Source: a virus
Virus record (IMG/VR): IMGVR_UViG_3300046328_000264
Location: 1-35,953 of that record
Strand: one strand, 5' to 3'
DNA: 35,953 nucleotides
Position 1 is the first letter of the stretch, and each line of letters starts with the position of its first letter. Position numbers and translations under genes: made by a program. The notes under the pieces were generated by a model, which did not search any database, had not been told where the DNA came from, and was given only the letters and a program-made list of their open reading frames with translations. Shown one piece after another: positions 1 to 35,953 of this stretch.

Positions 1-1
1 A

Positions 2-946
2 TCCTTAGCGCCACGCGCAGCGGCTGGCAGTGAAGCGCAAATTATTGCCAATGGCATGGGTGGCTTGGGTGGTTTGCCAACTACAGCAAGGGGTGGTAAT
101 GTGTCCTTTAAATCCACGCCTGCTGAAATGGATAAGCCTCGCATTTTTCAAGACGCATATCAAACAGCCGCCCAACAGTTTGCTAATGCTCAAAAAATGA
201 ATGATATTCCTGCCATGAATCGCGCACAGTCTGATATGCGAGAGATTCAAAAAGAGTTAGGCGGCGGTCGCGCTCCTTCATTAGCGCCTAATCAAGCACC
301 ACAATCCGCGCCTAGCTTTGGGTTGGAGCTTCAATCGGAATCACAAAAACAGCGCACAGCGGCTGAGAATGATGCTTATAAAACTAGATTAGTTGATACA
401 GCAAAAGCTGATGTGACGCGAGAATCTGGATTAAAAGCAGATGAAAAACGATTTTCAAAGTTTGGGGCTGGTGTTGATGAGGCTAGAAGCCTTTTAAAAG
501 GTGGCGCTACAGCTAGTGGTATTGGTTCTATTGTAGATGCTGGCTTGGGGTTTATTGGGCAATCAACAAAAAGCGCAGATGCTGCTGCAAAGCTAGATAC
601 TTTATCAAGCAATATGACTATGGAAGTTCCACGTATGGAAGGGCCACAATCAGACGGCGATAGAAAAGAGTACAAGGTGGCTGCTGGCATGGTTGGGGAT
701 AGAACAAAACCCATATCGCAACGATTGGCGGCGCTTGATGTAATTGAAAAAATGCATGGCAAATACGCTGATTTAAATGGCGGCGGGAAACTAAAGCAAG
801 AGGCTAAATCCCTGCAAGAATACGGCTACAAATCAAACGACGATGTTTTACGTGATGCTCGCAACACAATCATGCGTAACCCGCAATCTAAAGCAGAAGT
901 AGAGCGTAGACTTCAATCTATGGGTTTAAGTTTGGGAGGTCGTTAA
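2..946 (+). CDS. Putative internal virion protein, 5' partial
   Basis: The frame is open from base 2 through the first internal ATG at 56 and stops at 944-946, so the true start probably lies outside the window. The visible part is Gly/Ala/Gln-rich at its N-terminal side (low-complexity GGLGGLP), followed by a helical, charged region with alternating Lys/Glu. No enzymatic motif is visible. It is followed 0 nt later by another Ala/Gly-rich virion-like gene, with GGAGGT near its end serving as that gene's ribosome binding site. Position between the cupin/virion gene at the other end of the window and the tail fibre suggests an ejected internal protein; this is inference from context and composition. 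I do not recognise a named family. Confidence 0.75.
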   Translation, partial: SLAPRAAAGSEAQIIANGMGGLGGLPTTARGGNVSFKSTPAEMDKPRIFQDAYQTAAQQFANAQKMNDIPAMNRAQSDMREIQKELGGGRAPSLAPNQAPQSAPSFGLELQSESQKQRTAAENDAYKTRLVDTAKADVTRESGLKADEKRFSKFGAGVDEARSLLKGGATASGIGSIVDAGLGFIGQSTKSADAAAKLDTLSSNMTMEVPRMEGPQSDGDRKEYKVAAGMVGDRTKPISQRLAALDVIEKMHGKYADLNGGGKLKQEAKSLQEYGYKSNDDVLRDARNTIMRNPQSKAEVERRLQSMGLSLGGR

Positions 947-2602
947 ATGGGTATGTTTGATGACTTGAATAATGAGCCAGTTGCAAGCGGTGGCGGCGGC
1001 ATGTTTGCGGATTTAGTTTCTGCAAGCGGCGGTGCTAGTGGTGGATGGGATGCGCCTCAAATGTCACGTATGGAGCGATTCGCACAAGGATTAAAAGACC
1101 CAATTAGCGGCGGCGCTCAATTATTAACCAACGCATTGCCTAAAGGTATTGTGCAAGCTGGCAATGCTGCAAACAATTGGTTAGCTGATAAAACTGGCTT
1201 AGTCGGACGATTGCCAGAAGGTGGAGTCGACCAACAAATCAGAGAGCAGGAAGCGCAATATCAAGCCCGTAGAGGTGATACGGGCTTGGATGCTTATCGG
1301 TTAGCTGGCAATGTGTTAAACCCCGCTAACGTGGCGGCAGCATCCCGATTGCCTCAAGCCGCTAGCCTATTGGGTCGTGTTGGTGTTGGCGCGAGTGGTG
1401 GCGCTTTAAGCGGGTTGTTAAATCCAGTTACTGATGGCGACTTTAGCTCAGAAAAAGCAAAGCAAGTCGGTATTGGTGCGGCTTTTGGCGGTGCAGTTCC
1501 AGCACTAGCTGGTGGTGTTGCGCGTATCGTTAGCCCTAATGCATCAACAAATCCAAACTTGGCACTATTGAAGGCCGAGGGGGTTAAGCCTACTATCGGT
1601 CAATCTTTGGGCGGGTGGGCTAATTCTGTAGAGGAAAAACTGCAATCATTGCCATTTATGGGGGATATGATTACACGCGCTCGAGCTGGTGCGAATGAGC
1701 AGTTTAACAATGCAGCGATTAACCGTGCAACTTCTCCATTAGGTGTAAAAATCCAAGGCTCAGGGCAACAAGCAATCAATGAAGCTAGCGATTTAGTATC
1801 TAAGGCTTATAACGCTTCCGATGCTCTATTGGTGGGCTTTAAAGTTGACCAAACAGCACAGAAAGAACTTGCAAACTTAGCGAAAATGGCTGCGACTTTG
1901 CCAAAAAGTGAGCGTAATGTTTTTAACAATAATTTACAAAATGTTCAAGGCTCGTTATCGCCCAATGGTTCGTTGCTTGCTGATACTTACGGGACGCTCA
2001 AAAGCAAAATTGGCAAAGATGCTGCTGATTTTGCTGGCTCAAATGATGCTTACCAAAAGAAGCTAGGTAATGCACTTACTGAAATGCAATCCATTTTAGT
2101 CAACAATGCAAAGCGGGCAAATCCTGAAGCAGGTGCGTTACGTGATAAAGCTGATGAAGCCTTTGCAAATTTAGTCCGTGTTCAGGGTGCTTCAGTTGGC
2201 GCAAAAGGTAAAGAAGGCGTATTTACACCGGGGCAATTGTTAACCTCTATTCGAGGTTCAGATAAAAGCGTCAGGGATAATGCGACAGCTAGAGGCCAAG
2301 CATTGATGCAGGACTTGGGGAATGCGGGGCAATCTTTGCTTGGTAATAAAGTTCCGAATAGCGGAACAGCCGACCGAATAATGCTTGGCGGGGCTGGCTT
2401 AGGTGCTTATGCAGTAAATCCAGCTATCCCAGCAAGTTTGCTGGGTGGCGCAGCCATGTACACAAGCCCAATACAAAATCTACTTCGCGGCGCGGTTAGT
2501 TATCGCGGTAAATCTGCCCCAATAACAGCCGAGGCGATACGGAATCTTTCGCCATATTTGATACCTGCAGGCGCTCAATTTGGCAATGGATTGTTGGATT
2601 AA
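947..2602 (+). CDS. Putative internal virion / DNA ejection protein
   Basis: A 551-aa protein with a strong start (GGAGGT 9 nt upstream of ATG). The N-terminus begins MGMFDDLN and contains a second similar stretch, GGGMFADLV, a short repeat that may be a processing or packaging signal. Residues about 120-195 and 475-515 are Gly/Ala-rich and hydrophobic (for example ASLLGRVGVGASGGALSGLL), a pattern seen in podovirus ejection proteins that insert in membranes; the centre (about 220-460) is helical and charged. No lysozyme or transglycosylase catalytic motif was seen. Its position just before the tail fibre fits a minor virion protein delivered with the DNA. Function is inferred from composition and location. 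Confidence 0.7.
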   Translation: MGMFDDLNNEPVASGGGGMFADLVSASGGASGGWDAPQMSRMERFAQGLKDPISGGAQLLTNALPKGIVQAGNAANNWLADKTGLVGRLPEGGVDQQIREQEAQYQARRGDTGLDAYRLAGNVLNPANVAAASRLPQAASLLGRVGVGASGGALSGLLNPVTDGDFSSEKAKQVGIGAAFGGAVPALAGGVARIVSPNASTNPNLALLKAEGVKPTIGQSLGGWANSVEEKLQSLPFMGDMITRARAGANEQFNNAAINRATSPLGVKIQGSGQQAINEASDLVSKAYNASDALLVGFKVDQTAQKELANLAKMAATLPKSERNVFNNNLQNVQGSLSPNGSLLADTYGTLKSKIGKDAADFAGSNDAYQKKLGNALTEMQSILVNNAKRANPEAGALRDKADEAFANLVRVQGASVGAKGKEGVFTPGQLLTSIRGSDKSVRDNATARGQALMQDLGNAGQSLLGNKVPNSGTADRIMLGGAGLGAYAVNPAIPASLLGGAAMYTSPIQNLLRGAVSYRGKSAPITAEAIRNLSPYLIPAGAQFGNGLLD

Positions 2603-2604
2603 CC

Positions 2605-2667
2605 ATGCGTAAATTGGAATTGAAACAGCTACAGCAATGGCGCGAATGGTTTGGTCAAAAGTCATAA
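2605..2667 (+). CDS. Possible 20-residue micro-ORF
   Basis: An ATG two bases after the stop of the preceding gene opens a 20-codon frame encoding a basic, aromatic peptide rich in Gln and Trp. It could be reached by termination-reinitiation because there is no separate ribosome binding site. It fills most of the gap before the tail fibre gene, which has its own GAGGT signal. Coding status is uncertain; conservation in related phages would be needed. Confidence 0.25.
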   Translation: MRKLELKQLQQWREWFGQKS

Positions 2668-2688
2668 GAAACATTATAGAGGTAATAA

Positions 2689-3636
2689 ATGGGACTAGAA
2701 ACAGCAACACACATCAATGATTTAAACTCAAGCAACCCTTTAGGCTCTGATACAAAAGCTCAAGGCGATGACCATTTGCGCTTGATTAAACAAGTTCTTA
2801 AAACTGACTTGCCACTTACTACTCCAGCTACTGCCACAGGAATATCTCTATTGACGGCGGCTAGTGCAGATGCAGCTAGAACGGTTATCGGTGTAAAACA
2901 GCTTCAATCGGTTGATTATTCATTAGCTGGTAATGCGCTTACTTTAAAGTTAAATCCGACAGTATTAGATTTTCGCTCTACTACTTTAACGGACGGCGTG
3001 CCAGTTAGTGTGACCAATGCTTCGCAAATCACAACGGTAATCTCAAGCGGTTCGACGGGTGGCACTGTTAGCGCAGTTCAAAGCGATATTATTATTCTAG
3101 CCATCAACAACGCTGGCACAATGGAACTTGCTTGGGTAAATGCGGCTGGGGGTATTAATTTAGACGAAACAGGCGTTATTACAACAGTGGCTGAGGGTGG
3201 TGTTGGTGGTGCGGATAGTGCTGTCGTTATTTACTCAACAACAGCTCGTACAGGTGTTGCTTATCGTGTTGTTGGATTATTCCGTAGTACACAAACAACA
3301 GCGGGATTGTGGGTGCAAACACCTACACTGGTTCAGCCGATTGGCGGGTTGGCGCTGGCTGGTTTACGCGGTAAACTGCTAACCGATTTAACGGGCAGTC
3401 GGGCTGCTAATACCACGTATTACAACACGTCCAGCATACCTAAACAATTGCAAATTGTTGGTAATGGCCCAACAGCATTTGTGGTCTACTCACTGACTAT
3501 AGACGGCATCATTGTGAGTTCTTTCCAGCCATCAAATGCAAGTGCCGTCGGCACACTATCAGGCGAAGTGCAGCCGGGTAAAAGCTACATTGTGACGACT
3601 GGTTTTGTTCCGACAACTTGGTCTGAAACGGTTTAA
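2689..3636 (+). CDS. Tail fibre / host-attachment protein
   Basis: A 315-aa protein whose N-terminus (THINDLNSSNPLGSDTKAQ then GDDHLRLIK) is the module found at the start of many phage tail-fibre proteins, thought to dock the fibre to the tail. The following part is Thr/Ser/Val-rich and predicted beta, as expected for a fibre shaft and tip. It is short for a fibre and no peptidase or enzymatic depolymerase motif is visible. GAGGT lies 8 nt before the ATG. The next gene is a fibre-assembly-like protein, supporting the call. Receptor specificity cannot be read from the sequence. Confidence 0.8.
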   Translation: MGLETATHINDLNSSNPLGSDTKAQGDDHLRLIKQVLKTDLPLTTPATATGISLLTAASADAARTVIGVKQLQSVDYSLAGNALTLKLNPTVLDFRSTTLTDGVPVSVTNASQITTVISSGSTGGTVSAVQSDIIILAINNAGTMELAWVNAAGGINLDETGVITTVAEGGVGGADSAVVIYSTTARTGVAYRVVGLFRSTQTTAGLWVQTPTLVQPIGGLALAGLRGKLLTDLTGSRAANTTYYNTSSIPKQLQIVGNGPTAFVVYSLTIDGIIVSSFQPSNASAVGTLSGEVQPGKSYIVTTGFVPTTWSETV

Positions 3637-3645
3637 GGAGTAAAT

Positions 3646-4026
3646 ATGCACTACAAAGACCTACAAAACAAGCTTCACTGGATTGACTCTATTGCTGATG
3701 AGCATTTTCTCCCTGCTGGTAGTGTTGCAATTACAGACGAAGAAGCCAATGTGATTAGACAAGCAAATGCACCTCAAGCGCCGCGCATTACCCGTGTAAC
3801 CATGCGTCAAGCTCGATTAGCTTTACTTGGTGCTGGATTGTTGTCAACCGTCAACAGTTCTATTGCAGCCATGACTGGCTCGCAAGGCGATGCGGCTCGA
3901 ATTGAATGGGAATACTCTCAAGAAGTGCAGCGTGACCGTGGATTAGTGTTGGCGCTTGGTACGCAGCTAGGCATGACAGAGGCGCAATTGGACGCGCTAT
4001 TTGCAGCGGCAGCAGCTATTCCATGA
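3646..4026 (+). CDS. Tail-fibre-associated (assembly-like) protein
   Basis: 126 aa with an AAGGAG ribosome binding site. The N-terminal third (MHYKDLQNKLHWIDSI...FLPAGSVAITDEEAN) resembles the start of fibre-assembly chaperones and fibre accessory proteins. The C-terminal part (VTMRQARLALLGAGLL, then IEWEYSQEVQRDRGLV and LGMTEAQLDALF) is a helical module commonly found at the end of proteins encoded next to phage fibres. It follows the fibre gene by 9 nt and overlaps the next gene by ATGA. A chaperone role is inferred from position and similarity of pattern. Confidence 0.65.
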   Translation: MHYKDLQNKLHWIDSIADEHFLPAGSVAITDEEANVIRQANAPQAPRITRVTMRQARLALLGAGLLSTVNSSIAAMTGSQGDAARIEWEYSQEVQRDRGLVLALGTQLGMTEAQLDALFAAAAAIP

Positions 4027-4451
4027 AGCTAGGACTAAAACGAGGCTCTAGCGTCTGGTCGGTGCTTAACCGATATTTACTTCGTACTCAATGGTCACAT
4101 TCTGCCATTGAGATAAGAGGTAGATTGTACGAATCAAACGCGCTCAAAGGCGATAAACCCCGCGCTGGTGTTCGAGATTATGACCTCACAGAATCAGACG
4201 CTAGCCAGTTCGTTTGGTTTGACCTTGGAAATGATAAAGACGATGAAGCCCTTGCTAGATATGAGAAAATCCGAGGTTGTGGATATGACTATCTTAGCCT
4301 GATTTCGTTCGCAATACCCGCTAAAATACGTGATGCAAAGCGCCATTATTGCCACGAGGTTGCATTGTTTTTAATGACTGGCATCGAGGGTGGTAAGTTT
4401 TACAAAACGCCTGAAATACTTTTGTTTAATGCTTTGAAGGAAAAATCATGA
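4023..4451 (+). CDS. Permuted papain-like (YiiX/NlpC-P60-type) protein
   Basis: 142 aa starting in an ATGA overlap with the preceding gene. A His in WSHSAIEI (about residues 25-32) precedes a Cys in HYCHEVALF (about 107-115), the reversed His...Cys order of permuted papain-fold amidases such as YiiX/YaeF. GYDYLSLISF between them is also typical of that fold. Known members hydrolyse amides or lipids; here the protein could cut peptidoglycan cross-links during entry or lysis, since it sits between fibre and lysis genes. There is no signal peptide. The fold assignment is moderate and the substrate unknown. Confidence 0.6.
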   Translation: MKLGLKRGSSVWSVLNRYLLRTQWSHSAIEIRGRLYESNALKGDKPRAGVRDYDLTESDASQFVWFDLGNDKDDEALARYEKIRGCGYDYLSLISFAIPAKIRDAKRHYCHEVALFLMTGIEGGKFYKTPEILLFNALKEKS

Positions 4452-4645
4452 AACTTGAAATACGCGATGTAATTGGCATTACTCTAGCAATTAGTGCAGT
4501 TTTATTCTTTACGGGGCTGGCAGTAGTTCCTTTTGTGACTAGCGTTACTCCTGACGCAATACAGCAAAACATCATGTATGCAATCGGGCGTATTCCCGTA
4601 GTTTTTGCTGTGATATATGTGTATCTAAACATTGGAGGTAAGTGA
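4448..4645 (+). CDS. Small two-helix membrane protein, holin/antiholin candidate
   Basis: 65 aa with two hydrophobic segments (about residues 8-31, IGITLAISAVLFFTGLAVVP, and 42-61, MYAIGRIPVVFAVIYVYLNI). It overlaps the upstream gene by 4 nt and the downstream start by one base. Size, topology and place directly upstream of other lysis genes are consistent with a holin or antiholin, but no family signature is recognised. Confidence 0.7.
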   Translation: MKLEIRDVIGITLAISAVLFFTGLAVVPFVTSVTPDAIQQNIMYAIGRIPVVFAVIYVYLNIGGK

Positions 4646-4890
4646 TGCAGTCAATGTTGAATGACGATGCTGGTATTAAATTTACGGTCGGTGGCTTTGC
4701 TACATGGTTTATATCCCTTTTAAACAATATTGACTTAACACAAATGCTCGGTTTTGTAGGCTTGGTAATCGGTCTAGTCATTCAAATAGCATCTTTTGTA
4801 CGCAATCATAAAGCCGACGAACGGGCAAAACTACAGCATGATTTACAAATGAAAGTGCTGCAAAAAGAACTGCAAGGGGACGATAAATGA
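4645..4890 (+). CDS. Putative holin, single TM plus coiled coil
   Basis: The ATG at 4645 is chosen over a GTG at 4642 because GGAGGT at 4634-4639 is spaced correctly for it. The 81-aa product has a hydrophobic segment about residues 16-30 (weak), a strong one about 34-51 (MLGFVGLVIGLVIQIASFV), then a charged helical tail rich in Lys, Glu and Gln. This TM-then-charged-tail form is common among phage holins and lysis accessory proteins. It overlaps the next gene by 4 nt. It is one of three adjacent holin candidates. Confidence 0.65.
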   Translation: MQSMLNDDAGIKFTVGGFATWFISLLNNIDLTQMLGFVGLVIGLVIQIASFVRNHKADERAKLQHDLQMKVLQKELQGDDK

Positions 4891-5126
4891 AAAAAATTAA
4901 ATGGGTAGACAACCCAAAGCAAATTTTATTCAGCTATTGGAGCATCAAGGCGAAGGCTCTGGGTGTGGCAATTCCTATTTCTTGGGCTGTATTGCCAGAG
5001 GCTTGGCAAAAGGCTTATTTCCCTGACTGGGTTCCGCAATCAATGGCTTATGTTACTGGCGCGTTTTTATTTGTGTCGTTGCTATGCCAATTTATCAAGC
5101 AAGACTTGCCAGAGCCTAAAGAATGA
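4887..5126 (+). CDS. Putative holin, DUF7940-like
   Basis: 79 aa. The pattern of a short basic N-terminus, SYWSIKAKALGVAIPISWAV as first hydrophobic helix, WxxxYFPDWVP loop, and a second helix (MAYVTGAFLFVSLLCQFIK) matches the small phage proteins grouped as DUF7940, which are usually encoded immediately upstream of an endolysin. It overlaps the endolysin start by ATGA. This is the best holin candidate of the cassette because of that location. Confidence 0.7.
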   Translation: MKKIKWVDNPKQILFSYWSIKAKALGVAIPISWAVLPEAWQKAYFPDWVPQSMAYVTGAFLFVSLLCQFIKQDLPEPKE

Positions 5127-5731
5127 CACCCGCACAACTATCCCAAGCTACGGGCGCAAGAATTGACCGAGCGACTGAGTGGTTGCCCGTCATTGAATCG
5201 GCTATGCGTGAATTTGGCATTGATACCAAACAACGGCAAGCAATGTTTTTAGCGCAAATCGGGCATGAATCAGGCGGTATGAAGTACACGGTAGAGATAT
5301 GGGGGGCAACGCCTACACAAACCCGTTATGAAGGGCGTAAAGACCTTGGCAACACCCAAGTAGGTGACGGCTTCAAATATCGCGGTAGAGGGCTTATTCA
5401 GACAACGGGGCGCTATAACTACGAAAAGACTTCGGACGCGCTTGATGTTGATTTTTTGAGATACCCTGAATTACTAGAAGAGCCGCAAAACGCTGCAAGG
5501 TCGGCGGCATGGTGGTGGCAGTCACACAACCTAAACCGCTTTGCTGATGCTGGCGATATTGTCGGTTGCACAAAGGCAATCAACGGCGGCACGAATGGGT
5601 TAGAACATAGAAAAAAACTCTATGAAGCGGCTTTAAGCGCAGTACCTGAACCCGTTGCCACTTCGCCACAATTGACATCTAGCCTATTTGAGCGTATTCT
5701 TAAAATTATTTTATCGCTACTAAAAAGGTAA
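5123..5731 (+). CDS. Endolysin, glycoside hydrolase family 19
   Basis: 202 aa. The domain matches GH19 chitinase-like phage lysozymes: IGHESGG places the general-acid Glu at residue 49, with EIWG (Glu58), RYEGR, KYRGRGLIQTTGR (the substrate-cleft signature) and WWWQSHNLN following, then CTKAINGGTNGLEHR. It hydrolyses peptidoglycan glycan strands at the end of infection. There is no signal peptide, so release would depend on a holin. The last 20 residues (LFERILKIILSLLKR) form an amphipathic or hydrophobic helix, unusual for this family and possibly membrane-associating. Confidence 0.92.
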   Translation: MTPAQLSQATGARIDRATEWLPVIESAMREFGIDTKQRQAMFLAQIGHESGGMKYTVEIWGATPTQTRYEGRKDLGNTQVGDGFKYRGRGLIQTTGRYNYEKTSDALDVDFLRYPELLEEPQNAARSAAWWWQSHNLNRFADAGDIVGCTKAINGGTNGLEHRKKLYEAALSAVPEPVATSPQLTSSLFERILKIILSLLKR

Positions 5732-5734
5732 ATT

Positions 5735-5848
5735 ATGTGGTTCACAATCGGATTTTTACTAGGTGCTGGCGTGGTGATTGCTTTTAACGCAGGCTGGCTA
5801 GATACGCCTCTAGCATGGGTGCTACGTAAAATAGGGTTACGAGCATGA
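5735..5848 (+). CDS. 37-residue membrane peptide
   Basis: A short frame (MWFTIGFLLGAGVVIAFNAG...) preceded by AAGGTA at good spacing and ending in an ATGA overlap with the next gene, the same coupling used throughout this operon. The N-terminal 18 residues form one transmembrane helix, followed by a short basic tail. Its place right after the endolysin suggests a lysis modulator, but function is unknown. Confidence 0.6.
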   Translation: MWFTIGFLLGAGVVIAFNAGWLDTPLAWVLRKIGLRA

Positions 5849-6216
5849 TAGACCCCAATATCGAACACGCTCTCGCGCCTGATAAGATAGACTGGAAAGA
5901 GCCTTTGTGGGCTAAGTTCAAAAGCTACGCTATTGGCTTTGGTGCAGCGGTTTTAGTTGTCGCGCTGCTTTTGTCTGTGCTGTATCTCTGGAAAGGGTCG
6001 GAGGCGGCATTAGCCCCTCAAACTGAAATAATGACGATTGAACCGATAGCGCCTACAAAGCAATTTGTTGAACCTAATAAAAAGGTTGTAAAGCCTGCTA
6101 AAGCTGTAAAAAATCCAACTATTTCCAAAATAGATACAGTTCAAAAACCTAAACCCGCCGAACCTTTAACCCAATTTGACCGTGATTTAGCAGAATTTGA
6201 AAGGAAAATCCCATGA
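5845..6216 (+). CDS. Single-pass membrane protein with Pro/Lys-rich linker
   Basis: 123 aa. One transmembrane helix at about residues 31-50 (GFGAAVLVVALLLSVLYLW) follows a soluble N-terminus, and residues 55-110 are rich in Pro, Lys and Thr, resembling a periplasm-spanning linker of the TonB type. The C-terminus is acidic and helical. It overlaps both neighbours by 4 nt. A role in the cell envelope during lysis is likely from topology and context; no family is recognised. Confidence 0.65.
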   Translation: MIDPNIEHALAPDKIDWKEPLWAKFKSYAIGFGAAVLVVALLLSVLYLWKGSEAALAPQTEIMTIEPIAPTKQFVEPNKKVVKPAKAVKNPTISKIDTVQKPKPAEPLTQFDRDLAEFERKIP

Positions 6217-6677
6217 GAGTATTAATCGCTGTAGTTTTATTTGCCGTCTTTGCTACTGGTTGTGCTAGTGGTGGCAATCAAGCCTATACCGCCGCGCATA
6301 AATCAGCGTCTGACCGTGGCATTGCAGAAGCTAACGCGCGCGCAGAGGCTGACAAAACCCTAGCCCTAGCCGTTGCAAGCGCTGCCAAGGGTTGCGAGAG
6401 CGATGTTTGTCGCATGGGCGCTATGCTGACCTTTGCAAACATGAAAGCAGCGGCTGGCTCTGCTATTCAAAGCGCTGCTCCAGCTATTGCAGCGCCTGTA
6501 AATGAGATGCTTGAATGGGGTAAGCTAATTGTCCCCGCTGTAGTCGGTATGCACGCTAATCACCTAGGCACTGTATTGGGTCTGGTTAACAGCACAAAAG
6601 GCGCGGCTGACAAAGACATTGCAAACAACGGCATTACAGCCATTACACCAATATCGCCTTTCGCTCCAGCGCCATGA
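6213..6677 (+). CDS. Phage lipoprotein, alanine-rich
   Basis: 154 aa with a signal peptide and lipobox (LFAVFATGCASG, acylated Cys at residue 17). The mature part is Ala-rich and helical with two Cys (CESDVC) that could form a disulfide in the periplasm. It lies immediately upstream of the spanin pair and overlaps its neighbours by 4 nt. It might add to spanin function or act in superinfection control; I do not recognise the family. Confidence 0.7.
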   Translation: MRVLIAVVLFAVFATGCASGGNQAYTAAHKSASDRGIAEANARAEADKTLALAVASAAKGCESDVCRMGAMLTFANMKAAAGSAIQSAAPAIAAPVNEMLEWGKLIVPAVVGMHANHLGTVLGLVNSTKGAADKDIANNGITAITPISPFAPAP

Positions 6678-6976
6678 TAGATAGGCTTGTCTCAGTTGCT
6701 TTAACGACTGTAGTCGCTATTGGTTTGGTTTGGTTCTTTGATAGCAAAATCCGAGCATATTACCAAGCGCCATTGATAGCGCAATATGAGGAAACTCAAA
6801 AGCTGCAAAAAAAGCAAAATGAACTAGCCGCCTCACAGTTCAAAGCGCAAAAAGAAGTCACTAAAACCGTCTACATTGACCGAATCAAGGAGATTAATAC
6901 CTATGCTGCGACCTTGCCAATTGATAGCGCTTGTAGGGCTACTCCTGAGTTTATCAGGCTGTTCAACAATCGTTAG
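6674..6976 (+). CDS. Inner-membrane spanin (i-spanin, Rz-like)
   Basis: 100 aa with an N-terminal transmembrane anchor (residues 5-22) and a periplasmic helical, charged domain (EETQKLQKKQNELAAS...). This is the usual plan of Rz-type i-spanins, which span the periplasm and fuse the membranes with the outer-membrane partner. An out-of-frame lipoprotein gene starts within its 3' part, the Rz/Rz1 nested arrangement. Sequence is divergent; the call rests on architecture. Confidence 0.75.
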   Translation: MIDRLVSVALTTVVAIGLVWFFDSKIRAYYQAPLIAQYEETQKLQKKQNELAASQFKAQKEVTKTVYIDRIKEINTYAATLPIDSACRATPEFIRLFNNR

Positions 6977-7151
6977 TTCAAAGCCTGAGATTGATGGCAG
7001 CTTAATAGCGCCATGTAAACCGCTGCCTGATGCACAGATAGCAGTAGGTGACGACATTAGAATTGCAGCGCCTAAGCATCTAGCTATTGTTGCAAAGATG
7101 TATAACGATTGTGCAGCACAGTTGACAAACTTGGTTGACGCTGTAAAATAA
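6903..7151 (+). CDS. Outer-membrane spanin lipoprotein (o-spanin, Rz1-like), overlapping i-spanin
   Basis: 82 aa read in another frame than the i-spanin, overlapping it by 74 nt. The ATG at 6903 (AAGGAG 10 nt upstream) is preferred over an earlier TTG. A signal peptide ends in the lipobox LLSLSGC, so the protein is lipid-anchored; the mature part carries Pro and two more Cys (APCKPLPD, NDCAAQL). With its partner it would form the spanin complex that disrupts the outer membrane. It ends the rightward lysis operon and is followed by a terminator. Confidence 0.78.
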   Translation: MLRPCQLIALVGLLLSLSGCSTIVSSKPEIDGSLIAPCKPLPDAQIAVGDDIRIAAPKHLAIVAKMYNDCAAQLTNLVDAVK

Positions 7152-7160
7152 TTAAACAAC

Positions 7161-7198
7161 ACCCGCCACGCTTAGGCGCATCACGGCGGGTTACTTTT
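7161..7198 (+). terminator. Rho-independent terminator after the lysis operon
   Basis: CCCGCC at 7162-7167 pairs with GGCGGG at 7185-7190, with an inner CGC/GCG hairpin, followed by TTACTTTT. It lies 10 nt after the o-spanin stop. Confidence 0.75.
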
Positions 7199-7254
7199 CC
7201 TTCTCAGTCTGTACGCTCAAGTTTATATTTGGGCTAGGGCTGGCGGGATGCAAT

Positions 7255-7286
7255 ATCTCCCTTGGTTAACGCCTTGGGGGATTTTT
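7255..7286 (+). terminator. Second Rho-independent terminator
   Basis: ATCTCCC and GGGGGAT flank a GG/CC extension and a TTAACG loop, followed by a T5 run. It backs up the first terminator between the converging operons. The remaining part of the 7152-7432 gap (about 7287-7432) is AT-rich; I see no gene there, only an imperfect inverted repeat near 7390-7425 with no U-tract on the minus strand. Confidence 0.75.
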
Positions 7287-7432
7287 GCTTTTCTATCGGA
7301 CAAAATCAAGCAAGTTTTTCAAATTCTTATCACATTTGAAAATGGAAAAGTCTGTAAACTATTGATTTAAAAAGACTTTCTATCACTTTTAATTTCATTA
7401 TCTGGGCGATAGAATAATGAATTGTTTATCGT

Positions 7433-7639
7433 TCATGTGGACTCCTTAACACTTTTATGATTTCGATTTAAATCGTATTTGTCGATGTTTTCCTGAGTGA
7501 TTTCAATCAATTTAATAGGCAGGCCGTGCCATGCTTTTTTGACAAAAGATGACCACGATTTAGCGTTTTCTTTGCTTGAATATCTGGCTTTGGTGGCAAC
7601 CCAGCCGCTAGGTGCTAAAACGATGTGAACGTAGGTCAT
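7433..7639 (-). CDS. Hypothetical protein, last gene of leftward operon
   Basis: 68 aa, basic, with several aromatic residues (WVATKARYSSKENAKSWSSF). It starts in an ATGA overlap with the upstream gene. No motif is recognised. The pattern VxAPSGWVATKARYSSKE...F suggests a compact alpha/beta domain. It may be one of the small host-interaction proteins usual in early operons. Confidence 0.6.
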   Translation of the reverse strand: MTYVHIVLAPSGWVATKARYSSKENAKSWSSFVKKAWHGLPIKLIEITQENIDKYDLNRNHKSVKEST

Positions 7640-7908
7640 GTCGCTTCCTTAACAGCACCGCCGCAATATTGGCAGAATTTGCAATCGTTTTCTTTGATGC
7701 CTCCATCAATAAAAGTAAAGGCGTTACCGCATTGAGTTTCAAACTCCTCGTCAGAATCGGCATTTACCCACACACAATCAGGCTTATCAAGCTCTCTTAG
7801 GCGCCGGGCGGCTTCCTTCATCAATGCGGCATCTTTGAAATTGCCCGATGCTTTGTCGTCTGATGCTTGTAAACGCAAGACCCTAATTAATTCATGTGTT
7901 GCCGTCAT
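7636..7908 (-). CDS. Hypothetical protein with C-terminal zinc-ribbon-like Cys cluster
   Basis: 90 aa. The N-terminal half is helical (LIRVLRLQASDDKASGNFKDAALMKEAARRLREL) and the C-terminus carries CKFCQYCGG, likely metal-binding together with an earlier Cys (VWVNADSDEEFETQCGN). The helical N-terminus resembles a segment common in phage early proteins that carry variable C-termini. It overlaps both neighbours by 4 nt. Function unknown. Confidence 0.65.
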   Translation of the reverse strand: MTATHELIRVLRLQASDDKASGNFKDAALMKEAARRLRELDKPDCVWVNADSDEEFETQCGNAFTFIDGGIKENDCKFCQYCGGAVKEAT

Positions 7909-8072
7909 TTCTTTTTCCCAACTTCCACATAATAGTTGTCAACCAAATAATCACAGCCTTTCGTTGTTAAAACTCCAATCAACACTCCAAAAATAATCAT
8001 TATTATGAAAAATGATCCCCATCCATCACCCAAATAGCCGCGCTGATATTTCTTTTTAATAGTAGTAGTCAT
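7905..8072 (-). CDS. 55-residue membrane protein
   Basis: A frame with one strong transmembrane helix (about residues 20-36, SFFIIMIIFGVLIGVL) after a basic N-terminus (TTTIKKKYQRG), which predicts an N-in orientation. Start and stop both sit in ATGA overlaps with flanking genes, strongly supporting that it is real despite its size. Function unknown. Confidence 0.65.
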   Translation of the reverse strand: MTTTIKKKYQRGYLGDGWGSFFIIMIIFGVLIGVLTTKGCDYLVDNYYVEVGKKK

Positions 8073-8290
8073 GCTTGCTTACCTTCATTTGTGGATGTAT
8101 TTGCGCAAAAACCTTGGCAGTCTTCGTCTTTATCAACGCCTCCGGTGTACCATGTACGCCTGCACTTTCTAGGTGCATCTTTCCATTCGGTGTTATGGCA
8201 ATAAACCGCATGGTTTTCAACGCGATTGCCATATTTGCAAGGTTGGTCAAAAGCGCTTTCGTCCGATACCAATTCGACTAGGTTAATCAT
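8069..8290 (-). CDS. Cysteine-rich small protein
   Basis: 73 aa with Cys residues in PCKYGNR, VYCHNTEW, RKCRRTWY, EDCQGFCAN, suggesting a metal-bound or disulfide-knotted fold. It is joined by ATGA to both neighbours, which selects it over an overlapping frame at 8056-8250. The C-terminus EGKQA is the same as that of the next upstream gene (AEGKQA), a possible duplication trace. Function unknown. Confidence 0.6.
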   Translation of the reverse strand: MINLVELVSDESAFDQPCKYGNRVENHAVYCHNTEWKDAPRKCRRTWYTGGVDKDEDCQGFCANTSTNEGKQA

Positions 8291-8862
8291 GCTTGCTTCC
8301 CCTCTGCTATGGCTGGTGCTGCTGGTAGTGGCATCCAGTGCGATACTTGTTCAAAATCAAAGTCATCCCAGCCCATGCCAATCTCAACGGTATTGTTTGG
8401 ATAAGTCATAACTGGCGCTTCACGTTGCATAGACCATGTTGTGCAATACGGGTAAGCAGCGCCATATCGGTTCAAAACCCAAACAACACATTCAGTTTCT
8501 GGTTTTGGCAATCGCTCACTCACTGGCATCCACTTGTTTTTTTGAGCCTCCGCAATAGCGTTATCAGCGACGATTCTGCAATCGTTGGCTACTTGCTTTG
8601 CATCGGCTAGTTGTGCTCTAAGCACGCCTGCGACACTCTCTTTAAAGAGTGAGACTTTGATTAGTCTCTCGTTTTCTGCTTCTAGCTCGGTGATGCGGGT
8701 TTGCATTGGCGTGTCATATTGCTTTCTTGCTGCCCAACCCCATGCAAAAAACCCTTGACTATTAAAGTGGTCGCTGACCGTCCATTTTTCGGAGGCTAGT
8801 TTTAGTTTCAGCAAATCCCATGCAATCAGCATAGATGTATTGTCGTGTTCCGCTGTGCTCAT
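8287..8862 (-). CDS. DUF551-containing hypothetical protein
   Basis: 191 aa. The N-terminal part includes a W-rich segment (FFAWGWAARKQ) and a helical coiled-coil-like stretch (TRITELEAENERLIK). The C-terminal part from about residue 110 starts WMPVSERLPKPETECVVWV and ends VSHWMPLPAAP, the boundaries of DUF551, a domain common in phage and plasmid accessory proteins and of unknown role. A second DUF551-type protein is encoded at 12918-13121. It overlaps both neighbours by 4 nt. Confidence 0.75.
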   Translation of the reverse strand: MSTAEHDNTSMLIAWDLLKLKLASEKWTVSDHFNSQGFFAWGWAARKQYDTPMQTRITELEAENERLIKVSLFKESVAGVLRAQLADAKQVANDCRIVADNAIAEAQKNKWMPVSERLPKPETECVVWVLNRYGAAYPYCTTWSMQREAPVMTYPNNTVEIGMGWDDFDFEQVSHWMPLPAAPAIAEGKQA

Positions 8863-9296
8863 TTTGCTAGTCCTTTAATAACTGCGTTGTAGGCTGCCGT
8901 AATGATTAACTTCGCATATTGAGAGAATGCCATGTCTTTGTGATATTCATCAACCATCTCATCCGTAACATCATCAGCCGTTATGGGTGTAAGGGCTTGG
9001 GGTGATGTAGCTTTTAAATGTTTGTCATTTTCAGCGCCGACAAAGCTAACCCAGCGGCCTTGCAAGTCGTGCTTTAAGTTCTGCAATGATGTGATATTTC
9101 CAACGCTATTGAAGTTCAGCTTTACGCGCATACCGTCAAGTAGGTATTCCACTGGCTCTGCACTAAACATAGGTAGAGATTGCAGTATGTTAATCACATC
9201 TTTAACAAGCGAAACTTCATCAATTGCTAAATCCTCATTTAGCTTAGAAAGTATTTCATCACGCTCTACTGTGGTCATTATTAGTTTGTCAGTCAT
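8859..9296 (-). CDS. Hypothetical early protein
   Basis: 145 aa, acidic, without Cys clusters or hydrophobic segments. The last ~45 residues (ITADDVTDEMVDEYHKDMAFSQYAKLIITAAYNAVIKG) resemble a helical module seen at the end of several phage early proteins (pattern ITxxMVxxAxxA...). It overlaps its neighbours by 4 nt in the same operon. Function unknown. Confidence 0.65.
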   Translation of the reverse strand: MTDKLIMTTVERDEILSKLNEDLAIDEVSLVKDVINILQSLPMFSAEPVEYLLDGMRVKLNFNSVGNITSLQNLKHDLQGRWVSFVGAENDKHLKATSPQALTPITADDVTDEMVDEYHKDMAFSQYAKLIITAAYNAVIKGLAK

Positions 9297-9460
9297 TTCA
9301 AATCCTTTTTAATAGCCTCATCAATCAATCGCTTTATCCAAATATCAGCGCCACGTTTCTCAAACTCTGGTTTAAGTTCTAGTGGCAACCTAAGACGCAC
9401 AACAAAAGTAGGCGGGGTAGGCGGTCTACCTGCTCCTATTCGTTTACCGCCGCTGGTCAT
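9293..9460 (-). CDS. Small basic protein, ribbon-helix-helix-like
   Basis: 55 aa from the internal ATG at 9460, chosen because the longer upstream frame is a shadow of the overlapping gene. The sequence (GGKRIGAGRPP, then VVRLRLPLELKPEFEKRGADIWIKRLIDEA) has the short beta strand followed by helices typical of small RHH-type DNA-binding proteins. It could be an early regulator. It overlaps the end of the upstream PAPS-reductase-like gene by 17 nt. Confidence 0.55.
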   Translation of the reverse strand: MTSGGKRIGAGRPPTPPTFVVRLRLPLELKPEFEKRGADIWIKRLIDEAIKKDLK

Positions 9461-9821
9461 TAGTATTCGTTCTCGATCGCCACGAAGTTGTCTCCAACAT
9501 TCCCACCATGGATGCAAGATGCACAATTTTGGCCTGCAAGTGGTTCGTTGTAGTGCAGGGAGCACCCTGTATGCCACTAATGTATTTTCTGCGCTCAATA
9601 ACCGCATGTACGGAGCCGTTGTATTCGGATGCAATCAAGTTTGTTATTGGGTGACCAAACCATTTCTCGCAATCAGCAGCAAACCTATCATTGTCTGAAT
9701 GCTCTTCCCTCACAACACATCTAGCTATTACTACGTTTTTGTTTCCGTATTTCGCCAAGGTAAGTTTGGTAGCAACTGCACTAGCAGCTCCGCACGAAAA
9801 CCAAGATATTATTCTGTTCAT
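9444..9821 (-). CDS. PAPS reductase / adenine nucleotide alpha-hydrolase-like protein, C-terminally truncated
   Basis: 125 aa. The start WFSCGAASAVATKLTLAKYG contains the SxGxxS PP-loop of this superfamily, and VVIARCVVREEHSDNDRFAADC, ITNLIASEYNGSV, RRKYISGIQGAPCT follow as in phage relatives of about twice this length. The relatives continue with a second half that ends near a Cys pair; here the protein instead ends in an unrelated 30-residue tail after GAPCT. Another frame over the same bases contains NCASC, so a frameshift or deletion is possible. Possible roles include sulfur chemistry or DNA modification; activity is doubtful if truncated. Confidence 0.75.
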   Translation of the reverse strand: MNRIISWFSCGAASAVATKLTLAKYGNKNVVIARCVVREEHSDNDRFAADCEKWFGHPITNLIASEYNGSVHAVIERRKYISGIQGAPCTTTNHLQAKIVHLASMVGMLETTSWRSRTNTNDQRR

Positions 9822-10858
9822 AGCAACCCCATCTCTTTAAGCAAAGCAATCACATCTTCACGGCTACCTGTCCATGTTGGTTGCTTGGGGCGAAGTTCGT
9901 ATCGACCGCGACTAGAATCAGAATCAAAATCACCGCCAACATTCACCCATGCACCCGTAGGTGTAGTAAACCAAACATCATGCGTCTCTCTCTTCGCCTT
10001 CCACTCAGCCGCTGCCTGCTCAGGTGTGACCATATTGCCGTCTAGTTTGATGGTGGCTTTGGTGCGATAGGTGTAAGTGCCTTTACCATCAAAATCTAAA
10101 TTCCAACTCCCTGCTTTGATTGCGGTAGGGTAATGCCAATCAGCCGTACCACCCAGCTTACGCTGCAACGCCTGCGCCTCAGTCCTCAACATCCTGATAG
10201 CTGTATCACCGTCTTTTGAAACGTAGCAGCTTATGTCTGTGCAGTGGTATTCGTATTCAGGGTGAAATTCAGGAGCGCCGAAGCAATTAATGAGCGGCAG
10301 CTTTGGTACTTTATGTTGCCACAAGTAAAAATGTCTAGTATCGTCTCTGACTTGCTTGGCATACTCAACGCGAAGGGCGGCATGTTTGTCCACTGGCTCA
10401 GGCGGCGCTTGCTTGATGGCGCGGTATTTTACCTTCCAGCTATTATCTGATTCCTCGTACCCACAACCGTAAAAGCACGTAATCCAATTAGTCCAGGGCG
10501 CATTATTTTTGCTATATTTATACTCAGCATTCTCCACCCCAAGCTCTCGCGCCTGTGCAGCAGTGATGTATTCGCTTTCTTGCTGCGATTCACGTAGTTT
10601 TTGTTTATCAATAAATGACGTTGGGGTGTACCATGCGCTGCCTTCGTTTCCTTGCTGCTCTGCTAGGGCTATTTCAATGGCTTTGTTGGCAAGATTTGCT
10701 TGATGCTCACGTCCAAACGAATAAGCCGTCATCCAGTTCATCCATGCATATCTCGCCACTTCATCCAGATAGTGACCGTCTGCATCTTTGTTTAGATTAA
10801 GCTCAAGGTTTGATTCTTCAAAATGTGCTTGAATTTTTGTCATTTGTTGAATAGTCAT
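9818..10858 (-). CDS. Large hypothetical early protein
   Basis: 346 aa and the largest unassigned early gene. The N-terminal segment (DEVARYAWMNWMTAYSFGREHQ) resembles the W-rich segment of the DUF551 protein. A helical middle follows, then modules rich in Trp and Tyr (NNAPWTNWITCFYGCGYEES, SWKVKYRAIKQ, and near the end DVWFTTPTGAWVNVG...RYELRPK), a composition typical of mosaic phage early proteins built from short variable cassettes. The upstream gap to ssb (10859-10991) holds a purine-rich signal AGAGAGAATGAA before the ATG but no other gene I can support. Confidence 0.7.
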   Translation of the reverse strand: MTIQQMTKIQAHFEESNLELNLNKDADGHYLDEVARYAWMNWMTAYSFGREHQANLANKAIEIALAEQQGNEGSAWYTPTSFIDKQKLRESQQESEYITAAQARELGVENAEYKYSKNNAPWTNWITCFYGCGYEESDNSWKVKYRAIKQAPPEPVDKHAALRVEYAKQVRDDTRHFYLWQHKVPKLPLINCFGAPEFHPEYEYHCTDISCYVSKDGDTAIRMLRTEAQALQRKLGGTADWHYPTAIKAGSWNLDFDGKGTYTYRTKATIKLDGNMVTPEQAAAEWKAKRETHDVWFTTPTGAWVNVGGDFDSDSSRGRYELRPKQPTWTGSREDVIALLKEMGLL

Positions 10859-10991
10859 TTCATTCTCTCTTTAGTTAATAAAAACCTGTCTTAAATTCCG
10901 CTCGTATGATTAAGGCCAGCGGTTTGCGCTAAGAGCGTTGTCAGACATTGCAACATCGGTTAATGTTTTTGGTGGTTGGCCTTCAAGGGAT

Positions 10992-11435
10992 TTAAAAAGG
11001 AATGTCATCATCCATATCGTCAAACCCACTACCTGCTGGCTTTTGCGGTGCTTTAGGCGCTGCATTTTGTGGACGTGGTGCGCTAGGTGCGGCTTCACTA
11101 TCACGACCGCCTAGCAGCTGCATTTCAGTGGCGATGATGTCGCAAGTGTTTTGCTCGTGTCCGTCTTTATTGGTAAATTTGCCGTATTTCAAGCGCCCTT
11201 CAATGTAAATCGGGCTGCCTTTTTTGACGTATTGCCCGACAATTTCAGCCAACTTATCAAAGAATTGGACACGATGCCATTCTGTCGTCTCGATAGATTC
11301 GCCTGATTGCTTATCTTTACGGCGTGATGTAGTGGCAATGCTGATGCTACAAGCGGCTTTACCGTCTGGTAAGTAGCGTAACTCAGGGTCTTTGCCAACG
11401 TTGCCTACTAGAATTGTTTTGTTTACTGATGCCAT
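10992..11435 (-). CDS. ssb: Single-stranded DNA-binding protein
   Basis: 147 aa with the full OB-fold pattern of bacterial SSB: MASVNKTILVGNVGKDPELRY, SIATTSRRKDKQSGE, TEWHRVQFFDKLAEI, KKGSPIYIEGRLKYGKF. A Pro/Ala-rich linker follows and the protein ends with the acidic tip DDMDDDIPF that binds partner proteins. It coats ssDNA during phage replication and recombination. It lies 3 nt after recT, so the pair is probably co-translated and acts together in annealing. Confidence 0.97.
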   Translation of the reverse strand: MASVNKTILVGNVGKDPELRYLPDGKAACSISIATTSRRKDKQSGESIETTEWHRVQFFDKLAEIVGQYVKKGSPIYIEGRLKYGKFTNKDGHEQNTCDIIATEMQLLGGRDSEAAPSAPRPQNAAPKAPQKPAGSGFDDMDDDIPF

Positions 11436-11438
11436 TTT

Positions 11439-12428
11439 TTAGTCCTTTGGTAATGAATTTTTATGTTTTGTGAGTGCCGACCTCACGTTTGATGGCAAGT
11501 GATACCATGCGCCCATTTTCTCGCTATTGTCGGTTAGCCCTGTATATTCGTCATAAGCACCGATAACATCGTCTGCATTGAATCGGTCAGTTACTGCGTT
11601 AACAACTGCCATAACGATGTTTTGACGCTCTTGAGTTAAGCTGTCAAACTCTTCTTTCATAGCGTCACGCCCACTGATTTTAGGTACTGCTGGTTTTTCT
11701 TTTTCGGACTCGGATATTGATGCTAACCCCTCGCCATTTTCAGTGTTTAAGTGGTGAATAGCATTCTCTAGGCGCTCAGTCTTAGGCCAGTATTTGTAAG
11801 CCTGTTTTACGCAGGTTTTTTTAATCATTTCGCCTTCGTCAGTCCCCCATGGGCCGGGGCTGTTTGCTTTCTTGGCAATCCATGACTTCCAAGCGCTCGA
11901 ACGGTCACGGATTGCGTAAGCCTCATCAATCGTCATGGTATGCGTTAAATATTCGTCGTGAATGGTTTTAATCGTGACATACACGCCAACAACTAACCCC
12001 CGCTCTTTGCTGAATGGGTTAAAAGTATGGCTAGGCGCTTTGTCCAGCCCATTCAATGCAAAGGTATCTAGCTCGTGAACCAGCGCCGCCTGCGCCCATT
12101 TAACCGAGCCTGTAGCCTGTGCCAAGTCCATCAAGCCCATGTAGCTAATGTCTAGACAGATTTTGTTATCGCGTGGAACTAGATACGCTTGCTTTTTTGC
12201 AGGGTTCAAACTGATGCCAATAGCTGCAATATTAACAACAGCGTCCACAACGGCTTGGCGATTGTTTTGTGCTGCCTTCATCATGTAATCGTTTTTACCA
12301 AGCTGCTGAATTGCAAAGCCAGCTTCACGGTCAAAACTGATTGAACGGTCAACTAATGCGCCGTCGAACTGGTCGCGGCTTGCGTAAATATCGCCACTGA
12401 TAACGCTTAGTGCGTTTGCTGTACTCAT
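11439..12428 (-). CDS. recT: RecT-family single-strand annealing protein
   Basis: 329 aa. The core (FAIQQLGKNDYMMKAAQNN, VVNIAAIGISLNPAKKQAYLVPRD, CLDISYMGLMDLAQATGSV, GPWGTDEGEMIKKTCVKQAYKYWPKT) is the RecT/RecT-like signature. These proteins anneal complementary strands and support phage recombination and concatemer repair. A partner exonuclease (RecE/Exo type) was not found among the neighbours. The C-terminus beyond about residue 240 is a helical extension. SSB is encoded directly downstream. Confidence 0.95.
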   Translation of the reverse strand: MSTANALSVISGDIYASRDQFDGALVDRSISFDREAGFAIQQLGKNDYMMKAAQNNRQAVVDAVVNIAAIGISLNPAKKQAYLVPRDNKICLDISYMGLMDLAQATGSVKWAQAALVHELDTFALNGLDKAPSHTFNPFSKERGLVVGVYVTIKTIHDEYLTHTMTIDEAYAIRDRSSAWKSWIAKKANSPGPWGTDEGEMIKKTCVKQAYKYWPKTERLENAIHHLNTENGEGLASISESEKEKPAVPKISGRDAMKEEFDSLTQERQNIVMAVVNAVTDRFNADDVIGAYDEYTGLTDNSEKMGAWYHLPSNVRSALTKHKNSLPKD

Positions 12429-12491
12429 AAATCTCCCTGTTAAAACTAAAATTATGCCGTTGTTTTTGTAAATGTCTCTAGGTACTTACCC

Positions 12492-12611
12492 TTAGTCACC
12501 AAAATGCGCATGAGCTAATAAAATTAGCCCTAACGCGCAAGCAACGCCTATGTGTAAATGTGGCGATACTACTATTAATGCGGCTAAGCATTTAAATTTG
12601 CTGTCTGTCAT
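12492..12611 (-). CDS. 39-residue membrane peptide
   Basis: The frame begins in an ATGA overlap with the gene upstream and ends 63 nt before recT. It encodes a short polar N-terminus, then one hydrophobic segment (about residues 20-35, HIGVACALGLILLAHA). Translational coupling argues for expression. Function unknown. Confidence 0.5.
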   Translation of the reverse strand: MTDSKFKCLAALIVVSPHLHIGVACALGLILLAHAHFGD

Positions 12612-12916
12612 AGTGTCTTACTTATTTCAGCGGCTGCTCGGACAATAGCTAGTCTGGTTGCTGCGTAGTGGTCATCGCCTGTTTCATCAGAAAATACCAT
12701 TACCTCATTGGCTTCCGATGTAGATGCTACAGACAGCGCCTTGGATGTATCTATCCTCATTTCCAGCGTCACAGCCAATCTAAGCGCATCACCATCGTCT
12801 GTGAGTGGATTCCAATTGCCGTGGCAATCACGCACCCAGTCCAATGGATAGCTAATGCGTGGACAATCTGGAAAATAAGCCTTAGCAGCAAGCTCTAGCA
12901 TTTCAATGTCTGTCAT
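12608..12916 (-). CDS. Hypothetical phage early protein
   Basis: 102 aa from the ATG at 12916 (AGGA at correct distance), preferred over a longer frame from 12985. The pattern W-N-P-L-T-D-D-G-D-A-L-R-L-A-V is a widespread signature of small early phage proteins of unknown role; the C-terminus DDHYAATRLAIVRAAAEIS is also typical. It overlaps the next gene by 4 nt. Confidence 0.75.
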   Translation of the reverse strand: MTDIEMLELAAKAYFPDCPRISYPLDWVRDCHGNWNPLTDDGDALRLAVTLEMRIDTSKALSVASTSEANEVMVFSDETGDDHYAATRLAIVRAAAEISKTL

Positions 12917-12917
12917 A

Positions 12918-13121
12918 TCAATCCTTTGTTGGTGGTGCTGGTAGTGGCATCCAGTGGGTAGCTCCACTGGGTAGAGTTGCACCATCGAAATAAAAATTTA
13001 GCATTGTCGATATTGTTCGGTGGAGTGACCTGTATCTTCCGCTACCAATAACGTTTCCAACGCAAAGTAATATTGGTTCGCCATCCTTCGGCGCTGTCTC
13101 AATAGGTTGCCATTCGTTCAT
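12918..13121 (-). CDS. DUF551-type small protein
   Basis: 67 aa from the ATG at 13121, which forms an ATGA overlap with the preceding gene's stop and has GGTGGA upstream. It begins MNEWQPIETAPKDGEPILLC and ends THWMPLPAPP, a complete minimal DUF551 unit. DNA encoding the C-terminus shares a near-identical stretch with the DUF551 gene at 8287-8862. Function unknown. Confidence 0.75.
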   Translation of the reverse strand: MNEWQPIETAPKDGEPILLCVGNVIGSGRYRSLHRTISTMLNFYFDGATLPSGATHWMPLPAPPTKD

Positions 13122-13309
13122 AAGTTCCACCATGTTAAAAAATAAAGTAAACCAACAGCGCCCAAAATCACGCCAATAACCCAGATAGCAATCATTGCTA
13201 AAAAGTCTTGGCTATATCCAAGCGGCGGCGCGTCTACCTTGGGCATGTAATTAGGCGGCGTTTCAGGCTTTGCCATTAGTCGATTGGATTCGTACTCAGA
13301 GCGGTTCAT
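13118..13309 (-). CDS. Small membrane protein
   Basis: 63 aa with a Pro-rich soluble N-terminus (KPETPPNYMPKVDAPPLG) and one transmembrane helix at the C-terminus (about residues 37-59, FLAMIAIWVIGVILGAVGLL). It overlaps both neighbours by 4 nt. The topology (cytoplasmic N-terminus, C-terminal anchor) differs from the lysis proteins. Function unknown. Confidence 0.65.
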   Translation of the reverse strand: MNRSEYESNRLMAKPETPPNYMPKVDAPPLGYSQDFLAMIAIWVIGVILGAVGLLYFLTWWNL

Positions 13310-13632
13310 TTAACGCCTCTTTTCACTGCATCAATCACGCATAGGGCGGCGGCTTTTTCGATTGAATCGGCTTTGTATTGCTTTGTCCCGTATTCTTCAA
13401 AAGCCATATTCACATTGTGTCGAATAAACAGCCCCCACCTCTTACAAATAGCCACAAAGATAACGGGGTCGCGGTAGTCGAATTCTTTGCTATAGCCGTA
13501 CCCTTGGTAGCTGCACAACACAATGCCGTCAACAATGAAGCCAGTTTTTGAAGTTTTTATCCATTCAAAAGGGCTGAGTTCAGCCCACCCCATAGCCTTA
13601 GCTAGTTCAATATTGATTTCCAAGTCGCTCAT
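13306..13632 (-). CDS. Hypothetical early protein
   Basis: 108 aa, soluble. It begins SDLEINIELAKAMGWAELSPF and ends IEKAAALCVIDAVKRGVK. The frame of LAKAMGW...PV(I)FxxICKRW...H...SIxKAAALCVIxAV resembles small phage proteins that contain a DUF2591-like fold, but I cannot assign it firmly. It overlaps its neighbours by 4 nt. Confidence 0.65.
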   Translation of the reverse strand: MSDLEINIELAKAMGWAELSPFEWIKTSKTGFIVDGIVLCSYQGYGYSKEFDYRDPVIFVAICKRWGLFIRHNVNMAFEEYGTKQYKADSIEKAAALCVIDAVKRGVK

Positions 13633-13886
13633 TTAGTAGTCTCCAATACTGGAACATTCGCATAAGTAACGTCTCTGATTTTGATTTTCTTACCGCTAAT
13701 CTGCTGCGAGTAATCAGCAATCGCACCCTCTGGCGACTTGCTATTGCCGTATGCACTTCTTAAAATGCATGTGTCTTCGCAAACTTCAACACGCTCAAAA
13801 GAACACGTCCATCGATTGTTTTGCTGAGGATAACGAGTTAATTTAATCTCTAAATCCATGCAATCTGCATAATCATAAATATTCAT
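13629..13886 (-). CDS. Hypothetical early protein
   Basis: 85 aa with a beta-rich pattern (MDLEIKLTRYPQQNNRWTCSFERVEVCEDTCILRSAYGNSKSPEG, cut here) and IADYSQQISGKKIKI near the end. Three Cys lie close together. This form is common in early phage operons but has no known function. It overlaps neighbours by 4 nt. Confidence 0.6.
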   Translation of the reverse strand: MNIYDYADCMDLEIKLTRYPQQNNRWTCSFERVEVCEDTCILRSAYGNSKSPEGAIADYSQQISGKKIKIRDVTYANVPVLETTK

Positions 13887-14137
13887 TTCAGGCTCACTTT
13901 CTGAATTGATTTGCCCGCTCTAGTGGTATCACCTCCAAACCACCATGCATGGCATGTTTTATCTGTAACCTTCTTAGCCATCGTCTCAGCTATATCAGAT
14001 TGACCAAGCGCATATCCCGCCGCAAAGCCGTCTTTGTGTGTGTCGGCTAGTTCTGTATCGTGCATTTTCTCAAGCCCGATAATCATGCATACCGCAATAA
14101 ATCCAACGGCTAGGGTGCTTCCGACTGGTGCTTTCAT
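13883..14137 (-). CDS. Hypothetical protein with N-terminal membrane segment
   Basis: 84 aa. Residues 6-22 (GSTLAVGFIAVCMIIGL) form a probable transmembrane anchor or signal; the rest is soluble with HKDGFAAGYALGQSDI, a Gly/Ala pattern shared by many small phage proteins. Two later features, CHAWWFGG and a Lys-rich end, have no match I recognise. Confidence 0.6.
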   Translation of the reverse strand: MKAPVGSTLAVGFIAVCMIIGLEKMHDTELADTHKDGFAAGYALGQSDIAETMAKKVTDKTCHAWWFGGDTTRAGKSIQKVSLK

Positions 14138-14337
14138 GCTTTCCCCTCTGCTTTTGCTATGGTTGCGCGGGCTTTTAGTAAAGCAGGGTTTTCGCTGCTA
14201 GCTTCGTATTGATAAGACTCAACCATGTCGCGCAAAGCCTCTAGCAACTCTGAATTAATCGCTTTCAGCTTTTCAACTTTTAGCAACTCACGCGCTGCCT
14301 TGTCGCCAGCCGCTGCTTCTTGTGGTGTATCAATCAT
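14134..14337 (-). CDS. Small helical hypothetical protein
   Basis: 67 aa from the ATG at 14337, favoured by AGGAG 9 nt upstream over a start at 14364 lying inside the preceding gene. It is almost entirely helical and charged (LLKVEKLKAINSELLEALRDMVE, cut here), with the terminal ARATIAKAEGKA common to small phage proteins of the DUF4406-neighbour type. Function unknown. Confidence 0.65.
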   Translation of the reverse strand: MIDTPQEAAAGDKAARELLKVEKLKAINSELLEALRDMVESYQYEASSENPALLKARATIAKAEGKA

Positions 14338-14608
14338 GAGTAGTATCTCCTCTAACAAATCCAAATTTACGGTCTAACACTTCGTTTTCAGCTTGTCGCG
14401 CTGCTCCTGCTTCACGTTGTCGCTGGTAGTAATTGCAATCATCAATCAAGTCGTCAGCAAAACCAAAAAAGAAAGCGTTTTTTTCATGTTGACTAAAATC
14501 CGTACTAGACTTTACTTTTTCATTCACAGCCTCAAGCAAAGCCGTCAATTCCTCTAGCGTCAGATTCTTGACCGCTGATAGCGCTTCAAGTGTTGTGTTG
14601 ATTCTCAT
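14330..14608 (-). CDS. First gene of leftward early operon, hypothetical
   Basis: 92 aa with AAGGGGAT before the ATG. It is helical and acidic: LEALSAVKNLTLEELTALLE, FGFADDLIDDCNYYQRQR, then EVLDRKFGFVRGDTTHD. No homologous family is recognised. As the promoter-proximal gene behind a structured leader, it is a good candidate for an early regulator or host takeover protein. Confidence 0.6.
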   Translation of the reverse strand: MRINTTLEALSAVKNLTLEELTALLEAVNEKVKSSTDFSQHEKNAFFFGFADDLIDDCNYYQRQREAGAARQAENEVLDRKFGFVRGDTTHD

Positions 14609-14634
14609 GTATCCCCTTTGTTGATTGAAAATAA

Positions 14635-14784
14635 GTGTTTTTAGTTGGGCGGCTGGACTATTCCCCAGCTTGGCTTACTGTGCGGTTTCAGGTCGGTAAT
14701 AGCTCTTCTTTGCCTCCGCAGCTCAACATACCCCCTGTGCATGGCTTAGTGACAACCCCCATGCAAGCGCCCAACTAAAAACAC
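14635..14784 (-). ncRNA. Structured leader RNA of the leftward operon
   Basis: Bases 14635-14651 (GTGTTTTTAGTTGGGCG on the plus strand) and 14768-14784 are perfect reverse complements, giving a 17-bp closing helix. On the minus-strand transcript, inner hairpins are TGCATGG/CCATGCA, TGCGG/CCGCA and GCTGG/CCAGC. It lies in the 5' leader, ending 26 nt before the first gene's start codon and its Shine-Dalgarno. No U-tract follows, so it is not a simple terminator. Its position recalls the put antitermination RNAs of phage HK022, or a stability or translation element, but no family match is claimed. Confidence 0.6.
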
Positions 14785-14897
14785 TCTATATCGCAAAACT
14801 CACATCACTACTAGTAGCTAGACCCCCGTCACCATCAATTCGGTTAAAGCATGTATCGGTTGCTTTAGGTCGTATCGTTTGTTTGTGCGATGTAGTT

Positions 14898-14925
14898 ATT
14901 GTATAGCAAAGTTGAATGACTGCAA
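14898..14925 (-). promoter_or_regulatory. Leftward early promoter candidate
   Basis: Minus-strand -35 TTGCAG (14920-14925) and -10 TACAAT (14898-14903) with a 16-nt spacer. Transcription would start near 14891 and produce a ~280-nt leader holding the structured RNA. The remainder of 14785-14897 shows a CTACTAGTAG palindrome and no gene. Confidence 0.5.
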
Positions 14926-14984
14926 CAACTATTTTCAACTAAAAACCCTAATAGGGAAACTACCTAGTTGTAAATGTTGTTATA
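14921..14984. promoter_or_regulatory. Operator-like inverted repeats around a central palindrome
   Basis: The minus strand of 14921-14940 reads AGTTGAAAATAGTTGTTGCA and the plus strand of 14966-14984 reads AGTTGTAAATGTTGTTATA, a near-identical element overlapping each facing promoter's -35 region. Exactly between them lies CCCTAATAGGG (14946-14956). This symmetrical layout is that of a bidirectional operator, probably bound by the adjacent Cro-like protein. Confidence 0.5.
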
Positions 14985-14996
14985 CCGTAGTAGAAT
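14968..14996 (+). promoter_or_regulatory. Rightward early promoter
   Basis: TTGTAA (14968-14973), 17-nt spacer, TAGAAT (14991-14996). The expected start site falls at or next to the ATG at 15003, so the first message may be leaderless. Confidence 0.65.
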
Positions 14997-15002
14997 TCAC
15001 GC

Positions 15003-15164
15003 ATGACTAAAAAACAAGCAATCAAACACCTAGGCGGTACAGTGCAGTTAGCTGCGCTTGCCATTGGAATATCAGACAAAGCCATCTATAAATGGCCTGA
15101 TGTTCTAACCGATAAACTGAGAGATAGGGTAGAAGCTGCAATGGCTAGAAAGGGTAAAAAATGA
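15003..15164 (+). CDS. Cro-like helix-turn-helix regulator
   Basis: 53 aa: MTKKQAIKHLGGTVQLAAL then AIGISDKAIYKWPDVLTDKL, matching the compact Cro/YdaS-type HTH (helix 2 about residues 12-19, recognition helix about 23-31). It is the first rightward gene after a divergent promoter region, the classic location for a Cro repressor. There is no Shine-Dalgarno, which fits leaderless translation from the promoter 7 nt upstream. A CI-type partner is not visible in the window. The stop overlaps the next start (ATGA). Confidence 0.8.
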   Translation: MTKKQAIKHLGGTVQLAALAIGISDKAIYKWPDVLTDKLRDRVEAAMARKGKK

Positions 15165-15361
15165 TACGCAATGGATTTACTTGGGACTACGTACGCAATC
15201 AACCCCTCCCGCCCCGTAGCACTCCCTACACAGCAAAGCAAATCACTCCAGACGCAGAGCGAACCAAGAAAGCGGCGGCATTTAAGGCTCATGCTTACAA
15301 CTCAATTGCAACACCTGCGGAAAGTGACCGCACGAATAGAATCAAGTATGTTTGCATCTAG
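15161..15361 (+). CDS. Hypothetical early protein
   Basis: 66 aa, chosen over a second overlapping frame (15171-15392) because its ATG forms an ATGA overlap with the Cro-like gene. The sequence is basic and polar (MIRNGFTWDYVRNQPLPPRS) with no recognised domain. Downstream, 15362-15411 is a short gap before the next gene. Confidence 0.5.
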   Translation: MIRNGFTWDYVRNQPLPPRSTPYTAKQITPDAERTKKAAAFKAHAYNSIATPAESDRTNRIKYVCI

Positions 15362-15411
15362 CCCACGTATTTACTGCCTGAACAGCTATTAAATTTATAA
15401 CAAAGGTAACT

Positions 15412-15609
15412 ATGCAAGTTAACATCGTTATGCACTCTTTCAATGCTATTGAAGCAAGGGCGAAAAAAGCCGCGCAAATGGGGCTAGATGGGAAAAATGA
15501 ATATGAGCCTGATACCGTGGCGCATTACATCTACAAAAATGCTTATGAAGCCGAAAAACTTAGATTAACACAGGAGATTGAACATGAAAACAACCCCGCC
15601 CAGCTTTGA
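15412..15609 (+). CDS. Hypothetical early protein
   Basis: 65 aa preceded by AAAGGTAACT. The body (IEARAKKAAQMGLDGKNEY, then YIYKNAYEAEKLRLTQEIE) is helical and charged. It overlaps the next gene by 26 nt. No family is recognised. Confidence 0.55.
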   Translation: MQVNIVMHSFNAIEARAKKAAQMGLDGKNEYEPDTVAHYIYKNAYEAEKLRLTQEIEHENNPAQL

Positions 15610-15844
15610 CCGTGACGGCTACGGCTACCTTCTAAAATTTATCCGCAAGCAAAAAGGTAAACCATTCAGCGCTGAGGATGTTACCCTAAGCGCCATGAAT
15701 GATGGCATAGCCCCACCTGACCTTCGCAACTGGGGCAAGATGTTTGTACAAGCCCGTAACGATGGCTACATACGCCGTTCAAGCTATGTCTGTGCCCGTA
15801 GCATGGGACACGGTAGTTTAACTCTTGGATGGGTTGCAAATTAG
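15584..15844 (+). CDS. Hypothetical early protein, winged-helix-like
   Basis: 86 aa from the ATG at 15584 with GGAG 7 nt upstream, preferred over a TTG at 15578. The sequence (FIRKQKGKPFSAEDVTLSAM, then PPDLRNWGKMFVQARNDGYI, then SLTLGWVAN) resembles the short proteins encoded upstream of DUF1376 replication genes in other phages. The helix-turn-wing spacing (FSAEDV...LRNWGKMFVQARNDGYI) suggests DNA binding. It ends within the -35 region of the next promoter. Confidence 0.65.
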   Translation: MKTTPPSFDRDGYGYLLKFIRKQKGKPFSAEDVTLSAMNDGIAPPDLRNWGKMFVQARNDGYIRRSSYVCARSMGHGSLTLGWVAN

Positions 15845-15861
15845 TAAAAATCGTTTATAAT
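15834..15861 (+). promoter_or_regulatory. Strong promoter upstream of the replication gene
   Basis: TTGCAA (15834-15839), 16-nt spacer, perfect TATAAT (15856-15861). A start near 15868 would make a leader that enters the large hairpin described next. Confidence 0.7.
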
Positions 15862-15867
15862 ATCAGC

Positions 15868-15972
15868 ATCACTTAGCGGTGAAATCTCAGTAATGCTTGT
15901 AAATTCCCGTGCTAGTACTGACTAGTCCGCTAACGCCCGCAAGGGTGACGGGAATTTACAAGCATTTTTTTT
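15868..15972 (+). ncRNA. Small RNA or attenuator leader with long terminator helix
   Basis: 15893-15910 pairs perfectly with 15948-15965 (18 bp), and T8 follows (15965-15972), so this is an intrinsic terminator. The helix is capped by two hairpins: CTAGT-ACTG-ACTAG (15912-15925) and CGCCC-GCAA-GGGTG (15934-15947, GNRA loop), leaving a junction. A promoter lies just upstream and the replication gene's ATG 7 nt downstream. It could be a ~105-nt terminated RNA, or a conditional terminator overcome by antitermination. Confidence 0.7.
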
Positions 15973-15979
15973 GTTAAAA

Positions 15980-16810
15980 ATGAATCATTATCCACACCAT
16001 ATAGGTGATTTTGATAAAGCTACGAGGCATTTAAACCGCCTTGAACGTAGCATTTATAGGGACTTGCTAGATGTCTACTATGAAACAGAATCACCATTAA
16101 CCCTTGACCTTGAAAAACTCAAGCGGAAAATTCTAGCGTCTAGCGAACAGGAATCAACAGCCGTTGAACAGGTGTTGACAGAATTTTTCTTAGAAGCCCC
16201 TAACGGCTGGTTTCATTCAAGGTGCGATGCTGAGATTCTCAAGTTTCAGGACAACACGACTCAAAAAGCGTTAGCTGGTAAGGCTTCGGCTGCTGCAAAA
16301 GCTGCTAGAAAGCAACAGGCGTTGAACGGGTGTTTAACAGACGTTCAACGGCACTTGAACGGCACTTCAACTAACCAGAACCTAGAACCAAGAACCAAGA
16401 ACCAAGAACTAAAGAATAGGGCGCAAGCGCCCACGGCTTACGCCGATTTACTTTTAGGAGTTCCAAGCCAAATAGTTGAAGACTGGAAAGCACTTCGCAA
16501 AGCAAAGAAAGCCCCGATAACCAGAACAGTCGTAGAAGGCGCGATAAGCGAATCTGTGAAGGCTGGCATGTCGCTAACTGATTTTCTTGCTGAATGGTGT
16601 TCCCGTGGCTCTCAGGGGTTAAAGGCTGAATGGCTTACAAGCCCTAAATCTGCCAACTACGAGCCGCCGTACGCAAAGTACATGCGCGAGAAAATGGAGC
16701 AGATAAGCCCGTCAATCGCTGCTAAAAACCCGAATCACCCAGTCAAGAGTATTGACCCTAACGAATTTTTACGAACTATCGAGGCTCAAAATGTTATCAG
16801 AATTAATTGA
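15980..16810 (+). CDS. Replication initiation protein, DUF1376/YdaU-type N-terminus
   Basis: 276 aa from the ATG at 15980 (a TTG at 15971 lies in the terminator U-tract). The N-terminus MNHYPHHIGDFDKATRHLNRLERSIYRDLL (first 20: MNHYPHHIGDFDKATRHLNR) followed by YYETESPLTLD is the DUF1376 domain of phage replication proteins. A low-complexity linker (about residues 115-150) is encoded by iteron-like DNA repeats, and the C-terminal domain (PSQIVEDWKALRKAKKAPIT, MSLTDFLAEWCSRGSQGLKAEW cut here) resembles the DNA-interacting tails of such proteins. It has no Shine-Dalgarno. Confidence 0.85.
   Translation: MNHYPHHIGDFDKATRHLNRLERSIYRDLLDVYYETESPLTLDLEKLKRKILASSEQESTAVEQVLTEFFLEAPNGWFHSRCDAEILKFQDNTTQKALAGKASAAAKAARKQQALNGCLTDVQRHLNGTSTNQNLEPRTKNQELKNRAQAPTAYADLLLGVPSQIVEDWKALRKAKKAPITRTVVEGAISESVKAGMSLTDFLAEWCSRGSQGLKAEWLTSPKSANYEPPYAKYMREKMEQISPSIAAKNPNHPVKSIDPNEFLRTIEAQNVIRIN
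16321..16432 (+). other. Candidate replication origin: iterons and dyads inside the replication gene
   Basis: In order: inverted repeat GTTGAACG (16321-16328) / CGTTCAAC (16342-16349); direct repeat AACGGCACTT at 16347-16356 and 16358-16367; five tandem 7-bp units AGAACCT/AGAACCA (16377-16411); perfect dyad GGGCGC-AA-GCGCCC (16419-16432). In lambda the origin also consists of iterons inside the linker of the O gene. Interpretation as an origin is inference. Confidence 0.5.
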
Positions 16811-17108
16811 TGTTATTTTCAAAAAATGCACCTTACGCTATGGTCGTGACTTTACGGGGCGCTGGGAGGGGCTGGATATTGCAGACGTTAAGGGTGACTG
16901 GGCGCATGAATTGAAAGGCATATTGCCTGAATCAGTGGCGTACGCATTGCAGAATCTGCCCGATAAGCCGCCTACAGTGGGTGATTTTCGCAGGGTGGCA
17001 CTCAATGCGCCAGTGAAGCCTTTGGAGCGCCTAGAGCCGCCTAAAGCTAATCTAGAGGTAATGAGGGCAGCGCTGGAAAAGTTGAAGCAATACACAAATA
17101 AATCATAA
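16791..17108 (+). CDS. Putative replication accessory protein (helicase-loader-like position)
   Basis: 105 aa from the ATG at 16791, chosen for GAGG 6 nt upstream; it overlaps the replication gene by 20 nt. The sequence (RYGRDFTGRWEGLDIADVKG, DWAHELKGILPESVAYALQN, LPDKPPTVGDFRRVA) matches a common small protein encoded after DUF1376-type genes in phages. The position parallels lambda P downstream of O, so a role in helicase recruitment is plausible but unproven. Confidence 0.65.
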   Translation: MLSELIDVIFKKCTLRYGRDFTGRWEGLDIADVKGDWAHELKGILPESVAYALQNLPDKPPTVGDFRRVALNAPVKPLERLEPPKANLEVMRAALEKLKQYTNKS

Positions 17109-17110
17109 AA

Positions 17111-17130
17111 CCTAGGGTTTCCCCTAATAG
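17111..17130. repeat. TAGGGTTT-type repeat, copy 2
   Basis: CCTAGGGTTTCCCCTAATAG, just after the stop of the preceding gene. It resembles CCTAGGGTTTTCCCTATTAG at 21085 and the reverse complement of the control-region palindrome at 14946. Confidence 0.5.
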
Positions 17131-17161
17131 ATAAACAAACAAAAGCCTAGACAATAAAGCC

Positions 17162-17503
17162 ATGAACGCAGAATACGCACTAACCCAGCTTTTAAGGCTA
17201 GACCCGCTAACCTTTGATGAAATAAAGTTTTACACAGGCTGGACAGATGAGAAAACAAACAACGCAATCGAAAAGTGCAAAGCTAGTGGAGAAATTCAAC
17301 GCAAGTGCTTCAAAAACCAATTCGGGTACAAATGGGCAGTGCGAACAATGCCAGATACGCAAGGAAGCCCCGCTATACAACGTATACAGCCCACGGTGCA
17401 TCATGTGTGGGGTGTACGGAATAAAAGCGCTGCAACGGCTGGATATAGAGCGTTTAGCAAAGACGGCGAGGCTAAAGACTTGGTTAAACGGCTACGTGAA
17501 TGA
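17162..17503 (+). CDS. Winged-helix-like protein, frame continues into overlapping zinc-motif gene
   Basis: 113 aa in this frame. Residues 1-60 (LTQLLRLDPLTFDEIKFYTG, then EKTNNAIEKCKASGEIQRK) look like a small winged helix. From about residue 60 on, the composition becomes that of a shadow, whereas the +1 frame gains a clear zinc motif from 17340. The natural product may therefore be a two-part protein made by a frameshift, or two overlapping genes. There is no clear ribosome binding site; the upstream CCTAGACAAT element is shared with 18188. Confidence 0.55.
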   Translation: MNAEYALTQLLRLDPLTFDEIKFYTGWTDEKTNNAIEKCKASGEIQRKCFKNQFGYKWAVRTMPDTQGSPAIQRIQPTVHHVWGVRNKSAATAGYRAFSKDGEAKDLVKRLRE

Positions 17504-17546
17504 TGGGCATGACGAGCAAGAACTTAGAAGATTAGCGAAAACCTAG
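17247..17546 (+). CDS. Zinc-finger-like phage protein overlapping preceding gene
   Basis: 99 aa from an ATG inside the preceding gene. Residues from about 31 on (QCEQCQIRKEAPLYNVYSPR, then CIMCGVYGIKAL, AKTARLKTWLNGYVNDGHD) are characteristic of a common phage early protein with a four-Cys zinc site. Residues 1-30 are low-complexity and look like a shadow of the other frame. There is no good Shine-Dalgarno. It overlaps 257 nt with the previous gene. Function unknown. Confidence 0.6.
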   Translation: MRKQTTQSKSAKLVEKFNASASKTNSGTNGQCEQCQIRKEAPLYNVYSPRCIMCGVYGIKALQRLDIERLAKTARLKTWLNGYVNDGHDEQELRRLAKT

Positions 17547-17565
17547 GCGCTGCAAATTATTCTGT

Positions 17566-17657
17566 TAAAATAATGTCATAGCTAGGGTGGCCGCCCGAAA
17601 AGAGAATTGAACCTCCTCCTGCTATAACTTTAAATTGGTTCACATGAAAGGTTCAAC
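17566..17657 (+). promoter_or_regulatory. Structured leader of the first HNH-AP2 gene
   Basis: TAAAAT -10-like (17566-17571, no good -35), then ATAGC (17578-17582) complementary to GCTAT (17621-17625), a GGG..CCC hairpin, CGAAAA, and TTGAACC (17607-17613), which can pair with TGGTTCA (17636-17642) or with GGTTCAA (17650-17656). The second partner overlaps the AAAGG ribosome binding site of the ATG at 17658, so pairing would block translation. Confidence 0.55.
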
Positions 17658-18140
17658 ATGCTAAATCATGCGTATCTACGCGAAATACTCCACTATTCAA
17701 TTATAACTGGTCGGTTTTATTATTTGAAGTCAACAGCTAGATGCGTTAAAGTTGGCGATACAGCTGGGACTTTGCATGCAGACGGCTATAGGTTAATTAG
17801 TATAAAAAACAAAATATACAGCGCGCACCGCCTCGCATGGTTTTACTGTACGGGCGAATGGCCTCAAAATGAAATTGACCATAAAAATGGTGTTAGAGAT
17901 GCTAATTACTGGTTAAACATACGAGATGCGGATAGATTCGAAAATAGTTTTAATCGGGCTGTTAGGAAAGATAGCTCTACTGGATTTAAAGGTGTAGAAC
18001 GTGCTGGCAATCGTTTTCAAGCAAGAATAAGAGCTAATGGGAAAAGATATGGACTTGGCTTATATGCAACCCCTGAATTAGCCTATGCCGCACGAATTAA
18101 AGCTGAAAAAGAATTGCATAAAGATTTCGCGCGTCAATAG
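17658..18140 (+). CDS. HNH-AP2 homing-type endonuclease (copy 1)
   Basis: 160 aa. An HNH_3-type core has His57 (AHRLAWF), EIDHKNG with Asp74/His75/Asn77, then Asn83 and Asn87 (NYWLNIRDADRFENSFN). The C-terminus (TGFKGVERAGNRFQARIRAN, then GKRYGLGLYATPELAYAARI) is an AP2-like DNA-binding domain. Such genes are free-standing homing endonucleases that cut intron-less or gene-less alleles. It is homologous to the gene at 34590-35078. It sits alone behind a structured leader between early genes, consistent with independent insertion. Confidence 0.92.
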   Translation: MLNHAYLREILHYSIITGRFYYLKSTARCVKVGDTAGTLHADGYRLISIKNKIYSAHRLAWFYCTGEWPQNEIDHKNGVRDANYWLNIRDADRFENSFNRAVRKDSSTGFKGVERAGNRFQARIRANGKRYGLGLYATPELAYAARIKAEKELHKDFARQ

Positions 18141-18187
18141 GTATAAACACCTATAGATTTAGCAAAATAAACCTAGACAATTGAGCT

Positions 18188-18460
18188 ATGAAACAACTAA
18201 TAAAACGCATTGTATCAATAATTATTGGACTGATAATTGCAATCAGAATTACCATTGCACCAATCATTTTATTTGGCGTATTTTTTCTAACCCCGTTAAT
18301 TTTGATTGCATTGGCTTACTCAAAAATAGATAAGTGGCTAACAGGTAAAAGTCTTACGTATACTGATGGGGATAAAACCGCTTTAGAAATGGCTTTTATA
18401 TGTACTTTTGGTGGCGCTGTTTACGGTGTTGCATATGTTGTAGCTAGGTGGAATAAATGA
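18188..18460 (+). CDS. Two- to three-helix membrane protein
   Basis: 90 aa with a basic start and hydrophobic segments at about residues 8-25 (IVSIIIGLIIAIRITIAP), 27-45 (ILFGVFFLTPLILIALAY) and 68-85 (AFICTFGGAVYGVAYVV). The upstream 20 bases resemble those before 17162. It overlaps the next gene by 4 nt. No known family. Confidence 0.65.
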   Translation: MKQLIKRIVSIIIGLIIAIRITIAPIILFGVFFLTPLILIALAYSKIDKWLTGKSLTYTDGDKTALEMAFICTFGGAVYGVAYVVARWNK

Positions 18461-18597
18461 CTGATCTACAAACCGCCTATCTAGCCCACTATCGCAGATT
18501 TAAAGCAATGGGGCTAAAGCCACTTACATTGTCGCAAGTATGGGATGCTTGTTTTGACCCTATTGTTGTGCCAGTTTTTATTAAGGAGATGAAATGA
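18457..18597 (+). CDS. 46-residue hypothetical protein
   Basis: A short frame (MTDLQTAYLAHYRRFKAMGL, then LTLSQVWDACFDPIVVPVFI) bounded by ATGA overlaps on both sides. Amphipathic helices predominate. Function unknown. Confidence 0.6.
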   Translation: MTDLQTAYLAHYRRFKAMGLKPLTLSQVWDACFDPIVVPVFIKEMK

Positions 18598-18809
18598 TTG
18601 AGTTTTTATTTGCTTTGTTTGGGTGGAGTACAAGGTATCACATTTCGTTAATGTACGTCGAAAACGGGTGTGAAGTTTACTATCGAGATTGCATAATTAT
18701 TCAAAGGCCTTGGTTTTCCGAGGATAACTATAAAAGATTGCCTGAAGAGTTGCGATATTTTTATAAAGCAACCTCAAAACCTACAATTTTGAGTATTTAC
18801 AAACTATGA
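18594..18809 (+). CDS. Hypothetical early protein
   Basis: 71 aa, with AAGGAGAT upstream. It is rich in aromatic residues (MIEFLFALFGWSTRYHISLM) and has Cys-x5-Cys (NGCEVYYRDCIII). It overlaps ninB by 4 nt. No family recognised. Confidence 0.6.
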   Translation: MIEFLFALFGWSTRYHISLMYVENGCEVYYRDCIIIQRPWFSEDNYKRLPEELRYFYKATSKPTILSIYKL

Positions 18810-19183
18810 AGCCAGTCTTTATCCTATCCACTCCAATAGCTCGCGCTAATGCTGTGCAAGCCGTCAAAACAGCGCCTGATGGTTACAAAGTAACAGTACA
18901 ACCCAAAGGCAGAAGCCTAGACCAAAATGCGAAATTTCACGCTATATGCGAAGAGTTAGAAAAACTAGGCGCTGCATGGGCTGGCAAGGCGCGAGACGCA
19001 AAAGAATGGAAGGTGTTGCTAGTCTCAGGCCACACAACTGCGACAAAAGGTGAAACTGAGATTGTGCCAGGGCTTGAAGGTGAATTTATCAATATAAGGG
19101 AAAGCACCGCCAAAATGGACAAACAACGTGGTAGCAGCTTGATTGAATATTCAACGGCTTTTTTAGAAAGTAAGAGATTATGA
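18806..19183 (+). CDS. ninB: NinB-like recombination protein
   Basis: 125 aa. The pattern VTVQPKGRSLDQNAKFHAIC, EWKVLLVSGH, and RGSSLIEYSTAF is that of the NinB (Orf) family. In lambda this ninR-region protein binds DNA and SSB and can substitute for RecFOR in Red recombination, consistent with the RecT and SSB encoded by this phage. It overlaps both neighbours by 4 nt. Confidence 0.92.
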   Translation: MKPVFILSTPIARANAVQAVKTAPDGYKVTVQPKGRSLDQNAKFHAICEELEKLGAAWAGKARDAKEWKVLLVSGHTTATKGETEIVPGLEGEFINIRESTAKMDKQRGSSLIEYSTAFLESKRL

Positions 19184-19575
19184 GTTCACAGGAATTTACC
19201 AAAGCTGAGGCCATGAACGCTATTTCGATAGTAGGGCTAGCAAAATCAAACGCAGAGTGCTACTGTAAAGACGCTGGCGATATAGCAGTATCTGCAATAG
19301 TGGCGCTAAAAATGGCGGTACAGTTCGCAGAAAAGGGTATACCGCCTGATGTTGTCGAGACCTTGACATATCGCGACCCACGCGAAACATGCAAACATTG
19401 CAGCATTCCAATGGAGCTAGGTAAGGCGCTGGTAAACCGTGCAACTGGTGTAAATGACTTTGCAGGTGGTGAAGTTGTAACCATGTCGCTAGACCCTAAG
19501 CAACCGGTAATGATTGATTGCTGGAAGTGTGCAGAGTGCGGATTTAGTAGGAGCGCTGGCAGTGAGAGCTATTAG
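19180..19575 (+). CDS. Hypothetical zinc-binding protein between ninB and ninG
   Basis: 131 aa with CKHC (about residues 72-75) and CWKCAECGF near the end, suggesting a zinc ribbon. The N-terminal half is helical (AMNAISIVGLAKSNAECYCK). It overlaps ninB by 4 nt and ninG by 14 nt. It occupies the variable place between nin genes where small Cys-rich proteins are usual. Function unknown. Confidence 0.65.
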   Translation: MSSQEFTKAEAMNAISIVGLAKSNAECYCKDAGDIAVSAIVALKMAVQFAEKGIPPDVVETLTYRDPRETCKHCSIPMELGKALVNRATGVNDFAGGEVVTMSLDPKQPVMIDCWKCAECGFSRSAGSESY

Positions 19576-20197
19576 CCTAACCAAAACCTACAAATGCAAG
19601 GTTTGCAAGTCGCCATACACCAAGCGCAACAGCTGGCAAACCATTTGCGAATCGGTTGATTGTGTGATTGCAATTGCAGTCAAAAACCAAGCAGTTCGTA
19701 AAAAAGCAGAGCGTAAAGAGACAAAAGCCAAGATTAAAGTATTGACCGACACCAAACCAAAGCTAACCAAAGCCGCGCAAACAGCCTTTAATGCCTATAT
19801 TCGATACAGAGACATAGGACAGCCGTGTATAAGCTGTGATAGCCCTATTAAATGGGATAGCGAAGCAACTGGCGGGGCTTGCGATGCGGGGCACTGGTTA
19901 AGCGTAGGCGCTAGAGTAAATTTAAGATTTGATGAGGATAACTGTCATGCACAATGTAAACACTGTAATAACCAACTATCAGGCAATACTGCGAATTACC
20001 GCATTGGACTGGTTAAAAGGATCGGAATAGACCGAGTAGAGGCACTAGAGTGCGACCATAAGCTAAACCACTACACAAAAGACGATTTAAAAGAGATAGA
20101 GGCGACATATAAACAAAAGCTAAAAAGCCTAAAAGCATTGGGCGAAATGGTGAAACTAACTGAAGAAATGGGATTGTATGAAATCAGTAATGGGTAA
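19562..20197 (+). CDS. ninG: NinG (Rap) family recombination endonuclease-like protein
   Basis: 211 aa from the GTG at 19562 (AGGAG 8 nt upstream), preferred to an ATG at 19514 with no ribosome binding site. The N-terminal CKVC...CESVDC is a zinc finger; the core (YIRYRDIGQPCISCDSPI, GACDAGHWLSVGARVNLRFD, CHAQCKHCNNQLSGN) is the NinG signature with an HNH-like zinc fold. Lambda Rap resolves recombination intermediates. It overlaps the next gene by 20 nt. Confidence 0.92.
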   Translation: MRAISLTKTYKCKVCKSPYTKRNSWQTICESVDCVIAIAVKNQAVRKKAERKETKAKIKVLTDTKPKLTKAAQTAFNAYIRYRDIGQPCISCDSPIKWDSEATGGACDAGHWLSVGARVNLRFDEDNCHAQCKHCNNQLSGNTANYRIGLVKRIGIDRVEALECDHKLNHYTKDDLKEIEATYKQKLKSLKALGEMVKLTEEMGLYEISNG

Positions 20198-20450
20198 TTT
20201 TAGCAATAGCATTGTTGGCTCTGATGCTTACAAAAAAGCTCACGCCAATAGCAATATGCAGGCGGTTCAAGTCTACGAATCAAGTAGCGTTTTGGATTTG
20301 CCAAAAATGACCGATAAACAATGGGACTCTATGACTAAAGAGCAGCAGGAGCATCAATTGGCATGGGAGGCTAAATTGGTTAAGGCTTGCGAAGGTTTAT
20401 ATGTGGAGGCGAGTAAAAATCATCCTGATTTAAAAGTCGCTTATATTTAA
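20178..20450 (+). CDS. Hypothetical protein after ninG
   Basis: 90 aa, soluble, helical (MTDKQWDSMTKEQQEHQLAW). It starts within the end of ninG. No motif or family is recognised. A small gap (20451-20509) with a promoter candidate follows. Confidence 0.6.
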   Translation: MKSVMGNFSNSIVGSDAYKKAHANSNMQAVQVYESSSVLDLPKMTDKQWDSMTKEQQEHQLAWEAKLVKACEGLYVEASKNHPDLKVAYI

Positions 20451-20469
20451 CCTAATGCTAAAACGCCAT

Positions 20470-20497
20470 TTGTTACATTTTCGGCGGTTGATATAGA
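20470..20497 (+). promoter_or_regulatory. Promoter candidate for the winged-helix gene
   Basis: TTGTTA (20470-20475), 16-nt spacer, TATAGA (20492-20497), 12 nt before the start codon region. A weak -10 keeps confidence low. Confidence 0.35.
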
Positions 20498-20509
20498 AAA
20501 GAGTGGAAA

Positions 20510-20809
20510 ATGAAGTCACTAACACCTAATTCACAAGCTGTTTTAGACTTACTACCCGCAACAGCGCGAGACATATCCGCCAAGCTAGGATTTAGCCGTA
20601 CAACAGCATCAAGCTGCATACGGGTTTTAAAAGCTAAAGGACTAGCTGCGAACGGCGATAGACTGCTAATTCCACACGGGGAGCAGATTGTTTACGTAAG
20701 GACAATGAAAGGTCATGAATTTGAAGATGATACGCCGCCTTGTATCGTGCCAAAAACGACATTAACAGTGTGGCGAGGTAAAACGCCTTGGATGGAGAAT
20801 AGAGTATGA
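20510..20809 (+). CDS. Winged-helix transcriptional regulator
   Basis: 99 aa. AVLDLLPATARDISAKLGFS, then RTTASSCIRVLKAKGLAANG, is a winged helix (recognition helix about residues 29-42) followed by a wing (DRLLIPHGEQIVYVRT). It sits near the end of the early operon with its own promoter candidate, the usual place for an early-to-late switch protein. It is not recognisably a Q antiterminator; its target is unknown. Confidence 0.75.
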   Translation: MKSLTPNSQAVLDLLPATARDISAKLGFSRTTASSCIRVLKAKGLAANGDRLLIPHGEQIVYVRTMKGHEFEDDTPPCIVPKTTLTVWRGKTPWMENRV

Positions 20810-21111
20810 CGCCACAACAAATCACAAAAGCCGCAGAAGACAGAGAAAAAGAAAGGCAATTGCGCCCAACAATCAACAGTGTAAAAAACACTGGGTTTAA
20901 CCACAAAACGCCTGAATATGAAGAGCACATAAAAACAATAAAAGAAAACCAACGCAACGTAGGGAAAGCCGGTTTTAATGAGTACGGTGTACCGTTACAT
21001 GCTTGCAATGGGTATATACAAAACGAACATTACTGGGCATGGATTAAAGAAAAGAATCGACTAGACCCATTAGATAAGCGTTTTCCTAGGGTTTTCCCTA
21101 TTAGGGTTTAA
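20806..21111 (+). CDS. Hypothetical protein, last early gene
   Basis: 101 aa, basic and polar (RPTINSVKNTGFNHKTPEYE, then NEHYWAWIKEKNRLDPLDKR). The pattern YG(V)PLHACNG...W is seen in small phage proteins but not assigned. Its last eight codons consist of the TAGGGTTT palindrome, so the C-terminus FPRVFPIRV is shaped by a DNA site. It overlaps the regulator by 4 nt. Confidence 0.6.
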   Translation: MTPQQITKAAEDREKERQLRPTINSVKNTGFNHKTPEYEEHIKTIKENQRNVGKAGFNEYGVPLHACNGYIQNEHYWAWIKEKNRLDPLDKRFPRVFPIRV

Positions 21112-21137
21112 ACATGCAAAACATAGGGTAAACCCTA
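21085..21137. repeat. TAGGGTTT-type palindrome array, copies 3 and 4
   Basis: CCTAGGGTTTTCCCTATTAG (21085-21104) includes the palindrome CCCTA-T-TAGGG (21096-21106) and is followed by TAGGGT-AA-ACCCTA (21124-21137). The same half-sites occur at 14944-14956 and 17111-17130. This is a candidate protein-binding array upstream of the lipoprotein gene. Confidence 0.5.
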
Positions 21138-21213
21138 ATAACAGAATTAAAACAAATAGGCATAATTGAGGACAAGCAAGGCAATAGTGCCAAGCTAAAC
21201 AAAGGGGTAGATT

Positions 21214-22002
21214 ATGAAAACACTTTTAACAATCATTTTGACAGCGCTTTTAACAGCATGTGGCGGCGGCTCTAGCGGAGATGGTACACAGCACATCATT
21301 AGCTATGGGCAGAGCCTGAGTGTTGGTGAGCGGGCGGTGTTGTCTTTTCCTGACAACTTGGGATTGCCAAACGACTATGAGGATGTTGGTTTTATGTTCT
21401 CAGACGGAGTAAAATCATTAGGTACATTGCCCTTAGTGCCGTTCCTAGAGTCAAACGCTAAAATCAGCGGGTCTCCCATGAATGTGCCAACGCCAGGGGA
21501 AACTCCACTTTACGGTGTGTTAAAGCAGTTACGCGGGTTGCCCGGCCAGCGCATTGGCTCTGCGCCCGGCGTTGGAGGCGCGTCCATTGTGGATTTAAGC
21601 AAGGGAACGATTCATTACAATCGATTACTAACTAATGTACGTAACGCAATGTCGCAGTCTCAAGCGCCGTACACAGTTCCTGCAATAGTATGGTTGCAAG
21701 GTGAGGCTGACGAATACACTGGTGTACCTTATGCTTACCTGCTTAATAAATTAGCTAATGATTTGGATGCAGATATTCGAGCTATAACCAAACAGCCCCA
21801 CCCTGTACAAATTCATATTTGCCTTGTCCAAGCATCGTATGCAGCACCGCAGCAGCAATTGGTAGCTAGTCAAAATCCAAACGTGTTTATGGCATGTGAA
21901 AACAAAGATTACGCAAAATCTGATGGCACGCATTTCTCTGCTAGCGGTTCAAGGGCGGCGGGAATGGCTTTGGGCGCATCTATTTTGCGAAACATGAAAT
22001 AA
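21214..22002 (+). CDS. Lipoprotein esterase, SASA/SGNH family
   Basis: 262 aa with a signal peptide and lipobox (ILTALLTACGGG, Cys16) then a hydrolase domain: YGQSLSVGE (nucleophile Ser34), WLQGEAD (160-166) and DGTHFSASG (Asp237/His240) are the three blocks of sialate-O-acetylesterase-type (SASA) enzymes, which remove acetyl groups from sugars. Export and lipid anchoring mean it acts on the infected cell's envelope rather than in the virion. AAGGGG precedes the ATG. It stands between early and late operons, a typical accessory (moron) site; altering receptor glycans against superinfection is a plausible role. Confidence 0.85.
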   Translation: MKTLLTIILTALLTACGGGSSGDGTQHIISYGQSLSVGERAVLSFPDNLGLPNDYEDVGFMFSDGVKSLGTLPLVPFLESNAKISGSPMNVPTPGETPLYGVLKQLRGLPGQRIGSAPGVGGASIVDLSKGTIHYNRLLTNVRNAMSQSQAPYTVPAIVWLQGEADEYTGVPYAYLLNKLANDLDADIRAITKQPHPVQIHICLVQASYAAPQQQLVASQNPNVFMACENKDYAKSDGTHFSASGSRAAGMALGASILRNMK

Positions 22003-22013
22003 ACTGTTAAAAT
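21985..22013 (+). promoter_or_regulatory. Late promoter candidate
   Basis: TTGCGA (21985-21990), 17-nt spacer, TAAAAT (22008-22013). It reads directly into the hairpin and U-tract at 22028-22053, the arrangement of lambdoid late promoters. Confidence 0.65.
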
Positions 22014-22027
22014 ACCATATCGCAGTT

Positions 22028-22053
22028 AAGCCCTCGCAATGGGGGTTCTTTTT
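22028..22053 (+). terminator. Terminator just downstream of the late promoter
   Basis: GCCCTC-GCAAT-GGGGGT (CCCTC/GGGGG pairs with one U-G) followed by TTCTTTTT. It also ends the lipoprotein transcript. The late gene at 22074 starts 20 nt beyond it. Confidence 0.7.
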
Positions 22054-22073
22054 GAATACCCTTTAGGACTCAA

Positions 22074-22394
22074 ATGCAAATAGAAGCTAATCTCGGATAT
22101 AAACACGCTGGCGAAGGTGTAAAACTACCTGAGTACCTTGTAAGAATGACTCACCGTGAGGCGATGGCGTTAGGCGCTAATCGCTTTGAAATTGGCGAAC
22201 AGCTTAATGTCATTGACTGCTTAGGGGGTATTGAAAATCACATTCACACACTAAACAGAATCACAAACGATTTAAATCGCATAAACAAAAAAGATGCTGC
22301 TGAAAAGTTAATAGAGGCAGTTCTACGCAAAGAGCCTATGAATGAGCTTACTCGATTAGCGTCACTTGCTGCGTGGAGCGATGACCGTGATTAA
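22074..22394 (+). CDS. Hypothetical protein, first late gene
   Basis: 106 aa, soluble and helical (MQIEANLGYKHAGEGVKLPE, then NRITNDLNRINKKDAAEKLI). It is preceded by TTTAGGACTCAA, a weak ribosome binding site. No family recognised; its position before terS is often held by small packaging or regulatory proteins. Confidence 0.6.
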   Translation: MQIEANLGYKHAGEGVKLPEYLVRMTHREAMALGANRFEIGEQLNVIDCLGGIENHIHTLNRITNDLNRINKKDAAEKLIEAVLRKEPMNELTRLASLAAWSDDRD

Positions 22395-22424
22395 GGGCGT
22401 ATTGGTTTATGCGAGGGGGTTTAA

Positions 22425-22856
22425 ATGACTAAACAAGCTTACACTGATAAATCAATATCTGCTGATATTCAGCGGCTTTTATCAATCAATAAAGATTTAG
22501 AATCCGCCATTTTTGAGCTTAGGCGGTATAGTGCGTCACTGGAATCAAGAGTTGATACTTATCGAAAGCAATCTGAATTAAAGTTTCATCAACTTGAAAA
22601 GCAAATGGCATTTCATGACATCTCATCCAGTCAGGTCATTGGGCACAATACGCAAATAGAGTTTTTGAAATCTAAAACAAATGCAACCAATAAAGACTTG
22701 GCTGACCTTAGAGAGACGTGCGCTGAGTTTGTTTTATCGACAAAACAAAAGCCAAGCAGTTCAATGATAGAGGTTTACTGGCTAGGCTGCTTTGCATGGG
22801 GTATGGGTGGTGTAGTTGTAACATTAGCCGCGCTTAGATTTGGAGGGGTTATTTAA
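22425..22856 (+). CDS. Coiled-coil protein with C-terminal membrane segment
   Basis: 143 aa. Residues 10-105 are a heptad-like helical region (IQRLLSINKDLESAIFELRR and following), and residues about 116-140 (VYWLGCFAWGMGGVVVTLAA) form one transmembrane helix, so the protein would be anchored at its C-terminus facing the cytoplasm. It directly abuts terS. Function unknown. Confidence 0.65.
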   Translation: MTKQAYTDKSISADIQRLLSINKDLESAIFELRRYSASLESRVDTYRKQSELKFHQLEKQMAFHDISSSQVIGHNTQIEFLKSKTNATNKDLADLRETCAEFVLSTKQKPSSSMIEVYWLGCFAWGMGGVVVTLAALRFGGVI

Positions 22857-23228
22857 ATGAGCCTAACATCTAAACAAGAAGCATTCGCCCAAGCTGTAGC
22901 AAGCGGGTTGACTCAAACTGAAGCATACAGAACTTGCTACGACGTAAGTCCTGAAACATTGAACTCTTCAGTATGGGAGCAGGCTAGCCGTGTAGCAAAT
23001 GACATCAATGTGTCGTCAAGGATAGTTTCATTGAAGGACGAGATAGCAGCAAAAGCCCTTTGGACACGCGAGGACAGCGTTAGAACGCTTAAAACAGTGA
23101 TTGAAGGCAATGATAAGGGAAATGAGATTACGGGCGCTGTGAAGGTTTTAAACGAGATGCACGGATATAACGCGCCTAAAGAATTGAATGTAACCGGAGG
23201 GATTAGTCTTAATGTCAGTTTCGATTGA
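22857..23228 (+). CDS. terS: Terminase small subunit
   Basis: 123 aa. SLTSKQEAFAQAVASGLTQT then EAYRTCYDVS is the N-terminal HTH of the small-terminase family (Terminase_2), which recognises the packaging site. The middle (SSRIVSLKDEIAAKALWTRE) is the oligomerisation helix region. It overlaps terL by 17 nt, the usual tight linkage. Confidence 0.88.
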   Translation: MSLTSKQEAFAQAVASGLTQTEAYRTCYDVSPETLNSSVWEQASRVANDINVSSRIVSLKDEIAAKALWTREDSVRTLKTVIEGNDKGNEITGAVKVLNEMHGYNAPKELNVTGGISLNVSFD

Positions 23229-24498
23229 TGCTAGATTCCCAAAGAAGCTACAGTTTCTATTTAAGCCTAAGCGGTATAAAGTCGCACATGGTGGTCGTGG
23301 AAGTGGAAAGTCGTGGGGGTTTGCTAGGGCATTGTTGATATTGGCGGCTAATAAATCCACTAGGGTTCTATGTACACGAGAAGTTCAAAAATCCATTCAA
23401 CAATCTGTGCATCAATTGTTAAAAGACCAGATAGCAGAATTGGGGCTAACATCGTTTTATGAGGTATTACAGACAGAGATTAGAGGTCGCAATGGCAGTG
23501 CTTTTTACTTTAGTGGATTAAGTGACCAGACCGCTGACACATTGAAATCCTTTGAGGGGGTGGATATTTGCTGGTGTGAGGAAGCGCAGTCAATCTCAAA
23601 AGCAAGCTGGAATATTCTTACTCCAACAATTCGTAAACCTAATAGTGAGATATGGGTTACTTACAATCCGCAGCTAGAGAGCGACGAAACGCATAGACGC
23701 TTCATTATCGAGCCGCCGCCTGATTGCATCTCGGTTGAAATGAACTACAACGATAACCCTTACTTTCCTGAAGTATTGGAGAATGAGCGGCTTCACGCCG
23801 AAAAGACCATGAAGCCCGAGGATTATGCGCATATCTGGGGCGGTCAATGTAAACCCGCTGTAGAGGGCGCTATTTACTTTGATGCCATGAGTCAGTCTAT
23901 CCAACTAGGTCGAATCTGCAATGTCCCGCATGACGGCAACTTAAAGACGCACCTTATCTTTGACCTTGGTATGGCTGACAGTATGACCATAATCTTAGCT
24001 CAGAAGGTTAGCAGCGAGATTAGGATTATTCACTACATAGAAGGCAATCAAAGAACCTTAGCTGACTACAGCGCAGAGCTAAAAGAATTAAGGCTTGATG
24101 GACAACCTATGAATTGGGGTGTTGTTTGGTTGCCACATGATGGATTCCACAAAAAACACCAAACTGGCATAGATGACCGACAAGTGATGGAAAATCTAGG
24201 CTGGACTGTTGACCCAACTGGTGTGCCTAATACTGAGGTGACAACGGGTATTGATAGGGCGCGAGAGGTGTTCCCACGCATTTACTTTAACAAAGAGCGA
24301 ACCGAACGCCTGATTGAGTGTTTGAAGCGGTATCGGTGGAATATCAACTCAAAGACGGGGCAAGCCACGCAGCCATTGCATGATGAATTTAGTCATGGCG
24401 CTGATGCTTTTAGGTACTTAGCCTTAGTTGCAGACCAGATAAGTAATAACACAATGGGTAATAAACCCATCAAATATAAGACAACATATCTCGCTTAG
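23212..24498 (+). CDS. terL: Terminase large subunit (PBSX-type, Terminase_3)
   Basis: 428 aa. GGRGSGKS (residues 27-34) is the Walker A motif and GVDICWCEEA (116-125) the Walker B with catalytic Glu; TYNPQ and the NYNDNPYFP block are typical of the PBSX family. The C-terminal nuclease has FDLGMADS and DEFSHGADAFRYL. It drives DNA into the prohead and cuts the concatemer. The ribosome binding site (GGAGGG) lies within terS. Confidence 0.96.
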   Translation: MSVSIDARFPKKLQFLFKPKRYKVAHGGRGSGKSWGFARALLILAANKSTRVLCTREVQKSIQQSVHQLLKDQIAELGLTSFYEVLQTEIRGRNGSAFYFSGLSDQTADTLKSFEGVDICWCEEAQSISKASWNILTPTIRKPNSEIWVTYNPQLESDETHRRFIIEPPPDCISVEMNYNDNPYFPEVLENERLHAEKTMKPEDYAHIWGGQCKPAVEGAIYFDAMSQSIQLGRICNVPHDGNLKTHLIFDLGMADSMTIILAQKVSSEIRIIHYIEGNQRTLADYSAELKELRLDGQPMNWGVVWLPHDGFHKKHQTGIDDRQVMENLGWTVDPTGVPNTEVTTGIDRAREVFPRIYFNKERTERLIECLKRYRWNINSKTGQATQPLHDEFSHGADAFRYLALVADQISNNTMGNKPIKYKTTYLA

Positions 24499-24506
24499 GT
24501 TATAAT
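24478..24506 (+). promoter_or_regulatory. Promoter candidate before the portal gene
   Basis: AAGACA (24478-24483), 17-nt spacer, TATAAT (24501-24506), partly inside the end of terL. Confidence 0.5.
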
Positions 24507-24517
24507 CGCCTCATAAA

Positions 24518-24532
24518 AACGTTGGGAAACGC
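24518..24532 (+). promoter_or_regulatory. Conserved CGTY-GNGA-RACG hairpin, copy 1
   Basis: CGTT-GGGA-AACG, 6 nt before the portal ATG, where no ordinary Shine-Dalgarno is present; flanking CATAA/TTATG can extend the stem over the start codon. Confidence 0.5.
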
Positions 24533-24537
24533 TGCTT

Positions 24538-26829
24538 ATGGCTAAGATGGACAAAGAAGAACTATTAGAGCTACTTCGCTCCAAAGAGCAGGCGGCGGCG
24601 CATTACGTCCACGGCGTATTAGGTTCTGAGCGTGAAAAGGCTATGCAAGCCTATCACCGACTCCCTTATGGCAATGAACAAGAAGGCTGGTCAAGTGTTA
24701 TCACCTCTGACGTGCAGGACACTGTAGAGTGGTTACTGCCCTCACTTCTAAAGACATTCACATCTACAGACAAAGCTGTATCATTCGAGCCGTCAACCGC
24801 TGCTGATGTTAAACCCGCTGAACAAGCAACAGACGCATGTAACTACGTCTTTTACAAGCAAAACAACGGCTTTCTTACGCTTTACACAGCAATCAAAGAT
24901 GCTCTAACACTAGGTAATTGCGCGGTAATGTGGCGCAAAGAGACTAGCGAAGTGGTTAGCTCTATGCCGTTTAAAGGTGCAACCCCTGAGATGTTGGCGA
25001 TGTTGTTGCAAGAAGGCGACGAAATCACCGAGCAGGAAGAAGCCCCAATCATTGACCCACAAACAGGCCAGCCAGCTATCGATATGATGGGTCAGCCTAT
25101 CATGGGGTTCAATGGTCGATTCAAGCGAGTAGAGGAAAAGACCATAATCAAGGTTGAAGCCTTTAACCCTGCTGACTTACTGGTAGATAGAGAGTGGACA
25201 AGCCCGTTGCTGGGTGAATGCCCTTATGTCGCTAGGTTATATGAAGTAACTTTGTCCGACCTAAAACAAATGGGGTTTAAAGACGTTACTGCTGAAGAAT
25301 TGCGTGCATCGTCAGTTTCAAACGAATCCGAGCGGGTTATATCAATCACAAGTCGCGACGGTTATTCACTGAACGATACAGACGACACAAGTGACCAAAG
25401 CGCTGATGACTCACTGGCTAAAGGCTGGTTGCGAATTGAGTATGTTTTAGCCGACATTGACGGTGACGGCATTGCGGAATTGAATTGCATTTATCGCTTA
25501 GAGAATGAGATTCTAAAGTCTGAGATTGTTAGCCATGTGCCATTCGCGACATTCTCACCGGTGCTGAATACGCATCGCTGGGATGGCTTAAGCATCGTTG
25601 ACTTAGTAGGTGACTTGCAAAAGCTACACACAGAGTTGTTGCGACAAAAGCTAAATTCCATATATTTAACAGTAAACCCACGTCATACGGTGTTGACTGA
25701 TTCGCAAGGCTCGCCTTATGCGAACATGGATGACTTCTTGAACATGCGCCCCGGCGCTGCTGTTCGTCAAACCCGCCCTGATTCTATCCAGCAATTAATA
25801 ACGCCTCCTGCTGGTGGTGATGTTATGCCAATGCTTGATTACATATCAGGCATGAGAGAAGAACGAACAGGCGTATCTAGGACTAGCCAAGGCCTTAACC
25901 CTGACTCACTAAACAACACAGCCACTGGTCGAGCCTTAGACCAAAGCGCAGCACAGCAACGTATCGAGCTAATCGCCCGAATCATTGCAGAAGTCTTATT
26001 AAAGCCTACATTCTTAGGTGTACTCAAGCTCCTGACTGATGGCGACATGAAAAAGTTGTCATTCCGCTTGCGTGACGAGTTTGTTGAATATGACCCGAAC
26101 GAATGGCGTGACCAATATGACATGACTGTTAACGTTGGTTTAGGCAGTGGTGATGCTAATCAAAAGCTCCAAGCGCTGCAAATGATTGCACAGAATCAAA
26201 TAGCATTGATGCCTATGGGTTTAGCTACTCCTGACAATATCTATCACGTTCAATCTAAGATAGTCGAAGCTGCTGGGTTTAAAGATGTTCAAAACTTCAT
26301 TAAAGACCCACAAGGACAGCCGCCTCCGCCGCCTCCGCAAGACCCTGCACTACAAATTGAACAAATGAAGCAGCAAGGCGCGGCACAGACGAATCAGTTC
26401 AAAGCACAGCAAGAGATGCAAACCTTGCAAATGACCACGCAATTGCAAGACGCACAACACCAACGTGAAATGCAACGCGATATGGAAGTCGAGCGCAATA
26501 AGCAAGAGATGCAAGCGCGAGACAACCAATTCCAAGCACAGCTAGACGCTCAAAAAGAATCACAACGTATGCAAATGGAAGAAGCCAGCAAAGAAGCTGA
26601 CAGGATGTTGCAAAAGTACATCGCAGAGCTTAATGCCAAGGTAAAACTTGAGATTGCAGGCATTAAATCACCTGAAACACTCGAAGGCGAGGAGGTGGAA
26701 AAGGTCGAAAAAGAAGACAAGTTCTTGCAAGCTATGCAAATGATGCTTGAGAGAATGAATCAACCAAAAATGGTAGTAAGGGACAACATGGGTAAAGCAA
26801 TCGGGATTCAATCCGTAGGAGCACAATAA
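24538..26829 (+). CDS. Portal protein, P22-type
   Basis: 763 aa, near the length of P22-like portals (about 725). The N-terminus (EKAMQAYHRLPYGNEQEGWS, SVITSDVQDTVEWLLPSLLK) and VEAFNPADLLVDREW, TGVSRTSQGLNPDSLNNTAT match that family. Residues about 590-700 are Gln-rich with a PPPPPPQ run and a long coiled coil (barrel-like C-terminus). It forms the dodecameric DNA channel and joins terminase to head. The start codon lies next to a hairpin with no Shine-Dalgarno. Confidence 0.93.
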   Translation: MAKMDKEELLELLRSKEQAAAHYVHGVLGSEREKAMQAYHRLPYGNEQEGWSSVITSDVQDTVEWLLPSLLKTFTSTDKAVSFEPSTAADVKPAEQATDACNYVFYKQNNGFLTLYTAIKDALTLGNCAVMWRKETSEVVSSMPFKGATPEMLAMLLQEGDEITEQEEAPIIDPQTGQPAIDMMGQPIMGFNGRFKRVEEKTIIKVEAFNPADLLVDREWTSPLLGECPYVARLYEVTLSDLKQMGFKDVTAEELRASSVSNESERVISITSRDGYSLNDTDDTSDQSADDSLAKGWLRIEYVLADIDGDGIAELNCIYRLENEILKSEIVSHVPFATFSPVLNTHRWDGLSIVDLVGDLQKLHTELLRQKLNSIYLTVNPRHTVLTDSQGSPYANMDDFLNMRPGAAVRQTRPDSIQQLITPPAGGDVMPMLDYISGMREERTGVSRTSQGLNPDSLNNTATGRALDQSAAQQRIELIARIIAEVLLKPTFLGVLKLLTDGDMKKLSFRLRDEFVEYDPNEWRDQYDMTVNVGLGSGDANQKLQALQMIAQNQIALMPMGLATPDNIYHVQSKIVEAAGFKDVQNFIKDPQGQPPPPPPQDPALQIEQMKQQGAAQTNQFKAQQEMQTLQMTTQLQDAQHQREMQRDMEVERNKQEMQARDNQFQAQLDAQKESQRMQMEEASKEADRMLQKYIAELNAKVKLEIAGIKSPETLEGEEVEKVEKEDKFLQAMQMMLERMNQPKMVVRDNMGKAIGIQSVGAQ

Positions 26830-27257
26830 TGGCACTTAACACACAACTGGCAAATGCCACAGTCAACGGGCAGGCTGATAACCTCTCAGCTCGTTTAAAC
26901 AGTGGTTTCCTCCGTATCTATGACGGCACACAACCAACAAATGCAGATACAGCCGTGGGCGCTCAGGTGTTATTAGCTGAACTTAACTTTTCAGCAACAG
27001 CAGCGCCAGCGGCGGTCAATGGGTTGATTACATTCAATGCGATAACCTCAGATTCAAGCGCAAATGCCACAGGTACACCGACATGGTTTAGGGCGGTGCA
27101 ATCCAATGGAACGACTGTTGTAATGGACGGCACTGTAGGCGCGTCAGGCGCTAACTTGAACCTTACGGGATTGAGCGGAGGGCAAATTATTGCAGGCGGT
27201 ACGGTTGCAGTCTCAGGCTTCACACACACGGTTGCTAAAGCAACGGCAGGTCTGTAA
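26829..27257 (+). CDS. Putative head decoration protein
   Basis: 142 aa, Thr/Ala/Gly-rich and beta-like (GFLRIYDGTQPTNADTAVGA, then LLAELNFSATAAPAAVNGLI). The pattern of GxLRIYDGTxPxxADTAV... is found in small head-associated proteins encoded after the portal in related phages. Start overlaps the portal's stop by one base. It has no Cys. Structural role is inferred. Confidence 0.6.
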   Translation: MALNTQLANATVNGQADNLSARLNSGFLRIYDGTQPTNADTAVGAQVLLAELNFSATAAPAAVNGLITFNAITSDSSANATGTPTWFRAVQSNGTTVVMDGTVGASGANLNLTGLSGGQIIAGGTVAVSGFTHTVAKATAGL

Positions 27258-28450
27258 TGCTTTTACTAACCTCCACCAGTGATATTGTTCGGCTGACCAC
27301 AAGCGCTGCCACGTCTACCATTGAGGTTCACACAAGCTATGTTGATGTGAGTGGCTCAACAATCACACCTGACCGTAAAAACACGCGCATCACCACGGCT
27401 GGCACAACGACCATCGTCGCAAGTCCAGCGGCATCTACACAACGCAACGTTAAGGGCATCTATTGCACCAACAACAGCACAGGCACATCCTGCACAGTGG
27501 GTGTAGAGCATTTTGACGGCACAAATTCAATTGAATTAATTTCATTCGTGCTTTTGCCCGGTGAAAACTTGGGCTATCGCGAAGACGGCTCATGGGTGCA
27601 TCGAGACGCGCAGGGCGCTGAATATCCACCAGCTGGCTTAGGTGCGTACACAGGTCGCTCTATTTCATTTATGAAATCAGGCACAGCACCCGATACGGCT
27701 GGCTACTGGTATGGTACTTTTAAAGATGCTGGCTATCCTGGGGCTTGGGCGCCCGGAACGCCTGGCGTAAATGGTCGAATCACTGACGGCACAACGGCTG
27801 CTGATTACGGCTGTATTCCAATACAGAATGCAACCGTAGGTGGCAACTTCTTGACCGAGTTGCAAATGACTGCATCGTTAAACCATTCGCACTTTTTCTA
27901 CGATGTGCTGTGGGTTAACTCAGGCTTGAGCGTTACGACTGTTTCATCTGTTCAGGCAATCGCATCGCCCACACTGCCAGCGCGGGACTTGAACGGCACA
28001 ACTGACGGTGAAGGCTGTGTTATTGGGTTGTACTTTTCAGCGGCATCTACGCTTGCAGCGGTTAACGCTTTATCGCAAGTCACCTACACCAACAGCAAGG
28101 GCGTGGCTAGCAGAATTGCAACACTCACAGCCATTCAAGGCTCACAAGCGCCAGCAACTCCTGTAGTCGGAACTGTGCTTTGGTACAACTTGGCAGCGGG
28201 TGATTCTGGGGTTCGTTCTATCCAAGGTTTTAATATTGGCGCGACTAGCTGGCTAACTGGCACTATCAATTTATTTATTGCCCGTGATATTGCAGCACTT
28301 GGGACAACAATCCCCAATGTGACAACGCCTAAGATGATTTCAGCGCCGGGCATTCGTTTGTACAACGGTTCATGTGTCCACCATTCGATTCTCGCGTCCG
28401 CAGCGACAGCCACGTTTTTCGCTGGTGAATTAGTCGTTATGGAGAAATAA
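27257..28450 (+). CDS. Putative virion surface protein (beta-rich)
   Basis: 397 aa. The N-terminal 95 residues (TTSAATSTIEVHTSYVDVSG, then NVKGIYCTNNSTGTSCTVGV) resemble Ig-like/decoration modules; the remaining 300 residues are Gly/Thr/Ser-rich and beta. It lies among head genes before the repeat protein. A head-fibre or decoration role is plausible; I do not recognise the family. Confidence 0.6.
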   Translation: MLLLTSTSDIVRLTTSAATSTIEVHTSYVDVSGSTITPDRKNTRITTAGTTTIVASPAASTQRNVKGIYCTNNSTGTSCTVGVEHFDGTNSIELISFVLLPGENLGYREDGSWVHRDAQGAEYPPAGLGAYTGRSISFMKSGTAPDTAGYWYGTFKDAGYPGAWAPGTPGVNGRITDGTTAADYGCIPIQNATVGGNFLTELQMTASLNHSHFFYDVLWVNSGLSVTTVSSVQAIASPTLPARDLNGTTDGEGCVIGLYFSAASTLAAVNALSQVTYTNSKGVASRIATLTAIQGSQAPATPVVGTVLWYNLAAGDSGVRSIQGFNIGATSWLTGTINLFIARDIAALGTTIPNVTTPKMISAPGIRLYNGSCVHHSILASAATATFFAGELVVMEK

Positions 28451-29371
28451 ATGGCATTTAAGGGCTGGTTCGATGGTGAATTGCGCCCTGATGCTTGGTT
28501 CGATGCTGAGTTACAGCCGGCTGGGTGGTTTGATACTGAGATTATCGGCACGGAAAGCGGCGGCGGTGGAATCACTGGCACGACAGAATCTTCTCAAGCG
28601 CAAACATCAAGCGCGAGTGGATCATTCACATTAAGCGCAGTATCTGGCGCAATTGCTACATATCAGGCGCAAACACTATCGGCAGTGGGCTTGTTTGCAA
28701 CGGGCAGCATATCAGGGGTGATAACGACTTCTCAAGCGCAAAGTATCTCAGGCGCTGGTGTAGCAAATCCTCAAGCAGTATCAGGCGCGGCAACTACACG
28801 ACAGGCGCAAACTCAAGCGCTCTCAGGCGCAGCAAATCCGCAAGCAGTCAGTGGCACAGGTTCTACCACTCAAGGGCAATCAGTATCCGCTACAGGAGCT
28901 GTTGCTGTTGGTGGGGTGATTGGCTTTAGTAGCCCAGAACAAGCACAAACAGCAATCGGTACGGGTGAGTTTATAGAGGCGGTAGCAACATCGTCATTCA
29001 ATGGCGGCTTCGTTATGCGTCCGCGCAAAGTCTATGTCAGTCGCGGCAGGCATTACCTCATATTCAACACACACGAAGAAGCTGATGCTTATCTAGTCGC
29101 AGAAGAAGCGATTGAAGCGGCTAAGAAGTCAAGCCGGGGCGCTGCCAAGCGTAAGATTAAAGCACTCAAGGTTGTCAAGCCTGAGATTGTCGCAGAGCCT
29201 AAACTAGATGAACTATCGCTTTTATTGGCTAAGTTCAATGTAAATTATGACCTGCTTGAACTGCAAAAAAATAATGACATAGAGGCGTTATATCATATAC
29301 AATCTATGTTATATGAGATGCAACAGGATGAGGAAGACATAGAACTACTATTAATGGCAGCATATTCATGA
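28451..29371 (+). CDS. Repeat-containing virion-associated protein
   Basis: 306 aa in three parts. Residues 1-30 hold three copies of an A/GWFDxEL unit (GWFDGEL, AWFDAEL, GWFDTEI). Residues about 45-180 contain five or more repeats of the form TTxQAQSxSAxGxxxxxAVSG. The last ~110 residues change to charged helices (Ala/Lys/Glu-rich, ending in an acidic tail). The modular repeats suggest a flexible surface array on the head; the basic-acidic C-terminus may anchor it. Confidence 0.75.
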   Translation: MAFKGWFDGELRPDAWFDAELQPAGWFDTEIIGTESGGGGITGTTESSQAQTSSASGSFTLSAVSGAIATYQAQTLSAVGLFATGSISGVITTSQAQSISGAGVANPQAVSGAATTRQAQTQALSGAANPQAVSGTGSTTQGQSVSATGAVAVGGVIGFSSPEQAQTAIGTGEFIEAVATSSFNGGFVMRPRKVYVSRGRHYLIFNTHEEADAYLVAEEAIEAAKKSSRGAAKRKIKALKVVKPEIVAEPKLDELSLLLAKFNVNYDLLELQKNNDIEALYHIQSMLYEMQQDEEDIELLLMAAYS

Positions 29372-29670
29372 CACAAACAGAAGAAGAAGTAAGAATTGGC
29401 AATGACGCTGCAATGGTGTTAGATAACGCCGCCTATCAACTCGCAATCAAACAAATGCACGATGAAATCCATCGTAACTGGAAAGCAGCGGACGTGCGCG
29501 ATGTTGAAGGACAGACTCTTATATTGCAAATGTCCAAAGTAGCAGATTTATTTGAACTGAGCTTAAAAGGCTTAGTTGAGCGTGGAAAGTTCGCTAAAAG
29601 CAAGTTAGATTTAGATTCATTGAGAGCGCAAAAAGAACCTAAAAGCTGGGTTCGTAAAGTTATCGGGTAG
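29368..29670 (+). CDS. Small helical head-region protein
   Basis: 100 aa (MVLDNAAYQLAIKQMHDEIH, then KVADLFELSLKGLVERGKFA), helical and charged, resembling small proteins found between head-fibre and scaffold genes in podoviruses. It overlaps the preceding gene by 4 nt. Function unknown. Confidence 0.6.
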   Translation: MTQTEEEVRIGNDAAMVLDNAAYQLAIKQMHDEIHRNWKAADVRDVEGQTLILQMSKVADLFELSLKGLVERGKFAKSKLDLDSLRAQKEPKSWVRKVIG

Positions 29671-29730
29671 TCACTTACCTTATTGGCTAACGTCGAGAGA
29701 CGCGCCTAGTTCCTCTTAGTGACATAGAGG
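29671..29730 (+). promoter_or_regulatory. Hairpin leader before scaffold gene (conserved hairpin, copy 2)
   Basis: GTCACT (29670-29675) pairs with AGTGAC (29718-29723) around GGC-TAA-CGTC-GAGA-GACG-C-GCC. The inner CGTC-GAGA-GACG matches copies 1 and 3 with a compensatory T-A to C-G change. The gene start at 29755 has its own AAGGA signal. Confidence 0.55.
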
Positions 29731-29754
29731 GGGATTCAGACCAAGGAAAAGCAA

Positions 29755-30723
29755 ATGGACGGACAAGCGCAAGCACCCGAATCAGACGGCTTAGCAGAAC
29801 TCGCCAACTTTTTATCTGACGAACCCATTGAGGAATCAGAGGAAGAAGGCACGACCGACGAATCAACCCAAGAGGATACTGATTCAGATGGGCAAACTCA
29901 ATCGGATGATGCTAATGCTGATAATGGCGAAGAGGGTGACCCCGACGCTGTAGTCGCAGAAGAAGAGCCGGCAACTGAGCGAAAAATTCCAGTGACCATT
30001 AAGGCTGACGATGGCACAGAGGAAAAGCTAGAAGTCACCGAAGCTGAACTTGTCAAAGGCTATCATCGCCAAGCTGACTACACGCGCAAAACGCAAGCGT
30101 TAGCAGAGCGTGAAAACCAAGCCGTTCAAGTATTCCAACAAAAGCATAGCGAACTACGCGACAACTACTTACAACGCACTGAATTTGCTACTCAGGCGAT
30201 TGCACAGTTAGCTGGATTCCGTAGCGACGCTGAAATGGCACAGTTAGCAGCGCAAGACCCTGCAACATGGGTAGCTGAAAACCAACGCCAAACACAAATC
30301 CGCCAAATTCTCGGAACGCTAGAGCAGCAATCTCAGGCTGAGAGACAAAACGCGGCGCAGCAAGCAGCACAGTATCAAGACACCCAACTCAAAGCAGTTA
30401 AAGAACGGTCGTGGGCTGAGTTGCAAAAAGACGGCATGGATAAACCCAAGCTGCAAAAAACATACGAAAGCGTTATGAAGAACTACGGTTATGAGCCGAA
30501 GGACTTTGCCACTGTGACTGACTATCGGTTAGTTCGCATGATGGCTGACGCAGTTGCATATCGTGAGCTTAAATCTAAAGCCCCAGCGGTAACGCAAAAA
30601 GCTAAAGAAGCTCCAAAGATGCAAAACAAACAATTTGTGCCGGCAAAACTCGACGCAGCGCGTGAGGCTAGATTTAAATCTGGTCGCGCAAAGCTAAACG
30701 ACTTAGCGGCTTATTTTAATTAA
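29755..30723 (+). CDS. Scaffolding protein
   Basis: 322 aa. The N-terminal 80 residues are strongly acidic (Asp/Glu/Ser/Gln), followed by VTIKADDGTEEKLEVTEAEL and VKGYHRQADYTRKTQ, the motif found in scaffold proteins next to SU10-type capsids; then a long Gln-rich coiled coil and a basic C-terminus (FKSGRAKLNDLAAYFN) that would bind capsid protein. It guides prohead assembly and is released or degraded. It precedes the capsid gene by 11 nt. Confidence 0.88.
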   Translation: MDGQAQAPESDGLAELANFLSDEPIEESEEEGTTDESTQEDTDSDGQTQSDDANADNGEEGDPDAVVAEEEPATERKIPVTIKADDGTEEKLEVTEAELVKGYHRQADYTRKTQALAERENQAVQVFQQKHSELRDNYLQRTEFATQAIAQLAGFRSDAEMAQLAAQDPATWVAENQRQTQIRQILGTLEQQSQAERQNAAQQAAQYQDTQLKAVKERSWAELQKDGMDKPKLQKTYESVMKNYGYEPKDFATVTDYRLVRMMADAVAYRELKSKAPAVTQKAKEAPKMQNKQFVPAKLDAAREARFKSGRAKLNDLAAYFN

Positions 30724-30734
30724 GGACATATATC

Positions 30735-31700
30735 ATGGCAGTTCCAGCAAATCTATATCAAAAAGGCTCACTCAAGGGTAACAAAGAAGACTTGATTGAC
30801 AAAATCTTCAACACATCGCCAACGGAAACCCCGTTGACAAGCGCGTTTGGTCGCACCACTGCAACTTCTACATTCCATGAATGGCAGCGTGATGCATTGG
30901 GCGCAGCTAATGCCGACAATGCAATGATTGACGGCGATGACGCAACTATGACCGCACAGGTGGCAACAGACCGAGTGGGCAACTACTTGCAAACGTTCTC
31001 CAAAGTGTATGGCGTATCACGTCGCGCTAACATCATCAAGAAAGCCGGTCGTGGCTCTGAGATGAAATACTTGCGTGCGAAAAACATGCTTGAATTGAAG
31101 CGTGACGTGGAAAAAATGGTTGTGTCTAGTAACCCTGCGGTAGCAGATACTACTTCTGTTGCTGGTAAGTCTGGCGGTTTGGGTGTGCAACTGTACTCAA
31201 ATGCATTGCATGGCGGTGCAGGCGCTACAGCATCATGGACTACAGGCGCTCCGACAACTGCGGTAACTGCTGGTACTAACCGTGCTTTCACTGAGGCATT
31301 GTTTAAGACAGCTTGCCAAAACGTTTACACCAACTCAGGCGCGTTTGTTGAAATGGCTGTGATGTCACCATCACACAAAGCAACATTCTCTGGCTTCACT
31401 GGTATTGCACAAAGTCGCTTCGAAGTTAAGGGTAAGCAACAATCGACGGTAGTCGGGGCTGCAGACGTATATATTTCCGATTTCGGAGCCATTTCGATCA
31501 TGCCACACTACTTAATGGCTGGTGCAAATGAGGTGTATCTCTTGAACACTGACTACATCGAGCTTGCTACATTGGACGGCTTCAAAACCGAACAATTGGC
31601 GAAGACTGGTGACTCAGAAAAAGAGTTTACAACCTTTGACGTTTGTTTGGCGGTTCGTTCATCGACTGCTCAGGCAAAAATCGATGACTTGACACCTTAA
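30735..31700 (+). CDS. Major capsid protein (SU10-like, DUF5309)
   Basis: 321 aa. Features of the SU10/DUF5309 capsid family are visible: YQKGSLKGNKEDLIDKIFN, SPTETPLTSAFGRTTATST, FHEWQRDALGAANADNAMID, and KMVVSSNPA, with C-terminal LAKTGDSEKEFTTFDVCL. It adopts an HK97-type fold and builds the icosahedral shell. AAGGAC lies before the ATG, and the codon use (few rare codons by eye) fits high expression. Confidence 0.93.
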   Translation: MAVPANLYQKGSLKGNKEDLIDKIFNTSPTETPLTSAFGRTTATSTFHEWQRDALGAANADNAMIDGDDATMTAQVATDRVGNYLQTFSKVYGVSRRANIIKKAGRGSEMKYLRAKNMLELKRDVEKMVVSSNPAVADTTSVAGKSGGLGVQLYSNALHGGAGATASWTTGAPTTAVTAGTNRAFTEALFKTACQNVYTNSGAFVEMAVMSPSHKATFSGFTGIAQSRFEVKGKQQSTVVGAADVYISDFGAISIMPHYLMAGANEVYLLNTDYIELATLDGFKTEQLAKTGDSEKEFTTFDVCLAVRSSTAQAKIDDLTP

Positions 31701-31727
31701 TGACTAAATAGCTCTATTCGAGCCGAT

Positions 31728-31742
31728 GGGGTGAAATGCCCC
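31728..31742 (+). promoter_or_regulatory. Hairpin after the capsid gene
   Basis: GGGGT-GAAAT-GCCCC followed by TCCTAATTTT; a second small hairpin GCTC-TATTC-GAGC lies just upstream. It may be a partial terminator that sets the capsid-to-downstream ratio. Confidence 0.45.
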
Positions 31743-31752
31743 TCCTAATTTT

Positions 31753-32091
31753 ATGAATCCTATTGAAAACTTCACAGTAGACGAAGGCTTAGATGCTAAT
31801 GGTGTACGCAAGCAAGTTCACTTTGGTGGCGATGATGTTGTCACTCAGTTAACTTTTGACGCAGAGCCAATTCTTAAAGAAGCTGCGGCGGCTCGTCAGG
31901 CTAATGAAGGTCAACGATGGGGCGAGGGTAAAGTGGTTGGTAAATTGCCGTTGGCAGTAATGAATCAATTGTTAGCCATTAAAGACCGCACCGAGCGCGA
32001 TGTGGCAACAATGAATTGGTTGCGTAACAACCCTGCTTTTATCACTTACAAGCCACATTTTGAAGCGCATCGTGGAAGCGTGTTGTCATGA
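31753..32091 (+). CDS. Hypothetical head protein
   Basis: 112 aa (VDEGLDANGVRKQVHFGGDD, then NEGQRWGEGKVVGKLPLAVM, LRNNPAFITYK). It matches a small conserved protein often encoded between capsid and adaptor in SU10-like phages. No Shine-Dalgarno is visible, only TAATTTT, so translation may depend on the upstream gene. Function unknown. Confidence 0.7.
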   Translation: MNPIENFTVDEGLDANGVRKQVHFGGDDVVTQLTFDAEPILKEAAAARQANEGQRWGEGKVVGKLPLAVMNQLLAIKDRTERDVATMNWLRNNPAFITYKPHFEAHRGSVLS

Positions 32092-32684
32092 CATTCACCG
32101 AACTAAAAACCCGCGCTGAGTCCTACATGCATAGGACAGATTTAGCAACATTGTGGACTACGTTTATCCCATTGGCTGAGTCTATGCTTTTCCGTGAACT
32201 AGACCTAAAAGAGACTGAATCTTCTGTGGTCTTAACGGCTTCTGGTGGTTATCTCACATTACCCGCTGATTTTGGCAAAGTCTCACGATTGACTTACACT
32301 AAAAACGGTCGCGAGATTAACTTAGATTACATTGATAGACCTGACTCTTATGTGAGTTCTACGCCTATTGGGTATTCTCAAGAAAACAACAAACTACGCA
32401 TCTTTCCGTCATTGTCTGACAGTGACTACACGCTGTATTACCTTGTTAATATCGCGCCGTTGTCTGACTCAGTGCCGACAAACTGGTTATCTTTAAACGC
32501 TGCTGACTTGTACCTTTATGCAACATGCCTAGAGGCAGCTAAATGGGCGCGAGACGGTGACCAGATAGCTATCCTTTCGCCTATGGTTCAATCGTTGATA
32601 GATTCTGTTCGTAGCTTTTCAAAGCGCCGCATTTTACCCATGAATGCTGGGCTTCAAATCAAAATTAACCCACCACTTGTATGA
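32088..32684 (+). CDS. Head-tail adaptor protein
   Basis: 198 aa. The N-terminus TFTELKTRAESYMHRTDLAT, WTTFIPLAESMLFRELDLKE and the beta segment LPADFGKVSRLTYTKNGREI are those of SU10-like adaptor (gp6-type) proteins that form a ring beneath the portal. It overlaps its neighbours by 4 nt. Confidence 0.85.
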   Translation: MTFTELKTRAESYMHRTDLATLWTTFIPLAESMLFRELDLKETESSVVLTASGGYLTLPADFGKVSRLTYTKNGREINLDYIDRPDSYVSSTPIGYSQENNKLRIFPSLSDSDYTLYYLVNIAPLSDSVPTNWLSLNAADLYLYATCLEAAKWARDGDQIAILSPMVQSLIDSVRSFSKRRILPMNAGLQIKINPPLV

Positions 32685-34225
32685 GTTTTGTCAAAGTTCC
32701 TGCTGCTGGTCAATACGGGGTTAATCGTGATTTATCCACGCATGAACTACCTATCAATGTTTGGACAAATGCATCAAACATTCGTTTTATTGATGGCATG
32801 GCGGCTCAGGTATTGGGGTATAAAGACCTCTATCCTAGCCCCTCAGTCATTCCTTATCACGTCTTACCCGTAGATGTTCAAGGTGTTAGAACATGGATGT
32901 ACGCAGGCGCAAATAAGATTTACACAGTAACCAATGGCGCGGTTCACACAAATATCACACGTCAAACCACTGGTGTAGATGTTAATTACAGCGCTATTCC
33001 TAATGGCTGGACTTCTTCTGTATTGGGTGGCATTCCTATCCTAAATAACGGGGTAGATGCGCCTCAAATGTGGTTATTGACTGGTAAAGCTCAGGCATTG
33101 ACAAACTGGCCGGCAAACAATACCGCAAAGTCACTGAGAACATATAAAAACAGCCTGATTGCGCTGAATATCACCAAGTCAAGTACAAACTATCCATATA
33201 TGGTGAAATGGTCACACCCAGCCGAAGCGGGAACTGTTCCCGTGACTTGGGATATTGCAGACGCGACAAAAGACGCTGGCGAATTTGATTTATCCGAGGG
33301 GTACGACACAGTTGTTGATGGACTCCCCTTGCGCGATTCATTCATTATTTACAAACAATCGTCAATCTGGCGCATGGATTACACGGGTGGCGTGTTTGTC
33401 TATCGCTTTCAAAAAATTATCTCTACTCAGGGCGCTTTGGCTAGGAATTGCGTAGCTGAGGTCAATGGTCAACATTTTGTTTTCTCTAACTCGGATTGCA
33501 TTATTCATGATGGTCAAACTGCTGTATCAGTTTTAGATAAACAAACCCGTAGAGACTTGTTTACTCAAATTAACAACGACTATGCTGATAGGTGTTTTGT
33601 CTTTGTTAATCGCATGTTTAATGAGGTTCTAGCTTGCTATCCGTCTTTAGGTATGTCTATTCCTAACAAAGCAATGGTTTGGAATTATGTCGATAAAACA
33701 GTTAGTTTCCGAGATTTACCTGACGTACATCACGCAGATAATGGCGCTGTAGATGATTCATCTAACTCTACTTGGGATAGCGACACAACCACTTGGGATT
33801 CTGATAACACACCTTGGGACGGCTCAAGCGCTCAGTTAAATAGAACATTGTCCGTCATAGCAAGTAACAATCAAAAGCTCTTTTTGCTAGATAATGGATA
33901 CACCAACAACGGGACGGCGATTAATGCCTTTATCGAGCGCAAAGGGTTGTCTGTTGGCGAGCCTGAATCAGTCAAGTTAATCCGTGGCGTACGACCTAGA
34001 ATCTTTGGCGATAATGGCTATGTTAATGTTCAAGTTGGATATGGTGCGACACCTTATGACGAACCTATTTACAATCCCGCTGTTCAATTCAATGTGAACT
34101 CTACAGTTTCAATCGATTCAATGGTCACAGGTAGATACATGGCGATTAAGTTCTCAAGCGGCACTGCGACTAATTGGCGCTTAGATTCATACGATGTTGA
34201 CGTACAGAAAGCAGGCAACTGGTGA
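32681..34225 (+). CDS. Tail nozzle-like / stabilisation protein
   Basis: 514 aa, beta-rich. GQYGVNRDLSTHELPINVWT, NASNIRFIDGMAAQVLGYKD, DGLPLRDSFIIYKQSSIWRM and a Trp-Asp repeat (TWDSDTTTWDSDNTPWDGSS, about residues 367-386) follow the plan of podovirus nozzle or DNA-stabilisation proteins that close the short tail. It overlaps the adaptor by 4 nt and the next gene by GTGA. The exact role is inferred from order and pattern. Confidence 0.82.
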   Translation: MSFVKVPAAGQYGVNRDLSTHELPINVWTNASNIRFIDGMAAQVLGYKDLYPSPSVIPYHVLPVDVQGVRTWMYAGANKIYTVTNGAVHTNITRQTTGVDVNYSAIPNGWTSSVLGGIPILNNGVDAPQMWLLTGKAQALTNWPANNTAKSLRTYKNSLIALNITKSSTNYPYMVKWSHPAEAGTVPVTWDIADATKDAGEFDLSEGYDTVVDGLPLRDSFIIYKQSSIWRMDYTGGVFVYRFQKIISTQGALARNCVAEVNGQHFVFSNSDCIIHDGQTAVSVLDKQTRRDLFTQINNDYADRCFVFVNRMFNEVLACYPSLGMSIPNKAMVWNYVDKTVSFRDLPDVHHADNGAVDDSSNSTWDSDTTTWDSDNTPWDGSSAQLNRTLSVIASNNQKLFLLDNGYTNNGTAINAFIERKGLSVGEPESVKLIRGVRPRIFGDNGYVNVQVGYGATPYDEPIYNPAVQFNVNSTVSIDSMVTGRYMAIKFSSGTATNWRLDSYDVDVQKAGNW

Positions 34226-34479
34226 GAAGCACAGAAGGCGCAATCCCTAAATACTCTGTAGGTTTAGTTCCTACAGATTCTGCATCTATGGCGGTTTTCT
34301 TAACTACTGAGTTAAAGAATATTGAAACCGCACTAAATAACAAAGACTTTTTAGAGCTAATTACAGTAGCACCAGATAAACCTAGAGACGGCATGATTCG
34401 CTTTGCAGATACTGGCGTTTTAGGTGCTTCAAAAGGGTTTTACGGCTACAAATCAGGAGCTTGGACATTACTTGGTTAA
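34222..34479 (+). CDS. Small tail-associated protein
   Basis: 85 aa from a GTG at 34222 overlapping the preceding stop (GTGA). The C-terminus RDGMIRFADTGVLGASKGFY, then GYKSGAWTLLG, is a short beta motif common at the ends of virion proteins near fibres. The protein is followed by the HNH-AP2 insertion, so it may formerly have been contiguous with the next structural genes. Confidence 0.65.
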   Translation: MRSTEGAIPKYSVGLVPTDSASMAVFLTTELKNIETALNNKDFLELITVAPDKPRDGMIRFADTGVLGASKGFYGYKSGAWTLLG

Positions 34480-34490
34480 TAGGTTAAAAT
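34462..34490 (+). promoter_or_regulatory. Promoter for the second HNH-AP2 gene
   Basis: TGGACA (34462-34467), 17-nt spacer, TAAAAT (34485-34490): five of six -35 bases match the consensus. Confidence 0.6.
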
Positions 34491-34589
34491 AAGTGCATAG
34501 CTAGATTGGGATTAATTACCCTAATCGAAAAGGCGATTCGTTACCGCTCTGCTATTACTTTAGTAACGCTACCGATAACGAGGTACACA
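34491..34589 (+). promoter_or_regulatory. Structured leader of the second HNH-AP2 gene
   Basis: Shares with the copy-1 leader CATAGCTA, a hairpin (GATTGGG/CCTAATC), CGAAAA and CTGCTAT.ACTTTA. ATAGC (34497-34501) pairs with GCTAT (34551-34555). CGTTAC (34539-34544) can pair with GTAACG (34563-34568) or, as CGTTA, with TAACG (34576-34580), which abuts the GAGG ribosome binding site. Confidence 0.6.
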
Positions 34590-35078
34590 ATGCTTACACA
34601 CGCATATCTGCGCAAAATTCTCCATTACAGTGTAATTACTGGCGATTTTTATTACTTAAAATCAACAGCCAGGCGCATTAAAATTGGTGATATAGCTGGA
34701 AGCCTAGAGAATACAGGTTATAAGCGAGTAAAAATAAACAGTGAAAAACACCAATCTCACCGCCTCGCATGGTTTTGGGTTACGGGCGAATGGCCTGAAA
34801 AAGAGGTAGACCATAAAAATGGAATTACTGACGCTAACCAATGGTTAAATCTGCGCGAAGCTACACACTCGCAGAATATGTGCAATAGAAGTATAAATTT
34901 AAATAGCACCAGTGGTTATAAGGGTGTTAGCTGGGATAATGCATCTCAAAAGTGGCATGCTCGTATTGGCTTAAATAAAAAACGGAAAAGTCTAGGGTAT
35001 TTTGATAATATCGACGATGCTTATGCAGAACGCCAAAAAGCAGAAAAAGCATTGCATGGAGGATACACTCGGTTATAA
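34590..35078 (+). CDS. HNH-AP2 homing-type endonuclease (copy 2)
   Basis: 162 aa from the ATG at 34590 (GAGG 8 nt upstream); a longer frame from 34506 overlies the leader and is rejected. HRLAWFWVTGEWP, EVDHKNGITDANQWLNLREA (HNH) and SGYKGVSWDNASQKWHARIG, then GYFDNIDDAYAERQKAEKAL (AP2) mirror copy 1 at 17658. It interrupts the structural gene series, so it is likely a mobile insertion. Its stop codon lies in the -10 of the promoter for the next gene. Confidence 0.92.
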   Translation: MLTHAYLRKILHYSVITGDFYYLKSTARRIKIGDIAGSLENTGYKRVKINSEKHQSHRLAWFWVTGEWPEKEVDHKNGITDANQWLNLREATHSQNMCNRSINLNSTSGYKGVSWDNASQKWHARIGLNKKRKSLGYFDNIDDAYAERQKAEKALHGGYTRL

Positions 35079-35079
35079 T
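35052..35079 (+). promoter_or_regulatory. Promoter before the cupin gene
   Basis: TTGCAT (35052-35057), 16-nt spacer, TATAAT (35074-35079), overlapping the end of the endonuclease gene. Confidence 0.5.
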
Positions 35080-35091
35080 GAACATTATTTC

Positions 35092-35106
35092 AACGTTGTG
35101 AAACGC
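35092..35106 (+). promoter_or_regulatory. Conserved CGTY-GNGA-RACG hairpin, copy 3
   Basis: CGTT-GTGA-AACG (35094-35105) immediately before the cupin ATG at 35108; as at the portal, no separate Shine-Dalgarno is seen. A palindrome ATAATGAACATTAT precedes it. Confidence 0.5.
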
Positions 35107-35107
35107 C

Positions 35108-35410
35108 ATGATTACAGACCCAGCGACATTAGATGAGACGTTTTCTGTGGAGCACTACTTCTCAGATACGGTCTACGCAAAACGCCATTCACTCGCAAAG
35201 GGTGACCGAGTTGGCAAGCACAAACATCCTTATTCACACGTATCAATCGTCGGTTACGGCTCGGTTAGAGTCACTACGCCTGAAAGCTCTAAAGTTTACG
35301 ATTCTGGCGAGGCTGTAATCATTGAGGCAAATATCGAGCACGAAATGCTGGCACTTGAAGACTCGGCGTGGTTTTGTGTTCACTCAATTAAAGGAGAATT
35401 AAAATGTTAA
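35108..35410 (+). CDS. Cupin-fold protein
   Basis: 100 aa. VGKHKHPYSHVSIVGYGSVR has the cupin motif 1 form with His residues for metal binding, and VIIEANIEHEMLALEDSAWF includes the second His (EHEM). A single small beta barrel of this kind occurs among SU10-like phage structural genes, but its role is unknown; a virion or carbohydrate-binding role is possible. It overlaps the next gene by 7 nt. Confidence 0.75.
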   Translation: MITDPATLDETFSVEHYFSDTVYAKRHSLAKGDRVGKHKHPYSHVSIVGYGSVRVTTPESSKVYDSGEAVIIEANIEHEMLALEDSAWFCVHSIKGELKC

Positions 35411-35953
35411 GTTGGGCAATTCCAATTGGCGGGGCGCTTCTAGGCGGTCTTATGGGGTCTGAAGAAAAGACCGTAGGTAAAGTCAACCCCACATCACAAA
35501 CAACCACAAGTTCGGGTGGTTCACATCGCCAAGATAGCTTAGACCCGCGCATGGATGCATTGTTGTATGGTTCTGGCGGCATTGTTCCGACTGCAACAGA
35601 CTGGTATAACAAAAACCGTTCTGGCCTAAATGAACAAATGATTACTGGTATGAATAACCAGTGGAATCAACTAGGCGCGTCTGCTCAGGGCTTCAATCAA
35701 ATGCAAAATTTAGGCATGGGATTGATGGGTGGTGGTGCGGCTGGCAATCCGTTCACTGGTGGTGGGGGCATTGCCAAGCAAGAGATGAAATACATACCCG
35801 CAACACTTGGCAGTGGTACGGAAAATCCGTTTGTCATGCCTGCTGCTACTCCAGTTCCTGCTGCTTATGGCGGTGGTGGCGGCGGAGGCGGTGGCGGCGG
35901 TGGTGATTTCAACTCTAGCGACCCTTGGAGTGGTGTAACAGCTCCTGCTGCTG
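35404..35953 (+). CDS. Putative internal virion protein, 3' partial
   Basis: 183 codons visible to the window edge, with AAGGAG before the ATG. The N-terminus (MLSWAIPIGGALLGGLMGSE) is hydrophobic and Gly-rich; a Gly12 run lies at about residues 160-171, followed by DFNSSDPWSGVTAPAA. No domain is recognised. The Gly/Ala-rich style resembles the partial gene at the other window end, though a direct join is out of frame. A minor virion or ejection protein is likely. Confidence 0.65.
   Translation, partial: MLSWAIPIGGALLGGLMGSEEKTVGKVNPTSQTTTSSGGSHRQDSLDPRMDALLYGSGGIVPTATDWYNKNRSGLNEQMITGMNNQWNQLGASAQGFNQMQNLGMGLMGGGAAGNPFTGGGGIAKQEMKYIPATLGSGTENPFVMPAATPVPAAYGGGGGGGGGGGGDFNSSDPWSGVTAPAA

Follow-up and report, generated by a model that had tools for sequence, protein, structure and literature searches.

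The window, i.e. the whole analysed stretch of 35,953 nucleotides (IMG/VR record IMGVR_UViG_3300046328_000264), is a viral contig with recombination (RecT, NinB/Orf), primosomal and head/tail genes, and its DNA similarity to annotated phages is limited to an 80-base coding match. It encodes two endonucleases of 160 and 162 amino acids that are 54% identical. Both exceed the curated Pfam cut-off for HNH_3 of 24.8 bits (copy 1, 32.7 bits; copy 2, 45.3 bits), and an AP2 domain scored 22.4 bits in copy 2 against a cut-off of 33.3 bits, with no match in copy 1. Each gene is preceded by a leader of the same fold, composed of three helices (P1 to P3), a seed (S) and two target sites (S1 and S2).

Copy 1
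17566..17571 (+): -10-like box TAAAAT, from the sequence
17574-17657 (+): leader, fold common with copy 2
17578..17625 (+): int-alpA-like RNA core (RF02996 28.8 bits, E 2.3e-4; model R1 35.6 bits)
17578-17582/17621-17625 (+): P1, ATAGC/GCTAT
17585-17588/17593-17596 (+): P2, local hairpin (17585-17596)
17596-17601 (+): CGAAAA
17602-17604/17616-17618 (+): P3
17607..17614 (+): seed S (TTGAACC; TTGAACCT) in the P3 loop, complementary to S1 and S2
17619-17625 (+): CTGCTAT
17637..17642 (+): target site S1 (GGTTCA), duplex with S -8.2 kcal/mol
17649..17656 (+): target site S2 (AGGTTCAA), overlapping the Shine-Dalgarno sequence, duplex with S -10.1 kcal/mol
17658..18140 (+): HNH endonuclease gene, 160 aa (HNH_3 E 5.9e-8)

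Copy 2
34462..34490 (+): promoter-like TGGACA-17-TAAAAT, from the sequence and simple scoring
34493-34589 (+): leader, fold common with copy 1
34497..34555 (+): int-alpA-like RNA core (RF02996 21.4 bits, E 0.018; model R1 17.9 bits)
34497-34501/34551-34555 (+): P1, ATAGC/GCTAT
34504-34510/34519-34526 (+): P2, local hairpin (34504-34526)
34526-34531 (+): CGAAAA
34532-34535/34545-34548 (+): P3
34539..34544 (+): seed S (CGTTAC) in the P3 loop, complementary to S1 and S2
34549-34555 (+): CTGCTAT
34563..34568 (+): target site S1 (GTAACG), duplex with S -6.4 kcal/mol
34576..34582 (+): target site S2 (TAACGAG), overlapping the ribosome binding site GAGG, duplex with S -7.9 kcal/mol
34590..35078 (+): HNH-AP2 endonuclease gene, 162 aa (HNH_3 E 6.6e-12; AP2 below cut-off)

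A preliminary description of this DNA had proposed a common order of blocks upstream of the two genes, and every block was located in both leaders at the positions listed here. It had further held that S matches S1 as well as S2, that this complementarity is kept while the sequences differ, and that S2 sits on or next to the ribosome binding site; all of this was found in both copies, S2 of copy 1 lying 1 nt before the ATG (start 17658). As S2 coincides with the ribosome binding site and the complementarity is kept, translational control is probable. Two occurrences of the motif ATAGCTA..CGAAAA..CTGCTAT were counted in the window, against none in 100 shuffles.

Relation to the int-alpA family and gene contexts

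Both leaders are relatives of the int-alpA RNA (Rfam RF02996). At a relaxed threshold, RF02996 was the sole Rfam family for copy 1 and the top match for copy 2; the scores (28.8 and 21.4 bits, the latter being weak) fall under the gathering cut-off of 35.8 bits, and the leaders are therefore referred to as divergent relatives and not as certified members. At the gathering threshold, Rfam gave no match anywhere in the window. Membership of the C4 family (RF01695) was rejected, no C4 match to either leader being found up to E 10, and a JUMPstart match on the opposite strand (E 2.7) was dismissed as chance.

The RF02996 consensus runs P1, CUAG, hairpin P2, CGAAAA, hairpin P3, CUG, P1', a U-stretch and UAAgGG. 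Alignment with it identifies ATAGC/GCTAT as helix P1, the local hairpin as P2 and S as the loop of P3, and the P1–P2–P3 junction with CTAG, CGAAAA and CTG is present in both leaders. The suggestion that ATAGC and GCTAT form a pseudoknot enclosing S is thereby replaced by an ordinary helix P1 closing a three-way junction; the only pseudoknot would be S:S1 or S:S2, if formed in cis. The consensus P3 loop, CCuUUA, is complementary to the family's own 3' UAAgGG just as S is to S1, and in both window leaders the P3-loop seed is complementary to sequence 3' of P1'. Loci above the Rfam cut-off have an identical two-site layout. Rfam classes int-alpA among the sRNAs, and S:S1 is left unmarked in the structure line.

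A covariance model, R1, was made from 27 loci other than the two window copies, which were both kept out of its seed alignment. R1 picked exactly two places in the window, namely the two leaders (E 1.2e-7 for copy 1 and 0.008 for copy 2). Its seed alignment comprised short-P2 forms because pooling them with long-P2 forms in MAFFT gave a misalignment. The RF02996 cut-off was passed by 7 of the 18 related phage loci tested, three of which lie directly before HNH-type genes: L060 (42.5 bits), L072 (40.6 bits, upstream of a NUMOD4 plus HNH_3 gene) and L287 (44.3 bits, where the downstream gene ends at the contig end and was called HNH-type by eye). In the open-licence papers searched, int-alpA appears in one, as a list entry; neither a tested function nor a location directly before HNH genes was found described there.

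The family is not confined to this setting. Among sampled genomes, RF02996 scored above its cut-off in 17/395 of those from the order around a Yersinia genome and in 23/245 of those around a Pseudomonas genome, and pattern scans of viral contigs, with a structural filter on the matches, gave at least 127 leaders with at least 95 distinct loops. The 97 downstream phage proteins among the matches listed included 21 with a Pfam match to HNH_3, 9 to AP2, 8 to T5orf172 and 12 to DUF1376, a sample enriched for endonucleases by two of the scan patterns; PHROGs returned HNH and primosomal families. For the two scans whose patterns did not derive from endonuclease leaders, locally built models identified 14/82 proteins as HNH or GIY-like and 18/82 as DUF1376 among the matches listed, where several further proteins classed as "other" look like HNH or GIY-YIG by eye. 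The client genes are endonucleases (HNH, GIY-YIG), primosomal or primase genes, or of no known kind. As the downstream genes in the neutral scans are only partly endonucleases, the leader is a general phage device for which endonucleases are a frequent, not an exclusive, client. Among 80 HNH loci from a close-homologue protein search, the leader stands at the HNH gene itself only in L060 and in L008, the latter a copy of window copy 1, and is thus sporadic on HNH genes; at L072 it precedes a different HNH gene. Of the preliminary interpretation, a conserved RNA with probable translational control is retained, whereas an unnamed design specific to HNH-AP2 genes is not, the RNA being a divergent int-alpA found before many other genes.

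Another phage (L138) carries two int-alpA-like leaders with differing seeds, at 7354-7408 and 12631-12684, one before a DUF723/T5orf172 (GIY-YIG-like) gene and the other before an HNH-AP2 gene.

Seed, target sites and ends of the RNA

In every leader, the P3 loop was matched to the sequence leading up to the start codon; the top-scoring helix and a further one not overlapping it were recorded, and swapped leaders provided the reference. This control was chosen because any C/U-rich loop resembles an anti-Shine-Dalgarno sequence. Over 82 non-redundant loci, own leaders scored 15.56 at the best site and 12.55 at the second, as compared to 12.11 and 9.80 for swapped leaders; among the matches listed, 85 non-redundant phage loci gave 15.18 and 12.19 vs. 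11.43 and 9.25. In both sets and at either site the observed mean was reached in 0/20,000 permutations, counts that overstate independence owing to the shared ancestry of the leaders, although compensation within a subfamily is unaffected. The excess persists when the 28 HNH/GIY leaders, the 60 non-HNH leaders or 13 leaders of a single subfamily are taken alone, and it reappears in ViennaRNA duplex energies (own -10.8, swapped -7.8 kcal/mol; 0/20,000 permutations). The complementarity of S to S1 and S2 is not due to chance. The covariation that the preliminary description had drawn from two leaders is thus borne out in many, and since further homologues with compensatory changes exist, its reading is not refuted.

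Among the matches listed for the 85 phage loci, the median site positions relative to the start codon are -25..-20 and -11..-6, the second of which is therefore the Shine-Dalgarno region. The two window seeds are partly specific to their own leaders (-10.1 vs. -8.1 and -7.9 vs. -6.1 kcal/mol). Within a single gene family, seed ACGTAGA goes with sites TCTACG and CTACG in an L138 leader, and seed ACGTGA with TCACG and CACG in L293; the seed changes there are compensatory. Copies of the window seeds elsewhere in the window occur in numbers near chance expectation, and hence no other trans targets are claimed there.

Two further observations on leaders may be mentioned at this point. The seed ATTCGTTACCG of copy 2 (34536-34546) is identical in leaders of other phages (L139, L143 and L147), which precede replication-type genes (that of L147 is DUF1376, and those of L139 and L143 match none of the Pfam families tested). 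The copy 2 RNA and these RNAs might act on each other's targets. In L163 (6949-7060), a leader with intact seed and both target sites stands before an apparently frame-broken NUMOD4-type reading frame, which starts MEEIWKDIPRI and then meets a stop.

A -10-like hexamer starts 7-16 nt upstream of P1 in 62/124 phage leaders among the matches listed, as compared to 3-6 of 124 in the other 10-nt bins. Because of this enrichment just before P1, transcription of the RNA from a promoter of its own seems to begin at P1 in about half of the leaders. At the other end, T is mildly enriched right after P1' among the phage leaders listed, and at least four T follow P1 in 23/119 of them; the window copies have only three. 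Termination after P1' is possible on this basis, and the signal is weak in the window copies.

Proposed antisense function and alternatives

The P4 immunity RNA served as a positive control. The RNA found there by the C4 model (74.9 bits) has CCTGTGAA in its P3 loop, and the complementary TTCACAGG is present at two other places, one of them reading TTCACAGGAGG in front of an ATG. The layout of one seed and two targets was thus re-found, consistent with the reported CI RNA, a processed antisense RNA pairing with seqA and seqC (PMC4825925). The C4 RNA of P1/P7 has loops a' and b', of which b' partly occludes the ribosome binding site (PMC5320573). In the window, likewise, a small structured RNA lies in the leader of the gene that it would control, and its P3-loop seed has two complementary sites further along that transcript, of which one covers the ribosome binding site. 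The window leaders differ from C4 (RF01695) in sequence and fold, and from P4 in that both targets lie downstream, whereas seqA is upstream. Moreover, the C4 5' end arises by RNase P processing, whereas that of the window leaders would probably be primary, as suggested by the -10 box just before P1.

From the computed fold family, the seed with its two sites, their compensatory conservation, the -10 box and the gene contexts, we infer expression, trans action, repression and a biological purpose of the leader RNA. In our assessment, the leader probably encodes an antisense RNA that is made from its own promoter, pairs with S1 and S2 and represses its own endonuclease gene. Transcription would start at the 5' base of P1, and the RNA would be freed either by processing or at the U-rich stretch that follows P1. 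Its P3 loop would act as antisense seed for S1 (~20-30 nt before the start codon) and S2 (the Shine-Dalgarno sequence), both further downstream on the same transcript, so that pairing with read-through mRNA would block translation of the endonuclease, premature termination perhaps adding to this block. The expected outcome, on the model of P4 CI and P1 C4, is a self-repression that depends on dosage, together with specific immunity, and the purpose may be to limit a DNA-cutting enzyme or to provide immunity against an incoming copy.

The same complementarity could operate within a single mRNA, S pairing with S1 or S2 as a pseudoknot or as a hairpin sequestering the ribosome binding site. No separate RNA would then be formed, and timing, ribosomes or a factor would choose the state, as for the hairpins of T4 I-TevI and Aeh1 mobE. 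Indeed, when the whole copy-1 leader is folded at minimum energy, S is paired with S2 in cis, and structures sequestering the ribosome binding site restrain translation of the homing endonucleases I-TevI, segB and mobE (PMC2988022). Those elements share with the window leaders the restraint of a homing endonuclease by pairing at the ribosome binding site, but they are simple cis hairpins, bypassed by late promoters, whereas in the window the RNA is of a conserved family, and its seed is separate and has two targets. A single hairpin needs only one matched site, yet the second is kept (in the permutations above); the scaffold of P1–P3 with CTAG, CGAAAA and CTG, holding the seed in a loop, is conserved far past the needs of a hairpin; and the layout equals that of the processed P4 CI RNA (PMC4825925). 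The P4/P1 precedent favours trans action, and we regard switching purely in cis as rather unlikely, although it is the main rival.

The strong conservation of single-stranded CGAAAA and CTAG would also suit a junction that binds a ligand or protein and thereby frees or hides S2. Such a riboswitch-like element is improbable, given that the functional hallmark is a variable, self-matched loop, that the downstream genes have no common metabolic theme and that no Rfam riboswitch matched the window leaders. There is scarcely any likelihood that the leaders are alike merely through copying of an endonuclease gene together with functionless upstream DNA. The relatedness of the two window proteins and the sequence blocks common to their leaders agree with a duplication, but the scaffold is also preserved in independent leaders upstream of unrelated genes, where the seed and both sites change together, and the permutation tests contradict mere copying. 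Leader and gene are, moreover, separable, as the closest HNH relative found (L002, 57% identity) is without an int-alpA-like leader.

Returning to the antisense RNA proposed here, the fold itself (int-alpA, RF02996) is already known and is neither new nor endonuclease-specific. What is new is the function suggested for this orphan RNA family, together with its link to endonucleases. The chances are about even that int-alpA RNAs constitute a large, phage-wide class of self-targeting antisense RNAs, with a fold apart from that of C4, and act as portable cassettes for a copy-number-sensitive off switch. If so, a cassette would consist of its own promoter, the RNA, two target sites and a gene; the switch would serve endonucleases, primosomal proteins and primases, with rapidly changing specificity; and seed-specific immunity would be expected between phages and between free-standing endonucleases. 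With the rule of one seed and two targets, int-alpA acquires a specific mechanism that can be put to the test, and phages may possess, beside antisense immunity of the P4/P1 kind, a second form that is widespread and folded differently. For homing-endonuclease biology, the rule suggests how free-standing phage endonucleases limit their own expression.

Leader structures of other kinds were also observed. At 2420-2490, L002 shows a TATAAT box with a hairpin leader of another type (CTAGTA..TACTAG), and no int-alpA-like RNA. In the window itself, the segment 15850-15982 (+) comprises a TATAAT box and, after it, a very stable hairpin (-44.6 kcal/mol, z -6.0) that ends in eight T and directly precedes the ATG of a DUF1376/primosomal gene. 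Rfam gave no meaningful match to this hairpin, which looks like an attenuator; its inner loop, CCGCTAA, is complementary to an upstream TTAGCGG.
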